From contig NZ_BLJA01000001.1 in NCBI RefSeq assembly GCF_019972295.1, positions 3,857,259 through 3,921,258 of the forward strand: 64,000 bases of DNA, written 5' to 3'. Every line of letters begins with the position of its first letter. Positions within the stretch are counted from its first letter, which is position 1. This document shows, in pieces, positions 1 to 64,000 of the stretch. The notes beneath the pieces are model-generated. The model was not told where the DNA came from. It did not search any database and saw only the letters and a list, made by a program, of their open reading frames with translations. The position numbers and the translations under genes were made by a program. The DNA comes from Geobacter sp. AOG2. GTDB lineage: Bacteria; Desulfobacterota; Desulfuromonadia; Geobacterales; Pseudopelobacteraceae.

Positions 1-2
1 TC

Positions 3-47
3 CTGACCCTCATCGCCATCCTTGAGGGGCGCGCCAATGTCCCATGA
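3..47 (+). CDS. 3' end of an upstream gene, possibly terminase small subunit (partial)
   Basis: This frame is open from the window edge to a TGA and would encode a 14-residue tail ending in NVP. It overlaps the start of the terminase large-subunit gene by 11 bases, as expected for coupled phage genes. The small terminase subunit usually lies directly upstream of the large one, so that identity is only a positional guess. Too little sequence is present to recognise a domain. Confidence 0.3.
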   Translation: MTLIAILEGRANVP

Positions 48-1554
48 TGCGCTGGAAAAGCTGAAAGGGCTTCTGGGCTATGCCACCCCCGAGGAGCGGG
101 CCGAGCTGGCGGCCATCGCCAGGCGGCTCACCCCGGCCTGGGTGCCTTTGTTCCAGGGGCCGCAACAGGCGGCCTACGATTCGGCGGCGGACGTGCTCTT
201 CTACGGCGGGGCGGCCGGCGGGGGCAAGACCGACCTGGTGATCGGCGCGGCCCTGACCCGGCACCGGCGCTCCATCATCTTCCGCCGGGTCGGCACCGAG
301 TTGCAGGCCATCATCGACCGCATGGGCGAGATCCTGGGCACGGCCGACGGCTTCAACGCCCAGCGCAACGTGTGGCGGCTGCCGGGCCGCCAGGTGGAGT
401 TCGGGGCCGTACCGGTGCCGGGGGACGAGAAGAAATACCAGGGCCGCCCCCACGACCTCAAGGTCTTCGACGAGATCACCTCCTTCCCCGAGGCCCAGTT
501 CCGCTTCCTCATCACCTGGCTGCGCACCACGAGCAGGGGGCAGCGCTGCCGGGTCATCTGCACCGGCAACCCGCCCGTGGACAGCCAGGGGGAGTGGGTG
601 GTGCGCTACTGGGCGCCCTGGCTGGACAAGGACCATCCCAACCCGGCCGCGCCGGGGGAGCTGCGCTGGTTCGCCGTGCAGGAGGGCAAGGACGTGGAGC
701 TGGAGAGCGGCGAGCCGTTCCTCCACCGGGGGCGGCGGATCACGCCCCAATCCCGCACCTTTATCCCATCAAAGGTGCAGGACAACCCCTTCCTCATGGA
801 GACCGGCTACGAGGCCACCCTCCAGGCGCTGCCCGAACCGCTCCGCTCCCGGATGCTGGAGGGGGATTTCAGCGCGGGCCGGGACGAGAACCCCTTCCAG
901 GTGATCCCCAACGCCTGGGTGGCGGCGGCCCAGGCCCGGTGGAGCGAGCAGGGCCGCCAAGGCCCCATGGACGCCGTGGGGCAGGACGTGGCGCGGGGCG
1001 GAAGGGCCGAGACGGTCGTCGCCCGCCGTCACGGGGCATGGTACGACACGCTCCTCTGCTATCCCGGCAGCGCCACCCCGGACGGCCCCAGCGCCGCCGC
1101 CGTGGCCATGTCCGCCGCGCGGGACGGCGCACCCATCCACGTGGACGTCATCGGCTGCGGCACCAGCCCCTACGATCACCTGAACCAGGCCGGGGTGCAC
1201 GTGGTGGCGATCAACGGCGCGGCGGCCAGCTACGGCGCGGACAAAAGCGGCAAGCTCCGCTTCCACAACCTGCGGGCCGAATTGTGGTGGAAGATGCGCG
1301 AAGCCCTGGACCCCGCCGCCGTGCCCCCCGTGGCCCTGCCGCCGGGCCAGGCCGTCCGCGCCGACCTGTGCGCTCCCACCTGGACCCTGCGCGCGGGCAA
1401 GATCCTCATCGAATCCAAGGAAGACCTCATGGCCCGCATCGGCCGCTCCCCGGACAAGGGGGACGCCCTGGTGTACGCCTCGGTGGAAACCCCCAAGCGC
1501 GCGGCGCTGGGCGGAAGGGCGGGGCATGTGGTGGAATACGACCCGTGGAAATAA
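37..1554 (+). CDS. Phage terminase large subunit
   Basis: ATP-driven DNA-packaging motor of a tailed phage. The ATPase Walker A motif is clear (GGAAGGGKT at about residues 57-65), followed by an FDEIT Walker B-like motif near residue 150. A second domain begins with GQDVARGG near residue 318, which fits the first acidic residue of the RNase H-like nuclease fold. The 505-residue length is normal for the family and the frame is intact. ATG at 37 has a GAGGGG ribosome site; a TTG at 22 is an alternative start. No portal, capsid or tail genes follow, so this is the edge of a prophage remnant or of a prophage that continues to the left. Confidence 0.88.
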   Translation: MSHDALEKLKGLLGYATPEERAELAAIARRLTPAWVPLFQGPQQAAYDSAADVLFYGGAAGGGKTDLVIGAALTRHRRSIIFRRVGTELQAIIDRMGEILGTADGFNAQRNVWRLPGRQVEFGAVPVPGDEKKYQGRPHDLKVFDEITSFPEAQFRFLITWLRTTSRGQRCRVICTGNPPVDSQGEWVVRYWAPWLDKDHPNPAAPGELRWFAVQEGKDVELESGEPFLHRGRRITPQSRTFIPSKVQDNPFLMETGYEATLQALPEPLRSRMLEGDFSAGRDENPFQVIPNAWVAAAQARWSEQGRQGPMDAVGQDVARGGRAETVVARRHGAWYDTLLCYPGSATPDGPSAAAVAMSAARDGAPIHVDVIGCGTSPYDHLNQAGVHVVAINGAAASYGADKSGKLRFHNLRAELWWKMREALDPAAVPPVALPPGQAVRADLCAPTWTLRAGKILIESKEDLMARIGRSPDKGDALVYASVETPKRAALGGRAGHVVEYDPWK

Positions 1555-1585
1555 CCAAAATACCAAGGAACGGAAAAATCTTAAA

Positions 1586-1769
1586 CCCGCCACAGAGACA
1601 CAGAGACACAGAGAAAGGCACAAGAAAATGCACAAGACTTTTTCGGGGTAAAACCAGCAGCGGGATTCGATATTTTTATTTGCCTTGTTTCTGGTTTCCT
1701 CTGTGTCTCTGTGTCTCCGTGGCAGGTGGTAATCTTTAATGTTATCCGTGTCTCTGTGGCAGGTTTTGA
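1586..1769 (+). repeat. Inverted CACAGAGACACAGAG-type intergenic repeat
   Basis: The left arm at 1586-1616 reads CCGCCACAGAGACACAGAG, and the right arm at 1695-1726 is its near-exact reverse complement. A shorter third copy in right-arm orientation lies at 1746-1769. The 78 bases between the arms carry no gene. Repeats of this kind are scattered in intergenic DNA of many environmental Proteobacteria. Here the repeat sits exactly where the prophage genes stop. Confidence 0.75.
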
Positions 1770-1789
1770 CTTTGAATGGAGGTTGAGCG

Positions 1790-2011
1790 ATGAATATCGA
1801 CGAGAGCATGGATACGTGGCGCAGGCGGCGGTGGGTGAGCGCCCAGGAGTTGGCCCAGGCCATGGAGGTGACCACCCGCACGGTGCGCAACTGGTGGTAC
1901 TCGCGCAAGACCCCGCTCAAGGCGTGGATGGCCTATGGGGATACGCGATTTATCCGCTTCACCGCGGCCTCGGCCATCGAGTTCGTGCAGGGCGGGTTCG
2001 AGGAGCCGTAG
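1790..2011 (+). CDS. Small helix-turn-helix DNA-binding protein
   Basis: A 73-residue protein. Its segment WVSAQELAQAMEVTTRTVRN (residues 15-34) is a helix-turn-helix of the MerR/excisionase-like type, followed by WWYSRKTP, which resembles a recognition wing. ATG 1790 has a strong GGAGG site 8 bases upstream. It is followed by a terminator hairpin, so it is probably a single transcription unit. Position next to the terminase suggests a phage or phage-satellite regulator. Target and function cannot be read from the sequence. Confidence 0.65.
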   Translation: MNIDESMDTWRRRRWVSAQELAQAMEVTTRTVRNWWYSRKTPLKAWMAYGDTRFIRFTAASAIEFVQGGFEEP

Positions 2012-2040
2012 GGGAGGGCGGGCCGTGACGACGCAAGTGA

Positions 2041-2068
2041 AAGCCCCCGGAGGTGATCCGGGGGCCTC
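2041..2068 (+). terminator. Intrinsic terminator-like hairpin
   Basis: GCCCCCGGA and TCCGGGGGC form a GC-rich stem with a short loop after the small HTH gene. The following T stretch is weak (CCTCTGTT). The core matches the terminator half of the repeated element found elsewhere in this window, for example at 7759-7790 and 19336-19368. Confidence 0.65.
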
Positions 2069-2218
2069 TGTTGGATATTTGGAGGACACAAGATAATGAA
2101 TTGTTTCCCGCCATTCGCTCATTCGGTCCATAATTTGCGCATAACTCTATCGCAATCGGCGCGTTTTGGGTACACTGCCGGAATCGACTCATTATATCTC
2201 ACCAGGAGAGCGCGCCGC

Positions 2219-2713
2219 ATGATCACCATAGCACCGTTCGAACAGGCAGATTGGCCATTGGTCTGGGACATCATCGCGCCCGTATTCCGCGCGGGCGAAA
2301 CCTATTCGTATGCACCGGATATAACGGAGGCCGAGGCCCGCAGGCTGTGGGTCGAGGTCCCGGCCGCAACCTATGTGGCCAAGGACGAGGACGGCGCCGT
2401 GCTCGGCACGTACTTCCTCAAGCCGAATCAGCCGGGGTTGGGGTCGCATGTGTGCAACTGCGGGTATATTGTCGGCGATAACGCCCGGGGCAAGGGGGTG
2501 GCGACGCTCATGTGCGAGCATTCCCAGCAGGAGGGCACGCGGTTGGGATTCCGCGCGATGCAGTTCAATTTCGTGGTCTCCACCAATGAGGGCGCCGTGC
2601 GTCTCTGGCAGAAGCTGGGCTTCGCCATAGTGGGTACCATCCCCGGCGCGTTCCGCCACGCGAAGCTCGGCTTTGTGGATGCGTTCGTCATGTACAAGCT
2701 GCTGGAAGCATGA
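2219..2713 (+). CDS. GNAT family N-acetyltransferase
   Basis: Transfers an acetyl group from acetyl-CoA to an amine; the substrate cannot be predicted. The acetyl-CoA-binding motif A is visible as GYIVGDNARGKGVATLM (about residues 81-97), followed by the typical NEGAVRLWQKLGF segment. Length is 164 residues, usual for a single GNAT domain. ATG 2219 is chosen because it has AGGAG 11 bases upstream and opens directly into the domain; an in-frame ATG at 2096 would add 41 residues of unconvincing sequence. It stands alone. Confidence 0.85.
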   Translation: MITIAPFEQADWPLVWDIIAPVFRAGETYSYAPDITEAEARRLWVEVPAATYVAKDEDGAVLGTYFLKPNQPGLGSHVCNCGYIVGDNARGKGVATLMCEHSQQEGTRLGFRAMQFNFVVSTNEGAVRLWQKLGFAIVGTIPGAFRHAKLGFVDAFVMYKLLEA

Positions 2714-2773
2714 CAGCCGGAAACTCGCATCGAAAGAAACCGGGGGGCCGGGGAGCGATAAGGAGATGTCCCC

Positions 2774-2836
2774 TTATTGCTTTCCGGTCAAAAGCAGGAT
2801 GAGAAGGAGTAGAATCGGTTTTCCGAGCAATTTCAT
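2774..2836 (-). CDS. Possible 20-residue membrane peptide
   Basis: A short frame encoding MKLLGKPILLLLILLLTGKQ, which is one hydrophobic helix with basic ends. It has a well-spaced GGAG site 8 bases before the ATG. No homologue is recalled. It may be a real small membrane protein or chance. The surrounding region (2714-2996) holds nothing else that I can support. Confidence 0.3.
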   Translation of the reverse strand: MKLLGKPILLLLILLLTGKQ

Positions 2837-2996
2837 AGTAACTCCATTTCTTCCGGTAAGTATGGGAATACGGGCATGAAGAGCAGACGGTAAATTGGTG
2901 CCCATTTCTGTTGTTCATCTTTTGCCCAACGGTGAGCCCGGCTGCACCGTCCGGCTTCTCGGGGCGGCGCATGGCCGGCCGGTTGAACGTCCGATT

Positions 2997-3521
2997 TTAG
3001 TGCACAATTTCCACTGTAGACCCATCTGGAACCACGCGCCAAATCTCCTCGATTTCAGGGTCTGTCACGGCGATGCAGCCGAGTGTCCAGTCTCTTTTCG
3101 TATGAAGTTTGCCGATGAAGCCAATGCCATTCGGCAACCCATGAATCATGATGTCGCCGCCCGGAGAAACTCCTCGTGCTCTTGCCTGCGCGGTATCTTC
3201 AGCGTTTGGATAGGAGACGTGTAGCGCCCGATGATATTTGCTGTTGAGCTTTCTTCTGTCGATTGAATAAATTCCTTCCGGGGTTCGTCCATCGCCTTCT
3301 TCTGTTTTCTTTCCAACAGGCTCTTTGCCTAGCGATACTTCATAGGTTTTCAGCGGAATATTCTTGTTCAACAATGTCAGGCGACGCTTGCTCTTTTCGA
3401 TTAGAATCTTGTCTGCCGTCGCATTTGCTGGTAAGGGGTTCTCAAGCCGTCCGGCCTTGAAGGAAAGGGCGGCAATGCCCACCGACACGATAATTAATGC
3501 GATGATGATCAGCTTTTTCAT
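2997..3521 (-). CDS. L,D-transpeptidase (YkuD family), exported
   Basis: Periplasmic peptidoglycan cross-linking or protein-anchoring enzyme. The N-terminus has a hydrophobic helix (residues 3-21) that acts as signal or anchor. The YkuD domain follows: KSKRRLTLLN, then GGDIMIHGLPNG with the conserved histidine, then DWTLGCIAV with the catalytic cysteine near residue 154. The usual motif is HGx...S.GC, and the residue before GC is Leu rather than the common Ser/His-rich form. Length 174 residues fits a minimal single-domain enzyme. Base composition is poorer in GC than the core genes nearby, in line with acquired DNA. Confidence 0.82.
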   Translation of the reverse strand: MKKLIIIALIIVSVGIAALSFKAGRLENPLPANATADKILIEKSKRRLTLLNKNIPLKTYEVSLGKEPVGKKTEEGDGRTPEGIYSIDRRKLNSKYHRALHVSYPNAEDTAQARARGVSPGGDIMIHGLPNGIGFIGKLHTKRDWTLGCIAVTDPEIEEIWRVVPDGSTVEIVH

Positions 3522-3640
3522 TTTTTCTTTCGTTCAACGGCTGGCCGGTGAGCGGGTTCACCGCTCCACTGGCCTTGTTGGCAATTCCTGTCTCGCAAAA
3601 TGTTTAAGGTCAATCCTGCCTGCGCCTGCCCGTACGTCTA

Positions 3641-3931
3641 TTAAAAATACTCGCTTTTGTCTACGCTTCTTGTTTCTAAAGATTGCGAAAATGCAAAATA
3701 TCTGGCCTTGCCAGACCACAGGAAAAATAAAAACACGCGAGAACATTCAATTCTGACAATTATCTCGCCTTGGTTGGTACTCTGTTCGCCATCAACTTCT
3801 AAATAGTAATTTTTACGCCCCTTGCGTATTGAATAACACTGAGTGTTATTTAACAGACTCAGAATTTCCTCATATGTTCTGTCTCGCCAAGTCTCTTCCT
3901 CTTGTGCAAGAATTTTATCTATTTCGGTCAT
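3641..3931 (-). CDS. Hypothetical protein, possibly degenerate at its C-terminus
   Basis: The first 60 residues (ETWRDRTYEEILSLLNNTQC, then a KGRKNYYLEVDGE segment) look like a small conserved protein family with a beta-rich core. The remaining residues (from about RIECSRV) read as unrelated, hydrophobic then charged sequence, which suggests a frameshift near 3750. ATG 3931 has no clear ribosome site; a TTG lies four codons upstream. Unusually AT-rich. I do not recognise a function. It lies next to the OLD-like gene cassette. Confidence 0.4.
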   Translation of the reverse strand: MTEIDKILAQEEETWRDRTYEEILSLLNNTQCYSIRKGRKNYYLEVDGEQSTNQGEIIVRIECSRVFLFFLWSGKARYFAFSQSLETRSVDKSEYF

Positions 3932-4146
3932 AGTGAAACTCAATTCGCCAACGTGTCGCGGCGTGACCTACGCGGCGAGGAGCCGCGTCAGTGTCTGCGC
4001 CGCTGTTGGGCGTCATGCCACTTCGAGTGTGGCAAGAATTTGGTCGATAACAGAATCTTCTTGCCCGCGGTGCTCAAGGCCGGTTGTGTAGGTTACGAGC
4101 ACGACCGTATTCTCATTACGCAGCCACCACTCTCGAAGACAGAAAA

Positions 4147-4166
4147 GGGGACAGGCTACTTATTGG
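4147..4166 (+). repeat. 20-bp direct repeat flanking the OLD-like gene (copy 1)
   Basis: GGGGACAGGCTACTTATTGG, identical to 5604-5623. The two copies bracket the AT-rich gene at 4235-5554. A relative reads GAGGACACGCTGCTTATTAA at 15868-15887. Confidence 0.8.
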
Positions 4167-4196
4167 CTCTCTGCTACTCATTTGGTGCCTGTTCCC

Positions 4197-4222
4197 AATT
4201 AAGTATACTGTCCCCGGAATTC
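4197..4222 (+). repeat. Short dispersed repeat (AATTAAGTATACTGTCCCC type)
   Basis: AATTAAGTATACTGTCCCC followed by GGAATTC. A close relative is at 19551-19580 (AATTAAGTATACGGTCCCC). It lies 30 bases from the first 20-bp direct repeat, so the two may belong to one mobile-element remnant. Confidence 0.55.
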
Positions 4223-4234
4223 TCCTCTGACGCC

Positions 4235-5554
4235 TTATAGTACCCCAATCTTTGCCTCAAGTGGCACCAGAAAAAGCTGCGTAAAATCAGCTTGCATAGG
4301 TGTGACCGAGTCCAAGAGTGAAACTATTTTTTCTGCCAACACTGCCTTTGAATGCGAGATGCCGTTGCGGGAAATAATATCTCCTGTAATTTGTATCTCT
4401 GGACCAATGCCAAAAATCTTGTCGACGATGGAGGGAGGATAGTAATACTCGATGCCATTTTTAGGCCACTTAACAATGTGGTTAGAAGTTAGTCCCATTG
4501 TGATCAACTGCTCCGGCAAACCAGCGGTATGGGTCGAGTCAAGGATCACAAAGATTCTGTCTCTATATGGACTTTTCTGTAAATCAGAAAAGAGCCCTTT
4601 CGCAATACTCAATATTTCTTTAATTCTGCTGTCGGAGTGTGCAGGTACAACACTTATTAAGTATCCTGGATAACGAAGAGCGAGCACACGATCAATGAAG
4701 CTATGATCAGATTTACCTTCAACCAATATTATTGCAGAAGGCAAGTAAAGAGTTTCGAAGCGATTACCTAGTAAAAAGAAATGGATGTCATTAAAATCAG
4801 TTTGTGTCTCAACTTTTCTAACAGATATTTCGTCACCATTTTTTTCAACAGTGAAGTTATTATAGATGTTATTCCTATCTAAAAATATTGTTGAATGTGT
4901 TGCAAAAACAATAGTCTTAATATGAGGAAAATATTTTTCACGGTGTTTACGATCGAAAAGAAAATCAGCTAATATTCCTTGTGCTTCTGGGCTAATACCA
5001 AGCTCAGGCTCATCAATAAGAAATTTTTCATAATCAGTATCCATAAGGCTTGTAACAAGAGTTGCTATCAACCTAAAACCAGAGCTTGTATATGAAATGT
5101 TGTGCCCTCCACATGAAATATATTTCTGAGACATTGAATTATCATAGACAGTATGACGAATTTCGAGTTTAACACCCATAAGTTCATAAATTATCTCTAT
5201 TAAGTGTTCTCTTTTTTCGTCAGACAGTTCTGAAATTGCTTGTTGGAGATTGACCGGCGAATTATCAATATTTTGCTGTTGCTGCTGCCATTGCTGCTGC
5301 CATTGCTGCCACTTCTCATCTTTCCTATTCCTGTTTGGAATGTAATAGCCCAGCAAATTAAAATTCTGATATCTCGCCGGCCCTAGGTAAGAAGAATTCT
5401 TTCCCCATTGCTGAGTTAACGCCTTCAACAGAAAAGACTTCCCGCAATTATTTCTGCCAACAAGCACAGAGTATTCCGAATCATGTATTTGTTGGAGAGC
5501 AGAGGCTGATTCATCTGATAAGCGAGTTCCTGGCTTTTGATCATATTGATACAT
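4235..5554 (-). CDS. OLD-like ATPase with TOPRIM-like nuclease domain (putative defence gene)
   Basis: A 439-residue AAA/ABC-type ATPase joined to a TOPRIM-like domain. The ATPase part shows Walker A GRNNCGKS (about 33-40), a signature-like YTSSGFRL, Walker B FLIDEPELG and the H-loop FATHS. The TOPRIM-like part begins with ILVEGKSD (about 277-284) and continues to FVILDSTH (about 331-338), where the usual DxD is DST. OLD-family proteins and the related GajA and AriA act in phage defence, so that role is inferred. A glutamine/tryptophan tract lies near residues 82-93. The gene is strikingly AT-rich and is bracketed by 20-bp direct repeats, both signs of transfer. ATG 5554 has AAGGA upstream. 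No partner nuclease or effector gene is adjacent. Confidence 0.75.
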   Translation of the reverse strand: MYQYDQKPGTRLSDESASALQQIHDSEYSVLVGRNNCGKSFLLKALTQQWGKNSSYLGPARYQNFNLLGYYIPNRNRKDEKWQQWQQQWQQQQQNIDNSPVNLQQAISELSDEKREHLIEIIYELMGVKLEIRHTVYDNSMSQKYISCGGHNISYTSSGFRLIATLVTSLMDTDYEKFLIDEPELGISPEAQGILADFLFDRKHREKYFPHIKTIVFATHSTIFLDRNNIYNNFTVEKNGDEISVRKVETQTDFNDIHFFLLGNRFETLYLPSAIILVEGKSDHSFIDRVLALRYPGYLISVVPAHSDSRIKEILSIAKGLFSDLQKSPYRDRIFVILDSTHTAGLPEQLITMGLTSNHIVKWPKNGIEYYYPPSIVDKIFGIGPEIQITGDIISRNGISHSKAVLAEKIVSLLDSVTPMQADFTQLFLVPLEAKIGVL

Positions 5555-5603
5555 AATTTATCCTTTGATGTTGGCTAACTCGGAGAGACTAAGGGACCAA
5601 TAC

Positions 5604-5623
5604 GGGGACAGGCTACTTATTGG
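5604..5623 (+). repeat. 20-bp direct repeat flanking the OLD-like gene (copy 2)
   Basis: GGGGACAGGCTACTTATTGG, identical to 4147-4166 and lying 50 bases upstream of the OLD-like gene start. Confidence 0.8.
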
Positions 5624-5682
5624 TATCCATCCCCCAACCCGCACCGCCCCCACTTCCGCCGCAAAAGAACAACATCACGATC

Positions 5683-5870
5683 ACCCACCCTTCTACTCCC
5701 CGCGAATGCAAAATTCAATTGCAAAATCAGTATGTTAAAAATATTAACACTATCCCGAAAGTGTTAAAAAAATTAACATGAACGGCCATCCGCCGAACCC
5801 GCTGTTTTCATACGAAAAAAGGCCCCCGGATCGTCTCCGGGCGCCTTTTTTGTGTCGTTATGATACACGC
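5683..5870 (-). repeat. Terminator-GTTAA element, copy A (minus strand)
   Basis: On the minus strand this begins with a GATACA-like block and the terminator hairpin at 5818-5850 (GGCGCCCGGA / TCCGGGGGCC with T runs). It continues with two tandem palindromes (GTTAATTTTTTTAAC and GTTAATATTTTTAAC) and the tail TGATTTTGCAATTGAA...GTAGAAGG. The terminator follows the minus-strand gene at 5959-6819, and the tail points at the OLD-like gene 129 bases away. Confidence 0.85.
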
Positions 5871-5958
5871 TTTCAGGGGGCGTGCCTATTCCCGCCGGCG
5901 GATAATCACCCCCGGATTGCCGGGTGGGGATCAGGCCGCCTTTCCGAGCCGTGGGTTC

Positions 5959-6819
5959 CTACCTTCTCTCGTTCCTTTCGTCCGCCCCCCTTCCGGGGTT
6001 TTCCTGCCGAGGTCCGGGCTGTTGCGGCGCTTCGCGGCGTTGCGGCTGTTGCATATGTTGCTGCTGTTGCTGCGGCTGTACGCGTTGCTGTTGCATGTGT
6101 TGCTGTTGTTGCATGTGTTGCTGTTGTTGCATGTGTTGCTGTTGTTGCATGTGTTGCTGTTGCTGCATGTGTTGCTGTTGTTGTATGTGTTGCTGTTGTT
6201 GTATGTGTTGCTGTTGTTGTATGTGTTGCTGTTGCTGTATGTGTTGCTGTTGTTGCGGCTGCATGCGCTGCGGCTGGGCCTCCCTGGGTTGCGGTCTGAC
6301 CGTTTGCGGTTGCGGCCGGGTCTGCTGCGGCCTTTGCGGTTGCGGCCGCGCCTGGGGCCTCATGCCCTGGACACCCCACGTCTGCTGTTTCTCCCAATGC
6401 CGGTTCTTTTCCCAATTCCTCCAGTTGCGCTGGACCTGTTGGGGCGGTATGCGCCGGTAGTTCCACTGACGCCCTTGCCAGCGATGCTCCCGGTAGTCGT
6501 TCCTCCACCCCGGCGGTACCCAGGTATAAAAGGATGGAATCCGTCGATAGTAGACCCAGTCCGAGTCATAGTAATGGGAGCGGTACCAGCGCCCGTCCCA
6601 CAGACGCCACCACCAGCCGTTGTAGAAGAAGATGTCCGCATCCATGTCGGGCACGGCATAGACATAGGTCCCCGGTATCACCACCACCTCGGGAGGCGCG
6701 GAAAATACGACGGGTGGCGGCAGGGAAATGCTGATGTCCACATTCACCCCGGCCATCGCCGCCGGCGGAACAACGCATGTCAACGCCGATAGCATCGTCA
6801 GCACGAGTAATCTTTTCAT
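5959..6819 (-). CDS. Exported glutamine-rich repeat protein
   Basis: An 286-residue protein with a signal peptide (MKRLLVLTMLSALTCVVPPA, cleavage near AMA). The next 130 residues are rich in Trp and Tyr (FFYNGWWWRLWDGRWY, residues about 63-78), a type of exported protein common in Geobacter-like genomes with no known function. The C-terminal half is low complexity: Pro/Gln/Arg, then about nine copies of a six-residue QQQHMQ/QQQHIQ unit coded by an 18-bp repeat. ATG 6819 is preceded by GAGGGGG and gives the signal peptide; a start at 6837 would add six residues. A promoter lies at 6946-6973. Role unknown; a cell-envelope location is likely. Confidence 0.72.
   Translation of the reverse strand: MKRLLVLTMLSALTCVVPPAAMAGVNVDISISLPPPVVFSAPPEVVVIPGTYVYAVPDMDADIFFYNGWWWRLWDGRWYRSHYYDSDWVYYRRIPSFYTWVPPGWRNDYREHRWQGRQWNYRRIPPQQVQRNWRNWEKNRHWEKQQTWGVQGMRPQARPQPQRPQQTRPQPQTVRPQPREAQPQRMQPQQQQHIQQQQHIQQQQHIQQQQHIQQQQHMQQQQHMQQQQHMQQQQHMQQQQHMQQQRVQPQQQQQHMQQPQRREAPQQPGPRQENPGRGADERNERR
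6098..6259 (-). repeat. 18-bp tandem repeat coding for QQQHM/IQ units
   Basis: About nine copies of an 18-bp unit (plus strand TGTTGCTGTTGTTGCATG) with variants that swap Met for Ile. The unit length is a multiple of three, so copy changes would lengthen or shorten the protein without breaking the frame. Confidence 0.9.
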
Positions 6820-6945
6820 GGTATGACCCCCTCTCACATCGTTCCCGCTGCCGGTCTCCCTCCGCCCCCCGTGAAAGCCCGGCGCGCGGCGCGCAGGGGA
6901 GATTCGGGGACCGGGTACGGCTGCCGGTCAGGTGCCTGTGAGGTT

Positions 6946-6973
6946 ATTGTAATATATCGGCCCGATAATTCAA
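6946..6973 (-). promoter_or_regulatory. Sigma-70-type promoter for the glutamine-rich protein
   Basis: On the minus strand TTGAAT and TACAAT are separated by 16 bases. The predicted leader is about 120 bases. Apart from this, 6820-7149 holds nothing that I can support. Confidence 0.5.
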
Positions 6974-7149
6974 GGTGCCGAATTCCGGTAAAACTCATCG
7001 GGGCAGGTCGGCGCATTTCACATTTCAGCGGGGAATTGTAAGGCGTTTTGAATCTTGCAGAGCCGATAATCCCCAAGGCCGGCGTAACGTCAGGCACCGA
7101 TAAGCGGCCTGTCCCCCGTGTGCCTCGCACCCGGACAGCCGGGAGGGCA

Positions 7150-7374
7150 TCAGGCCGCCTTTCGGAGCCGTTCGGCCACCCAGACCTTGATGATGGATTG
7201 CCGGGGCACCCCCAGGCGCTTTGCTTCCTTGTCCAGTTCCCGGATCATCCACACCGGGAAATCCACATTCACCCTCTTTTGCTCCTGTCCGGGCCGATGA
7301 GCCCTGGAGACGTCCAGATAGGCGGAAATATCCTCGTTGTCGTCGAATTTCCTGTCGAACTCTTCAGCCTTCAT
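7150..7374 (-). CDS. brnA: BrnA-type antitoxin
   Basis: Antitoxin of a type II toxin-antitoxin pair; it binds the BrnT toxin and represses the operon. The 74-residue protein has the ribbon-helix-helix segment KRVNVDFPVWMIRELDKEAK, followed by LGVPRQSIIKVWVAERL, typical of BrnA/CopG-like antitoxins. Its start overlaps the end of brnT by 11 bases, the usual toxin-first order of this family. Repression through the palindrome at 7625-7641 is inferred. Confidence 0.85.
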   Translation of the reverse strand: MKAEEFDRKFDDNEDISAYLDVSRAHRPGQEQKRVNVDFPVWMIRELDKEAKRLGVPRQSIIKVWVAERLRKAA

Positions 7375-7624
7375 AGATATGGACCTCCTCTTTCCTCGAA
7401 CGGCGCACCGAGATGATCCTGACGTTCTCCCCCCGATACGTTATGACCCCCGACCAGTGTTTACCGTCGATCCTGCCTAGTACCAGAAACCGTGGTTCAC
7501 CGGTCGTCAGTGCCGGTATCTCGATACGATCCGGGTCGTCCCATAACGCCTGCGCAGCAGTGAAATCAATCCCATGCTTCTTCCTGTTGGCGTCGCTTTT
7601 TTCGGAATCGTACTCGAATGTCAT
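7364..7624 (-). CDS. brnT: BrnT-type ribonuclease toxin
   Basis: Toxin of a type II pair with a RelE-like fold that cleaves RNA and stops translation. The 86-residue protein begins FEYDSEKSDANRKKHGIDF, the hallmark of BrnT, and ends with GENVRIISVRRSRKEE, which holds the family's conserved basic residues. ATG 7624 directly abuts a palindrome and has no ribosome site upstream, so the mRNA may be leaderless. A longer frame extending to 7759 would include unrelated residues and is not supported. Confidence 0.85.
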   Translation of the reverse strand: MTFEYDSEKSDANRKKHGIDFTAAQALWDDPDRIEIPALTTGEPRFLVLGRIDGKHWSGVITYRGENVRIISVRRSRKEEVHIYEG

Positions 7625-7641
7625 GGTATAGATAGTATACC
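7625..7641 (-). promoter_or_regulatory. Probable brnTA operator/promoter
   Basis: A 17-bp palindrome (minus strand GGTATACTATCTATACC) ends one base before the brnT start codon. It contains a TATACT that could serve as -10 box. BrnA proteins autoregulate their operons, so this is the likely operator. Confidence 0.6.
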
Positions 7642-7736
7642 TTTGCAACCGCCACGGCAAACCTTTTTCCGTGCCGGTGCGGATGGTTGTGCACAGGAGG
7701 TGCGGTGTTCCCATCGGGAGGCCGTAGCGGGCGCAA

Positions 7737-7930
7737 TGGGTCATAATGATACAAAACAAGGCCTCCGGCGGCGATCCGGGGGCCTTTTTTCGTGTGATAC
7801 CGTGGTGTTCGGGGAAGCAGTCTGAAATGGTCTTTTTATGTTAATTTTTTTAACACTTTCGGGGTGAGTGTTAATTATTTTAACATATTGATTTTGCGAT
7901 TGAAATTTGTGAATACGGAGAGTAGAAGGT
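7737..7930 (+). repeat. Terminator-GTTAA element, copy B
   Basis: TGGGTCATAATGATACA, terminator hairpin 7759-7790, GTTAATTTTTTTAAC at 7840-7854, GTTAATTATTTTAAC at 7870-7884, then TTGATTTTGCGATTGAAA and TAGAAGG. It lies in the divergent gap between brnT and the chemoreceptor at 8149. Since no plus-strand gene ends here, the terminator half has no obvious client. Confidence 0.85.
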
Positions 7931-8148
7931 GAGTGGGTTTTAACAGGATTGGCGAAGGCGTGCGGGGGGCTGTGCGGAAGGGTTTCCGGGGCCGGCGGTC
8001 ACGTCTCCCGTCCCCGTAATTCCCTTCCTGGGTTTCGCATGCGCTCTCCGCCATGCCGCCCTTTGCCGATGTTACGTGCGCGAGCCGGGCCTGTCCGGCC
8101 CCTGGTGCAACCGTGTTCAGTCAACCAATCTGAAAGGACTATACCGTC

Positions 8149-9777
8149 ATGAACAGCTCGAACATGAAAATCGGGGTCAGGCTAACTATCGGGTTCGGTG
8201 TCGTTCTGCTGTTCCTCGTCATCCTGGGGGTCTATTCCATCAGCCGCCTGTCGTCCATAAACGGCGAGGTCCAGCGGGTCACCGACGACCGCTGGCCGAA
8301 GGCCCGTTCCCTGGCGGAGGTCAAAGATAATATGAACGTGATCGCCAGGGCGGTGCGGAACATGATCCTGAGCGACGACCCGGCCGACAACCAGAAGGAG
8401 AAGAAAAGGATTCTGGAAGCGCGCGAGGCGATCACGAAAAAAATCGACGAGTTGGACAAGGGCATCCAGTCCGGCGAGGGCAAGGCCATGATGGCAAGGC
8501 TCCAGGAAAAGCGCGCCGCCTATGTCAAATCCCAAGACCTGATAATCGAACTGATCGAAAACCGGAAAAAGGATGAGGCCGGAAAAGAGCTTTTCACGAG
8601 CGTCCGCAAGACCCAGGGCGAATATTTCAAGGCTATCGACGATATCATCCTGTTCCAGGGGAAGCAGATGGACAAGGCGGGTGACGACGTTGCGGCGTCG
8701 GTGAAACGAACAAGCAGCATCACCGTCATCATCCTCGTCCTCTCCGGCGTTCTTTCCGTGTTCACGACGCTCTTCATCATGAGGAGCATCATCCGCCCCA
8801 TATCCGAGCTTGTGGCCGCGAACGAGAGGCTTGCCAACGGCGACCTGACCGTAACGATTGCGGTGACCGGCGCCGACGAGATCGGCCACCTGGCGGAGTC
8901 GTCGCGCAGGGTGATCGGCAACCTGCGGGATATACTCGGCAAGGTGGCGGACACCTCCAGCCAGGTGGCCTCCGCCGCAAGCCAGCTTCAGGCCACCGCG
9001 GAGCATATCGCCACCGGGGCGGAGGAGGTCGCCTCGCAGACGAATACCGTGGCCACGGCGAGCGAGGAGATGGCCGCAACCAGCACCGATATCGCCCGCA
9101 ACTGCACCATGGCGGCGGAAAGCTCGCAGCAGACGAGCCGCTCCGCCACAAACGGGGCGAGTGTCGTCCAGGAGACCATCAACGGCATGGGCAGGATTGC
9201 GGAACGCGTGAAGCAATCGGCCCAAACCGTTGAAAGCCTCGGCGCGCGCTCCGAGCAGATCGGGGCGATCGTCGGCACGATCGAGGATATTGCGGATCAA
9301 ACCAACCTGCTGGCATTGAACGCCGCCATCGAGGCCGCCAGGGCGGGCGAACAGGGGAGGGGCTTTGCCGTGGTCGCGGACGAGGTGCGCGCGCTTGCGG
9401 AGCGGACGACCAAGGCGACCAAAGAGATCTCCGACATGATAAAAACCATCCAGAACGAGACCAAATCCGCCGTCTCCGCAATGGAGGAGGGTGTTTCGGA
9501 GGTCGAGAAGGGGGCGGCAAGCTCGGAAAAATCGGGGCAGGCCCTGGAAGAGATCTTGTCCCGGATCAATGAAGTGACCATGCAGATCAACCAGATAGCG
9601 ACGGCGGCGGAGGAACAGACCGCCACCACCAGCGAGATAACGTCGAACATTCAGGAGATTACCGAGGTCGTCCATCAGTCCTCCCGGGGGGCGAGCGAGA
9701 CGGCCGCCGCGGCGTCGCAACTGTCGTCGAACGCCGTGATTCTCCAGGAGTTGGTCGGCAGGTTCAGATTGACGTAA
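8149..9777 (+). CDS. Methyl-accepting chemotaxis protein (4HB sensor)
   Basis: Transmembrane chemoreceptor that controls CheA activity. The first helix (residues about 12-34) and second helix (about 190-212) bracket a periplasmic four-helix-bundle domain of about 150 residues. A HAMP domain follows ([20 protein letters not shown]), then the coiled-coil signalling domain whose hairpin tip contains [20 protein letters not shown]. The C-terminal end lacks a CheR-docking pentapeptide. 542 residues is normal for the class. The ligand is unknown; 4HB domains bind diverse small molecules. ATG 8149 has AAAGGA 12 bases upstream; ATG 8164 is possible. Element B lies 219 bases upstream. The next small gene follows within 35 bases. 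Confidence 0.93.
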
Positions 9778-9809
9778 GGGAAGAGGCCGGGCCGGATTGG
9801 AGTCGTACC

Positions 9810-9971
9810 ATGTTCAAGATACTGACGGGTTGGGTTGTTGCGGGTGTGGGTATCACCCTGCTGATCGTAGCCGGCGTGGGGGTGCTTGGCACAAGCCCCG
9901 CCGAGCCGGTAATTGCGAAGGTCTGTGTTTCGCTCACGGCCCTGGCCGTACTGGCCCGGGGGGAGCACTAG
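9810..9971 (+). CDS. Small membrane protein (53 residues)
   Basis: ATG 9810 has a GGAG site 8 bases upstream. The protein begins MFKILTGWVVAGVGITLLIV and continues as one long hydrophobic helix, then a second weaker hydrophobic stretch (VIAKVCVSLTALAVLA). It lies 32 bases after the chemoreceptor and upstream of the hybrid kinase, so co-transcription with either is possible. No family recognised. Confidence 0.5.
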   Translation: MFKILTGWVVAGVGITLLIVAGVGVLGTSPAEPVIAKVCVSLTALAVLARGEH

Positions 9972-10104
9972 CGTACGGTCGCGGGCAAGCCGCGGCGGAC
10001 CGGAGAGGGGCGGATAAGCAGCGTATCCCCTTGCCGGTCCGGGATGCCGGTGTGCGGCAGAGGGGGGCTTGCCGCTCCCCCGGCAGGTAGTTCTGGAGGC
10101 AATC

Positions 10105-13100
10105 ATGTCCACAAACTTGTTCGCGCCCGCCGCCGGCGCCGATGATCGCCTCCCGGGCGAAATGAGGGGATACCAGTTATTGCTGGACCATTTCCCCGGC
10201 GTTGCGGGCCTTCTGAGAAAGGCGACGCGGGAGGTCGTCCTGTCGAACCGGGCCGCAAAGGAGATCGGCATGGTCGGCGGCTCGACATGCTTCGAGTCCT
10301 GGCGGAAGAAAGAAGCCCCCTGTTCCTGGTGTCTGGCTGAGGACCTGTGGGCCACCGGGAAGGAGCAGTGCATAGAAATAGAAGTGGGCTCCAGGGTATT
10401 CGAAGCGCACTGGGTGCCGGTCACGGACGATCTTTATTTCCACTATTCGTTCGATATCACCGAGCGGGTACGCATCCAGAAAAGGTTGCAGGAGAACGAG
10501 AGCGTAACCCAGCAGGTATTGAGCGTTTCCAACCTGTTCACCTTCGACTGGGACATGGCCGCGGACACCGTGCTCCGCTCCGAGAGTTGCCGGAATGTCT
10601 TCGGCGTCGATCACGAGGTATTGGCCAAGGCCACCGCCCGGAAATTCTTCGAATATGTCCACCCCGACGACCGGCCGAAGCTTGAGAAGGCCATCGGCGG
10701 CCTGAAGCCGGGCGCGGACACCTACACGGCCGAGGTCAGGCTCGTGCTGAGCGATGGGAATCAGGTGACATTGGAGGTAAAGGCGCAGGCCTATTTCGAC
10801 CCTTCCGGAAAGGTGACCCGCATTTTCGGCGTTGCGGTCGATATATCCAAACGCAAGAAGGCCGAAGACGACCTGCTGGAGAAAAAGGTCTTTCTGGAAG
10901 CGGCGCTGTCCAGTATGACCGATGCGGTCTTCATCTCCAATGCGGACGGCGAGTTTATCGAGTTGAATGAAGCCTTTGCCACCTTCCACCGGTTCGGGGA
11001 CAAGGAGGAGTGTTCGAAAAGGCTTGCCGACTACCCGGACCTTATCGACGTCTTCATGGATAATGGCGAATTGGCGCCGCTGGACATGTGGGCGGTCCCG
11101 CGGGCGCTCCGGGGGGAAACGGTCAAAAACGCCGAATATACCCTCCGCCGCAAAGACACCGGCGAGACCTGGGCCGGCAGTTTCAGTTTCGGGCCCATCC
11201 GGAACAACGACGGCCTGATCATCGGGTCGGTCGTCACCTGCCGCGACATCACCGGGCTCAAGCGGGCGGAAGCCTATCGCAACATGGGGCAGGATATCCT
11301 GCTGGTATTGAATGAAAAGAACGACCGGAAAGCGGCAATCCAGGGTGTCATCGAAATAATCAAATCGGCAACGGGCGTCGATGCCGTGGGTATCCGCCTC
11401 CAGGATGAGGACGACTACCCCTATTTCTACCAGGAGGGGTTCCCCCAGGACTTTCTGCTAAGAGAGAATTCATTGCTGGCCAGGGCGAAGGACGGGGGGA
11501 TTTGCCGGGACGAGTGCGGCAACATCTGCCTGGAATGCACCTGCGGGCTGGTCGTCACGTGCAGGACCGACCCAACCAATCCCCTTTTCACCAAAGGCGG
11601 CAGCGCCTGGACGAACGACTCCTTCCCCTTTCTTCACGTGCCGGCCGACGACGACCCCCGGACCAATCCCCGCAACGAGTGCATACATCAAGGGTACGCA
11701 TCCATAGCACTGATCCCGATCCGGGCCAAGGGGCGCATTGCCGGTCTGCTCCAATTGAACGACCGCAGGAAAGGGCGTTTCACCCTCGAAGGAATAGAAA
11801 GCCTGGAAAAAGTCGCCGAAAATATCGGCGAGTCCATGCTGCGCAAGCAGGCCGAGGAGAAGCTGAAAGAGAGCAACGAACTGATCCTGAACCTGCTCCA
11901 GAATACGGACCAGGGCATCTACGGCATCGACCCGGCCGGAACCTGCACCTTCATCAACCGGTCGGCCCTTACGATGCTGGGCTATGAGTCGGATGAGTGC
12001 ATCGGCAAGAACATACACGCCCTCATTCACCATCGCCGTGCCGACGGCCGGCCGTACCCGATCGTAAACTGCCCGATCTTTCATCCCGCGAGCCTGGGCG
12101 GCGAAGGGTGCCGCGTGGACAATGAAGTGCTGTGGCGCCGCGACGGCACGTTCTTTCCCGTCGAATACTCTTCGTATCCCATCCTGGACGACGGCGAGTT
12201 GCACGGGGCCGTCATAACCTTTTCGGACATCACGGAGCGCAAGCGCACCTTCGAGCAGTTGACGAACATCTCCCAGCGGCTGCAATTGGCGACCTCGTCC
12301 GCCGGCCTGGGGATCTGGGACTGGAATATCCGCGACAACCATAAACTCTGGGACGACCGGCTGTACGAAATGTACGGCATTACCCGCGATACCTACGCGG
12401 AAGGTGTCGACCCGTGGCTGGCGGGAATCCACCCGGAGGACCGGGAAACGGCTCTTGCCGCACGGCAGGCCGCGCTGGACGGTACGGGCGAGTTCGACAT
12501 CGTGTTCCGCATCCGCCGCCCGGACGGCACGGTCAGGCATATCAAGGGCAATGCCATCGTCATACGGGATAGGGACGGCACGGCGGTGCGCATGATCGGC
12601 GTCAATGCCGATGTCACGGATATTGTGCTCGCGGAGGCGGAGAAATCCCGGCTCGAAGCCCAGCTCAACCAGGCCCAGAAGATGGAGTCCATCGGCCGTC
12701 TGGCCGGCGGCGTGGCCCATGACTTCAACAATATGCTGACCATCATCTTAGGCCATGCGGAGCTGGGGCTCATGCGTCTGGGGCTGGATCATCCCGCGCG
12801 CGCCGACTTCACGGAGATCTCGAAAACGGCGCAGCGTTCGGCCGAACTGACGGGACAACTCCTGGCCTTCGCCCGCAGGCAGACCATCGCCCCCAAGGTG
12901 GTGGACCTGAACGGGACCACGGCAAGCCTGCTCAAGATGCTCCAACGGCTCATCGGCGAGGATGTCCAGCTCAAATGGCATCCGGCGGCCGAGCTTTGGA
13001 AGGTCCATATGGACCCGACCCAGATCGACCAGATCCTGGCGAACCTGTGCGTCAACGCCCGCGACGCCATCAAGGACACCGGCAAGATCACCATCGAGAC

Positions 13101-13803
13101 CGCAAACGGCAGCTACGACGCGGAGTATTGCGCCGCCAACCTGGGATTCATCCCGGGCGATTATGTGCTGCTCGTGGTGAGCGACGACGGGTGCGGCATG
13201 GACAGGGAAACCCAGGCGCATATTTTCGAGCCGTTTTTCACGACCAAGGCGCTCGGTGAAGGGACCGGCCTGGGGCTGGCCATGGTCTACGGCATCGTCA
13301 GGCAGAACAACGGCTTCATCAAGGTATACAGCGAGCCGGGGCAGGGCACCACGTTCAAGATCTATCTGCCGCGCTATACGGGCGACGCCGGGCAGGATCA
13401 GGACAAAGCCCCGGTTTTGCTCCCCTCGCACGGACACGAATGCATCCTGCTGGTGGAAGACGAGGCGGGTATCCTGAGCATGACCAAGGCCCTGCTCGAA
13501 AAGTTCGGTTACACGGTGCTGACGGCGGGAACGCCGGGCAAGGCGATCGCGCTGGCCAAAGCATACGACGGCGTGATCAGCCTGCTGCTGACGGACGTGG
13601 TCATGCCCGAGATGAACGGCAGGGAACTGGCAGATGAGCTGAGAAGCCTGGGTCTGGTGCGGAAAAGCCTGTTCATGTCGGGATACACGGCCAATGTGAT
13701 CGCCCATCACGGGGTGCTGGACAAAGGGGTGAACTTCATTTCCAAGCCCTTCTCGGCCCAGGAGCTGGCGGTAAAGGTGCGCGAGGTGTTGGATGGGGAG
13801 TGA
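10105..13803 (+). CDS. PAS/GAF hybrid sensor histidine kinase with receiver domain
   Basis: A 1,232-residue soluble sensor kinase. Order: N-terminal PAS-like region with CSWC (about 75-78), two further PAS domains (about 130-260, 265-385), a GAF domain (about 400-585), two PAS domains (about 595-720, 730-855), HisKA with the H-box [13 protein letters not shown] (about 868-880), HATPase with DDGCGMD and GTGLGLA, and a receiver domain (ECILLVEDE, then [13 protein letters not shown] with the phosphorylated Asp). The GAF domain carries a cluster of six cysteines in [20 protein letters not shown], a candidate metal or Fe-S site. No membrane helix. ATG 10105 has GGAGG upstream. Input signal and partner regulator are unknown; redox sensing is a guess from the cysteines. 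Confidence 0.92.
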
Positions 13804-13973
13804 GATGGGGCATAGTGGAGGTTGCCGGGGGCTGTATTTTTCATTTTGTGTAGAGTGTAGACCTGACCCCTCGTGGATTACCCAGAGTCGGCACGATGAA
13901 CCCGCACCGCTGGTGCACCCCCAAGTTTTAAATTATTGATCTAATTTTAAACAACCTTTTTAGTTAATGAAAA

Positions 13974-14056
13974 CCCAGGGATCAGGCCTACAAATTTCAA
14001 AATGTCCACTGGTTCTCGCTGAAAATTTGAAGTTCGTAGGCCTGAGCCTAACAAAT
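13974..14056 (+). repeat. Long imperfect palindrome, REP-like (copy 1)
   Basis: GATCAGGCCTACAAATTTC and its complement GAAGTTCGTAGGCCTGAGCC form a hairpin with the conserved middle CACTGGTTCTCGC. A second copy is at 15561-15645. The rest of 13804-14088 holds only a GC-rich stretch and no gene. Confidence 0.75.
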
Positions 14057-14088
14057 TCTTCCAACGACGTTGGGTAAATAGGATACAT

Positions 14089-14631
14089 ATGAAAAATGCA
14101 CTCATTATCTTACTTTTCACACTTTTGATCGCTGGATGTGCAAATCCGATTAACCGTGCAACATCCGACAATTACGCAGAAATATGCCATATAGCGATGA
14201 GTGAGGGCCAATTGGATGACGCGGAACAAGCTTGTTATCGAGCCCTTGTAAATGTTGACTGGGGTGATCTTGGACAGGAGCTGAAATCTCAAAGGCTTTA
14301 CAATCTGGCTCTCATAAAACGGAGGCTGGCCAAGTTCCAAGAAGCTGAGGACTTGTTGAATCAATCGTTAACAATAGAAGAGAGGTTTTCGCAGCCATCA
14401 AGCTTGAGGATTGGCCGGCGAGAGGTAGAACTCTCAGTAAATCTTGCAGCACAAGGGAAATGGACGGATGGTTCTCGCTTACTTGAGCGAGTTCTGCCAA
14501 TAGCCAAGCAGTTTGAGGGACAGGACCGTACCTGGACGTCCGAAGTTTTGCGTCAATACGCAGATCAGTTGCGTAAAACAAATCAACATGATCTGGCTTC
14601 AACCTTCGAGAAGAAGGCATCTGAGCTATAG
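14089..14631 (+). CDS. Lipoprotein with TPR-like repeats
   Basis: A 180-residue protein with a lipoprotein signal (FTLLIAGC, Cys at residue 18). Two or three helical TPR-like repeats follow: AEICHIAMSEGQLDDAEQAC, LYNLALIKRRLAKFQEAEDL and a segment near 100-175. TPR domains mediate protein contacts, so a scaffold role at the outer membrane is plausible. Base composition is lower in GC than the neighbours, and the gene lies between two REP-like repeats, which suggests acquisition. No ribosome site stronger than AGGATAC is visible before ATG 14089. Confidence 0.65.
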   Translation: MKNALIILLFTLLIAGCANPINRATSDNYAEICHIAMSEGQLDDAEQACYRALVNVDWGDLGQELKSQRLYNLALIKRRLAKFQEAEDLLNQSLTIEERFSQPSSLRIGRREVELSVNLAAQGKWTDGSRLLERVLPIAKQFEGQDRTWTSEVLRQYADQLRKTNQHDLASTFEKKASEL

Positions 14632-14787
14632 GCTGAGAGGACTTGTAACCCAACCGCTGGAACAGAATAAGGCGGCAATCACCAAACAAGCCACAGAAAC
14701 GTCGCCAAATCCCCTGTTCTCATATTTGCCCCCCCGTGGTAGAGTAATACTGTCCGGGAACGCAGGGGAATGTTGGGGGAGGGCAGT

Positions 14788-15090
14788 ATGAAACGGAATA
14801 TGTTTGCCACCGCGAGACGTTATGAAGGGGTGAAGGACCCGGAAGCCGCTGCGAAGAAGGTGGATGAGGTGTTTGTGCCGCTCATATCCTCTTTGCCGGG
14901 GTTCGTCGAATATTTCTGGATCGATCTGGGAGATGGCGCAATGATGTCCCTTACCATCTTCAAATCGCTTTCCGAGGCGATAAACGCGAACGAGAAAGCA
15001 AGGCTCTGGGTGAAGGACCGCCTGGGTTCGGTGCTTGGGCCCTCGGTCCGCATTGAGGCGGGCACCATAGTCGCCTATAAGGGAAAGTAG
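14788..15090 (+). CDS. ABM-like (dimeric alpha/beta barrel) small protein
   Basis: A 100-residue protein with MFATARRYEGVKDPEAAAKK, then LISSLPGFVEYFWIDLGDG and TIFKSLSEAINANEKARLWV. This spacing matches antibiotic-biosynthesis-monooxygenase-like or stress-responsive barrels that dimerise. The reaction cannot be assigned. ATG 14788 has GGAGGG upstream; a start six codons earlier would break this spacing. The three cupin genes and the SRPBCC gene downstream are also small barrel or binding proteins on the opposite strand. Confidence 0.65.
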   Translation: MKRNMFATARRYEGVKDPEAAAKKVDEVFVPLISSLPGFVEYFWIDLGDGAMMSLTIFKSLSEAINANEKARLWVKDRLGSVLGPSVRIEAGTIVAYKGK

Positions 15091-15106
15091 GAAACGGAAG
15101 AATTGT

Positions 15107-15546
15107 GGGACGCCACGCCGGTTGATCCATGCCGCGGGAAAGCAGGCATGATGCCCCGGTAATTCGGCTTCCCTATCCCGCCTGCGTCTACCATCGCCTG
15201 ACGATATCCACCGAGATCTCCACCGCCGGAACCGTTCCCCTGTTCTCCAGCCAGTGCATGGTGTTCCGGTCCTCGGGCCAGCCCGCCCCCGGCCCGTAGT
15301 CCGTGGCGACCCCATCCCGGTGCGCGGTGATCGTTCCCTGCACGACATAGGCGGTGCCCGGCAGGTCCTTATTGTCGTGCACCGGGCCGAAGATGCCGCC
15401 GGGTTCTATGGTCACCATGCGCATCCGCAGTTGGCGCCCCGCCATGCCCTCGACCTCGGGGCCAAGGTGGACCGTTGTCAGTAACTTCACCGTAACGCCT
15501 TTCGTCTCGGGTGCCGCCTGCCCGCTATCCATAGTGTCGCCTCCTT
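15107..15546 (-). repeat. 440-bp duplicated segment containing a cupin gene (copy 1)
   Basis: Nearly identical to 16635-17075, including about 80 bases after the gene (with the hairpin CATGCC...GGCATG) and about 14 bases before it. The duplication therefore covers gene, ribosome site and terminator. Confidence 0.85.
15188..15532 (-). CDS. Cupin domain protein (paralogue 1)
   Basis: A 114-residue single-domain cupin. The metal-binding motif region reads GPVHDNKDLPGTAYVVQG (residues about 49-66), with the family's second motif near DRNTMHWLENRGTVP. Compared with paralogue 2 it has N where that has H (HDNKD versus HDHKD), so one metal ligand may be missing. ATG 15532 has GGAGG 8 bases upstream. 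Cupins of this type bind small ligands or act as dioxygenases or isomerases; substrate unknown. Confidence 0.8.
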   Translation of the reverse strand: MDSGQAAPETKGVTVKLLTTVHLGPEVEGMAGRQLRMRMVTIEPGGIFGPVHDNKDLPGTAYVVQGTITAHRDGVATDYGPGAGWPEDRNTMHWLENRGTVPAVEISVDIVRRW

Positions 15547-15560
15547 TTCCACAGTAAAAA

Positions 15561-15645
15561 GTCCAGGGGTCAGGTCTGCAAATTTCAAAAATGTTCACTG
15601 GTTCTCGCAGAAAATTTGAAATTTGCAGGTCTGATCCCAACAGAT
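15561..15645 (+). repeat. Long imperfect palindrome, REP-like (copy 2)
   Basis: GGGGTCAGGTCTGCAAATTTC with its complement GAAATTTGCAGGTCTGATCC and the same centre (CACTGGTTCTCGC) as 13974-14056. Such elements are typical of REP sequences moved by Y1 transposases, though none is encoded here. Confidence 0.78.
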
Positions 15646-15865
15646 TGATCTTGAGTCTCCAGAAAAGGTGTATCGCAATGAACATGCCGAAGGGAACAAA
15701 TAGTAACCTCGGATGCAAGAATCTGATTATACAGGGATAAATGGATAAAATGGGGGTGTGGCGAGGGGGAAGCCGTCAGCGCTATCCATCATATGTGGCA
15801 TAGCCACCATATATGGCGGGCCGCGACAGGGGAATTACCGGCCGGAAGAGATACAGGCGGGAATA

Positions 15866-15957
15866 TGAGGACACGCTGCTTATTAAGGAGCCAACATGCC
15901 GGAGCCGATAAAGCGGCAGTCACCAAACAGGCGGCAACGGCGCCACTAAGGGGCCTC
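15866..15957 (+). repeat. Dispersed repeat remnant
   Basis: GAGGACACGCTGCTTATTAA resembles the direct repeats at 4147 and 5604. The following GGCAGTCACCAAACAGGCGG resembles 14673-14692 (GGCAATCACCAAACAAGCC). This looks like a degraded mobile-element end. The rest of 15646-16014 holds nothing recognisable. Confidence 0.45.
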
Positions 15958-16014
15958 TCCCCGTAGCGGTCTGAAAGCCAATGTGTTTTGGTCAATACAT
16001 ATGCGGATGTGTGT

Positions 16015-16437
16015 TCATTTTACCTTATGAAACACATCGACGGCAATGAGCGTTACCGGCTCTTTTCCATCGTTACGGTGCCAATGTATCGTATCCTTGT
16101 CTGCGGAAGAGGTGTCGCCAGGGTGAAAGACCTTTACGGTGCCGTCTTCGGAAGTTACCGTGTCTTCGCCATGCAGGAAATAAACAACGGCCGGCCGGTC
16201 TTTGTGACTATGAATCCCAATGTATCCGCCTGGTTCTATCGTCAGAGTCCGCATGCGCAACTGGCGGCCGTTCATACCTTCAATTTCCGGTCCCAGATCG
16301 ACTGCCTGTTTTACTTCCGCTTTAAAATCCTTATTGCCCCTGGGAGCCGTTTCCTGGGAATTGGCTGCCGGGTATCCGCAGAAAAGCAACAAGCCCACAG
16401 ATACCATGAACGAGTAAAACAAGTTACGTGCTTTCAT
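16015..16437 (-). CDS. Exported cupin domain protein
   Basis: A 140-residue relative of the two flanking cupins, but with a signal peptide (FMVSVGLLLFCGYPAANS), so it acts in the periplasm. The motif GIHSHKDRPAVVYFLHG contains both histidines of the first cupin motif; KDTIHWHRNDG forms the second. ATG 16437 is taken; a GTG nine bases earlier is possible. It lies between the two duplicated copies of its cytoplasmic paralogue. Confidence 0.78.
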   Translation of the reverse strand: MKARNLFYSFMVSVGLLLFCGYPAANSQETAPRGNKDFKAEVKQAVDLGPEIEGMNGRQLRMRTLTIEPGGYIGIHSHKDRPAVVYFLHGEDTVTSEDGTVKVFHPGDTSSADKDTIHWHRNDGKEPVTLIAVDVFHKVK

Positions 16438-16634
16438 CACCTTCACATCCTTTCGGCTGTAAAAGTGAAACTAGCCGGCACACATAAAGTAAAAGCCAGA
16501 TTAGGGACTGAGAGCATATCTCCCTGAACTTAGATTCCCAAATCGGGAACATATGGCTAGTCACTTTATAACAGCTAATATTCAGCTTACTTTTTTTAAA
16601 TATATCATAACTCAAGTAGCGTAGGAAGAACAGA

Positions 16635-17075
16635 GGGACACCACGCCGGTTGATCCATGCCGCCGGAAAAACAGGCATGATGCCCCGGTAATTCGGCTTC
16701 CCCATCCCGCCTGCGCCTACCATCGCCTGACGATATCCACCGAGATCTCCACCGCCGGAACCGTTCCCCGGTTCTCCAGCCAGTGCAGGGTGTTCCGGTC
16801 CTCGGGCCAGCCCACCCCCGGCCCGTAGTCCGTGGCGACCCCATCCCGGTGGTCGGTGATCGTTCCCTGCAGGATATAGACGGTGCCCGGCCGGTCCTTG
16901 TGGTCGTGCACCGGGCCGAAGACGCCGCCGGGTTCGATGGTCACCATGCGCATCCGCAGTTGGCGCCCCTCCATGCCCTCGATCTCGGGGCCGAGGTCGA
17001 CCGTTGACAGTAACTTTACCGTAACGCCTTTCGTTTCGAGTGCCGCCTGCCCGCTATCCATAGCGTCGCCTCCTT
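16635..17075 (-). repeat. 440-bp duplicated segment containing a cupin gene (copy 2)
   Basis: Counterpart of 15107-15546. Both copies have the same orientation, so the event was a direct duplication that now flanks the exported cupin. Confidence 0.85.
16717..17061 (-). CDS. Cupin domain protein (paralogue 2)
   Basis: A 114-residue cupin almost identical to 15188-15532. First motif GPVHDHKDRPGTVYILQG keeps both histidines; second motif DRNTLHWLENRG. ATG 17061 has GGAGG upstream. A longer frame running to 17730 passes through the SRPBCC gene in another frame and is not real. It lies 180 bases after the ArsR/SRPBCC operon in the same direction and could be read through from it. Confidence 0.82.
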   Translation of the reverse strand: MDSGQAALETKGVTVKLLSTVDLGPEIEGMEGRQLRMRMVTIEPGGVFGPVHDHKDRPGTVYILQGTITDHRDGVATDYGPGVGWPEDRNTLHWLENRGTVPAVEISVDIVRRW

Positions 17076-17240
17076 GTGCCGTTCGACTCCTTTCCCACAG
17101 TGTACCGCAAATCGTCCCGCATGCCCACACCCGCCCGGCGCCCGGAACGGGGGGGACCAGATGCCTTTGGGGCCGGGCCTGCCTTCCCCCCCGAAGGGAA
17201 AGATGCCGGCGCGGCCCCTGTGCGGTTCTTGCTGCTGCGG

Positions 17241-17705
17241 TTATTTGCCGCAGTTGCCCGTAAAATGCATCGCCTGTTTCGTTTCGAGCAGGGTCTTCAG
17301 GCTGCTCAGCACCATCGGCCAGCCGTTGCTGATGTCCTTGAACACCGTGGTGTTTTCCGGGAACTCGTCGTGGGTGACCGTGAGCTTCACGAGGTTCGGA
17401 TCGGGCTCGAAGCGCTCCAGAAGAAACGTGACCCGCGAGGGTTTTTCGGCCCGCGCCTGCTCGGTCCCCTGGTAGCTCCAGGTGTAGGAGAGCACCTGGG
17501 GCTTTTCGGCGGCGAGGATGGCGCCGCTGAGGACGCTGCTGCCGTCCGGCTTGATGAAGCGGACGGAAGAGCCGGTTTTCCAGTCGGATTCCACCGTGAG
17601 TCCCATCCAGTATTCGCGGGTGAATTCCGAGCTGGTCAGGGCCTCCCAGAGCTCCTCGGGGGTCGTTCTGATATAGCTCACGTACAGAAATATCGGGCTG
17701 TTCAT
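17241..17705 (-). CDS. SRPBCC (AHSA1-like) protein
   Basis: A 154-residue START/Bet v1-type protein that binds hydrophobic ligands in a deep pocket. Visible signatures are IRTTPEELWEALTSSEFTRE at the start, WKTGSSVRF, and the C-terminal NGWPMVLSSLKTLLET helix. Its ATG overlaps the stop codon of the ArsR gene by four bases (ATGA), so the two are translationally coupled. ArsR-SRPBCC pairs are widespread; the regulator controls the operon and the ligand is usually unknown. Confidence 0.87.
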   Translation of the reverse strand: MNSPIFLYVSYIRTTPEELWEALTSSEFTREYWMGLTVESDWKTGSSVRFIKPDGSSVLSGAILAAEKPQVLSYTWSYQGTEQARAEKPSRVTFLLERFEPDPNLVKLTVTHDEFPENTTVFKDISNGWPMVLSSLKTLLETKQAMHFTGNCGK

Positions 17706-18031
17706 GGTAATGCTCCTTTCTCTGCTTCAAGGTTCCGCTTCAAAGAGTCCAGGGCCTGCACCCGGTGCCGCTGGAATTTATCCACCCAGCGGCCATAGGT
17801 CTCCTGGATCGGGGCCGGGTTCAGGAAGTGGAACTTCTCCCGCCCCTCCCACTTCACGGTGACGAGGTTCGCATCCTCCAGGATCGCCAGGTGTTTCATC
17901 ACCGCCTGCCTGCTCGTGCTCAGATGCTCGCACAACTCTCCGAGCGTCTGGCCGTTCCGCTCGCACAGGGCGTCCAGCAGTTTCCTGCGGCTCTGGTGCG
18001 CAAGCGCTTTGAAGAGGGTATCCGTGTCCAT
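17702..18031 (-). CDS. ArsR-family transcriptional regulator
   Basis: A 109-residue winged-helix repressor. The recognition region is LGELCEHLSTSRQAVMKHLA, followed by the wing LVTVKWEGREKFHFLNP. It lacks the CxC metal site of ArsR/SmtB sensors, in line with the subgroup paired with SRPBCC proteins. ATG 18031 is chosen since upstream codons cross the operator. The operator at 18043-18062 lies 12 bases upstream of the start, so autoregulation is likely. Confidence 0.88.
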   Translation of the reverse strand: MDTDTLFKALAHQSRRKLLDALCERNGQTLGELCEHLSTSRQAVMKHLAILEDANLVTVKWEGREKFHFLNPAPIQETYGRWVDKFQRHRVQALDSLKRNLEAEKGALP

Positions 18032-18042
18032 GACTTCATTAT

Positions 18043-18062
18043 ATGTAACCACATGGTTACAT
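18043..18062 (-). promoter_or_regulatory. Operator of the ArsR/SRPBCC operon
   Basis: Perfect inverted repeat ATGTAACC / GGTTACAT with a four-base spacer, directly upstream of the arsR-like gene. Confidence 0.75.
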
Positions 18063-18181
18063 GTCAAGAGCGGCGTGCCGCACGGCGGCAGGCGGGGTCT
18101 TGGGGAATGACGCGGCACGTGTCCGAGCCCCGGCCGATCCGTGGTTTTTTGTGCCGGGCCGGTTCGATGGGGCGCAGCGGG

Positions 18182-18382
18182 AATGGGTCATAATGATACA
18201 GTCGGCGGCCCCCGGAGGTGTTCCGTGGTTTTTTTGCGTGTGATAACGGCCGGTTCGGTGAAGACGGCTGAAATGGTCTTTTTATGGTAATTTTTTTAAC
18301 ATTTCCGGGATTGTGTTAAATATTTTAACATATTGATTTTGTTGTTGAAGTTTGCGGCTGTACGGGTAAGATGGGAAGGGGT
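18182..18382 (+). repeat. Terminator-GTTAA element, copy C
   Basis: Same layout as copy B: TGGGTCATAATGATACA, hairpin CCCCCGGAGG/TTCCG with T7, the TGATAACGGCCGGTTCGG block, a variant palindrome GGTAATTTTTTTAAC, GTTAAATATTTTAAC, then TTGATTTTGTTGTTGAAG. The tail is degenerate. A second, decayed terminator half precedes it at 18129-18170. It lies between divergent genes and points at the hemerythrin gene 130 bases away. Confidence 0.8.
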
Positions 18383-18511
18383 TACTAAACTGATTTTATA
18401 AAGAACAAAGGGATGCCGGGGATAGTAATCTGCTTGAGTTTCATGTCCCGTCCCCCGATTGGCCTCCGGACCCCGGATTCGGCGAGGCCGCCCGCATAAA
18501 CTGGAGGTGCC

Positions 18512-18973
18512 ATGGAAATGCCGGAGATCGACGCAAGCCGGGAGCAGCCGGAGGACGAAACGCAATTCATCGCTTGGAAGCACGAGTACAGCGTCGGCGT
18601 CAAAAAGCTCGACAAGCAGCACATGAAGATCATCAACATCCTCAACGACATCCACAACTACCGGAAGGAAAAGGCCGGCCCGCTCGATCTGGAAAACATC
18701 CTGAACGATCTGCTGTTGTACACCAGGACCCATTTCGCCGACGAGGAGGGGCTTCTCCGCCTTGTGGGCTATCCCAAGTTTACCGAGCACCAGGAAGTCC
18801 ATTACGGGATGGCGCAAAAGACGCAGGCCATCTGCGAGGCCGGTCTCGATGATCGCGACGACCTCTCCCTGGAGTTGCTGACCTTTTTGCGAAACTGGTG
18901 GGTGGACCATCTGGAGAACGAGGACCGGCGCTACGTGCCGTACCTGGCCCTGTTCATGGCGGACCGGGACTGA
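18512..18973 (+). CDS. Bacteriohemerythrin
   Basis: Diiron oxygen-binding protein, 153 residues. The ligand set is complete: H in KQHMKI (about 38), H and E in THFADEE, H and H in TEHQEVHY, and H and D in VDHLENED. An N-terminal extension of about 20 acidic residues precedes the fold. In anaerobes such proteins bind, deliver or sense O2. ATG 18512 has GGAGG upstream. It follows element C, and another hemerythrin domain occurs in the GGDEF protein at 59738-61561. Confidence 0.92.
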   Translation: MEMPEIDASREQPEDETQFIAWKHEYSVGVKKLDKQHMKIINILNDIHNYRKEKAGPLDLENILNDLLLYTRTHFADEEGLLRLVGYPKFTEHQEVHYGMAQKTQAICEAGLDDRDDLSLELLTFLRNWWVDHLENEDRRYVPYLALFMADRD

Positions 18974-19011
18974 CGCGGGGCAGGGTCCCGGAAAAAAACA
19001 ATTGACATGAT

Positions 19012-19308
19012 ATGGTAGTCATATGGCAACCTGTAATCATGCCTACCGTAAAAACGATACAACTCCCCGGCCCGATCCGGGTTGCCGTGGTCATCGAGCA
19101 GGGCAGGATCAAACCGGTCTGGTTCGAGCAGACCGACCGGCTGAGCCGCGAACGGATCTTCATCAAAGAGGTCTGCTCCCTGTGGGACCACATGGAGGGT
19201 GCGGCCAAGGTCATCAGCTTCGCCGTGTGGGACGGGGCCAACAAATACGTCCTGGCCCTCAATACGAAAGCGTTCACCTGGACCCTGGAGGTTGCGGAGA
19301 TCTGTTAG
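19012..19308 (+). CDS. Conserved hypothetical protein
   Basis: A protein of 98 residues, or 89 if ATG 19039 is used. The core KTIQLPGPIRVAVVIEQGRI followed by KPVWFEQTDR looks like a family seen in Geobacter-type genomes, with no known function. TTGACA at 19002 could be the -35 box. No ribosome site supports either start. Element D follows its stop within 6 bases and supplies a terminator. Confidence 0.55.
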   Translation: MVVIWQPVIMPTVKTIQLPGPIRVAVVIEQGRIKPVWFEQTDRLSRERIFIKEVCSLWDHMEGAAKVISFAVWDGANKYVLALNTKAFTWTLEVAEIC

Positions 19309-19313
19309 GGCGG

Positions 19314-19497
19314 GTGGGTCAAAACGATACAAAAAAGGCCTCCGGAGGCGATCCGGGGGCCTTTTTTCTTGCAATATCGGCAGGTTCGGGGAGGACGGGA
19401 AAATGTTAAAAAAATTAACATTTCCGGGACGGCGTTAATATTTTTAACACGTTGATTTTACAATTGAAATTTGCGATTTCAGGGAGTAGAAGGGGGG
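19314..19497 (+). repeat. Terminator-GTTAA element, copy D
   Basis: The cleanest copy. Hairpin GGCCTCCGGA / TCCGGGGGCC with T6 at 19336-19368; palindrome GTTAAAAAAATTAAC at 19405-19419; GTTAATATTTTTAAC at 19434-19448; then TTGATTTTACAATTGAAA and GGAGTAGAAGG. It terminates the upstream hypothetical gene and points at the phosphoesterase 233 bases downstream. Confidence 0.9.
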
Positions 19498-19550
19498 ATG
19501 GGATGGAGAAGGTTGGCGGGGCGTTTTTGGGGTAAGGCTTGCGGGCTGAG

Positions 19551-19580
19551 AATTAAGTATACGGTCCCCGGATTAATTCT
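19551..19580 (+). repeat. Short dispersed repeat (AATTAAGTATAC type), copy 2
   Basis: AATTAAGTATACGGTCCCC followed by GGATTAATTCT; relative of 4197-4222. Confidence 0.5.
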
Positions 19581-19729
19581 CTCGTCAAGGCAATCGTTGG
19601 ATTATGTCTCCGGCGTACCCCGGTGCCCGCAAAATATACCGGACAATCGTGAAAGAATATGGTAAATCCAATGGATTCGGTGCTCATTAATTGCACCATT
19701 CATCTGCCAAAGAACGAGAGGGAGCCCAC

Positions 19730-21667
19730 ATGGTAAAGGATGATCCGGCACACGACAGCATCGATTCAACCTTCAACAGCAGCGTGAATCGGCGGGAGTT
19801 CATCAAGGTTTCCGCCGGCGCGCTTGCATGCGCTTCCATCAGTCCGGTGCTGTTTGGCTGCGGTACGAGTGGCGGGTCTCAGGTTGCGGGGTACCCGATC
19901 AGTTCCACCGCCTACACGACGCTTCAGAAAACGATTGTGCCCGGTACGACCACCGGAGCGCTCGCACCCCCGTACCTGAACCAGATTTCGCTTTACGACC
20001 AGAATGGCTATGGCGAGTGGTCGTATGGAGCCCCTCTCCCCAGCGAGAAGCGCACCGACATCATGCCGCCGGCCTATCAGGCCCCGGCAATCAACAACCC
20101 GGCAAAGCTTTTGCGATTCTTCGCCATGACGGATGTCCACATCACGGACAAGGAATCGCCTTCCCAGTTGATCTACATGCAGCCGCTGGACAAATACGGC
20201 GTCGAAGCCGGCGTCACGTCGGTCTATTCGCCGACGATGATGTACACGACCCAGATGCTTGATGCCGTCATCCAGACGGTAAATGCCCTCCATAAACAGG
20301 ACCCGATCGATTTCGGCATCTCCCTCGGCGACAGTTGCAACAGTACCCAGTACAATGAGTTGCGGTGGTACATTGACGTCATCGACGGCAAGGTCATCGA
20401 CCCCAGCTCCGGCGCCCATGCCGGTACCGGCACCATTGACTACCAGAAGCCGTTCAAAGCAGCGGGGCTCGACCCGTCGATCCCCTGGTATCAGGCCAGG
20501 GGCAATCACGACAGTTTCTGGCTCGGCTCGGTCCCCCCCGATGTCCAAGACGGCAATGGCCGCAGCCTGCGCGGCTCCTGCGCGAGTGATGAAGTTCTCG
20601 CCATAGTCGACCTTCTCGCCAGCCCCAACAATATCTACAATACCTCGTGGCCCCAGTATTACATGGGGGTCATCGACGGTTCGACGCCAAACGGCAACAT
20701 CATCAAGTATGGCGCCGTCTCCGGCTTAAGCAGCCCCCCCAAGGTCGTTGCCGACCCGGACCGCCGATCGCTCGCTTCCGCCGAGTGGGTCAGGGAATTC
20801 TTCAATACGTCCACCCGCCCGGCGGGGCACGGTTTCAATCTGGTCCCGGCCGGCCAGGAGGCCGGTTTCGCCTGCTACAGCTTCGTCCCGAAATCCGACA
20901 TCCCGATCAAGGTCATTGTCCTGGACAATACCCAGCGGGAGGACGACGGTTCGATAAGCATCCACGGGCACGGCTTCCTCGACCAGGCGCGCTGGGACTG
21001 GCTCAAGGCCGAGCTTGCCGCTGGAGATGCCACCGCCACCGACGCCGGCCAGTTGATGATCATTGCAGCCCATATACCCATCAGCGTCCAGAAAGCAGGC
21101 ACCTGGATGGAGTGGTTCGACAATACGGCCGCTCCCGCTTCTCCCGCCAGCCCGTCCCCAATGGCCAACGCCGTGACGCTGGCGGACTTGCTCGCGGAAC
21201 TCCATAGCCACCCGAACCTCCTGATGTGGATCGCCGGGCATCGCCATGTCAATGCCGTGAAAGCGTTTGCGTCACCCGACCCGAGCGCCCCCGAGAACGG
21301 ATTCTGGCAGGTCGAGACCTCATCGCTCCACGATTTCCCGCAGCAGTTCCGCACATTCGACATCAACCTCAACAGCGACTACTCCGTTTCGATCGTCACG
21401 ACCAACGTGGACCCGGCGGTCAAGGACGGAACGCCGGCCGCGAAGTCGCTGAAATATGCCGTCGCGGCGCAGCAGATAGTCAAGTCGGCGGGCATCTACC
21501 AAGCCGATGTGTCCACCAACTGCCTGGTGGACCCGGTCACCCAGGCTTCAACGGGCGTGGTCGATCCAAGCATCCGCCCGATGCCGACCGGTTCGTACAA
21601 TGCGGAACTGTTCAAGCAGCTTAGCCCGGCCATGACAGCCGCATTGCAGAAACAATTTCCCGCCTAG
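19730..21667 (+). CDS. Tat-exported metallophosphoesterase
   Basis: A 645-residue calcineurin-like phosphoesterase, probably secreted folded. The Tat motif NRREFIK is at about residues 20-26, followed by a hydrophobic stretch and FGCG, a possible lipidation site. Metal-binding motifs are all present: AMTDVH, GDSC, ARGNHDS, AAHIP and AGHRH. The match resembles the PPA1498-type family of long Tat phosphoesterases. Substrate unknown. ATG 19730 has GAGGGAGC upstream; the frame from 19691 adds 13 residues before the Tat region. The next gene is also a phosphatase-like lipoprotein, separated by a long palindrome. Confidence 0.88.
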   Translation: MVKDDPAHDSIDSTFNSSVNRREFIKVSAGALACASISPVLFGCGTSGGSQVAGYPISSTAYTTLQKTIVPGTTTGALAPPYLNQISLYDQNGYGEWSYGAPLPSEKRTDIMPPAYQAPAINNPAKLLRFFAMTDVHITDKESPSQLIYMQPLDKYGVEAGVTSVYSPTMMYTTQMLDAVIQTVNALHKQDPIDFGISLGDSCNSTQYNELRWYIDVIDGKVIDPSSGAHAGTGTIDYQKPFKAAGLDPSIPWYQARGNHDSFWLGSVPPDVQDGNGRSLRGSCASDEVLAIVDLLASPNNIYNTSWPQYYMGVIDGSTPNGNIIKYGAVSGLSSPPKVVADPDRRSLASAEWVREFFNTSTRPAGHGFNLVPAGQEAGFACYSFVPKSDIPIKVIVLDNTQREDDGSISIHGHGFLDQARWDWLKAELAAGDATATDAGQLMIIAAHIPISVQKAGTWMEWFDNTAAPASPASPSPMANAVTLADLLAELHSHPNLLMWIAGHRHVNAVKAFASPDPSAPENGFWQVETSSLHDFPQQFRTFDINLNSDYSVSIVTTNVDPAVKDGTPAAKSLKYAVAAQQIVKSAGIYQADVSTNCLVDPVTQASTGVVDPSIRPMPTGSYNAELFKQLSPAMTAALQKQFPA

Positions 21668-21673
21668 TGGACT

Positions 21674-21782
21674 GTCCGGTTAATCCGTTGTCGTAATTCC
21701 GGCTCTTTTGCCTGCCGCCTGCGTCGCCGCGCCTTGGCATCAGGCAGAATAGCCGGGAATTATTTCCGACAACTGACCGGAC
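21674..21782 (+). repeat. Long imperfect inverted repeat
   Basis: GTCCGGT...GTTGTCG...AATTCCGGCT on the left and AGCCGGGAATT...CCGACAAC...ACCGGAC on the right, with a GC-rich centre near 21727. It lies between two phosphatase-like genes. It has no T tract and is more like a REP-type hairpin than a terminator. Confidence 0.75.
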
Positions 21783-21865
21783 GGCACACGAGGAGACGTT
21801 TATTCCACCTTGGGGAAAATGATTTATTCGCTTCGGCACTGCGGCAATCCGCTATGGAGGGGAGT

Positions 21866-23338
21866 ATGAAGCTATCGTTGGGCAGAGCTGCGAAAAACCT
21901 GGTATTGTCTATTGCGGCGTTATGCGCCGGATGCGGTTCCTCCCCGCCGGCGTCGAATCCGTCCCCGTTACTCGCAAGCGACGTCAACCTGGTATTCGTC
22001 GTCAGCGAAGATCTGGATCATTCCGGGCAGGGCGATGTCAACCCGGTCACCGCAACCCTGACCAATCAAGGATTGCAGCGGTCGCTGGCCATGGGTGCCT
22101 TTTTGCGGAACTCGGTTTTGGGAGGAAACAACGTCACGGCGATTTATGCTCTCGAACCGACGACTCACCTGCAAACCGCAAACCATTACCCGGACCTGAA
22201 TGCGCTCATGTCCGTGCAACAGTTCGCGCTTCTTAACCAAATCACGCTGTCGAGCGACCTTGCGGGCGGTTCTCCGTATACCGGCCAGAACTACCCGATT
22301 AACGTCTCGTACGCTTCCGGCGCCGTGCCGGACGGCGTTGCGGTACCGGCCCAGTTTTACCCGACGTGCCAGGGTCTTGATTATAACGATACCAACGGAA
22401 ACAACGAGGCGCTGGTCAACGGCATCATCGGCGCGGGGACCCCTGGATTCTACGTTTTTGCCGCGCCCTGGAAGACCGTCAGCAGCTTGCTTGCGAAGCT
22501 GAATACGGATCACAACTATAATTTGTCCGTTCCGGCCGGCTATGTAAGCCCAAACCATGTTTATGCGCTTTCAATCGCGCCCGCTACGGGAACGCCGCGC
22601 CTTGCCACCTACGACAGCCGGATTATGCCGTCACCCGCGTACCCGAAATTGGAGCCGTCGGCGTTCGTGAGCGCGGCATGCTCAACACCGTCGCCGGCCG
22701 CCATAACCATAACGGGCGGCGTTGGCGGGGCCGTGGTCCCGGCGAATATCAACAAGAATGAGACGATCTATCTTGTGCGGCACGCCGAAGCGCATCCTCA
22801 CGGGTATTGGTCCGACAACAATTATGTGGGCGCCGGCCAATGGCGGGCCTTGGATCTCCCGTCTGCGCTACTTGGCAAGATCGCTCCCGATCAGGTGTGG
22901 TCGGTGGACCCCGCCCAGTCGAGTGTCGGCACGGTGAGCGCCACGGGCCTGTCCCAGTGGTCGAGCGTCGCGCCCGCCCTGACGGTGCAGCCGTATGCGA
23001 TCGCGAACGGCCTCCCGTTCAATCTGGTATCGTCTATCGATACCGGTTTATCGTCGGCGCCGGCGAACATCAGTGATTATTTTTTCACGGGCGGCACGTT
23101 CTCCAACCACAAGCTGCTCGTCGGATGGATGTACACGCAGAACCCATTGATAGTTAATGCGCTGCTCTCAAGTTATTTTCCGAACGGCGGCGCACCGACC
23201 GCTCCGGGGTGGTCTCCTTTTGACTACGACTCCCTGTGGGTTATCACGATAGATGCTGCCGGAAACCTGACGGCAGATTTTTCGCAATGCGAAGGTATCA
23301 GTTCTTCCGCTTTGCCGGAGATGCCGCCGGCGTTCTGA
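21866..23338 (+). CDS. Lipoprotein with histidine-phosphatase-like motif
   Basis: A 490-residue protein with a lipoprotein signal (IAALCAGC, Cys near 22). The motif IYLVRHAEAH (about 300-309) matches the RHG catalytic signature of the histidine phosphatase superfamily. An earlier block (VFVVSEDLDHSGQG) may be a degenerate first copy of the same fold, so the protein could be a tandem with one active domain. ATG 21866 follows GGAGGGGAG. It is probably co-transcribed with the upstream phosphoesterase. Substrate unknown. Confidence 0.7.
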   Translation: MKLSLGRAAKNLVLSIAALCAGCGSSPPASNPSPLLASDVNLVFVVSEDLDHSGQGDVNPVTATLTNQGLQRSLAMGAFLRNSVLGGNNVTAIYALEPTTHLQTANHYPDLNALMSVQQFALLNQITLSSDLAGGSPYTGQNYPINVSYASGAVPDGVAVPAQFYPTCQGLDYNDTNGNNEALVNGIIGAGTPGFYVFAAPWKTVSSLLAKLNTDHNYNLSVPAGYVSPNHVYALSIAPATGTPRLATYDSRIMPSPAYPKLEPSAFVSAACSTPSPAAITITGGVGGAVVPANINKNETIYLVRHAEAHPHGYWSDNNYVGAGQWRALDLPSALLGKIAPDQVWSVDPAQSSVGTVSATGLSQWSSVAPALTVQPYAIANGLPFNLVSSIDTGLSSAPANISDYFFTGGTFSNHKLLVGWMYTQNPLIVNALLSSYFPNGGAPTAPGWSPFDYDSLWVITIDAAGNLTADFSQCEGISSSALPEMPPAF

Positions 23339-23503
23339 CGTTCTCCGCAACAAGGCTCGCGCCTGGCACGGGATTGCGCTTCTTTGGCGGAAGCCCCTGC
23401 GCCCCGGTTGCGGAATGAAAGCGGAAACGACTGAACGGAGATCCCGACGGATATCCCCACTCGAAGCACATGAGCAGTACGGGCCCGGCGCCCTGGAGGT
23501 TGC

Positions 23504-23971
23504 ATGAAGCGTGCAGGCCGCGCACTTGTCGTTGTCGTGTCGTTTTTGGCCATGGGTGGCATTGCCCGCGCCGGGGACGCTCTTTCCCATGACGCCACCG
23601 TCGCTTTGATCGCCCGGACCATGGCGGCTAATACCTCCGTCGCCCGGCAGGAACGCTATGCCTCCATAAAAATCGACGCATGCGTGATGGACTACCGGGT
23701 CCTGGGGACGTTCCCGGTCGGCACCCCGTACGACATACGGTTCAGCGGGATCGACTTCGCGAGCCTGAATCCCCGCCTGTCGGAAACCGGCCACGATTAC
23801 ACCGCGTTCGTCATATTGAACTTCACCGCACCGGCCATATACCGGATCAACGGGACCGACACCCCCATCCATTCCGTCGTGATCAATACCTTCGACGATG
23901 CAAGCGCAACCGTATTGTTCAAGGCCTTTGTGCACCTGGGGGAACTCTGCGGGGCGAAAAAACTTCCGTAG
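23504..23971 (+). CDS. Exported hypothetical protein
   Basis: A 155-residue protein with signal peptide ALVVVVSFLAMGGIARA, cleaved before GDALS. The mature part is beta-rich (IRFSGIDFASLNP, HDYTAFVILNF) with two cysteines (CVMDY and ELCGAK) that could form a disulfide. No family recognised. ATG 23504 has GGAGG. It may belong with the two preceding exported phosphatases. Confidence 0.6.
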   Translation: MKRAGRALVVVVSFLAMGGIARAGDALSHDATVALIARTMAANTSVARQERYASIKIDACVMDYRVLGTFPVGTPYDIRFSGIDFASLNPRLSETGHDYTAFVILNFTAPAIYRINGTDTPIHSVVINTFDDASATVLFKAFVHLGELCGAKKLP

Positions 23972-24214
23972 ACGGTCCCGGCCGTGCAGCGCCGAAAGCC
24001 GGGCCGGGCCTTCGGGAAGGCACCCCAATCGGACCAATAAGACTCAAATTCCCTAATTCCGTAATTGACAAACTATTTTTTGATGATAGGGTTTAAAAAA
24101 ACTAATCTCGCGGTGTCCAATCTCCCGCCCCTTGGGGCGATCCAAACTATCGACCAGGGTTACAGATACCCCGCTGGGTGCGGCGGGGTGATTCATTCAT
24201 TACAGGAGGCGAAC

Positions 24215-25219
24215 ATGAGTCTGTCGAAAATGTTGAAGGCGGCATCTTTTCTTGTCGCGGTGACCTCATTGGGGGCGTTGTCCGGGTGTGCCCATTACGA
24301 AGTGAACACCGGCCGGGGTAATGTTCCGGGCCGCTATATCCGCGCCGAGATGCAGGAAGCGGATCGGGCCGTGGAGGCCGCGCGGCAGGCCGGAAAGGAC
24401 AAGACCTGCCCCGCTGAATTCAAGGCTGCCGAGGATGCCAGGAACAAGGCCTATGATGTTTTCAGGGCATGTCACACCGAGGAGGGCGTGGCGCTGGCAA
24501 AAGAGGCAACGGCGAAAGCCAACGCCCTGTGTCCTCCCCAGGCGGTCAAGGAAATGCCCGCACCGGTTATCCCGGCTCCGGCTCCCGCCCCGGCCCCGGC
24601 GCCTCCTGCTCCTTCGAGCCGGTTGACCATAGCCCCCGATTCGGTGATGAAGGGCCAGCCGGCAACGCTCGCATGGACATCGAAGAACGCGGATAAATGC
24701 GCCATCCAGCCGGATGTGGGCCCGGTGGCCCCCGAGGGTTCCCAGGCGATAACGCCTCAGGACACGACCACCTATACCCTGACCTGCAACGGCGAGGGCG
24801 GTGCGGCTGAGAGCACGGCCCATGTTGCCGTGATCGTCCCCGCTCCCGTACCGGTCCCGGCCAAGCTGTGCAGCCCCACGGTCATCGATATCAAGTTCGA
24901 TACGGGCAAAGCAGACATCAAACCCCGGTATCATGAAGAACTGAAAAAACTGGCCGATTTCCTCAAGGAGTTCCCCGAGGCCAGGGGCGTTATCGAGGGC
25001 TATACCGACAACGTCGGCGGGCGGGAAATGAACATTAAGCTCTCCCAGCGCCGCGCCGACAGCGTTCGCACGTATCTCATCAAGCATTTCGGGATAGCTT
25101 CGGAGCGCATCGGCGCCAAGGGTTTCGGTCCCGACAGGCCGGTTGCGGACAACAAGACCGCCGCGGGCAAACAGCAAAACCGCCGCATCGAGTCCAATTT
25201 CACCTGCGCAGGCAAGTAA
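24215..25219 (+). CDS. OmpA-family lipoprotein
   Basis: Outer-membrane lipoprotein that anchors to peptidoglycan, 334 residues. Lipobox LSGC near residue 25; a helical Cys-containing domain (about 30-110); an Ala/Pro linker (PAPAPAPAPAPPAPSS); an Ig-like insert (about 130-210); then the OmpA domain from VIDIKFDTGKADI, with the diaminopimelate-binding EGYTDNVGGREMN and LSQRRADSVRTYL. ATG 24215 has GGAGGC. Intergenic 23972-24214 has GC-rich hairpins only. Confidence 0.88.
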   Translation: MSLSKMLKAASFLVAVTSLGALSGCAHYEVNTGRGNVPGRYIRAEMQEADRAVEAARQAGKDKTCPAEFKAAEDARNKAYDVFRACHTEEGVALAKEATAKANALCPPQAVKEMPAPVIPAPAPAPAPAPPAPSSRLTIAPDSVMKGQPATLAWTSKNADKCAIQPDVGPVAPEGSQAITPQDTTTYTLTCNGEGGAAESTAHVAVIVPAPVPVPAKLCSPTVIDIKFDTGKADIKPRYHEELKKLADFLKEFPEARGVIEGYTDNVGGREMNIKLSQRRADSVRTYLIKHFGIASERIGAKGFGPDRPVADNKTAAGKQQNRRIESNFTCAGK

Positions 25220-25269
25220 ATCGCGAGTCTGCGGCATGACTGATCCGCGGACGCTTTTGTGAATAATCG

Positions 25270-25325
25270 AGGGGCACCATACCTGGCGACGCATGCAGTC
25301 GGAAAATCAGGTATGGATGCCCCTT
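25270..25325 (+). terminator. Terminator hairpin with repeated sequence
   Basis: AGGGGCACCATACCTG and CAGGTATGGATGCCCCT form a long stem after the OmpA gene. Stem and loop resemble 38787-38841, so it is also a dispersed repeat. Confidence 0.7.
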
Positions 25326-25446
25326 TCATTATGTTCCCGTATCGGCCTTCACGAGATACGGGTAGTCCCCTGGCGGCATCCCCGCGGTTCGCGGTGGAAC
25401 CGGGGGGGGCACTTTCTCTTCCCGTGGCCGGATGAAGTGCGGCTCG

Positions 25447-25584
25447 CTAATATTTTGTGAAAAGCTGGATGACATTGACAGGGCAGTTCCTGTCGGCCTT
25501 TGTTTCGCAGTGCAGGTAAGAAATCCCTATCACCGCGGCGATCAGTGCTATGATCACATAAAGAGAAATCCGGGATAACGGCAT
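25447..25584 (-). CDS. Small membrane protein (45 residues)
   Basis: The protein begins MPLSRISLYVIIALIAAVIG, a signal-anchor helix, and has two cysteines in the short tail (YLHCET, NCPVN). ATG 25584 has GGAGG 8 bases upstream. No family recognised. A longer frame to 25635 lacks support. Confidence 0.45.
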   Translation of the reverse strand: MPLSRISLYVIIALIAAVIGISYLHCETKADRNCPVNVIQLFTKY

Positions 25585-25911
25585 GGTGTCCCTCCCACAA
25601 GATTCCCCGTGCGGACCCTGTTCGGCTCCGGGCAAACCGAACCGCCCGCCCGCTCCGTTGCGCTGTACTCTCCCCGGTCTACCCGCCGACCGTGGCTTAA
25701 CCGGCCATTCACACCATAGACATCTTAATTATACCACCATTTGTGCGGTTTGCCCGGACCGGCGAATCGTCGATCCGCTTTTTTATCCGCCATTATAAGA
25801 CGTTACAAATTGAATTATGCCAATATTTGCATTTTTCGTCCGTTCGGGCGATACTTGTACCAAAGCCCCTCTGTACGGGCTTTCCCTGTGATATGCCTCT
25901 CGGGAGCGAAG

Positions 25912-26748
25912 ATGATCCGGCTGATGACGTACATAGCCATTGCGGCCTCGTTCATCCTGGGTATCGGGTCCGGGGCGGCGTCCGCCGCCGCAAAGCCGGT
26001 TATCCCCGAGGGGTGCCGCGAGGTGGTCTATTCGACCAATCCCCAGTACCCCCCCTATGACTGGGGAATCCCCGGCGGGTTCGACGGGGCGAGCATCGAA
26101 CTGCTCAGGATGGCCATGCCGCCGGGACTGCCCCTGAGACCGGCGGTCTACCCCTGGAAGCGCGTCCTGTATCTGGCCAAACAGGGGGAGATAGACCTGG
26201 TGGTCAGCCTGCGGATCACCCCCGAACGGTCCCGCTACCTCGTGTTCGCCCCCCACCGGGCCTTCCCGAACCCCATCGTCGTCTTTGCGCGCAAGGACCG
26301 GAAGTTCCCTTATGCCTCCCGGCACGACCTGAAAGGGCTGCGGGGGGGCATCAGCGCGGGCGATACGTTCGGCGGCGGTTTCGACGAGTATTGGCGTGCA
26401 TCCCTGACCGTGGAGGAAGCCCCCACCATGCGTGAAAATTTCCAAAAACTGGACAGCGGGCGGATCGATTATTTCGTCACCAGCCGTTATGCCGGGGAGG
26501 CGTATCTGGCAAAGTTCCCGCCGGCGCATGTGATCGTCCCCCTGTCCCCGGCCATATCGTCGTTCGATATCCATTTCGGTTTCAGCAAGCGCTCCGCCTG
26601 CGCACCGCTTGCGGAGTACGTGAGCCGGCGGCTTGCGGAACTCGATGGCGCGGGAACGCCCGAAAGGCTCCTGCAAAAGTATTTGCAACGTTATCGCGGC
26701 TCGGCGCCGGATGTTCCCGGACATCCGGCCATGCCTGGAGGGAAGTGA
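25912..26748 (+). CDS. Periplasmic solute-binding protein (family 3 type)
   Basis: A 278-residue exported protein with signal peptide (IAASFILGIGSGAASAAA). The mature part has the type 2 periplasmic fold: VVYSTNPQYPPYDWG, then YPWKRVLYLAKQGEIDLVVS and the hinge region GGISAGDTFGGGFDEYW. It is not next to transporter genes; its stop overlaps the start of a hybrid kinase by one base. It therefore probably serves as ligand receptor for that kinase. ATG 25912 has GGGAGCGAAG upstream. Confidence 0.82.
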   Translation: MIRLMTYIAIAASFILGIGSGAASAAAKPVIPEGCREVVYSTNPQYPPYDWGIPGGFDGASIELLRMAMPPGLPLRPAVYPWKRVLYLAKQGEIDLVVSLRITPERSRYLVFAPHRAFPNPIVVFARKDRKFPYASRHDLKGLRGGISAGDTFGGGFDEYWRASLTVEEAPTMRENFQKLDSGRIDYFVTSRYAGEAYLAKFPPAHVIVPLSPAISSFDIHFGFSKRSACAPLAEYVSRRLAELDGAGTPERLLQKYLQRYRGSAPDVPGHPAMPGGK

Positions 26749-28997
26749 TGCCCCCCTTGAAGCGTTCCCTGACGGTCCAGGTGATCGCCGCGCTGGTGGT
26801 GAGCACGACCTTCATCCTGTCGGTCTATGCGGTCGTGCGTTCCCATCTGCACCGCAGCCAGGAGACGGCGGCGCTCGACGCCCGGCTCGCCGTGACGGCG
26901 GAGCAGCTTCAGACCGCGGCGGCCTCGGCCTTGTGGAATTTCGACCTGAACCAGCTCGACCGGGTGCTGGACGGGGGGATGAAGGACACGACGCTGACCG
27001 GGATCGTGGTGAAATCGGGCGGCAAGGTGTACGCCAGGACGCGGAACGACGACTGGGAGCCGGTTTCCCGCGAGCCTGCCGCAAACACGGCCGGGCACAT
27101 CTCCCATACCGAGGATATCGTCTATGCCGGGCATGCCCTGGGGACCATGACCCTCTCTGCCACCACCCGGTTCATGAACGACAGGCTTAAAAGCGACAAT
27201 TATGCTCTGGCCGCCAACATCCTGCTGATGGACCTGGTCCTGATCGCCTCCCTGTACCTGCTCCTGAACCGGATCATTCTCAGGCCGCTGAGAACCCTGG
27301 AAACCTGCGCCGTCTCCGTGTGTAACGGCGATAAGGAGGGGGCCGACCTGGGCCGTTTCTCCTTTAGCGGGGAGATGGAGGTGCTCCGTTCGTCCATGGA
27401 AAACATGGTCACGCTGCTGGAAAGCCGCTATGCCGAGCTTCAGCAGGAGGCCCGGCGTTTCAGCGAGAGCGAGAACCGCTTTCGCAGCCTGATGGATACC
27501 ATCCCCGATCTGATCTGGCTGAAGGATGCCGACGGCGTGTACCTCTCCTGCAACCGGCCCTTCGAACGCCTCTACGGCGCCAGGGAGGCGGATATTGTCG
27601 GCAAGACCGACTACGACTTCGTGGACAAGGAGCTGGCCGACTTCTTCCGCGAGCACGACCGCAAGGCCGCGGCGGCGGGCGGTCCCAGCAGCAACGAGGA
27701 ATGGGTCACGTTTGCCGACACCGGGCAGAGAGCCCTGCTGTACACCACGAAGATCCCCATGTACGACGATGGGGGCGTTTTGATCGGCATCCTGGGGGTC
27801 GGCCGGGATATCGGCGAGATCAGGCGGGGCGAGGAGGAGCGGGCCAAGCTGGAGGGCCAGCTCCACCAGGCCCAGCGGATCGAATCGGTGGGGCGCCTGG
27901 CGGGCGGCGTGGCCCATGATTTCAATAACATGCTGAGCGTCATTTTGGGCTATACCAGCCTCGCCCTCAGGGAAGTGGACCCGGACCGGCCGCTCCACGC
28001 CAAGCTGGAGGAGATCTGCAAGGCGGCGGAACATTCCGCCGACCTGACCCGGCAGCTTCTGGCCTTTGCCCGCAAACAGACCATATGCCCGAAGGTGGTG
28101 GACCTGAACGAAACCGTGGGCGGGATGCTCAACATGCTGCAACGGCTGATCGGCGAGGAGATCCAGCTCACCTGGCGGCCCGCGGCGGATCTCCGGCCCG
28201 TCAAGGCCGATCCGTCCCAGATCGATCAAATCCTGGCCAACCTGTGCGTCAATGCCCGCGATTCCATCTCCGGCATGGGCACGATCGACATCGCAACGAA
28301 AAACTGCGTCATCGACGAACACTACTGCGCCCATAACCCGGACGCAGCCCCCGGCGAGTATGTAGCCATCACCGTGCTCGACAGCGGCTGCGGCATGGAC
28401 AAAGAGACCCTGGAGCACATCTTCGAACCGTTCTTCACAACCAAGGGGGTGGGGGAGGGGACCGGCCTCGGCCTGGCCACGGTGTACGGCGCCGTGAAGC
28501 AAAACGGCGGGTTCGTCACGGTCTACAGCGAACCGGGCATGGGAACGAAGTTCACGATCCATCTCCCCCGGCATGTGGGGGAAGCCGGGCAAGCCCCGCA
28601 GGATGCGGTGGAAGCGGAGTTGCCGGGCGGCCGGGAGACCATTTTGCTGGTGGAGGACGAACCGGCCATCCTGGAGATGGCCGCCATGATACTCTCCAGC
28701 CTGGGCTATACGGTGCTCCAGGCGAATCTGCCGGGCGAGGCCATCCGGGTCGCCGGGGAGAGCGGGGGGGAGATCCACCTGCTCATGACCGATGTGGTCA
28801 TGCCGGAGATGAACGGCCGGGATCTGGCGCAGAGCCTTCAGACCCTGCACCCGCACCTCAGGTGCCTGTTCACGTCCGGCTATACCGCCGACGTGATCGC
28901 CCCCCACGGCGTGCTGGACCCCGGTGTCCATTTCATCCAGAAGCCGTTCACGCTGTCCGACCTGGCCGTAAAGGTGCGGGAAGCGCTGGACGGGTAG
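26748..28997 (+). CDS. Membrane hybrid histidine kinase with PAS and receiver
   Basis: A 749-residue protein. Helix 1 (VIAALVVSTTFILSVYAVV) and helix 2 (NILLMDLVLIASLYLLL) bracket a 120-residue periplasmic domain. Then a short HAMP-like region, a PAS domain (about 245-360), HisKA with [13 protein letters not shown], HATPase (DSGCGMD, GTGLGLA) and a receiver ([20 protein letters not shown]). The kinase core is very similar to that of 10105-13803, so these are paralogues. Translationally coupled to the solute-binding protein. Element E follows and terminates. Confidence 0.92.
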   Translation: MPPLKRSLTVQVIAALVVSTTFILSVYAVVRSHLHRSQETAALDARLAVTAEQLQTAAASALWNFDLNQLDRVLDGGMKDTTLTGIVVKSGGKVYARTRNDDWEPVSREPAANTAGHISHTEDIVYAGHALGTMTLSATTRFMNDRLKSDNYALAANILLMDLVLIASLYLLLNRIILRPLRTLETCAVSVCNGDKEGADLGRFSFSGEMEVLRSSMENMVTLLESRYAELQQEARRFSESENRFRSLMDTIPDLIWLKDADGVYLSCNRPFERLYGAREADIVGKTDYDFVDKELADFFREHDRKAAAAGGPSSNEEWVTFADTGQRALLYTTKIPMYDDGGVLIGILGVGRDIGEIRRGEEERAKLEGQLHQAQRIESVGRLAGGVAHDFNNMLSVILGYTSLALREVDPDRPLHAKLEEICKAAEHSADLTRQLLAFARKQTICPKVVDLNETVGGMLNMLQRLIGEEIQLTWRPAADLRPVKADPSQIDQILANLCVNARDSISGMGTIDIATKNCVIDEHYCAHNPDAAPGEYVAITVLDSGCGMDKETLEHIFEPFFTTKGVGEGTGLGLATVYGAVKQNGGFVTVYSEPGMGTKFTIHLPRHVGEAGQAPQDAVEAELPGGRETILLVEDEPAILEMAAMILSSLGYTVLQANLPGEAIRVAGESGGEIHLLMTDVVMPEMNGRDLAQSLQTLHPHLRCLFTSGYTADVIAPHGVLDPGVHFIQKPFTLSDLAVKVREALDG

Positions 28998-29026
28998 GCA
29001 AGCCCCGGTCTCTTTCCGGGGGAACG

Positions 29027-29353
29027 GGCGAAAACGATATGATCGGAGGTTCCCGGAGGCGTTCCGGGGGCCTTTTTTTGTGTGAAAACGGCAGGGGGAC
29101 AGCCAGCAGGCATATCAGGGGCGATACCACAAATCTTTTGGATTGGGGCGGGGGCGGTGGATGGGGCCGTTTTGTGTCGAAACGACACAACCCGTGCGTT
29201 CCGGTTGTCTATTGCCGTGTGATAACGCGGCCTTTTGGGAAGCGGGCCGGAATAGTCCTTTTATGTTACTTTTTTTAACATTTTTAAAAGAGTGTTAATA
29301 TTTTTAACATTTTGAAATTGCTGTTGAAATGTGTGTTTACAAGGCGTAGAAGG
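29027..29353 (+). repeat. Terminator-GTTAA element, copy E (enlarged)
   Basis: Starts with GGGCGAAAACGATATGA and the hairpin CCCGGAGG/CCGGGGG with T7. About 130 extra bases follow, then a second decayed terminator half (GACACAACCC...GTGTGATAACGCGG at 29184-29229). The 3' half has TGTTACTTTTTTTAACA, GTTAATATTTTTAAC, TTGAAATTGCTGTTGAAA and TAGAAGG. It points at the glutaredoxin gene 157 bases downstream. Confidence 0.8.
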
Positions 29354-29509
29354 TTGTTCGTGCCTTGCGGTGTCATTGACTTGCAAGGGGGGATTGTTGT
29401 TGCGCGGGGGGCCCGGACGGAGGGAGTCGGGGCCGCCCGCCGCCTTTCCCCGACATGAGCGTCCGGCGGTGCACCCGAACCGGTCGAGCCCTGTGAAAAA
29501 GGAGCCCCC

Positions 29510-30073
29510 ATGCGCTGCCCGAGCTGTGGTTACCTGCGGAAGCCGGAGGATCTGGCCCCGGAATGGCAATGTCCCGCCTGCCAGGTGGTGTATGAGAAGG
29601 CGGCGCTCAAGAAGGCGTTCGAGCCGGCGAACCGGGGGGCGTTTACCTCTTCCGCCCGAGCCGTCGATCCGCCGCGGGAGGCCGGGTCGTGGTGGGGCCT
29701 CAAGGTCGTGATCGTGGTGGCGCTCCTGGGTGGGCTCTCGTATTTCGGCTACGCCTTTTTCAACAACGCCGCCGTCACCAGCGAGACCGCCAACGGCATG
29801 GTGGCGGCCAGCCCCGTGGCGGCGCCGGACAAGACGGTGCTCCTCTATTCCCGCGCCGGGTGCGGTTATTGCGACAAGGCCCGGGAGTTCCTCCAGCGGC
29901 ACGGGATCGACTTCGAGGAGATCGACGTCATCACCAGCGAGCGGGGGAAAGATGATTTCCAGAAACTGGGCGCGGCGGGCACGCCGATCCTGGTGGTGGC
30001 GGACAGCAAGGTGGTGGGGTACGACGAGGCGGTGCTGACGGAGGTGCTCAAGTCCAAGGGGCTGTGGAAGTGA
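29510..30073 (+). CDS. Membrane-anchored zinc-ribbon glutaredoxin-like protein
   Basis: A 187-residue fusion. N-terminal zinc ribbon with CPSC and CPAC (residues 3-6 and 21-24), one membrane helix (VVIVVALLGGLSYFGYAFF), then a glutaredoxin domain with the redox motif GCGYCDKA and GTPILVV, which carries the conserved cis-proline. With ribbon inside, the glutaredoxin domain would lie in the periplasm. It could reduce or isomerise exported thiols, perhaps cytochromes, but this is inference. ATG 29510 has GGAG. It converges with the next kinase, 9 bases away. Confidence 0.82.
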   Translation: MRCPSCGYLRKPEDLAPEWQCPACQVVYEKAALKKAFEPANRGAFTSSARAVDPPREAGSWWGLKVVIVVALLGGLSYFGYAFFNNAAVTSETANGMVAASPVAAPDKTVLLYSRAGCGYCDKAREFLQRHGIDFEEIDVITSERGKDDFQKLGAAGTPILVVADSKVVGYDEAVLTEVLKSKGLWK

Positions 30074-30082
30074 CGGAGGGGG

Positions 30083-32701
<2,619 letters not shown>

Positions 32702-33085
32702 ATCCTCTGATCGCCTCCAGGGAAAAGGTCAACGGGTATGGCGGGGCAAGGTCCCCCCACCGCCCCGTTCGGGGCACAAGGCTTGTAAACAAGACAGTCA
32801 ATAGCATAATTCCGCCGCCGGTTAAAGACAATTTAATGGGGAGCGCCACGGCCGGGCAAGGCGGAAACGGCCTGACGGGGGAGGTGCCGGGTTCCGCGGG
32901 CGCCGTTATCGGCGGCAAAATGACAATAAACGGGGAAATGGCGCGTGGGGAGCATGCGGGCGGCCCGCCTGTCTTGCAAAACCCGCCGGATCGGTGCAAG
33001 ATGACGGGGCGGGAAAGAATTCATGTCATTTCCCGCATAACATGGTATGATATGCGCACTATTACAGGCGGGGAGAAGGCATCCG

Positions 33086-33400
33086 ATGCGTACATGGATT
33101 TCATTGCTGCTGGCAGGTATGTTTCTGGTTCTGGCGGGGTGCGAGAAGGGCGGCGGCAGCCTGGAGCAAAAGCTGCGCGGCGAATGGAAGGAAGACGGCG
33201 AGAGTTTTTACGTCACCTTCTCGGAGAACCATGTGGGGATCGTCGATTTCAGAAACAAGAAACAGCCCTTTGCCTGGGTCGTCCTGGCGGACGGCAGGGT
33301 TCAGGTCACCGACCCCGACCGCAAGGTCTTCTACCTGAAACTCACCAACAACAAGCTGCGCATCGAAGGCACCAAGAGCGTGCTGAGCAAGCTGAAATAG
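33086..33400 (+). CDS. Small lipoprotein
   Basis: A 104-residue protein with lipobox FLVLAGC (Cys near 19). The mature part is beta-rich (LRGEWKEDGESFYVTFSENH, then DFRNKKQPFAWVVLADG), similar in pattern to small lipocalin-like or META-like folds. No function known. ATG 33086 has AGAAGG. Followed by a very strong hairpin. Confidence 0.65.
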   Translation: MRTWISLLLAGMFLVLAGCEKGGGSLEQKLRGEWKEDGESFYVTFSENHVGIVDFRNKKQPFAWVVLADGRVQVTDPDRKVFYLKLTNNKLRIEGTKSVLSKLK

Positions 33401-33412
33401 GGAACGGACCCC

Positions 33413-33455
33413 GACGGCCCCCAGCCCCCTCGTACTCAAGGGGTTGGGGGCCGTC
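33413..33455 (+). terminator. Strong terminator-like hairpin
   Basis: GACGGCCCCCAGCCCC and GGGGTTGGGGGCCGTC pair almost perfectly. No T run follows, so termination may be weak or factor-assisted. Confidence 0.6.
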
Positions 33456-33625
33456 CCCCCCGTTCCTTCCCCGATCCGCCGCCATATCCCCTTGCACGTC
33501 CCCGCATTTTTATCCGAAACCTCTCGCAAATACTTCTCAGACCCGCCGAATATGTGTACAATAGAAATTTAAGCACGATTCATTATAGCAGGATAATGGA
33601 AACAGCCTCTTCGGGAGCGGGCGAC

Positions 33626-35254
33626 ATGAGACTCGGTATGCAAAAGAGGTTTGCGCTGACCTTCAGCGCTTTTCTGATCGTCGTCTTTGCGCTCATCGTG
33701 TGGGGTTTCCTCTCCTATTCGGTCCGTCTGACCCGCGACAACATCCAGAAACAGCAGTTCGCCATGACCGAGCTGATCGCCCGCAGCATCGACGACAAGC
33801 TGGGGACCTACCTGGCAACCATCGCCATGATATCTGCGGAGGCCGACCCCCGCATTCTCAACGACCCGGAAAAGGCCCGGACCTTCCTGGAAAATCACCG
33901 CGCCCTGCTCGGCATCTTCGACAACGGCATCTACCTGTTCGGCACCGACTACACCTTAAAGGCCGAGGTACCCGTCTTCGAGGAACGGCGGGAGACCAGG
34001 GCGGTGCGGTTGCGGGCGTTCCTGGAAAGCGTGAAAAAAAACAATTTCCCCGACATCTCCAATCCCTATCTCTCTCCCAAGACCGGAACCCCGGCCATCG
34101 CCATGGCCTCCCCGGTCTGCGGCCCCGACGACGTGCCGCGGGGCTTCCTGGTGGGGAGCATCAACCTGAACGAGGATTACTTCGTCGAAGAGCTCATGGG
34201 CTACAAGATCGGCAAGACCGGCTACCTGTACCTGTTCAACACCGACCGCACCATGATCATCCACCCGGACAAGAAACGCATCATGAAGCGGGACGTCCCG
34301 CCGGGCGCCAACAAACTCTACGACCAGGCCATCCGGGGGTTCGAGGGGAGCGGCGAGACCATCAACTCGCGGGGGGTTCCCCAGATCGTCTCGTTCAAGC
34401 GCCTGAGGACCGTGGACTGGATCCTGGCCAGCGCCTATCCCCAGGCCGAAGCCTACGCCCCCATCAGGCACCTGCGTTCCTACCTGCTCGGCGCCGCAGC
34501 CCTGGTCACCCTCTTCTCCATCGTCCTGGTGTGGCTGTTGACCGGAAGAGTCACCGCCGGCCTCGCCAGCTTCACCGACCAGGTCCGCCGCATCAGGGAA
34601 CACCCCGAGGAGGGGCACGAGATCCGCATCGAGGGGAGCGGCGAGGTGAACCTTCTGGCCAGCGCCTTCAACGGCCTCATGGGGGAGCTGGACGAGACCC
34701 ACCAGCAGCTTGAGGAGTTGACGCGCACCGACCACCTGACCGGGCTCTTCAACCGGCGCCACCTGGAACTGGAAGGGCCGCGGCTCTTGACCCTGGCCGA
34801 ACGGGAAAACGGCGCAAGCGCCCTTTTGATGGTGGACGTGGACCGCTTCAAGCAGGTCAACGACAGCTACGGCCACGAGGCCGGGGATGCGGTCCTGGTC
34901 CATATCGGCGTGGTCCTGCGGAAAGCGGTGCGCCCCTACGACCTGGTGGTGCGTTACGGCGGCGAGGAATTCCTGGTGCTTTTGCCCCTGATCACGACGG
35001 AAGAGGCACTGGAAGCGGCGGAGCGCATCAGGCGCACCATCCAGGACACCCCCGTCTGCGCGGCCGGCGACGTCCTGTCCGTAACCACCGTCAGCATCGG
35101 GGTCTATGTTGCCGAAAATATTGGCGACCTTCAGGACGCCGTGGCCCGCGCCGACGAGGCGCTCTACGAAGCCAAGAAGGGCGGCCGCAACCGGGTCTGC
35201 CTGGCGCCGCCGGCGGAGCCGGCTCCCGGCGCCCCCCCCGGCCTCCGGGGATGA
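33626..35254 (+). CDS. Cache-HAMP-GGDEF diguanylate cyclase
   Basis: Makes cyclic di-GMP. 542 residues: helix 1 (FSAFLIVVFALIVWGFLSY), Cache-type periplasmic domain with FVEELMGYKIGKTGYLYLFN, helix 2 (YLLGAAALVTLFSIVLVWLL), HAMP, coiled coil and GGDEF domain from RTDHLTGLFNRRHLE. The active-site loop is GGEEF, preceded five residues earlier by an RPYD inhibitory site. The guanine-contact motif has Asp (GHEAGDAVL), not the Ser of cyclic AMP-GMP synthases. ATG 33626 has GGGAGCGGG; 33596 is an alternative. Confidence 0.92.
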   Translation: MRLGMQKRFALTFSAFLIVVFALIVWGFLSYSVRLTRDNIQKQQFAMTELIARSIDDKLGTYLATIAMISAEADPRILNDPEKARTFLENHRALLGIFDNGIYLFGTDYTLKAEVPVFEERRETRAVRLRAFLESVKKNNFPDISNPYLSPKTGTPAIAMASPVCGPDDVPRGFLVGSINLNEDYFVEELMGYKIGKTGYLYLFNTDRTMIIHPDKKRIMKRDVPPGANKLYDQAIRGFEGSGETINSRGVPQIVSFKRLRTVDWILASAYPQAEAYAPIRHLRSYLLGAAALVTLFSIVLVWLLTGRVTAGLASFTDQVRRIREHPEEGHEIRIEGSGEVNLLASAFNGLMGELDETHQQLEELTRTDHLTGLFNRRHLELEGPRLLTLAERENGASALLMVDVDRFKQVNDSYGHEAGDAVLVHIGVVLRKAVRPYDLVVRYGGEEFLVLLPLITTEEALEAAERIRRTIQDTPVCAAGDVLSVTTVSIGVYVAENIGDLQDAVARADEALYEAKKGGRNRVCLAPPAEPAPGAPPGLRG

Positions 35255-35256
35255 GG

Positions 35257-35356
35257 CATAATGACAGCGGTTGCCGACGGGCCGGTTTTTTTATCCTTGC
35301 GGAGAGAGCGGCAAAAAAATCACATATCGATTTTATCGTTGAAAATTGAGTATACG
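35257..35356 (+). repeat. Degenerate terminator-GTTAA element, copy H
   Basis: GCATAATGACAG, a short GACGGGCCGG stretch followed by T7, and CACATATCGATTTTATCGTTGAAA, which matches the tail of the full elements. The palindromes are lost. It points at the gene at 35537. Confidence 0.4.
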
Positions 35357-35536
35357 ATTGATAAAACAGCTATAGATATTTTTAATTATTCCTCTGGAAC
35401 CGTCGCCGCCGCCGGTTTCCGGTAAAGCAATCGATTCCGCTTGCGCAACACGGCGCTCCCTGCGCCGGCTGCGCCGTTACGGCGGCACCTGGGGCGCGCG
35501 CCGCACAGCGTTTCCCTTGAACGGAGATACGACACA

Positions 35537-36757
35537 ATGGAATATATGATCGGCAGACAGGCCATCGTGAGCAGGACGGAGGAGGTCGTGGCCTACGAAC
35601 TCCTGTTCAGGACGACCCAATCCCCGGCCTGGGCCGATGTGCAGGACGACGTCCAGGCAACGTCCAACACGATCATGCACGCCCTTTCCGGCTTCGGCAC
35701 CAAATCCGTCATGGGGCGGCACCGGGGCTTCGTCAACGTGGACGCGGAACTGCTCATGAGCGACGCCCTGGAGATCCTGCCCCCCTCCCTGTTCGGGCTG
35801 GAACTGCTGGAAACCATGGACATCACCCCCCAGGTGATCGACCGCTGCCGCGAGCTCAAGGCCAAGGGATATGTTCTGGCCCTGGACGACCACACCTACG
35901 ATCCCCGCTTCAACGAGCTGTACGACGGCGTGGTGAGCGTCGTAAAGATCGACATGCTGGAGACGGACCTGAACGCCCTGCCGGCCGCGATGGAGCGCCT
36001 CCGGGAGTATCCCGTGAAGCTCCTGGCGGAAAAGGTGGACACCACGGAACGCTATCAGGAGTGCCAGCGCCTGGGGTTCGACCTGTTCCAGGGGTATGTC
36101 TTCTCCCAGCCGTCGGTCATGAAGAAACGGCGCTGGGACGGCTCGGCCTCCGTCATCTTCAAGCTGATGCAGCAGCTTACCGACGACGCCGATCTGGACG
36201 AGGTGGAGCGGACCATCAAGGAAAGCCCGCCCCTGGTCTACAAACTCCTGGTCCTGGTCAACTCCATCTCCATGGGGCTGCGGTCCAAGATCTCCAGCCT
36301 CCGCCACGCCATCGTGATGATCGGGCTGCGGCAGCTCAGGCGCTGGGTCCAACTGGCGGTCTTCGCCACGGACGAGGATACCTGCCTGAACGACCCGGTT
36401 ATGGACCTGGCCGCGGTGCGGGCGGTGTTCCTGGAAGAGCTGGTGAAGCTGACCCCCCTGGTGCGCAAGGACCGCCATGCCCCGGACGAGGGATACATGA
36501 TCGGCATCCTGTCCATCCTCACCAAGGTGTTCGACATCTCCATGGAGGAGATCCTGGGGAACCTGCACCTGCCCGACGAGGCCATCGACGCCCTGTTGCG
36601 CCGGGAAGGGGATTACGGCCGCCTGCTCAGCCTGGTGGAACTGGTGGAAAACCTGGAGTTCGAGGAGGCCGCCGAACGCCTGGAAGCGCTCGAGATACCG
36701 CTTCTGTCGGTGCTGGACTGCCAGAAGAAGGCCTATAGCTGGCGTTTCGGGGTGTAA
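35537..36757 (+). CDS. EAL-HDOD (YuxH-type) signalling protein
   Basis: A 406-residue protein of two domains. The EAL-like domain (1-200) has VVAYELLFR in place of the EAL motif, LALDDHTYD, LLAEKVDT and FQGYVFSQP; several catalytic residues differ from active phosphodiesterases, so c-di-GMP cleavage is unlikely. The HDOD domain follows (SASVIFKLMQQL, then SSLRHAIVMIGLRQLRRWVQ). Members of this type act in regulation of motility or twitching. The gene follows a diguanylate cyclase, which suggests a common c-di-GMP pathway. ATG 35537 or 35546. Confidence 0.85.
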   Translation: MEYMIGRQAIVSRTEEVVAYELLFRTTQSPAWADVQDDVQATSNTIMHALSGFGTKSVMGRHRGFVNVDAELLMSDALEILPPSLFGLELLETMDITPQVIDRCRELKAKGYVLALDDHTYDPRFNELYDGVVSVVKIDMLETDLNALPAAMERLREYPVKLLAEKVDTTERYQECQRLGFDLFQGYVFSQPSVMKKRRWDGSASVIFKLMQQLTDDADLDEVERTIKESPPLVYKLLVLVNSISMGLRSKISSLRHAIVMIGLRQLRRWVQLAVFATDEDTCLNDPVMDLAAVRAVFLEELVKLTPLVRKDRHAPDEGYMIGILSILTKVFDISMEEILGNLHLPDEAIDALLRREGDYGRLLSLVELVENLEFEEAAERLEALEIPLLSVLDCQKKAYSWRFGV

Positions 36758-36791
36758 GGGCAGAGGAGGGCGGCCGCAAGTACCCAATAAT

Positions 36792-36889
36792 GTGGGATAA
36801 AATGATACAAAACAGGGCTCCCGGAGATAATCCGGGGGCCTTTTTTTGTGTGATGCCGCAGGGTTCCGGAAAGAGGTCCGGAACGGCTG
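36792..36889 (+). repeat. Terminator half of the GTTAA element, copy F
   Basis: GTGGGATAAAATGATACA, hairpin CTCCCGGAG.../CCGGGGGCC with T7 and the TGATGCCGCAGGGTTCCGG block. There are no palindromes or tail. It sits between convergent genes (35537 plus, 36966 minus). Confidence 0.75.
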
Positions 36890-36965
36890 TGGTGTCCCTC
36901 CCAGGTATCTGCTTTTTACGCTTGCCGCGACGGTACCCCTCCATCCGGATAATGCGCCGGACCGC

Positions 36966-37967
36966 TTACGGCAGTTCCTTTTCCCTCTCGAACCCTTTGC
37001 GGTTGTTGTAACCGTGATCGCCGAAAGGTTGCAGCTTTTCCTGCCAGCGCAGCTTGGCGGCCCTCAGGAGCCGTTCTGCCTGCTCTCCCGGCTGCGGGGG
37101 CGGTAACTCCTCCAGCACCGTCACCTCGAAGGCCTCCGCACCATAGGCGGCCAACTCCTTTTGCAGGGCCGGACTGGACGGAATCTTCCCCATGCGCAGT
37201 TGGAACTCCCTGCTGGTTTTGCTGCCGGCCAGGTTCGTACTGCCATCGACGAACAGTTTGCCGTTCACCTTGTTCCTGATCTGGTAAATCCCCATGGCAG
37301 GCCGCTGTTCCTTGCAGGCGCGCTTCAACTCCGCCCGCCGCCCCCGCGATGCCTGCGTGGCGGCGCTTTCCGGTTTGGCCGCCTTCGGCACCGGCAGCGG
37401 CGCCGCTTCGGCGGCTCCCGCCTCCCGCCAGTAGCTGCCGTCGTCCCGGCGGATCATCCCTTCATCCACCAAAAAGCGGCGGATCGCACAATAATCGTCG
37501 AACAACGGCCGTATCAGGCCGGTAACCTCGGTCTCCGAATAGCGCCGCCCCGCCTCGAAGCGGAGCGCGAACTGTTCGAGCACGATCAGGCGCTTTTTAT
37601 GCTGTGCCGGCAGTTTTTCCAGCATCCCGTGGGGGAAGAAGGTGCCGATCACCTTGGCGCGGTACGCGTCGATGCGCTCATCCTGCAACGCCTTGCCGGT
37701 GGCGCACGCCGCCACCAGTTCTTTCAGGGTGGTGTCCAGCACCGGCTCGTTGGCCGCCACCATCACATAGTATTGCTCCTTCCGGCTGCTGATCAGCCCG
37801 GCCTGTTCCAGTTTTTTGAGATGGAACGATACCGTGGAGGGGGCCAGGGCGTGGCGTTTGGCCAACTCCTCCACGTATTGGGGATGCTCCAGCAGCGAGC
37901 TGACGATGGCCAGGCGGGATTCGTCGGCCAGGGCTTTCATGATGGCAAGGCTTTGTTCGGCGTTCAT
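36966..37967 (-). CDS. ArsR-type HTH, DUF2087-like and GIY-YIG fusion protein
   Basis: A 333-residue fusion. The N-terminal winged helix (LADESRLAIVSSLLEHPQYV, then LAPSTVSFHLKKLEQAGLI) is ArsR-like. A middle domain with FEAGRRYSETEVTGLIRPLF, FDDYC and RRFLVDEGMIRR matches the DUF2087 type. The C-terminal 100 residues begin GIYQIRNKVNGKLFVDGSTN, a GIY-YIG-like fold; the second motif is FVDG instead of YIG, so nuclease activity is doubtful. Operator-like palindromes lie upstream. It could be a regulator that binds or nicks DNA. ATG 37967. Confidence 0.8.
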   Translation of the reverse strand: MNAEQSLAIMKALADESRLAIVSSLLEHPQYVEELAKRHALAPSTVSFHLKKLEQAGLISSRKEQYYVMVAANEPVLDTTLKELVAACATGKALQDERIDAYRAKVIGTFFPHGMLEKLPAQHKKRLIVLEQFALRFEAGRRYSETEVTGLIRPLFDDYCAIRRFLVDEGMIRRDDGSYWREAGAAEAAPLPVPKAAKPESAATQASRGRRAELKRACKEQRPAMGIYQIRNKVNGKLFVDGSTNLAGSKTSREFQLRMGKIPSSPALQKELAAYGAEAFEVTVLEELPPPQPGEQAERLLRAAKLRWQEKLQPFGDHGYNNRKGFEREKELP

Positions 37968-37982
37968 GGTGATCTGCTCCTG

Positions 37983-38000
37983 TTTTGATAAGTATCGAAA
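37983..38000 (-). promoter_or_regulatory. Probable operator of the ArsR/GIY-YIG gene
   Basis: TTTTGATAAGTATCGAAA is a near-perfect palindrome 15 bases upstream of the start. A related half site (ATTATCGAAATAA) lies at 38045-38057, about 60 bases away. Confidence 0.55.
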
Positions 38001-38057
38001 TAAAATATACGGTCTCTCCGGCCGCCTGTCAATATGTTTTTATGATTATCGAAATAA

Positions 38058-38393
38058 ATTGTGCGGATCGAGCGGCGGCATGCCGGTTGCGGCATGCCGC
38101 CGGACAAGAGGGATGGCGTCCCCCGGTAATTGGCGGTAAAAGCGGCATGCGGCGGGTGCCCTTAAACCGCTTTCAAATTATTGGATTATAATTTACTATT
38201 GATAATAATAGAGTCAGAACGTACCGTTTCCCTGCGATAAAGGCCAGCACGGCCGGTATTCGCCAGGGGGAGGGGCGCGTGCTCCGTTTCTTCGGAATCG
38301 GGGGGAAGCGCCCCGGAGAATACGTGCGGAGTCGTTGAGGGTCAGGCGGGAGCGTTGTTTGGTTCGTAACGGTTGGAGCGTGGGGAGAACGTC
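38058..38393. other. Intergenic region without recognised gene
   Basis: Holds a GGCATGCCG hairpin near 38080-38100 and an AT-rich stretch (38165-38215) that could contain the promoter of the gene at 38394. No riboswitch or repeat copy recognised. Confidence 0.5.
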
Positions 38394-38726
38394 ATGGGTG
38401 TCGTTTCCATATCCGGTGGGGCAGGTTCAAATGCCATAGTCGGCAGGTCTCCGCTAGCGGAAGGAAGATCGGTTCCGGGGAATGCCCCATCGCCCAAAAC
38501 CGCCCAGGATACCGTCAGGATTTCCGGCGCAGCCCGTGCCAAATCGCTCAAGCTCCAGGGACAAAATCCGCAGCAGATCGCGCAGCAGATGGGGGTGGAT
38601 GTAAAAACGGTCGATAAATACCTGGGCATCAAGCCCGACAAGGCCGCGAGCGGCCAGACGGCAAAAACAGTCCCGGCCGAGCCGTGCTGGATAACCGATA
38701 TCGTGAGCAGCAGCGGCATCCCCTGA
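38394..38726 (+). CDS. Small hypothetical protein with DTVxIS motif
   Basis: A 110-residue, soluble, low-complexity protein. Segment TAQDTVRISGAARAKSLKLQ is followed by GQNPQQIAQQMGVDVKTVDK, a possible helix-turn-helix. The DTVxIS...A pattern also occurs in the 72-residue protein at 50920. ATG 38394 has GGGGAGAAC. Function unknown. Confidence 0.6.
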   Translation: MGVVSISGGAGSNAIVGRSPLAEGRSVPGNAPSPKTAQDTVRISGAARAKSLKLQGQNPQQIAQQMGVDVKTVDKYLGIKPDKAASGQTAKTVPAEPCWITDIVSSSGIP

Positions 38727-38786
38727 TTTCAGGGAAACACTAAGACATTGCGGGACACCATACCAATGATGGTAGTGAATCGAGTG

Positions 38787-38841
38787 AGGGGCACCATACC
38801 AGGGAAAGCAGCGAGCCGGAAAAGGGGTATGGCGCCCCTCC
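38787..38841 (+). terminator. Terminator hairpin, relative of 25270-25325
   Basis: AGGGGCACCATACC and GGTATGGCGCCCCT pair around GCAGCGAGCCGGAAAA; CCCGTTTT follows. A partial copy of the left arm is at 38756-38771. Confidence 0.65.
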
Positions 38842-38899
38842 CGTTTTACCGAAAGTTGGTCTTCATTACCGGCATGCAGGGGCTATGCGAGGTGGCGGC

Positions 38900-41800
38900 A
38901 TGAAATACACACTGAAAGAACTGCTTGATGTCCCCAGGTTACGGCAATTGCTCGATGCCATGGACGAAATTCACCGCATGCCCTCGGCTATTGTCGACAT
39001 GGAGGGGGATATCCTCACCGCCACCGCCTGGCAGGACATCTGCACGAAATTCCACCGCGTAAACCCTGAAACCGAACGGATGTGCATCAAGAGCGATACC
39101 CATATCGGCGGCGAGCTCGACAAGGACAAAACATATGTCGTCTACCGATGCCCCATGGGGCTTGTCGATGCGGCAATGCCCATAATCATAGAAGGGCAAC
39201 ACCTCGGCAACGTTTTCAGCGGCCAGGTATTCATGGAGCCGCCCGACGAGGAACACTTCGTCGAACAGGCCGGAAAGTATGGTTTCGACGAGGCCGGGTA
39301 CCTGGAGGCCATGCGCAAGGTCCCGTACATCCCCGAGGAGATGCTTCGCAAGTACCTGGGTTTTATTCACAGCCTCGCGCAGATGCTGGCGGAACAGGGG
39401 CTACAGCTTAAACGGCTGCTCGAAGCCGAGAAGGCGTTGCGTTTGAGCGATAAGCATCACCGCTCGATCCTCTCTACGGCCATTGACGGCATTTGGCTGG
39501 TGGATGTCCAGGGCCGGCTGCTGGAGGTCAACGAGGCGTATTGCCGGATGAGCGGCTACAGCGAGCAGGAACTGTTGACCATGTGCATCTCCGACCTTGA
39601 GGATGAAGAAACGCCTCAGGAGACCGCCCGCCGTATCCGCATGCTCATGACGCACGGCCATGCGCATTTTGTGTCGAGGCACCGCCGCAGGAACGGAACG
39701 GTAATGGATGTTGAAGTCTGTGCCCAGTACCATTCGGACGAGGGCGGGAGGATGGTCTCCTTTATCCGGGATATCACGGAAAAGTTACGTGCCGAAAGGA
39801 CGCTGTCGGAGAGTGAAAAAAAATATCGCCAACTCTTCCATAACCTGCCCACGGGTTTCGCCCTCCATGAAATTGTTGTCGATGAGGAAGGCAAGCCCTG
39901 CGACTACCGGTTCCTGGAGATCAATCCCGCCTATGAAAGGCTGACGGGCCTTAAGGCCGCCGATCTCATCGGCAAAACGCAATTGGAGATCATGCCGAAT
40001 TCCGAGCCGTACTGGGCCGAAACTTACGGAAAAGTGGCGTTGACCGGTGAATCCGTCAGCTATGAGAATTTCAGCGGGGACCTAGGCAGATATTTTCATG
40101 TCAAGGCCTATTCGCCCGAACCGGGAAAATTCGCCACGGTGTTTTATGACATAACCGATCGCAAACTTGCCGAAGAGGCCATAAGAGCAAGCGAGGATAA
40201 ATTCTCCAAGGCATTCCGCGCCTGTCCCGCATTAATCACCATATCCACGATGGATGACGGCAGATACATCGACGTTAACGATGTTTTTTACGCAACAACC
40301 GGCTACCGGAGAGGGGAGGTGATCGGTCGCACGTCAACGGAGCTGGGTTTCTGGCTGGGCCCCGGCGACCGGCAAAAATATTTGGATGATTTGAATAGGC
40401 GTGGCTCGTTACGGGACTATGAAATCGACTTTCGCATGCGCAATGGCGAGGTGCGGAATTTTCTGGTTTCCAGTGAATTGATCGAAATTGGCGGAAAACC
40501 GAGCAGTCTCAATTTCATCATCGACGTTACCGAGCAAAAGAGGATGGTGGAATCCCTTCGCATTACCCGGTTCTCGATAGACCACTCCTCGGACGGTATT
40601 TTCTGGATGACCCCGGATTCGCGCATCACCGACGTCAATGAAGCCGCATGCCGCTCCCTCGGCTATTCCCGGGAGGAATTGCTGCAGCTCGCCATTTCCG
40701 ACATCGACCCGACCTGCGATAGGGAAACCTGGCGGCAGCATATGGTCGAACTCCACGAAAAAAGCACGCTGGCATTTGAAACGGAGCACGCGACTAAAGA
40801 CGGCAGGCGTTTCCCCGTCGAAATCGTCACGAATCTCATAGAGTTCGATACCAGACAGCTCGTCTGTTCCTTCGTGCGCAACATCACCGACCGCAAGCAG
40901 GCCGAGGCGGTAACGACGCGATTCATGCTGCGCCAGCGGGCGATCCTGGACAATCTGCCCATGATGGCATGGCTCAAGGACACCGAATGCCGCCTGGAAA
41001 TGGTAAACGAGCCGTACGCGAAAGCCTGTGGATGTTCAATCGACGAGTGCATCGGCAAGACGGATCTGGAGCTGTTCCCCCGTGATCTGGCTGAAGGTTA
41101 TCTTGCCGGCGACCGCACGGTGATGGCCACGGGCGAGCGATTGGAGGGGGAAGCCCTTATACCGTCGCCCCTCGGCCTGCGCTGGCACTTCTACTGCAAG
41201 ACCCCTATTTTCAGCGAGCAAGGCCGGATCGTCGGTACGTCGGGGATTGCCCTGGACATCGCCGACCGCAAAAAGCATGAGGAAGCTCTCCACTCCATCC
41301 TCGAGTGGACGCCGATTTCCACCCTCGTTCATCGCGACGGGAGCATTCTGTATGCCAATCCCATCGCGGTCAAAACGTTCGGCGCCTCGGATGTCCATGA
41401 TCTGGTAGGCCAGCCGATCCTGGACCTGATCCGCAAGGACTTTCATCAGATCTCACTGGCCAGGAAAAACAGTGCCGACCAGGGAAAGAGCATACCGGCA
41501 ATCGAGTTCAAATTCATCAAGCTTGACGGCAGCGAATTCGACGGAGAAATCCAGAGTACCAGTTTCAATTATGACGATGGGAAAGCGTACATTTCGTGCA
41601 TTCTCGACATCACCGACCGCAAAAAAGCCGAGGAAGACAGGGAACTGTTCGAACAGCAGCTGCAACATACCCAGAAACTGGAAAGCCTCGGCGTTTTGTC
41701 CGGCGGCATCGCCCACGATTTCAACAATATCCTTGCGGTGATCATCGGTTATTGCGAACTGATGAAGATGAACCATGAAACAGCCGGGCAATATATTCAG

Positions 41801-42823
41801 GAGATCGAAAAAGCGGCGGAACGCGCCGCGGGATTATGCCGCCAGATGCTGGCTTACGCCGGAAAGACGCAGCTCTCCATGGCGCGGACCAATATGTGGC
41901 TGCTGGTTGACGAAATGGTCTCCATGCTGAAGGCGACCCTGCCGCAAAATGCGGTCATCAAAACAGACCTCGCAAAGAATATTCCCCTTATTTCCGCCGA
42001 TGCCAGCCAGATCAGGCAGGTGGTCATGAACCTGATCATCAACGCCTCCGAGGCGATCGGCACGGAGCAGGGTGAAATTCAGGTGGCGCTCGCCAAGACA
42101 AAGGTCATGGCCTCGCAACCCGTGAAGGACTATAACGGCAAAGAAGTGCCGCCCGGCGAATATGTCTGTTTGACCGTCTCGGACACCGGTTGCGGCATGG
42201 ATGAAGAAACGAGGTGGCGCATCTTCGAGCCGTTCTTCACCACCAAATTCGCCGGGCGCGGACTTGGGATGTCGGCGGTCCTCGGTATAATCAACTCGCA
42301 TGACGGCGCATTGCAGCTCTTCAGCCGGCCGGGCCAGGGCACGACCTTTGAGATCTATCTCCCCGTTCCGGCAAGCGACGTAGCGGCAGGGGAAGAGCAA
42401 GCCCGGCTTGCTCCCGCGGTTGCCTGGCAGGGGAGCGGGACCGTCCTTTTGGTCGAGGACGAGGATATGATCCGGCAGATAGCCAGGATCATGCTGCAAC
42501 AGTTCGGGTTTACCGTCATGGAAGCGGTGAACGGCAAGGTGGCGTTGGAGTTGTATCGGCAGAACGCTGCCGACATTGCCCTCGTAGTAACCGACATGGG
42601 CATGCCGGTAATGGACGGCTGCCAGTTGTTCAGAGAGCTGAAAAAGCTCAATCCCGGATTGCCGATCATCGTTTCCAGCGGTTTCGGTGATGCCGAGGTC
42701 ATCTCCAGGATAGGAGCCGAGCATATGGCGGGCATGATCAGCAAGCCGTACAACCCGAACCAGTTGCGGGAAGTTCTGAGGAAGGCACTGGAAGGTGCGC
42801 CGTCGGCCCCAGGGGCGAAATGA
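38900..42823 (+). CDS. PocR/multi-PAS hybrid histidine kinase with receiver
   Basis: A 1,307-residue soluble kinase. N-terminal PocR-type ligand domain (about 1-170; LRQLLDAMDEIHRMPSAIVD, then CIKSD, YRCPMGLVDAAMPI). Six PAS domains follow (starting near 190, 310, 430, 555, 680 and 800), then HisKA with GVLSGGIAHDFNN, HATPase (DTGCGMDEE, GRGLGMSA) and a receiver (TVLLVEDED, LVVTDMGMPVMDG). PocR domains bind small hydrocarbon-derived or corrinoid-related ligands. ATG 38900 has GAGGTG; 38885 is possible. The signal is unknown. Confidence 0.92.
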   Translation: MKYTLKELLDVPRLRQLLDAMDEIHRMPSAIVDMEGDILTATAWQDICTKFHRVNPETERMCIKSDTHIGGELDKDKTYVVYRCPMGLVDAAMPIIIEGQHLGNVFSGQVFMEPPDEEHFVEQAGKYGFDEAGYLEAMRKVPYIPEEMLRKYLGFIHSLAQMLAEQGLQLKRLLEAEKALRLSDKHHRSILSTAIDGIWLVDVQGRLLEVNEAYCRMSGYSEQELLTMCISDLEDEETPQETARRIRMLMTHGHAHFVSRHRRRNGTVMDVEVCAQYHSDEGGRMVSFIRDITEKLRAERTLSESEKKYRQLFHNLPTGFALHEIVVDEEGKPCDYRFLEINPAYERLTGLKAADLIGKTQLEIMPNSEPYWAETYGKVALTGESVSYENFSGDLGRYFHVKAYSPEPGKFATVFYDITDRKLAEEAIRASEDKFSKAFRACPALITISTMDDGRYIDVNDVFYATTGYRRGEVIGRTSTELGFWLGPGDRQKYLDDLNRRGSLRDYEIDFRMRNGEVRNFLVSSELIEIGGKPSSLNFIIDVTEQKRMVESLRITRFSIDHSSDGIFWMTPDSRITDVNEAACRSLGYSREELLQLAISDIDPTCDRETWRQHMVELHEKSTLAFETEHATKDGRRFPVEIVTNLIEFDTRQLVCSFVRNITDRKQAEAVTTRFMLRQRAILDNLPMMAWLKDTECRLEMVNEPYAKACGCSIDECIGKTDLELFPRDLAEGYLAGDRTVMATGERLEGEALIPSPLGLRWHFYCKTPIFSEQGRIVGTSGIALDIADRKKHEEALHSILEWTPISTLVHRDGSILYANPIAVKTFGASDVHDLVGQPILDLIRKDFHQISLARKNSADQGKSIPAIEFKFIKLDGSEFDGEIQSTSFNYDDGKAYISCILDITDRKKAEEDRELFEQQLQHTQKLESLGVLSGGIAHDFNNILAVIIGYCELMKMNHETAGQYIQEIEKAAERAAGLCRQMLAYAGKTQLSMARTNMWLLVDEMVSMLKATLPQNAVIKTDLAKNIPLISADASQIRQVVMNLIINASEAIGTEQGEIQVALAKTKVMASQPVKDYNGKEVPPGEYVCLTVSDTGCGMDEETRWRIFEPFFTTKFAGRGLGMSAVLGIINSHDGALQLFSRPGQGTTFEIYLPVPASDVAAGEEQARLAPAVAWQGSGTVLLVEDEDMIRQIARIMLQQFGFTVMEAVNGKVALELYRQNAADIALVVTDMGMPVMDGCQLFRELKKLNPGLPIIVSSGFGDAEVISRIGAEHMAGMISKPYNPNQLREVLRKALEGAPSAPGAK

Positions 42824-42886
42824 ACCGGTCCAGGAGGCCGCCGACCCGGCAGAAATGACGGCATCACCACCGGCGCACCCGAAAAC

Positions 42887-42916
42887 AAGCCGCCTTCCCG
42901 CAGGGGAGGGCGGCTT
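42887..42916 (+). terminator. Intrinsic terminator
   Basis: AAGCCGCCTTCCC and GGGAGGGCGGCTT stem after the PocR kinase; weak T content follows. Confidence 0.7.
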
Positions 42917-43050
42917 CATATTTCCCCCCCGGCCCGCCGAACCCGCAAATCCATTGACTGCTCCCCCGCATCTGCTATCTTCTATAATTTCCATTCAGGC
43001 AGACGAAGGAGAAGGTCATCGATACGCATAAGGCGATAGACGGGCTGGCC

Positions 43051-43947
43051 ATGGGGCTGATGCTGCTCCTGTGCATGATCTGGGGGTTGCAGCAGGTGGC
43101 GTTGAAAGCGGCGGCCCCGGATGTTGCGCCGCTGTTGCAGTTGGCGCTCCGCTCCGGGATCTCGGCGGCGCTGGTGGGGCTGGCCATGTTCCTGCGGGGG
43201 GAGCGCATCGCCCTGGGGGACGGTACGTGGCGGCCCGGCCTGGTGGTGGGACTGCTGTTTTCCCTGGAGTTTCTGTTCGTGGGCCAGGGGTTGCGCTATA
43301 CCAACGCCTCCCACATGGCGGTCTTCCTGTACACCGCGCCCGCGTTCGCCGCCCTGGGGCTCCATTGGCGCCTGCCGGCGGAACGGCTGCAACGCTTCCA
43401 GTGGTTCGGCATCCTGCTGGCCTTCGCCGGCATCGTCACGGCGTTCTTCGGGCGCGGCCACCAACCGGCGGGCGGGGCGGCGACCAACATCCTCCTGGGC
43501 GATTTCCTGGGGCTCATGGCCGGGGCCGCCTGGGGCGCCACCACGGTGGTGCTGCGCTGCTCCAGCCTTGCCCGGACATCCGCCACCAAAGCCCTGCTGT
43601 ACCAGTTGATCGCCGCCTTTATCCTGTTGCTGGCGGCGGCCAGGGGCCTGGGCGAGACCTCCTTCAATCCCACCCCCCTGGCCTTCGGGAGCATCCTGTT
43701 CCAGGCGCTGGTGGTCTCCTTTGCCAGCTATCTCACCTGGCTCTGGCTGCTGCACAAGTATCTGGCGTCCCGCCTGGGGGTGTTCTCGTTCATGACGCCG
43801 TTCTTCGGCATCGGTTTCGGGGTGTGGCTGCTCCACGAACCGCTGGAGGCGAGCTTCCTGGTGGGGGCGGTGCTGGTCATCGCGGGGATCGTGCTGGTGA
43901 GCGGTTACGGGTGGTTGCAGCAGCTGTTCGGGGGCAGAAAGGCCTGA
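43051..43947 (+). CDS. EamA-family (DMT) transporter
   Basis: Inner-membrane transporter with ten predicted helices in two EamA repeats (MGLMLLLCMIWGLQQVALKA, then the second repeat from GLMAGAAWGATTVVLRCS). 298 residues from ATG 43051. However, the only ribosome site (AAGGAG, 43006-43011) is 33 bases farther up and is well spaced for an ATC codon at 43018, which would give IDTHKAIDGLA before this Met. The true start may be that ATC. Substrate unknown; relatives export metabolites. Confidence 0.85.
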   Translation: MGLMLLLCMIWGLQQVALKAAAPDVAPLLQLALRSGISAALVGLAMFLRGERIALGDGTWRPGLVVGLLFSLEFLFVGQGLRYTNASHMAVFLYTAPAFAALGLHWRLPAERLQRFQWFGILLAFAGIVTAFFGRGHQPAGGAATNILLGDFLGLMAGAAWGATTVVLRCSSLARTSATKALLYQLIAAFILLLAAARGLGETSFNPTPLAFGSILFQALVVSFASYLTWLWLLHKYLASRLGVFSFMTPFFGIGFGVWLLHEPLEASFLVGAVLVIAGIVLVSGYGWLQQLFGGRKA

Positions 43948-44067
43948 CGGGGCAGCACCAATATGGTTGGGTTCTCATCCGTCACCAGTCCGGTTTTCCG
44001 GTCAAGCATTGGTTGTAAGCAGGTATTTTCCTCCGCCTGATCCCCTCCTTTCGTCCACATTCCCACT

Positions 44068-44973
44068 CTACCTCACCTCATCTTGAATAGCAGAGGCCCG
44101 CTCCCGGACCAGGCGCAAAAAAGCGTCGCGGGGGGGAGAATCCGCCTTCGCGCGCCAGCACAGGACCAGCGGTATGGGGTCCAGCGCCGGCGAGATCGGC
44201 ACAAAAGCCACCTGTCTGCTGCGAAGATTCCTGACCCCTTCGGGAACGATGCTGACGCCCAGCTCGGCGGCCACCATCGTCAGGACCGTTGCCATCAGGT
44301 CGGGGCTGTGAACGACCGACGGTGAAAAACCCGCCGTTCGACAGGCGGTAATGATGTGGTCGTACATGCCGACCGCCACCATTCGATCCAGAAGCACGAA
44401 CGGTTCCCGGGCCAGCTCGGAAAGTTTTATCCGCTGACGTGAGGCCAGCGGGTGCGTCTCGGCCATCACGGCCAGCACCTTCTCCCGGAACAAGACCTGA
44501 ACCGCCAGGTCGGGATGGCCCGGCGGCAGCGGACGGGTGAAGCCGATATCGATCTCCTCCCGGGCAAAGGCTTCCAACTGCCGATTCGGCGTCAACTCAT
44601 GCATCCGTATGGTGACGTTTGGATACTGCGCCCGATAACAACGAATCAGTTCCGGGAGCATGTGCATGGTCGGCGCCGCAAAAAAGCCGATGGACAGTTC
44701 GCCTTCCTCGCCCCGCGACGTGCGCAACGCCCTGTCTTTTGCCGATTCCGCAGCCGCCAGAATCGATTGCGCATCCGCCAGAAAAACCTTCCCGGCCGCC
44801 GTCAACTGGACGGAGCGGGTGTTGCGGAACAACAGCGGCGTGCCGATATGCCGCTCCAGATCCGAGATCTGCGTGCTCAGCGCCGGTTGGGCCACCAGAA
44901 GTTTCTCGGCCGCTTTCGAGAAGTTCAGCTCCGACGCCACGGCCACGAAATAACGAAGATGTCGCAGTTCCAT
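44068..44973 (-). CDS. LysR-family transcriptional regulator
   Basis: A 301-residue regulator. N-terminal HTH (LRYFVAVASELNFSKAAEKL, LLVAQPALSTQISDLE) and C-terminal effector-binding domain from GELSIGFFAAPTMH. It is divergent from the MFS gene at 45125, sharing the 151-base gap that holds a palindromic site. LysR proteins usually activate the divergent gene in response to a small molecule, so control of the exporter is inferred. Confidence 0.93.
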   Translation of the reverse strand: MELRHLRYFVAVASELNFSKAAEKLLVAQPALSTQISDLERHIGTPLLFRNTRSVQLTAAGKVFLADAQSILAAAESAKDRALRTSRGEEGELSIGFFAAPTMHMLPELIRCYRAQYPNVTIRMHELTPNRQLEAFAREEIDIGFTRPLPPGHPDLAVQVLFREKVLAVMAETHPLASRQRIKLSELAREPFVLLDRMVAVGMYDHIITACRTAGFSPSVVHSPDLMATVLTMVAAELGVSIVPEGVRNLRSRQVAFVPISPALDPIPLVLCWRAKADSPPRDAFLRLVRERASAIQDEVR

Positions 44974-45014
44974 GGCTTATTTATATCAAAAACGTATAAG
45001 TGTTACAATAATTA

Positions 45015-45031
45015 TATATTTCACAAATATA
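45015..45031 (+). promoter_or_regulatory. LysR-type binding site
   Basis: TATATTTCACAAATATA, a perfect palindrome with a three-base centre, between the lysR-type gene and the MFS gene. It fits the T-N11-A rule. Confidence 0.65.
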
Positions 45032-45124
45032 TAAGGCTTCTTTAGGATGTGAAGTAGAGACGGTGAGCACCTCACCTGCTCGGACGTTCGCACGAACAAC
45101 CTCACAGACAAAGGAGATTTTAGT

Positions 45125-46384
45125 ATGAGTTCCCTCGATACGACGAAAACCCTTGATGGCGTCACAGCGCTCGACCCACCCCACGCCGTAGCCGAGAGGT
45201 TGCCTGCGGCTCTGGTGCTGTTTCTGGCGGCCGGGGCCGGCCTGTCCGTTGCCTCGCTATATTACAGCCAGCCGATGCTCGGCGTGCTGGGGGCGGACAT
45301 CGGCGCCTCGGATCGCGCCGTGGGCTGGGTGCCGACCTTGACCCAACTGGGATATGCCCTGGGTATTCTGCTCCTCGCCCCGCTGGGTGACCGTTACGAC
45401 CGGCGGCGCATTATCCTTGCCAAGGCGGCGGTGCTGGTTCTGGCGCTCTTCGTAGCCGCCGTTGCGCCGTCCATCGGGTCCCTGCTGGCGGCCAGCCTGG
45501 TGATCGGTCTTGCCGCCACGCTGGCTCAGGATATCGTGCCCTCGGCCGCCCACCTGGCGCCGGAAGCGCAACGCGGCAAGGTGGTGGGGACGGTGATGAC
45601 CGGGCTGCTGCTGGGGATCGTACTGTCCCGCGTGGTGAGCGGCTACATGGCGGAACACTTCGGCTGGCGCGTTGTTTTTTACGGTGCAGCCGCCAGTATC
45701 GTTCTGGTCGGCTTTGGTGCCTGGCGCAGCCTGCCGAGCTTCCGGCCGACCATTCAGGATTCCTACGGCGAGCTGTTGAACTCCCTGGTCCACCTGTGGC
45801 GGCGTCACGGCGCCTTGCGCCGCGCGGCACTGGCACAAGGGCTGTTGTCGATCGGTTTCAGTGCCTTCTGGTCCACCCTGGCCGTGATGCTGCATGCCGC
45901 GCCGTTCCATCTGGGCAGTGCCGCAGCCGGTACCTTTGGTCTGGCCGGTGCCGCGGGTGCCATGGCCGCTCCCCTGGCGGGGCACCTCGCCGACCGGCGC
46001 GGGCCGGAGCAGGTCACGCGTCTGGGAGCAGGTCTTGTTGCCCTGTCGTTCGCGGCCATGTTCTTTTCACCGCTGCTATCGCCCCATGCCCGGTTGTGGC
46101 TCTTCGCAGCCAGTGCCGTGGGCTTCGACCTGGGGGTGCAGGCCACATTGATCGCCCATCAGACCATTATTTACGGCATCGACCCCGGCGCACGCAGCCG
46201 GCTCAATGCGATTATGTTCGTGGGCATGTTCATCGGCATGGCCGCCGGTTCGGCACTGGGCAGCATGCTGCAGGCACAATGGGGCTGGATGGCGGTAACG
46301 GCTCTGGCTACGACGACGGCCATCGGTGCGTTGGCGACGCGGCTCTGGCCCGCTGCCACGCGCCAAAAAATCGAAAAAGGATAA
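45125..46384 (+). CDS. MFS transporter
   Basis: A 419-residue major-facilitator protein with about 12 helices. Motif A-like loop PLGDRYDRRRIIL after helix 2, and HLADRRGPEQVTRLG after helix 8. The profile and the neighbouring LysR gene suggest a drug/metabolite exporter (DHA1-like). ATG 45125 has AAAGGAG. The following 233 bases (46385-46617) hold no gene. Confidence 0.9.
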   Translation: MSSLDTTKTLDGVTALDPPHAVAERLPAALVLFLAAGAGLSVASLYYSQPMLGVLGADIGASDRAVGWVPTLTQLGYALGILLLAPLGDRYDRRRIILAKAAVLVLALFVAAVAPSIGSLLAASLVIGLAATLAQDIVPSAAHLAPEAQRGKVVGTVMTGLLLGIVLSRVVSGYMAEHFGWRVVFYGAAASIVLVGFGAWRSLPSFRPTIQDSYGELLNSLVHLWRRHGALRRAALAQGLLSIGFSAFWSTLAVMLHAAPFHLGSAAAGTFGLAGAAGAMAAPLAGHLADRRGPEQVTRLGAGLVALSFAAMFFSPLLSPHARLWLFAASAVGFDLGVQATLIAHQTIIYGIDPGARSRLNAIMFVGMFIGMAAGSALGSMLQAQWGWMAVTALATTTAIGALATRLWPAATRQKIEKG

Positions 46385-46617
46385 AACACCAGATACTCCG
46401 GTATTCCGCACGGTTGAAGGTGATAATTAATTTGCATTCATATCGGGCAGGGTTATAGTAATAAAAAAGACAATATGTATCTTGTTTGAAGCGGAGAGGA
46501 ACTTTTTCGGCACATTCTCCAACAAGAAAGCGACTCCCCAAAGCAGTTTATACCAGTACCCAACGCGGTGTTCTCGAAGGCACTCCGTGAGAAGACACCG
46601 CACAGGAAGGGCTGATT

Positions 46618-48291
46618 ATGAGCGAACCACTCACCACCATTCAGCTGACCAGCTCTCGCGCTGAGCAGATTTTCCCCGTAGTGACTTCATCCCAGATTCT
46701 TCGTATTGCAGAGCACGGAACCAAGAGGGCGATTCTGCAAGGAGAGGTGTTGGTAGAACCGGGAGATACGACGGTACCGTTCTTTCTGGTCGTTTCAGGT
46801 AAAATACAGGTCGTGCGCCCGGCGGGCGCCGCCGATACCCTTATCGTAGAATACGGGTCCGGGCAGTTTACGGGGGAAGTCAATTTGCTCTCCGGCCGCC
46901 CGGCTATCCATCAAATACGTGTCGCCGAGTCCGGGGAGGTTATCGAGCTTGAACGCAAGCACATGCTGGCTTTGGTGAAGACCGACGCCGAGCTCGGCGA
47001 GATTCTGATGCGCGCATTCATTCTCCGCAGGGTGGAATTGGTATCTGCAGGGATTGGAAATGTTGTGCTCATCGGATCGACTCATTCCGCCGGTACACTG
47101 CGAATTAAAGAATTTCTGATGCGCAACGGCCACCCGTACACGTACATTGATCTCGAACGCGACTCGGATGTACAGACCTTCATGGATGGTTTTCATTTTG
47201 CCGTTAGCGAGATACCCGTAGTGATTTGCGCCGGTCAGACGGTGCTCAGGAACCCGAGTAACCGGCAACTGGCCGAATCGCTCGGCTTTAACGAAGCGAT
47301 CAGCCAGACCGTGCTGCGCGACCTGATCATCATAGGCGCCGGTCCCGCCGGGCTGTCGGCAGCCGTTTACGGCGCGGCGGATGGGCTTGATGTCTTGGTA
47401 ATCGAAACAAACTCGCCGGGCGGCCAAGCCGGATCGAGTTCAAGAATCGAAAATTACTTTGGATTTCCAACCGGCATCACAGGCCAGGAACTCGCAGATC
47501 GGGGGTATAACCAGGCGCTGAAGTTCGGCGCTCAACTCATGACAACCAAGGCAACCCGGCTCATCAGCGAGGGCAACATATACGTTGCTGAATTGGAGAA
47601 TGGCGCCCGCATTTCCACGCGCGCCGTAGCGATTGCTTCCGGGGCAAAGTATCGGCGGCCTCCGTTGGAGAACTTGTCGAACTTCGAGGGGGCGGGAGTC
47701 TACTACGGCGCCACGTACATTGAGGCGCAATGTTGTGAAGGAGAAGAAGTGATCGTTGTCGGCGGCGGGAACTCCGCAGGCCAAGCGGCGGTCTTTCTCG
47801 CACAAAAGGCCAAGAGGGTCTACATGCTTGTCAGGTCTGAAGGCCTGGCCGATACCATGTCACGCTATCTCATCCGGCGCATCGAAGAGTCTCCTGTGAT
47901 CGAATTGCGGACGTCCTCCGAGATCGTCTCGCTTACAGGAGACAACCACCTCGAAGCCGTTCAATGGAGAAACAACACTACGGGGCACGTCGAAAAACAT
48001 GACATACGACATGTCTTTATCATGATTGGGGCTGTTCCCAACACGCGCTGGCTTGATGGTTGCGTCGCACTCAATACCGAAGGGTTTATCAAAACGGGAG
48101 CAGACTTGACAGCGGAAGATTTAAGCGCCGCCCACTGGCCTCTTGCACGACCACCGTACTTGCTGGAAACCAGTTTACCCCGGATTTTTGCCGTGGGCGA
48201 TGTTCGCAGCGGTAGCATCAAACGGGTTGCCTCCGCTGTGGGTGAAGGATCAATTGCATTGTCATTCGTTTATCATGTCCTTCAGGAATAG
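46618..48291 (+). CDS. Cyclic-nucleotide-binding domain fused to thioredoxin-reductase-like enzyme
   Basis: A 557-residue fusion. Residues about 20-140 form a cNMP-binding (CRP-like) barrel (VSGKIQVVRPAG, then GQFTGEVNLLSGRPAI). A thioredoxin/glutaredoxin-like segment follows (about 143-225) without CxxC. The rest is a TrxB-type FAD/NADPH oxidoreductase: LIIIGAGPAGLSAAVYGAA, VVGGGNSAGQAAVFLA and FAVGDVRSGSIKRVASAVGE. The CxxC redox motif normally after the FAD domain is absent (YIEAQCCEG instead), so it cannot reduce thioredoxin in the usual way. It may be a cyclic-nucleotide-gated NADPH oxidoreductase. ATG 46618 has AGGAAG. Confidence 0.85.
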   Translation: MSEPLTTIQLTSSRAEQIFPVVTSSQILRIAEHGTKRAILQGEVLVEPGDTTVPFFLVVSGKIQVVRPAGAADTLIVEYGSGQFTGEVNLLSGRPAIHQIRVAESGEVIELERKHMLALVKTDAELGEILMRAFILRRVELVSAGIGNVVLIGSTHSAGTLRIKEFLMRNGHPYTYIDLERDSDVQTFMDGFHFAVSEIPVVICAGQTVLRNPSNRQLAESLGFNEAISQTVLRDLIIIGAGPAGLSAAVYGAADGLDVLVIETNSPGGQAGSSSRIENYFGFPTGITGQELADRGYNQALKFGAQLMTTKATRLISEGNIYVAELENGARISTRAVAIASGAKYRRPPLENLSNFEGAGVYYGATYIEAQCCEGEEVIVVGGGNSAGQAAVFLAQKAKRVYMLVRSEGLADTMSRYLIRRIEESPVIELRTSSEIVSLTGDNHLEAVQWRNNTTGHVEKHDIRHVFIMIGAVPNTRWLDGCVALNTEGFIKTGADLTAEDLSAAHWPLARPPYLLETSLPRIFAVGDVRSGSIKRVASAVGEGSIALSFVYHVLQE

Positions 48292-48540
48292 TTGTCCGCG
48301 ATGCCGCGTCAGAACCCCGAGAGACCATAAAAACATGCTGCTTCGCGGTGGCCGGGATTGAAAGAAAGTAAATAAAGCAGCCTGCTCCCGTTGGGGTCGC
48401 CACCGCCACAGGGGGCTGCCACCCAGGGTAAACGCGGCATGCGAAACAGTAAAAGGATCATTTTGTCGGAAATTTATACACATTAATGTGTCAATCGTTA
48501 TTTTATTTGTTATGAAGCGATATTGCTGCGTATTTTATTT
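48292..48540. other. Intergenic region upstream of the PEP-CTERM gene
   Basis: Contains paired GC-rich blocks (TCGCGGTGGCCGGG and CGCCACCGCCAC) and a block ACGCGGCATGCGAAACAGTAAAAGGATC at 48432 onward. The latter resembles the leader directly before the PEP-CTERM start (ACGCGG...CACAGTAAAAGGAGC). It may be a decayed duplicate leader. No riboswitch class matched. Confidence 0.4.
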
Positions 48541-48557
48541 TGGCCCGTTAGTTGCTT
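48541..48557 (+). promoter_or_regulatory. Sigma-54 promoter
   Basis: TGGCCCGTTAGTTGCTT has the GG and GC pairs 10 bases apart, as in the consensus TGGCACG-N4-TTGC. It gives a leader of about 110 bases to the PEP-CTERM gene. Sigma-54 control of PEP-CTERM genes is known from exosortase systems. Confidence 0.75.
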
Positions 48558-48676
48558 AAGATATTCTAAACTTTGTTGAGTGACATCACCGCCGCTGTGA
48601 TGATTCGACAATAAACTCTCCGGGTAGTGGATACATGCTGGATACGCGGTGTGGTTCACAGTAAAAGGAGCATCAT

Positions 48677-49255
48677 ATGAAACGGACATTAGCACTATCA
48701 TTGGCAGGCGCCATCTCGCTGTTCGCATCGATTGCCGGTGCCACCCCCATCTTCAATGTGGCGAACGACGGCTTTGAAGACCACACCAACGGTTCGATTT
48801 ATTCGACGTATGCCAATAGCGGTCAATTCCTGTACATCGCGTCCGGGAACAATCTGGGCAATGCGGCGACCCTTCAGCTTGTCCAGACGAAGCTGAACAC
48901 TTTTCTGGGACAAAACATTACGCTGACGCAGGACGCCAATGTGACCATCACGGGTTCCGGCGGCGCTTCCGGCACGTGGAACACGAACTCGGCCACCACC
49001 ACGATCAGTTTTTACGTCGTCAAGGCGGCCAATGCCTACGCCATGTATGAGGTATTGCCGGCGGACCTCACCGGCTCCTGGAGCACCTATGACCTTTGGC
49101 ACGCCGGTTACGGCGGCAATGGCGCGCTGGATGTCTCCCACTTTACGGGGTATGTTTCTTCAGGCGCGGCCCCGGTGCCCGAGCCTTCCACGCTGATTCT
49201 TTTCGGCGCCGGTCTCGTCGGTGTCGTCCTGCTGCGGAGAAGCATCAAGGGATAG
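48677..49255 (+). CDS. PEP-CTERM sorting domain protein
   Basis: A 192-residue exported protein. Signal peptide (LALSLAGAISLFASIAGA) at the N-terminus; the C-terminus has the sorting signal VPEPSTLILFGAGLVGVVLL followed by RRSIKG. Exosortase cuts this signal and the protein is released or attached to the exopolysaccharide layer. The middle part is Asn/Thr/Gly-rich and unclassified. Exosortase genes are not in this window. ATG 48677 has AAAGGAGC. Confidence 0.9.
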   Translation: MKRTLALSLAGAISLFASIAGATPIFNVANDGFEDHTNGSIYSTYANSGQFLYIASGNNLGNAATLQLVQTKLNTFLGQNITLTQDANVTITGSGGASGTWNTNSATTTISFYVVKAANAYAMYEVLPADLTGSWSTYDLWHAGYGGNGALDVSHFTGYVSSGAAPVPEPSTLILFGAGLVGVVLLRRSIKG

Positions 49256-49293
49256 ATCCCTTGTAAGATTTGGCGACATTGCCATGCCGTCCG

Positions 49294-49324
49294 AAAGGGC
49301 TTTCCGCAAGGAAGGCCCTTTTTT
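49294..49324 (+). terminator. Intrinsic terminator
   Basis: AAAGGGCTTTCC and GGAAGGCCCTTTTTT after the PEP-CTERM gene. Confidence 0.85.
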
Positions 49325-49389
49325 CATTCCCCCGCGGCCAAACCCTGCCGCACCCTGCGCTTCATCGTGCCCGCGCTCCCGCCGCCACC

Positions 49390-50568
49390 TCACACCTTGA
49401 AATTGCCGATCAGGGATTGGAGCAATTCCGATTGGTTATAAAGTGTAGACGCGGACGAGGCCGCTTGCGTCGCCTCCTCGGCAGCCTCTTGAATGGTTAC
49501 GGTTATCTCCTGGAGATTATGCGACATCTCCGCGGTTGTCGCGGTCTGTTCTTCGGTTGCCGTGGCGATCTGGCTGATTTGCATATTCAGGTCGTTGATC
49601 TGGGCGAGGATGATCTTCAGCGCCTTGCCGGACTCAAGCGACGATTCGGTGCCCCGTTCCACCTCGCCGACCCCCTCCTCCATAACGAGGAGAGCCTCTT
49701 TGGTTCCCGCCTGGACGGCTTTTATCATCTCGCTGATCTCCCCGGTGGCGCGCGTCGTCCGTTCGGCAAGCGCCCGCACCTCGTCCGCCACCACCGCAAA
49801 GCCCCGTCCCGATTCTCCGGCGCGCGCGGCTTCGATGGCGGCGTTCAATGCCAGCAGGTTGGTTTGGTCCGCAATGTCGTCGATGGTGCCGACGATCTGG
49901 CCGATCCGGCCCGAAAGCGAGTCCAGGCCTTCTATGGAGGTTGCGACCTTTTTGACCTGGTCCGCGGTACTCATCATCCGGTCGATGGTTTGGGTCACGA
50001 TCTCCCCGCCCGAGTTGGCGGTGTCGCTGGCTTTGCCGGCGTTTTCGGCGGCATTGACGCAGTTTTGGGAAATCTCGGACGATGTTGCGGATATTTCCCC
50101 GCTGGCGGAAGCGACGCTCGCGGCCTGGGAAGCGACCCGCTCGGAACTTGAGGCGATTCTTGCGGCATTGCTGCTGAGGGTGTGCGAAGCGTTCGCCACC
50201 TGCTCGGAGGTGTGGGATATCTGCGAGATCATGGTGCGCATGGTCTCCTGCAAATTGTTTATGGACCTGATGATCACGCTGATCTCGTTGTTGTTCCGGG
50301 CGGCTATGGTTTGCGTCAGGTCGCCCGCCGTTATATTGGCCAGATAACCGTTTATCCTGCTCAAGCCGTTATGAATCGTCCAAAAGAGCAGAAAGCAAAA
50401 GAACATGCCGAGCACGACGAATATTGCCGTGGAGATGATGGACAAGGTCAGGGAAAAGGAGCGGCCGAGAACAACGGCGGCGATAATGCAGAAGCTGTAA
50501 CAAATGCAGAGAACCAGGATGCGGGTCCGTATGGTGAACCGCAAATAGATGTTCAACAGGAATGACAT
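49390..50568 (-). CDS. Methyl-accepting chemotaxis protein without large sensor domain
   Basis: A 392-residue chemoreceptor. Two membrane helices lie close together ([20 protein letters not shown] and [17 protein letters not shown]), leaving no sizeable periplasmic domain. HAMP and the signalling domain follow, with the tip [20 protein letters not shown]. It must sense through the membrane, through the cytoplasm or by pairing with other receptors. ATG 50568 has GAGAGGT. A longer frame to 50721 has no support. Confidence 0.9.
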
Positions 50569-50919
50569 GATGTGTACCTCTCGCACGGATGGAGTTCCCG
50601 CGTTCGTATGTTGACGGCGATCACGTAAGTGCGCGTCATATCGCGGCGGTGCCGGGGAAGCGGTCCTCAGCCGCGCAGACATCTCTCCCGTTACTACCGC
50701 AATGTGGTACCGGTGTAACATTTATTGATCATAAAAACAATAGGTTGCATGCCTTGGAACAGGGTATATACGGTATACGTGCGCGTACTCTCTGGACGGC
50801 GCTCCCGAAAGCGACTTTTGGCCGAAACCAAAAAAGATAAAAAAAGTCCTTTACATCCTGTTTGGAATGCCGATAAGATAAATACACGTTAATAAATGGA
50901 GCATAAGGAGGGTATTCAC

Positions 50920-51138
50920 ATGACCATATCGCCCATAACAACCGGCACCGTGACCGCCGCCTACACGGCTCCGGCGGTGCAGCAGGCCGCCAGGGCCCCG
51001 CAACAGGCGCCGAAAACCGATACGGTCACCATCTCCCCGCAAGCCCGGCAGTTAGCCAGCGACGGCGACCCGGCGGCCCTGGAAGCCCAGGAAAGCGCCA
51101 CCGAAAAGGTAAGCGAATCCGCCAGGGGCAAGGCATAG
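50920..51138 (+). CDS. Small hypothetical protein with DTVTIS motif
   Basis: A 72-residue Ala/Gln-rich soluble protein with PKTDTVTISPQARQLASDGD. ATG 50920 has a strong AGGAGG site. It shares the DTVxIS...A pattern with the protein at 38394. Function unknown. Confidence 0.6.
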   Translation: MTISPITTGTVTAAYTAPAVQQAARAPQQAPKTDTVTISPQARQLASDGDPAALEAQESATEKVSESARGKA

Positions 51139-51204
51139 GGTAGGGGGAAAAGCAGTCGCCGCGCCGCCATTATGCCGCCGAGTCAACAAAAGTTGAAAAA
51201 GTTC

Positions 51205-51233
51205 TTGATTATTTTTGTATGGTTTTGTAACCT
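51205..51233 (+). promoter_or_regulatory. Promoter of the riboswitch transcript
   Basis: TTGATT and TAACCT with a 17-base spacer; transcription would start near 51240, just before the aptamer. Confidence 0.5.
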
Positions 51234-51256
51234 GAACAAAATCGTTTTCAGAGCAG

Positions 51257-51341
51257 CACCGGATACACGAAAATACTAAACCATCCGCGAGGATGGGGCG
51301 GAAAGCCTACAGGGTCTCACCGAGACAGCCGGGTCGCCGAA
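51257..51341 (+). promoter_or_regulatory. GEMM-I riboswitch, cyclic AMP-GMP (GEMM-Ib) type
   Basis: The conserved blocks occur in order: CACGAAAATACTAAACC, stem ATCC-GCGA-GGAT with a GNRA loop, GGGGCGGAAAGCC, stem GTCTCACCGAGAC, and AGCCGGGTCGCCG. Aligned with the Vibrio Vc2 aptamer, the base at position 20 is A instead of G, the mark of aptamers that prefer 3',3'-cyclic AMP-GMP. The intercalating A47 is kept. In Geobacter this class controls cytochrome and extracellular electron transfer genes. The gene downstream is a diheme protein. Confidence 0.87.
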
Positions 51342-51373
51342 ATATCACACGATATTCGGCCCCGGCTTTTTTT
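51328..51373 (+). terminator. Riboswitch expression platform terminator
   Basis: GCCGGG-GCCGAAATATC pairs with GATATTCGGC-CCCGGC, followed by T7. The left arm overlaps the 3' strand of the aptamer, so ligand binding and termination are mutually exclusive. Ligand would turn the gene on. Confidence 0.85.
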
Positions 51374-51479
51374 GTGGCCGCAACCCGGGAAACCGGCGAA
51401 AGGAGCACGCATGGAGATGCAGGATCGGGAAGGCATGAGTCAACGTCAAGCCGTGGAAACAGCGGCACAAGGAGATCGC

Positions 51480-53456
51480 ATGAAGATCGGCGGCAAAGCG
51501 GTATTGTTTTTCATCTTTACCCTGGCACTTGTTGCGGCATTGCAGATAGGGGGCCGGGAGTCGCGGGCCCAATCGAGTTATTTCACCAGTCAGGGCTGTT
51601 CCGGCTGCCATACGTCGGCCGCGGCCACCTGTAACGGCTGCCACGCCCACGGCACCCACTCAAGCAGCGCGAAGAGCGATATCAACGTGAAGGGCGCCAC
51701 CGACGCGGCCAGCTACGCCCCCGGCGCCACCGTCACCGTGACCATCAGCGGCGGCTACCGCAGCGGCTGGGTCCGGGCGGTCCTCTACGACCAGAACCAG
51801 GTGGAGCTGGCCCGGTCCACGGGCAATGCCAGCGACATGGGGAGTTCCGCCACCCTGCCGACGACCCTGAGCGCCCCCGCGCCGGCCACGGCGGGCACCT
51901 ATACCTGGAAGGTGGCGTGGTACGGCAACAGGTATGATGCAGGCTCCGCGTCTTTCGGTTCCGGCTGGACCGACGATCCCACTAACGCCGACCACGGCTA
52001 CCAGACCGTGAGCACCAATTCGTTCACCGTCACCTCCCCGGCCGATACCACGCCGCCCACGGTCACGGTCTTCACCCTCCCGACCACGGCCGCGAGCCTG
52101 ACCGTGCCGGTAAGCGCCCTGAGCGCCACGGACAACACGGGGGTCACCGGCTATCTGATCACCACCAGCGCCACGGCCCCGGCCGCAAGCGCTGCGGGCT
52201 GGACCGCTACCGCCCCCGCCAGCGCGACCGCCCCGGCCGCGGGCAGCGTCACCTTCCACGCCTGGGCCAAGGATGCGGCGGGTAATGTGTCGGCCGGCGT
52301 CAGCGCCAGCGTGACCATCACCCTCCCGGATACCACGCCGCCCACGGTCACGGCCTTTACCCTCCCGGCCACGGCCGCGAGCCTGACCGTGCCGGTAAGT
52401 GCCCTGAGCGCTACGGATAACACGGGGGTCACCGGCTATCTGATCACCACCAGCGCCACGGCCCCGGCCGCAAGCGCTGCGGGCTGGACCGCGACCGCCC
52501 CCGCCAGCGCGACCGCCCCGGCTGCGGGCAGCGTCACCTTCTACGCCTGGGCCAAGGATGCGGCGGGCAACGTCTCCGCGGCCAAAAGCGCCACGGTGGC
52601 CGTTTCCGCCCCTGCTGCCGCCAACCTGGTCCTGACCGTTTCCACCGTGGCCGACGGCTCGTTCACCAATAACCCGACCCTCAACGTGAGCGGCACGGTC
52701 ACCGACACGGTCGCCATCCAGTCGGTCACCGTCAACGGCCAGGCCGTTACCGTGGCCGCGGACGGCTCGTTTAGCACCGTCGTCACCCTGCAGGCGGGGG
52801 CGAACACCATTGCGGTGGTTGCCCTGGACAGCGCCGGAATCCAGAAGAGCGACACCCGCACCGTGACCTATGATCCGACCGCCCCGGCGATCACGGTCTC
52901 CGCCCCGGCCGACAACAGCACCACGGCGGTGCAGCTCGTGACCGTGACCGGCTCCGTGAGCGAGACCTCCACGGTTGCCGTGGCCGTCAACAGCGACGCC
53001 CCCCAGGCCGCCACCATCAGCGGCACCACCTACACCACCTCCGTCAACCTGGCCGAAGGGGTCAACACCATCACCGTCACCGCCACGGATCAGGCGGGCA
53101 ACAGTTCCAGCGTCAAGCGGACCGTGACCTACAGCGCCCCCACCGGGACCGATCTCAACCTGGCGATCACCTATCCGAGCCAGGATACGGTCACCAGCCA
53201 CCAGCGCATCTACCTGCGGGGCAAGGTCGCCGATCCCCAGGGACAGGTGGCGGTCACCGTCGCCGTGGACGGCGCCACCTACACCCCCGAGGTGGAGAAC
53301 GGCTGGTTCCAGCAGCGGCTTACCTTCACCGCCGCCAAAAAGTACACCATCACCGTCACCGCCACGGATCAGGCGGGCAACAGCGGCAGCGCCGTGCGCA
53401 ACGTGATCTACCGGCCGCTGAAGGCGAACGGCAGGAAACAGCACCACGACGACTGA
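51480..53456 (+). CDS. Diheme c-type cytochrome with Ig-like repeats
   Basis: A 658-residue exported protein under the riboswitch. Signal peptide (VLFFIFTLALVAALQIGG), then two heme-binding motifs CSGCH and CNGCH (about 37-41 and 48-52). An Ig-like domain with WVRAVLYDQNQVELA follows, then two nearly identical 95-residue repeats (DTTPPTVT...AKDAAGNVSA), and three more Ig/glucodextranase-B-like domains to residue 645. It probably lies at the outer surface. ATG 51480 has GGAG and opens the signal peptide; ATG 51411 also has GGAG and would add 23 residues. Confidence 0.88.
   Translation: MKIGGKAVLFFIFTLALVAALQIGGRESRAQSSYFTSQGCSGCHTSAAATCNGCHAHGTHSSSAKSDINVKGATDAASYAPGATVTVTISGGYRSGWVRAVLYDQNQVELARSTGNASDMGSSATLPTTLSAPAPATAGTYTWKVAWYGNRYDAGSASFGSGWTDDPTNADHGYQTVSTNSFTVTSPADTTPPTVTVFTLPTTAASLTVPVSALSATDNTGVTGYLITTSATAPAASAAGWTATAPASATAPAAGSVTFHAWAKDAAGNVSAGVSASVTITLPDTTPPTVTAFTLPATAASLTVPVSALSATDNTGVTGYLITTSATAPAASAAGWTATAPASATAPAAGSVTFYAWAKDAAGNVSAAKSATVAVSAPAAANLVLTVSTVADGSFTNNPTLNVSGTVTDTVAIQSVTVNGQAVTVAADGSFSTVVTLQAGANTIAVVALDSAGIQKSDTRTVTYDPTAPAITVSAPADNSTTAVQLVTVTGSVSETSTVAVAVNSDAPQAATISGTTYTTSVNLAEGVNTITVTATDQAGNSSSVKRTVTYSAPTGTDLNLAITYPSQDTVTSHQRIYLRGKVADPQGQVAVTVAVDGATYTPEVENGWFQQRLTFTAAKKYTITVTATDQAGNSGSAVRNVIYRPLKANGRKQHHDD
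52044..52613 (+). repeat. 285-bp tandem repeat within the cytochrome gene
   Basis: Two adjacent copies (52044-52328 and 52329-52613), each 95 codons, near-identical at the DNA level. This shows recent duplication of an Ig-like domain. Confidence 0.9.
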
Positions 53457-53477
53457 TCCCACCGGTCGTACGTACAC

Positions 53478-53512
53478 AAAAAGGGCGCCCGTTCAGGAGC
53501 GCCCTTTTTTTA
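53478..53512 (+). terminator. Intrinsic terminator
   Basis: AAAAAGGGCGC and GCGCCCTTTTTTT around CCGTTCAGGA after the cytochrome gene. Confidence 0.88.
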
Positions 53513-53569
53513 TTCCCGCCGCGTCCGCCGCATTTTCCCCGGTTGCAACGGAAATATAAATAAGGTTAT

Positions 53570-53635
53570 AACGTATAAACAGAAAGCTAAAACGTGTAAG
53601 CAGTTCACTTGACAGTCATTATATTTGTGTATACT
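53570..53635 (+). promoter_or_regulatory. Promoter with paired activator-like sites
   Basis: Two direct repeats AACGTRTAARCAG (53570-53582 and 53591-53603) are 21 bases apart, on the same helix face. TTGACA (53609-53614) and TATACT (53630-53635) follow with a 15-base spacer. The gene is the chemoreceptor at 53724. Confidence 0.55.
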
Positions 53636-53723
53636 TGTATGCTGCATACACCGGAACGAGCAAAAACCGGTTTGGGGCTCTTACGGAATATCGCCGATCA
53701 TCGACCGATTCGAGGGGAGGATT

Positions 53724-55715
53724 ATGAGTTTCTTCAGCAACTTGCGCCTGGTGACCAAGTTTACCCTGGTGGGGGGCGTGGCCTCGGCCCTGCTTATCGC
53801 CGCAATAGTCTGCTATGTTGTGGGGATGAGGATGGATTCGAAGCTTTTCGACGAATACCGCAACCGTTATGCCGCGATGAACCTTCAGGTGGAGCAGCTT
53901 TATGCACAGGGGTTTCAGACGGAGCAGGCGACCCGCAATATAATCATCAGCCCGACGGACCGGAAGGCTCTGGATAATTTCAAAAAGGCCGTGGCGGATT
54001 ACGACGATTTGTTCGGGAAGCTGTCGAATCTCGCCGGGGGGACCGCCCTGGCCCCGCAGCTCAAGTCCGCGCGCGCCCTCTGGGATGAGGGCATAATCCT
54101 CAAGCGCCAGGTTATCGAACTGGCCACCCAGGGGAACATCGCCGAGGCAACGGCCCTCCTCAAGGAGCGGGAAACCCCGAAGTGGCGGGAATACAAAGCG
54201 GCAAGCCACACGATAGCGGCGGATCTGGAGAAACTCAGCGCGGAGAAGATTAAGGAGATCGACGCGGCCCGCTCGAAAACGCTTGCCGTCATTGTGGCCA
54301 TCCTCGCGGCGGCGGCCTTGTTGGTTTCCGCCGGGATGGTGCTCATTGCGCGCGGCCTCGACAGACGCCTTCAAGGCATCCTCGGCAATCTGTACGATGT
54401 GGCCCACGGGGAGGGGGACCTCACCAGCCGCGTTGCCGTGACCTCGCGGGACGAACTGGGGCGGATGGCCGAACTGTTCAACGAGGCCTGGGACAAGCTG
54501 GAGAGGATAAGCAAAGAGGTCATGGAGCAGGCCACGTGCGTGGAGGCCTACGGCGGGCAGCTCGGCATAGAATCGGAACGGATCAGCAGGGGCTCCCGGC
54601 TGATAGCGCTGCAATCCACGGCGGTGGCGACGGCAAGCGAGGAGATGTCGGCAACCGCCGGAGACATCGCCCACAGTTGCACCGTGGCGGCCGAGGCGGC
54701 GGCGAGCGCCAACCAGTCGGCGGCGGACAGCACGGCCATACTCATGCAGTCCGTAAACGCCATGAATTCCATATCGGGCAAGGTGCACGAAGCGGCCCGG
54801 ACGGTGACGGCGCTGGGGAGCCGCTCGGACCAGATCGGCGCCATCGTCGGGACCATCGAGGATATCGCCGACCAGACCAACCTGCTGGCATTGAACGCGG
54901 CCATCGAGGCGGCCCGCGCCGGGGAGCAGGGGCGCGGCTTCGCGGTCGTGGCCGACGAGGTGAGGGCGCTTGCCGAGCGCACGACGCGAGCCACCAAAGA
55001 AATCGCCGAGATGATCAAGAACATCCAGCTGGAAACCAAACAGGCCGTGTCGATCATGGAGGAAGGGGCCTCGGAGGTGGAAAAGGGGATTGCCGAATCG
55101 GCCCGTTCCCGGGAAGCGCTGGATACGATCCTGGACCGGATCTCCTCGCTCACCATGCAGGTGAGCCAGATAGCGACCGCCGCGGAGGAACAAAGCGCCA
55201 CCACGGGCGAGATCGTCGGCAATATCGGCGCCATCACCTGTTCCGTGGAAAACTTCGACCGCACGACGCAGCATATGAACAGCAAGGTCGAACAACTGCA
55301 AAGCGCTTCGGAAGGGCTCAAGAAGACGGCGGCCACATTCAAGGTCAACGAAAGCCCGCTCTTGATCCTGGATACGGCAAAATCCGACCATGTCGCGTTT
55401 GTCAACCGCATCGTGAAGTGCATCGACAACCGGGAGAAGATCCAGGCGTCATCGCTGCCCGACCATAAAAACTGCCGCTTCGGCAAGTGGTATTTCAGCA
55501 CCGGGCAGAAACTGTGCGGCTCCTCCAGGAGTTTCAGGATCATGGACGAGCCGCACGAGCGGATTCACCGTATCGCCAGGGAGGCGGTGGAGTTGCACAA
55601 CAGGGGCATGAGCGAAGAGGCCGAGCGTTTGCTGGAACAGGTCGAGGACATTTCCGTCGAAATAGTCGAACACCTGGAGAATGTCAAAAACGAGTCCAAG
55701 GTCGCTTATGCCTGA
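53724..55715 (+). CDS. Methyl-accepting chemotaxis protein with CZB domain
   Basis: A 663-residue chemoreceptor. Helix 1 ([20 protein letters not shown]), a 4HB-like periplasmic domain of about 150 residues, helix 2 ([20 protein letters not shown]), HAMP, signalling domain with [20 protein letters not shown], and a C-terminal zinc-binding (CZB) domain: [32 protein letters not shown]. The CZB holds the His/Cys zinc set that senses zinc or oxidants such as HOCl in other bacteria. ATG 53724 has GAGGGGAGG. Confidence 0.93.
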
Positions 55716-55760
55716 AAACCGTTAGCCCCGGTCGATACGGAGCGTTCAAGGCGGAAGTGG

Positions 55761-55799
55761 GGCCCCCGGCATACGGCGAATCGCCCCATGCCGGGGGCC
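55761..55799 (+). terminator. Terminator between convergent genes
   Basis: GGCCCCCGGCAT and ATGCCGGGGGCC stem; it may serve both the chemoreceptor and the heat-shock operon. Confidence 0.75.
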
Positions 55800-55923
55800 G
55801 TCTCTTTGGCGCCCGGTCATCCGCTCCAGCTTTCCGGGGTACCGTGACCCGTGCAGCTCGATCTCCGCGGCGGCTCCGTCGATCCGGCAGATGGCGGTCG
55901 AGGGGAGGGGGTAGGGGAGGCCC

Positions 55924-56226
55924 TCAACGTCTCCGTTCAAGGTCGTCGATACGGTCCAACAACTCCATGACCAGGGCCACGGCATCGAAGTTGAGGCCGA
56001 GGTCGCGCTTGAGGCGCAGGGCTTTCCGGGCCCTGACCACGGCGCTCCGGTCGAACAGAAGGGTGCTCCCCGCCGCCAGCGGTTCGATGAGGCCGATGGA
56101 GAAGAGCCGCTTCGCCACCGACAGGTGGCATTCGCACAACCTGCTCAATTCGTTGATGGTGATTCCCGGCATGGAGACCAGCTCGTGCCGTCTGCTGATG
56201 ATGATTTCATACTGTTGTGCAGTCAT
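55924..56226 (-). CDS. cbpM: CbpM-like chaperone modulator
   Basis: A 100-residue MerR-like HTH protein (ITINELSRLCECHLSVAKRL, then a helix from LGLNFDAVALVMELLDRIDD). It starts 13 bases after the CbpA gene ends. In E. coli CbpM binds the J domain of CbpA and inhibits it. Same role inferred here. Confidence 0.8.
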   Translation of the reverse strand: MTAQQYEIIISRRHELVSMPGITINELSRLCECHLSVAKRLFSIGLIEPLAAGSTLLFDRSAVVRARKALRLKRDLGLNFDAVALVMELLDRIDDLERRR

Positions 56227-56238
56227 AGCGGTCCTCGG

Positions 56239-57180
56239 TCACGTCCGCGGGTCGAAATGCGATTCTTTGGCCAATTCCTCGAAAAGATGCCGTTCCCTGG
56301 CCGAGAGGTGCTTCGGCACCACCATACGCACATGCACCAGCAGATCCCCGTGGCCGCCGGAGGCGACGGGCATTCCCTTGCCCCGCACCCGTAAGGCCTG
56401 GCCGCTTTGGGTGCCGGCCGGCACGGTGAGATTGATCCGCCCGTCCATGGTCGGCACCGGCACCTTGGCTCCCAGCGCCGCCTCCCAGGGGGAGATGTCG
56501 ACCGTGGTGGCCAGGTCGTGGCCGCTCAGGGTGAAATGCTTGTCGGGCTGGATTCCGACCCTGAGGAACAGGTCGCCCGCATCCGCGCCGCCGCTGCCGC
56601 TGCCGCCCTGCCCGGCAAGCCGGACCAGGGAGCCGTCGGTCACGCCGGGCGGGATGGCGACGTCATAGCTGCGCCTGGTCCTGACCGGCTTGCCGCTCTT
56701 GTCCACTTCCACCCGTTCGAGTTCGATGCTTTTCCGGGCGCCGTGATAGGCGTCGGCCAGCGTGATGGTGATGGCGGTTTCATGGTCGCGGCCCCGCCGT
56801 CTCCTGACGCCGCCGTCCGCCGCTTCGCTCTCGTCGCCGAAATGCCATCCGCCGCCGAACAGGTTCTGGAAGAAATCGCTGAACTGGCCCGGATCGGCGC
56901 TGGAAAAATGGAACCGGACGTCGTCGCCCCCCTGCTGCCCCCGTCCGGCGAACTGCGCTTCCCGGTCGGTGCCGAAACGGTCGTACCTGCCCCGTTTTTC
57001 CGGGTCGCCCAACACCTCGTAGGCTTCGTTGATCTGTTTGAACTTTTCCTCGGCGGAGCTGTCCTTGTTGATGTCGGGATGATACTTGCGGGCCAGCTTG
57101 CGGTATGCCCGCTGCACCTCTTCCTGGGTCGCCGTCCTGCTTACGCCGAGGGTGGCATAGTAATCCTGGTACGTTGCCAT
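56239..57180 (-). CDS. cbpA: DnaJ-type co-chaperone CbpA
   Basis: A 313-residue DnaJ-like protein. J domain at 1-70 with the HPD motif (KYHPDINKD), G/F-rich linker ([10 protein letters not shown] and before), and two C-terminal substrate domains (from [20 protein letters not shown]). No zinc-finger cysteines, as in CbpA. It stimulates DnaK ATPase. Part of a heat-shock cluster with two Hsp20 genes. Confidence 0.92.
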
Positions 57181-57409
57181 GATCTTCTCTCTCGCCGGAT
57201 ACTAAAACTCTTTATCGTCCTTCATGAAGTAAAGCATACCACGCCCCACTGCCGCCGCAAGAGCGGGCCCGCGGGCAATCCCCGGCAGCGCCCCGAAACC
57301 GGCGAGGGCCGCAGCGGGCGGCCCTCGAAACATCCCGGATCGTTGTTCGGGAGACCGGCGCCCGTCGGGCGCCGGTTCGGGGCGGTCGCCGCCTCCGCAG
57401 CCCCCGCTC
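57181..57409. other. Intergenic region between Hsp20 and CbpA genes
   Basis: Contains a GC-rich hairpin (CCGGCGCCCG/CGGGCGCCGG near 57357-57384) after the second hsp20 gene. The cbpA-proximal part is AT-rich and may hold a separate promoter. Confidence 0.5.
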
Positions 57410-57808
57410 TCAACCGACCTGGACGGAGATCCGCTTCGGTTTGGCCGCTTCGGCCTTGGGTATCCGCAGGGTCAGGATGCCGTTCGCATAGTCGGCATGG
57501 GCCTTTTCCTGGTCCAGGCTCTCGGGAATGGTAAACTGGCGGTAGTAATTGGCCAGCTCGAACTCCCGGTAGGCCGAGGCGCCGGGCACATTGTGCCGTG
57601 CCGGGGCGCTGATGGTCAGGATGCCCTTTTCCACGTTGATATCCAGCGACTCTTTCGCCGCGCCCGGAATATCCGCGGTCAGGACCAGGCCTTCCGCGTC
57701 CTCGATGATGTTCACCGCCGGGCGGATATAGCGCTCATTGGACCGCGTCTCTTCGCGGGCCTGCACGTTCTGTTCGTCGTTTCTTTCCGTAAGGCTGTTG
57801 GCTGCCAT
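57410..57808 (-). CDS. Hsp20 small heat-shock protein (second)
   Basis: A 132-residue alpha-crystallin protein. ACD from RPAVNIIEDAEGLVLTADIP; the C-terminal core motif GILTLRIPKAEAAKPKRISV is typical. ATG 57808 has GGAGG. It holds unfolded proteins as ATP-independent chaperone. It follows the first hsp20 gene by 37 bases. Confidence 0.92.
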   Translation of the reverse strand: MAANSLTERNDEQNVQAREETRSNERYIRPAVNIIEDAEGLVLTADIPGAAKESLDINVEKGILTISAPARHNVPGASAYREFELANYYRQFTIPESLDQEKAHADYANGILTLRIPKAEAAKPKRISVQVG

Positions 57809-57845
57809 GATTGCTTGCCTCCTTTCCGTATCGGTCCGTTTGAAA

Positions 57846-58295
57846 TCACGAAAGTTTGATATCGATCTTTTTGGGTTTGGCATGTTCGGCCTTGGCCAGG
57901 GTGATCAGCATGATGCCGTCCTTGCATTGGGCCGTGATCCTTTCGGGGTCGATGTCCACCGGCAGTTCGATGGTGCGGGAGAACTTGCCGGAGCCCAGCT
58001 CGGTGCGGTGCACGACCTGCCCCTCCTTCTCCGCGAACGGCTTGCGCTCCCCGCCGATGGTCACCGTGTTCCGCAGCACGGACAGGTCCACATCCTTCGG
58101 ATCGACGCCGGGAATCAACGCCTCGACATAGACATGCCCCTCATCCTCGCTGAAATTGACCAGGGGGAAGCGCCGGGTCGTCACCGGCGAAAGGAATGTG
58201 GGACCGAACGGCCGGCTCAAGCCCGCGCCACGGAACGCTTCGTCGATCTCCCTTCTCAGACTGTCCAACTCCTTGAATACATCCCAGGTTGCCAT
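57846..58295 (-). CDS. Hsp20 small heat-shock protein (first)
   Basis: A 149-residue alpha-crystallin protein. N-terminal MATWDVFKELDSLRREIDEA, core FSEDEGHVYVEALIPGVD, then DGIMLITLAKAEHAKPKKID. It differs from the second copy, so an old duplication; the two may form mixed oligomers. ATG 58295 has AAAGGAGG. Promoter at 58334-58362. Confidence 0.92.
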   Translation of the reverse strand: MATWDVFKELDSLRREIDEAFRGAGLSRPFGPTFLSPVTTRRFPLVNFSEDEGHVYVEALIPGVDPKDVDLSVLRNTVTIGGERKPFAEKEGQVVHRTELGSGKFSRTIELPVDIDPERITAQCKDGIMLITLAKAEHAKPKKIDIKLS

Positions 58296-58333
58296 GTGAA
58301 TTACCTCCTTTCGACACGTGATTTTCTGAGCAA

Positions 58334-58362
58334 AAAATAAGTACGCATTTTTTGCGTGTCAA
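58334..58362 (-). promoter_or_regulatory. Heat-shock operon promoter with palindrome
   Basis: Minus strand CCTTGACA and TATTTT with 17 bases between. The spacer contains ACGCA-AAAAA-TGCGT, a perfect palindrome, which could be an operator. No CIRCE element is seen. Confidence 0.55.
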
Positions 58363-58463
58363 GGGGGGAGGACCACCAAAATTTGCTCCATGATAGTGGC
58401 AGGTTACCGCCTTCGGCCGCTGGCGGCGGGGCCGGATTTTCCGAAGGATGGCGCGGCTGGTTT

Positions 58464-58526
58464 AGGTTGATATTTTTAACACACTGATTTTATTGTTGAA
58501 AATTTGTTGTTGCGGAGGTAGAAGGG
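58464..58526 (+). repeat. 3' half of the GTTAA element, copy G
   Basis: GTTGATATTTTTAAC, then CTGATTTTATTGTTGAAA and GGTAGAAGG. No terminator half. It lies between the divergent heat-shock operon and the MASE3 gene 105 bases downstream. Confidence 0.72.
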
Positions 58527-58629
58527 AGCTTGAGAAATTTAATAGAAAAGATGGCTCAAATGAGTCTCCAAAAGTTGAATACGTTGCCTCCACCCGCATA
58601 CCGTTAGACAAATACACGACGGAGAACAT

Positions 58630-59724
58630 ATGGAAAATACAGGAACGAGTTCCATCGGACATAGCAAACAGATGTACTGGGTTTTTATCTGCGCGGTGAT
58701 CGTCGGCCTGTATTTGACGACTAAGGTAAACTATCTGCTGTTCCACAGCATTATTGAATTATTCAGCATCGTTATTGCCTCTACCGTTTTTATCATTACC
58801 TGGAACTCGGTACGGTATATCAAGAACCCCTATCTCATTACTGTCGGCATATCATGTATTTTTGTCGCAGCATTGGATTTGCTGCATACGCTTTCCTATA
58901 AGGGGATGCCGATATTTACTGATTATGATTATTACGCGAATCAACTGTGGATAGCAGCCAGATATCTTGAAAGCATAACGATGCTATCGGCGTTCATTCT
59001 TCTGAAAAAGGGTAAAAATATAAATTATAATAGTATATTCATGGGATATTTGTGTATTACGGGTCTGTTGATAGCAAGTATATTTTATTGGAAGATATTT
59101 CCTGTCTGTTTTGTGGAAGGACAGGGATTGACCGAGTTCAAAATATATAGCGAATATATCATCTGTGCCATACTTGTGGCCAGTATTGCTGTTCTTATGA
59201 AGAATAAGATGTATTTTACCGGTAAAGTCTACAAGTATATCCTGCTATCCATACTCTATACGATTGTCTCTGAAGTGGCGTTTACTTTTTATAGTGATAA
59301 CTATGGAATATCCAATCTCGTCGGTCATTATTTAAAGTTCTTTGCCTTTTTAATGACGTACCATGCGATTGTGACAACAGGGATAGAAGATCCTTATCGA
59401 CTGATATTTAATGAATTGAGTGAAACGAACGGGGCTCTCAATAAGGAAATCGAGTTGAGAAAGGGAGCGCAGTCGGACCTTGAAGACGTTATTCTGTCGT
59501 TGAAAAATGCACTGGACGAAATCCGAACGCTGAAAGGCATCATTCCGATATGCAGTTTTTGCAAGAAAATACGTAAGGACGAAAAAAGTTGGCAGCAACT
59601 GGAAACGTACCTATCCGAACATTCCGAAGCCCAGTTCAGCCATGGAGTCTGCCCCGACTGTTATGATGAACAGATGCGGGAAATACGGGAACAGGCAGCA
59701 CATAAGCCGCACCGGGAGCACTAG
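58630..59724 (+). CDS. MASE3 membrane sensor with C-terminal zinc-knuckle-like domain
   Basis: A 364-residue protein. About seven membrane helices make a MASE3 domain (ISCIFVAALDLLHTLSYKGM is typical). A coiled coil follows, then a short domain IPICSFCKKIRKDEKSW ... HGVCPDC with two CxxC pairs, which usually ends PAS kinases or receivers in delta-type proteobacteria. No kinase, GGDEF or other output domain is present. Gene is much more AT-rich than its neighbours. ATG 58630 has GGAGAAC. Confidence 0.8.
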   Translation: MENTGTSSIGHSKQMYWVFICAVIVGLYLTTKVNYLLFHSIIELFSIVIASTVFIITWNSVRYIKNPYLITVGISCIFVAALDLLHTLSYKGMPIFTDYDYYANQLWIAARYLESITMLSAFILLKKGKNINYNSIFMGYLCITGLLIASIFYWKIFPVCFVEGQGLTEFKIYSEYIICAILVASIAVLMKNKMYFTGKVYKYILLSILYTIVSEVAFTFYSDNYGISNLVGHYLKFFAFLMTYHAIVTTGIEDPYRLIFNELSETNGALNKEIELRKGAQSDLEDVILSLKNALDEIRTLKGIIPICSFCKKIRKDEKSWQQLETYLSEHSEAQFSHGVCPDCYDEQMREIREQAAHKPHREH

Positions 59725-59737
59725 GCCGCCCCGTGCC

Positions 59738-61561
59738 TCAGGCGGTCCCCTGCCCGGACGGCGCGAAGAGCGGGTAGAAGGCCAAATCCGTGCGCAGCAG
59801 GTGGCCGACCACCACCTCATTGACCAGGAAGTCGATCAGCTCGCCGGCCGAGACCCCGCTTTTGTCCGCCTGAAGCCGCAGTTTGAGAGCGTGCTCCACC
59901 AGCAGGCGGTGCTGCTCGGCATGTTCGTCCACGTCTTCGTAGGCGTGGCGGCGCAGGATTTCCTCCTCCTGGGTGAAGTGATCCGCCGCGTGCGACAGAA
60001 GCCCGTCGAACGCCTCGTTGAACCGTTCCGGGTCCGCATCCCGAATGATCGCGCGGGTGAACAGGGTGTTGACCAGCCGGAACAGTTTGCGGTGATCTTC
60101 GTCTATGGCCGGCTCGCCGCAGGCATAGGACTGTTTCCAGGCCAATTGGATCAAGGGCTGGTCTTCGGCCGTCCCGTCGCCCTTTCGGGGGGATGCTTGG
60201 ACGCTGGGGGCGACCAGTTCGACCCGGTTGCGCCCGCCGTTCTTGGCGCGGTAGAGCGCGTCGTCGGCCATGCGCACCAGCTCCGCCGCCTCCAGCCGCT
60301 CGTCCGGGATCACGACCGCGACGCCGATGCTGATGCTGACATGTCCCAGGTCCGTCTGTTCGTGGGAAATGGCCAGCCCTTCGATCTGTTTGCGCATGGA
60401 TTCGGCCAGGTACAGCGCGCTCGCGGTATCGGTGTCGGCGGCGATGACGACGAATTCCTCGCCACCGTAGCGCGCGGCCAGATCGCTTACCCGCCGGGCT
60501 CCCGCCCGCAGGACCTGGGCGACGCTCCTCAGGCATTCGTCGCCCGCCTGATGGCCGTACCGGTCGTTGTATTCCTTGAAATGATCGACGTCGAGCAGGA
60601 GCAGCGCCAGCGGTTGTCCGGTCCTGGCGGCGCGCGCCCATTCGGTGTCGAGGGTTTCGTCGAAACAGCGCCGGTTGGCCAGGTCGGTCAGCGCGTCCTG
60701 GAGGGTCATGGCTTCCAGTTGCCAGTTCTTGGCGACGAGTTCCGCACTCAGCCGTTCCAGTTGTTCCGTCTGTTTTTGCAGGCTTTTCTCGCTCTGCTGC
60801 AAGGCCGTCACATTATTGCAAAGCTTGCGTGAGCCGAACCAGAGCGTTCCCAGCCCCAGTATCCAGATCAGGCCGTGGCCGGCCATCCCGCCGATCACTC
60901 GCGGGCGGTTGGCCTCCATGATATCGCTGATCGGTACGGTCACCCCCATCCCGCCGCGAATATCCCCCACATGGTAGCCCTGGCGGCTATGGCAGTTCAG
61001 ACAGCTTTTTTCCGTAACAAACACCCGCATCAGGCGCATGTAGACGCGCCCGTTAATCGTCTGGATCTCGCTGACCTCCCTGGCTCCCCGCTCAAAGCTG
61101 CGCAGCGCTTTTTCCTCCCAGGGGTCCGGGCGGTTTTCAGGGTTGAGCGGGTTGAGGCTGACCAGATGGCCGTATCCCCCGGCCTCGTTTTTGCCATTGG
61201 TCTCGAAGACCTTTCGCAGCAGATAGGTGGCGTTGACCAGGGTGAGCGGTTTGCCCGAAGGGGTGGTGATGTCGCGCTCCGGCACATGGCCGAGCAAAGG
61301 GTTGGGCGGCAGGGACGGGGAGACGGGCACATAGACGCCCCCCTGTTTGGAGACCCACTGACGGTAGAGGACGTCGCGTTCGAAGGCGACCACCGCCTTG
61401 GATTTGCTGACCGCCAGCAGTTGTTGTTCGTTCAGCCGGTAGTACCACGCGAAGGAGCCGGCAATCGCCGCCGTCCATGCCAGCGCCACGATCAATGCGT
61501 ATCGGCGCACAGGTCTCACCTGATTGCCGGACTGTTTTCGTTGTGTTGCGGAATCGTCCAT
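59738..61561 (-). CDS. Heme c sensor, GGDEF and hemerythrin fusion protein
   Basis: A 607-residue protein. Helix 1 (YALIVALAWTAAIAGSFAWY), periplasmic domain of the Tll0287/DUF3365 type with one heme c motif CLNCH (187-191), helix 2 (HGLIWILGLGTLWFGS), coiled coil, GGDEF domain with GGEEF (366-370) and RVSD inhibitory site, and a C-terminal hemerythrin domain with the complete ligand set (H490, H528, E532, H547, H551, H587, D592). The guanine-contact residue is Asp (GHQAGDECL), so c-di-GMP is the expected product. It could read redox state outside and O2 inside. ATG 61561 has AGGTG. Confidence 0.93.
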   Translation of the reverse strand: MDDSATQRKQSGNQVRPVRRYALIVALAWTAAIAGSFAWYYRLNEQQLLAVSKSKAVVAFERDVLYRQWVSKQGGVYVPVSPSLPPNPLLGHVPERDITTPSGKPLTLVNATYLLRKVFETNGKNEAGGYGHLVSLNPLNPENRPDPWEEKALRSFERGAREVSEIQTINGRVYMRLMRVFVTEKSCLNCHSRQGYHVGDIRGGMGVTVPISDIMEANRPRVIGGMAGHGLIWILGLGTLWFGSRKLCNNVTALQQSEKSLQKQTEQLERLSAELVAKNWQLEAMTLQDALTDLANRRCFDETLDTEWARAARTGQPLALLLLDVDHFKEYNDRYGHQAGDECLRSVAQVLRAGARRVSDLAARYGGEEFVVIAADTDTASALYLAESMRKQIEGLAISHEQTDLGHVSISIGVAVVIPDERLEAAELVRMADDALYRAKNGGRNRVELVAPSVQASPRKGDGTAEDQPLIQLAWKQSYACGEPAIDEDHRKLFRLVNTLFTRAIIRDADPERFNEAFDGLLSHAADHFTQEEEILRRHAYEDVDEHAEQHRLLVEHALKLRLQADKSGVSAGELIDFLVNEVVVGHLLRTDLAFYPLFAPSGQGTA

Positions 61562-61761
61562 GCCGCACCTGCCTGAAATGTGAAGAATGCCCCCGTGGCA
61601 ATGCCCATCCCGGAGAGGAAATTAGAGGATTGTAAGACCATCCGCTCCATATCTCAAGCGCGAATTCGTGGCCGGCCGGTTCAAGGGCGGCTGAAGGCGG
61701 CAGGCCGTGGCCCGCGCCGCCCGTTGTGAGGGACACGCCCGTAAAGCCCGGTGAAAATGGC

Positions 61762-61801
61762 GAAGCCGCTAAACACCCCGGTTCAGGTGCTTAGCGGCTT
61801 C
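61762..61801 (-). terminator. Terminator of the cytochrome operon
   Basis: GAAGCCGCTAAGCACC pairs with GGTGTTTAGCGGCTTC. It lies 60 bases after the cytochrome gene end. Confidence 0.75.
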
Positions 61802-61863
61802 TGTTTGTTCCGGGCGGCTCGGGTCGCTTTTGCGCCGCCCATCCTGGTTGTATCGGACGTCTT

Positions 61864-63552
61864 TTACGGCCTGGACGCGCCGTTGAAAGGGTTGGCTACG
61901 GTTACGCCCGTGCCGCCCACCGTGAGCGTCGCCCCTTGTGCCCCGAGGGTGCCGGTAAGCGCTCCGTTGACCACGTAGTCCAGCGAGTCGTAGAGCAGGG
62001 TGTGCGTATATCTGCTGTTATGCACGTAGGCCCCGGAATCCTTGAGCAACACGAGCAGGTTGTAGGCCGCGCCGGCCATATGCTTGCCGTTTGCGTCTGG
62101 TGCGACGCTGGTCCAATTGACTGCATACCTGCTACCGGTAGAGAGGGTCTGATCTGTTGTAGCATCCTTGAAATAATGTGGTCCGTCAATGGGGTCGAAC
62201 GATATGCCGCGGGCGGCGATGGCCGCCTGGAGGGCGTCAAGCTCGGCCTTGAATTGCTGCTTGGCGCTGTCGAGGGAGGCTGCGGTAATGGCGTATGATC
62301 CCGTGTGACATGCTGCGCAGACAGCCGATGCGGTCAGGGCGCCGATGTTCGCATCGATCTTGTTGCGGCCGTTGGCGGTCGCGGCCAGGTTCGTATAGGT
62401 TACCGGCTCCATGACGTGAGAGTTTTGATTGGTGCCGTCAACCCACATATGGCACACCACGCAGGCGCCACTCTGGGTTCCAAAGCCGAGGGCGCCGTTA
62501 CCAAGGGTACCGGGAGTATTGTGTTTCAAACCGGTATTGGTATAGGCGGAATGGGCCTGGAACTCGTAACCGTTCACTTCGTACATGATCGAGGCGGACG
62601 CTTTGTAGTGAGGGCTGAATGCTTCGAATTTTACCCCGTCCACACTTGTCGCATCGGCAATCACCGTACCTGAGTAAAACCCGATATGGCACCCCATGCA
62701 CAGATTGGAATCGCCGGCTGCCGGCAGAGACGTCAACCCGTTGGTGGCGGTAAACGGTATGATGATCGCTCCACCGCTCACTTTGTTGCGTTTCCAGGAA
62801 TAATCCTGATGGCAGGCATCACAGCGGATAACTTCCATGGTCGTATCGTTGGGGTCGGTCTTGAAGGGTTTGAGGGTCGCGGACTGGTTCCCGATGAAGG
62901 TCTTGAATCCCGTGGTGGTGTGGCACTTGAGTCCGCAGCCGCCCTTGACGCCGTTGCCGGAGTCGAACTGCCGGAATACGGGCTTGTCCGTCGAGGCATG
63001 GCCGGTCTCCGCCCACTGGCTGTGCTGCGGGGTAATGGCCGCGTGGGGGTCGTGGCACAGGCGGCAGTTGTTCTTGCTGGTCGAAGTGACGTAGGTGGCA
63101 TAGGGAGCCTCGGAGGTGGGATCGGCCGGGTCGAGCAGGCTGGTCGCGTTGCCCGACGCATCAATGCCGAAATGTTTTTTCGTCATTATCTGCACTCCGT
63201 CAGCATCGACAATTTTCTCGGCAGCGGTATGGCACGTGACGCACCGGCCAGCCTGATCCGGATTGGCGTAGGGCATGGGGCCGACGCCGTTATGCTGGGA
63301 ACCGCCGCCGTGGCAATCCTGGCAACCGATGTTGTCGGTGAAATGGGCGGAATCCTTAAAGGTCTCATAGAACGATACGCCGGTGACCGAACTGACGGCA
63401 GAACCGTGGCACTGGGCGCAGGCGGACTCACTGACCTTGGCTACATCGCTGGGGAGCACGCCCGCTTCTTTGCTGCTGGCGCCGCAACCGCTAAGGAACG
63501 CCGCCGTGGACAACGAAAGCAGTAACATGACACTCGACTTCTTGATCTGCAT
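61864..63552 (-). CDS. Multiheme c-type cytochrome lipoprotein
   Basis: A 562-residue outer-surface candidate. Lipobox AFLSGC (Cys 23). Eight CxxCH motifs (CAQCH 45, CQDCH 77, CVTCH 104, CRLCH 163, CDACH 244, CMGCH 285, CVVCH 364, CAACH 412) and one CGLKCH (206-211), a CX3CH variant, so up to nine hemes. The last 145 residues have no heme motif. Such lipoproteins carry electrons across or outside the outer membrane. ATG 63552 has GGAGGAG. It follows another cytochrome gene by 41 bases, the same operon. Confidence 0.92.
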   Translation of the reverse strand: MQIKKSSVMLLLSLSTAAFLSGCGASSKEAGVLPSDVAKVSESACAQCHGSAVSSVTGVSFYETFKDSAHFTDNIGCQDCHGGGSQHNGVGPMPYANPDQAGRCVTCHTAAEKIVDADGVQIMTKKHFGIDASGNATSLLDPADPTSEAPYATYVTSTSKNNCRLCHDPHAAITPQHSQWAETGHASTDKPVFRQFDSGNGVKGGCGLKCHTTTGFKTFIGNQSATLKPFKTDPNDTTMEVIRCDACHQDYSWKRNKVSGGAIIIPFTATNGLTSLPAAGDSNLCMGCHIGFYSGTVIADATSVDGVKFEAFSPHYKASASIMYEVNGYEFQAHSAYTNTGLKHNTPGTLGNGALGFGTQSGACVVCHMWVDGTNQNSHVMEPVTYTNLAATANGRNKIDANIGALTASAVCAACHTGSYAITAASLDSAKQQFKAELDALQAAIAARGISFDPIDGPHYFKDATTDQTLSTGSRYAVNWTSVAPDANGKHMAGAAYNLLVLLKDSGAYVHNSRYTHTLLYDSLDYVVNGALTGTLGAQGATLTVGGTGVTVANPFNGASRP

Positions 63553-63593
63553 GGATTCTCCTCCTTCTTGAGATAATTACAGTGTAATAATGG

Positions 63594-64000
63594 CTAAAAC
63601 GTCCCCGACTGGTGGCACTGCAAGCACACCTTGCCGCCGCTTTTGTCTTTGTAGTTGCCGGCCTTGAAGCCCCTCGGGTGCGGATTGGCACCGCTTCTAA
63701 TCATATTGCCTGTAAGCGGGTCCGTCCTCGTCGACGAGCTGTGGCACTTTTTGCAGGTCGAGCCGTCTTCATGGCAGGTCTGGCAGGCCTGCAGATTCCG
63801 CCGTGCCTCGCGGCCATGCTCAAATCCCCAGCGCTGTTCTCCCACCGTATCCGAGACTTGGGTCCGGTGCGATACGAAACCCAGTGACTTCAGGCCGCTC
63901 TGGGGCAGTTTGCTGTGGCAGGCCGTGCAGTATTTCTGGTCGTGGCAGCGGTAGCATTGCTGCTGGTTGTCCTGGGCCTTGATCGGGTGGATCTGCAGCC
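63594..64000 (-). CDS. Multiheme c-type cytochrome (partial, runs off the window)
   Basis: The 3' end of a gene whose start lies to the right. The frame is open to the window edge. The visible 134 residues contain five heme motifs: CYRCH, CTACH, CQTCH, CKKCH and CLQCH. A GTG at 63845 lies inside the gene and is not the start. It is the upstream partner of the nine-heme lipoprotein, so both probably belong to one electron-transfer complex. Confidence 0.88.
   Translation of the reverse strand, partial: LQIHPIKAQDNQQQCYRCHDQKYCTACHSKLPQSGLKSLGFVSHRTQVSDTVGEQRWGFEHGREARRNLQACQTCHEDGSTCKKCHSSSTRTDPLTGNMIRSGANPHPRGFKAGNYKDKSGGKVCLQCHQSGTF

Follow-up and report, generated by a model that had tools for sequence, protein, structure and literature searches.

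Integrons insert gene cassettes at attI, next to a promoter. Putative mobile promoters have been put forward (Matus-Garcia, Nijveen and van Passel 2012; van Passel 2014, both as cited in a passage of PMC8049555), and the Correia elements of Neisseria are promoter-bearing, some of them with an IHF site, as portrayed in part of PMC10969869. In Geobacter metallireducens, four classes of paired, multicopy sites were proposed as putative global-regulator sites, the binding protein not being known; the relevant passages of PMC2700814 count 24 pairs, 21 locations, and 8 pairs for three sets, and they call three of the sets unique to that species, with which our comparison is by description alone. A literature search covering open-licence papers found nothing like the element described below.

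The element recurs in a 64-kb stretch of DNA from Geobacter sp. AOG2 (the whole stretch analysed, here called the window, to which coordinates refer unless stated otherwise). A first-pass annotation had read it as a promoter/operator module that could define a regulon. A regulon-defining role is not supported by the present analysis, the genes behind the element not being a conserved set. On balance, we lean slightly towards the view that this terminator-operator-promoter unit is an expression dock resembling a mobile promoter, its copies being the seams of cargo exchange between sister species. The element may have a regulatory role beside that of a dock.

Layout of the element and its copies in the window

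The five full copies reported earlier were borne out in both position and layout, and models built from the family (R3 for the first part of the element, hereafter the terminator half, and R2 for its last part, the promoter half) recover all of them. The element is a discrete unit of about 150-190 bp. It begins with a 17-bp palindrome (consensus TGTATCAAAATGATACA), continues with a GC-rich hairpin and T run and a short GTGTGATAACGG-like block, and carries in its 3' part one or two GTTAA-N5-TTAAC palindromes at fixed spacing, followed by TTGAAA-N17-TAGAAG or a close variant.

The study started from copy 4 (19313..19497, plus strand), with its terminator half at 19313-19377 and its R2 match at 19432-19496. 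Its palindromes lie at 19405-19419 and 19434-19448, TTGAAA at 19464-19469 and, after a 17-bp spacer, TAGAAG at 19487-19492; the gene behind it occupies 19730-21667. Copy 1 is on the minus strand (5683..5870; terminator half 5805-5869, promoter-like half 5686-5752, palindromes 5763-5777 and 5734-5748) and stands before an OLD-like ATPase gene of GC 0.38 (4235-5554). Copy 2 (7735..7932, plus strand) has its terminator half at 7735-7800, its promoter-like half at 7866-7932 and palindromes at 7840-7854 and 7870-7884, with a chemoreceptor gene (8149-9777) behind it. In copy 3 (18182..18382, plus strand; terminator half 18182-18246), ahead of a hemerythrin gene (18512-18973), the promoter-like half is weaker (18311-18365) and the first of the two palindromes, 18286-18300 and 18315-18329, has one mismatch. 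Copy 5 (29023..29356, plus strand) is longer: an extra, weak terminator half at 29171-29225 lies between the regular one (29023-29088) and the promoter-like half (29290-29356), the palindromes are at 29265-29279 (one mismatch) and 29294-29308, and the gene behind encodes a glutaredoxin (29510-30073). Measured between the end of the R1 match and the script-chosen gene start, the distances for the five copies are 128, 213, 132, 230 and 151 bp.

Each half is also found alone, all examples in the window being on the plus strand. A lone terminator half lies at 36791..36856, just 3' of the EAL-HDOD gene (35537-36757), and a weak one at 2017..2078 (28.8 bits). Partial forms had been said to precede genes as well. 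This holds for the lone promoter-like half at 58463..58527, 98 bp ahead of a MASE3 gene (58630-59724, GC 0.41), whereas the form ahead of the EAL-HDOD gene is merely marginal (35322..35356, 16.5 bits). Gene identities proposed earlier were confirmed by Pfam for the AAA_21 ATPase, the chemoreceptor, the hemerythrin, the glutaredoxin, the HDOD+EAL protein and the MASE3 protein, but the gene labelled phosphoesterase had no Pfam match. The element itself was not matched by Rfam in the window at the gathering threshold, which rules out a curated Rfam RNA family as its identity at that threshold. The sole match was a c-di-GMP-I riboswitch at 51265-51341, ahead of a long gene with tandem repeats, two of which, of 285 bp each, lie at 52031-52600 and are 91% identical.

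Other repeats were seen nearby. Just upstream of copy 1, a 292-aa ORF on the minus strand (5959-6837), missed by the gene caller, contains an 18-bp tandem repeat reading HMQQQQ-like. A 300-bp duplication (15135-15434 and 16664-16963, 94% identical) overlaps two similar-looking 114-aa ORFs, and a 39-bp inverted repeat of ACAGAGACACAGAG-like units is found at 1585-1727.

The family in the genus, its edges and its direction

The 3.92-Mb genome has 44 occurrences of the pattern GTTAAWWWWWTTAAC and 0 of a reversed control pattern, and in 225 kb of control stretches from the same genome neither half was matched at the cut-off used; the repetition of the element is thus not due to chance. At E <= 0.01, the promoter-half model has 42 matches in this genome and the terminator-half model 36, mirror and weak matches included. 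Across six genomes of the genus, promoter-half matches number 35 (G000), 23 (G002), 23 (G005), 9 (G004), 31 (G003) and 8 (G001), G001 and G004 being incomplete assemblies (88 and 83%). Copy numbers thus vary between species of the genus. Outside it, three of the 135 other genomes of the order had one weak match each (141 genomes searched), so that within the genomes searched the element is restricted to the genus. A cluster of elements at 3705-3710 kb of the AOG2 genome, in which most pairs are 87-93% identical, shows local copying. Statistics given below refer to 107 copies (33 from G000, 20 from G002, 29 from G003, 22 from G005 and 3 from G001), from which opposite-strand mirror matches, all G004 rows, the G049 row and those rows of G001 and G002 that came without surroundings were excluded.

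The element has sharp boundaries, conservation starting and stopping within a few bases. When 86 copies were aligned on the 5' palindrome, information was at most 0.3 bits outside and 1.4 bits at the first palindrome base, remaining high from there through the hairpin; in copies aligned on a first, partly misplaced TAGAAG anchor, it was 0.3 or less from the fifth base onward. Part of the jump at either anchor arises by construction. In the hairpin, both partners of a stem pair have changed in 8 of the 12 pairs among 40 sequences, and 49 compensatory cells were observed against 15.7 +/- 3.1 in shuffles (39 of the copies in one alignment were drawn from high-scoring copies only), arguing for selection on the hairpin as a structure. 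A GC-rich hairpin with a T run and a stem kept through paired changes is what an intrinsic terminator has. This terminator half was found in 63 of 71 copies with a co-directed upstream gene and in 23 of 29 with a divergent one (100 copies of at least 25 bits). Since it is kept behind divergent genes too, it is not merely the neighbour's terminator. The terminator and promoter halves travel together, a point that the first-pass annotation had missed. At G000:C1:3825522-3825595 (L063), between two convergent genes, a terminator half matches its model on both strands; such a sequence may stop transcription in both directions.

Within the promoter half, the best spacer between TTGAAA and TAGAAG is 17 bp in 82 of the 107 copies; among the 85 copies with two mismatches or fewer over the 12 bases, 79 have it. 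Going by this spacing and by its position, TTGAAA-N17-TAGAAG is a predicted promoter. TTGAAA and the spacer fit sigma-70, but the -10-like box is poor: TAGAAG is without the final T of the sigma-70 box and is not called by a consensus scan. No sigma-54 GG-N10-GC motif was noticed by eye in the promoter half. With the first anchor, which was misplaced by at least 10 bases in about 16 of the 107 copies, up to 86 copies have a palindrome 51-53 bp upstream of the end of TAGAAG and 36 have two, which in 28 of them are spaced 29 bp apart. With the same anchor, the second palindrome matched what we take to be the IHF consensus in 29 of the 107 copies, against 0.5 expected from shuffles. The GTTAA-N5-TTAAC palindromes are putative binding sites for a protein. 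The place of the nearer centre, near -58, suits an activator better than a repressor, as does the frequent second palindrome 29 bp further up.

The claim that the element points uniformly towards the next gene was upheld. The next called gene is co-directed with it in 91 of the 107 copies, and in 30 of 33 in the AOG2 genome. The other three face a long, co-directed, AT-rich ORF missed by the gene caller, one of these being the Pfam-confirmed MASE3 gene; such ORFs were added by a same-strand search in which an opposite-strand gene was impossible by design. The first caller tended to choose antisense ORFs at high-GC loci and to miss AT-rich genes. By that caller none of the 107 copies lies inside a gene, and by a looser one four do. 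Neither random direction nor regular placement within genes, either of which would have spoken against a promoter role, was thus encountered. Exceptions do exist in relatives, for example where an antitoxin-like gene runs convergently towards three related copies. Taken together, the 17-bp spacer, the fixed distance of the palindromes and the uniform direction support the proposed oriented module with promoter/operator-like character.

Genes behind the element and their change between species

The comparison set for the genes behind the element consisted of genes lying after a gap in control stretches of the same genome. In the AOG2 genome, 12 of 31 cargo genes and 2 of 95 controls have a GC of 0.47 or lower (p = 5e-7), a comparison not quite of like with like, the cargo being long same-strand ORFs and the controls genes called by the caller. 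The low GC of such cargo suggests a foreign origin. Genus-wide, Pfam domains in cargo with GC up to 0.50 include SIR2 together with NB-ARC/NACHT-like (STAND-type) domains, another SIR2, TIR with SLOG, caspase, AbiU2, HD-CE, a DUF4011 helicase, HSDR_N and AAA_21 (OLD/AbiEii-like ATPase), and many proteins of this set are without any Pfam match. Several cargo genes are thereby of immunity type. Other cargo looks native (chemoreceptors, hemerythrin, lipoproteins, beta-barrels). A HEPN (RiboL-PSP) match among the cargo fell below the curated cut-off and was discarded. Searched as sets against PADLOC at E <= 1e-5, 85 cargo proteins (of 102 distinct downstream ORFs) matched 102 models and 79 control proteins (of 95 genes) matched 5, these model counts being inflated by related models; searched singly, 8 of 39 cargo proteins matched, two of which had been chosen because of an earlier match. 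At L144 and L165, HD-CE and ORC-CDC6-like genes, each low in GC, lie downstream of an element.

Repeats of other kinds were noted at cargo edges. Two families, noted at L049 5750-7910, L050 5640-5890 and window 19550-19579, consist of GGGTCAGTCCTTG...CAAGGACTGACCC inverted repeats with GTAGACCTGACCC motifs and of GAATTAAGTATACTGTCCCC; both look like REPs, and their link to the Y1 (RAYT) transposases is a guess. Sequences of the type GGAGACCTGACCCC at cargo edges are presumably REP-like as well.

Cargo change was followed in 31 cross-species pairs that share both the upstream gene and the element; they represent about ten loci and are not independent. Homology is lost within 150 bp after TAGAAG in 22 of the pairs, while the remaining 9 retain the same downstream sequence. 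Re-anchoring left all 22 breaks in place and put 16 of them between -2 and +12, the others reaching up to +128. Near-colinear homology was regained in none of the 22, over stretches of up to 2.5 kb, and in one of them the same transposase is found about 1 kb further away. Of seven loci with a close relative (85% identity or more over about 2.5 kb), five break within 6 bp, with p about 4e-6 if breaks fell evenly over a 130-bp leader. In the eleven break pairs of at least 85% identity, the terminator halves are 82-97% and the promoter halves 76-98% identical, whereas over the stretch 61-200 bp further on, ten pairs drop to 34-45% identity and the eleventh to 57%. The breaks fall mostly at the edge of the element rather than inside it, a position not demanded by homologous recombination alone.

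Individual loci illustrate the change. Next to a PilZ-like gene, four species have four arrangements, including one case in which a beta-barrel-like gene and one element copy have been cleanly gained or lost together; downstream of an RNase J-like gene, four species have three different first genes behind the element, two of the species sharing one. These labels in relatives were assigned by eye, as were MqsRA-like and HigA-like. Two pairs look mosaic and would suit recombination between copies: in G003_3781470/G005_833548 the terminator half is 84% and the promoter half 76% identical, and in G002_C26_67662/G003_247947 the values are 75% and 85%, both copies being followed by the same HSDR_N gene. 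No mosaic structure is visible in most elements of the break pairs. Movement of element and gene in one piece was considered and set aside, the best case for it having the promoter half and the gene closer than the terminator half. Inserts are often without a second element on their right side, and there are runs of element-gene units.

Gene turnover is generally high in the genus. In a control stretch compared between the two closest species, G002 and G005, 9 of 35 conserved gaps were broken, against 6 of 12 element pairs from these species (p = 0.16); counting only control insertions above 1 kb, identified by reading (5 of 35), p is 0.02.

Readings of the element and comparison with known systems

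The first-pass annotation was right about an oriented module, but its regulon found less support, 22 of the 31 pairs having unrelated sequence downstream. The OLD-like ATPase and the glutaredoxin each have a match at E <= 1e-20 in one of the six genomes, and orthologues of the EAL-HDOD protein in three species (72-74% identity) have no match to either half in the surroundings covered. Relatives of the chemoreceptor with an element occur in G005 (53%) and G002 (52%), and the closest relative (55%, in G003) is without one. A plain regulon, in which one genus-specific regulator acts on the palindromes and the gene differences reflect ordinary turnover behind conserved promoters, would account for the rigid geometry of palindromes and promoter, for the uniform direction and for the 9 pairs that keep their downstream sequence, and it can draw on the high background turnover. 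The shared, co-varying terminator, however, has no obvious place in a regulon, and neither the bare EAL-HDOD orthologues nor the heterogeneous, often low-GC cargo would be expected from it; we regard it as unlikely. We are a little less doubtful about a non-autonomous transposable element of MITE or Correia type, spreading by transposition with its promoter and terminator while neighbouring genes change secondarily, although this too seems to us rather improbable. In its favour are the sharp ends, the number of copies, the existence of partial ones, the restriction to the genus and the matches to the presumed IHF consensus at the second palindrome, as well as the promoters and occasional IHF sites of Correia elements themselves (passage in PMC10969869). 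It sits poorly with the two consensus ends, which on comparison were not inverted repeats, so that a MITE with inverted ends was rejected; moreover, the AOG2 genome yielded no copy oriented away from its gene, a target duplication was not established and no empty site was found.

The concentration of breaks at the 3' edge (between -2 and +12 in 16 of 22, within 6 bp at five of seven close-relative loci) and the runs of element-gene units recall integrons at attI, and a recombinase could be imagined that joins cargo to this edge site-specifically. Yet no integron integrase (TIGR02249) scored over the cut-off in any of the six genomes, a test on which an integron cassette system as such fails; no common motif was seen by eye at cargo ends, breaks reach +128 and some copies are mosaic inside. 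We hold such cassette capture to be very unlikely. The expression dock, which we prefer, would work as follows. The predicted role of the hairpin is to stop transcription running in from upstream, that of the promoter-like boxes to drive whatever gene lies behind the element. Copies probably recombine with one another, the gene behind the element changing at its 3' edge, and cargo would be moved by homologous recombination between copies; in some cases the joint at the far end would be illegitimate, through the process called homology-facilitated illegitimate recombination. The family would be maintained by selection for acquired genes to be expressed at once and in insulation. A bolder and, in our estimate, unlikely version is a genus-specific capture system without an integron-type integrase, in which foreign genes, some of them for immunity, are swapped into the 3' edge of the docks by dedicated recombination, each being expressed and co-regulated as soon as it is acquired. 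More generally, it is an open question how genes, above all those for immunity, are expressed after their acquisition without suffering read-through or silencing. Portable terminator-operator-promoter units that double as the sites of gene-content change would offer a concrete answer open to testing, in which many independently acquired genes have one shared switch, and the element could guide a search for new immunity genes in this genus, many low-GC cargo genes being without a known domain.

Among known systems, REP/RAYT pairs have a counterpart in the one to three Y1 transposase matches carried by each of the six genomes, two of which, in G003 and G005, lie downstream of an element; the element itself, however, is not a REP hairpin. 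With integron cassettes it shares co-directed, acquired genes beside a promoter, in places as runs of units, but here every copy has its own promoter-like part and the copies are scattered over the chromosome. The G. metallireducens sites resemble it in being intergenic, mostly paired motifs, as the passages of PMC2700814 describe them. Correia elements and other promoter-bearing MITEs are likewise short, dispersed intergenic repeats with promoters (in the part of PMC10969869 that deals with them); the consensus of the present element differs from theirs in having no terminal inverted repeats, and the element in its uniform direction and regular terminator. As with putative mobile promoters, which in the passage of PMC8049555 are closely similar promoter sequences ahead of unrelated genes in one genome, a closely similar promoter-like sequence here precedes non-homologous genes. 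Compared with what that passage describes, the present element is composite, joining a terminator and paired palindromes to the promoter-like part, with sharp ends and a change of cargo at its edge.
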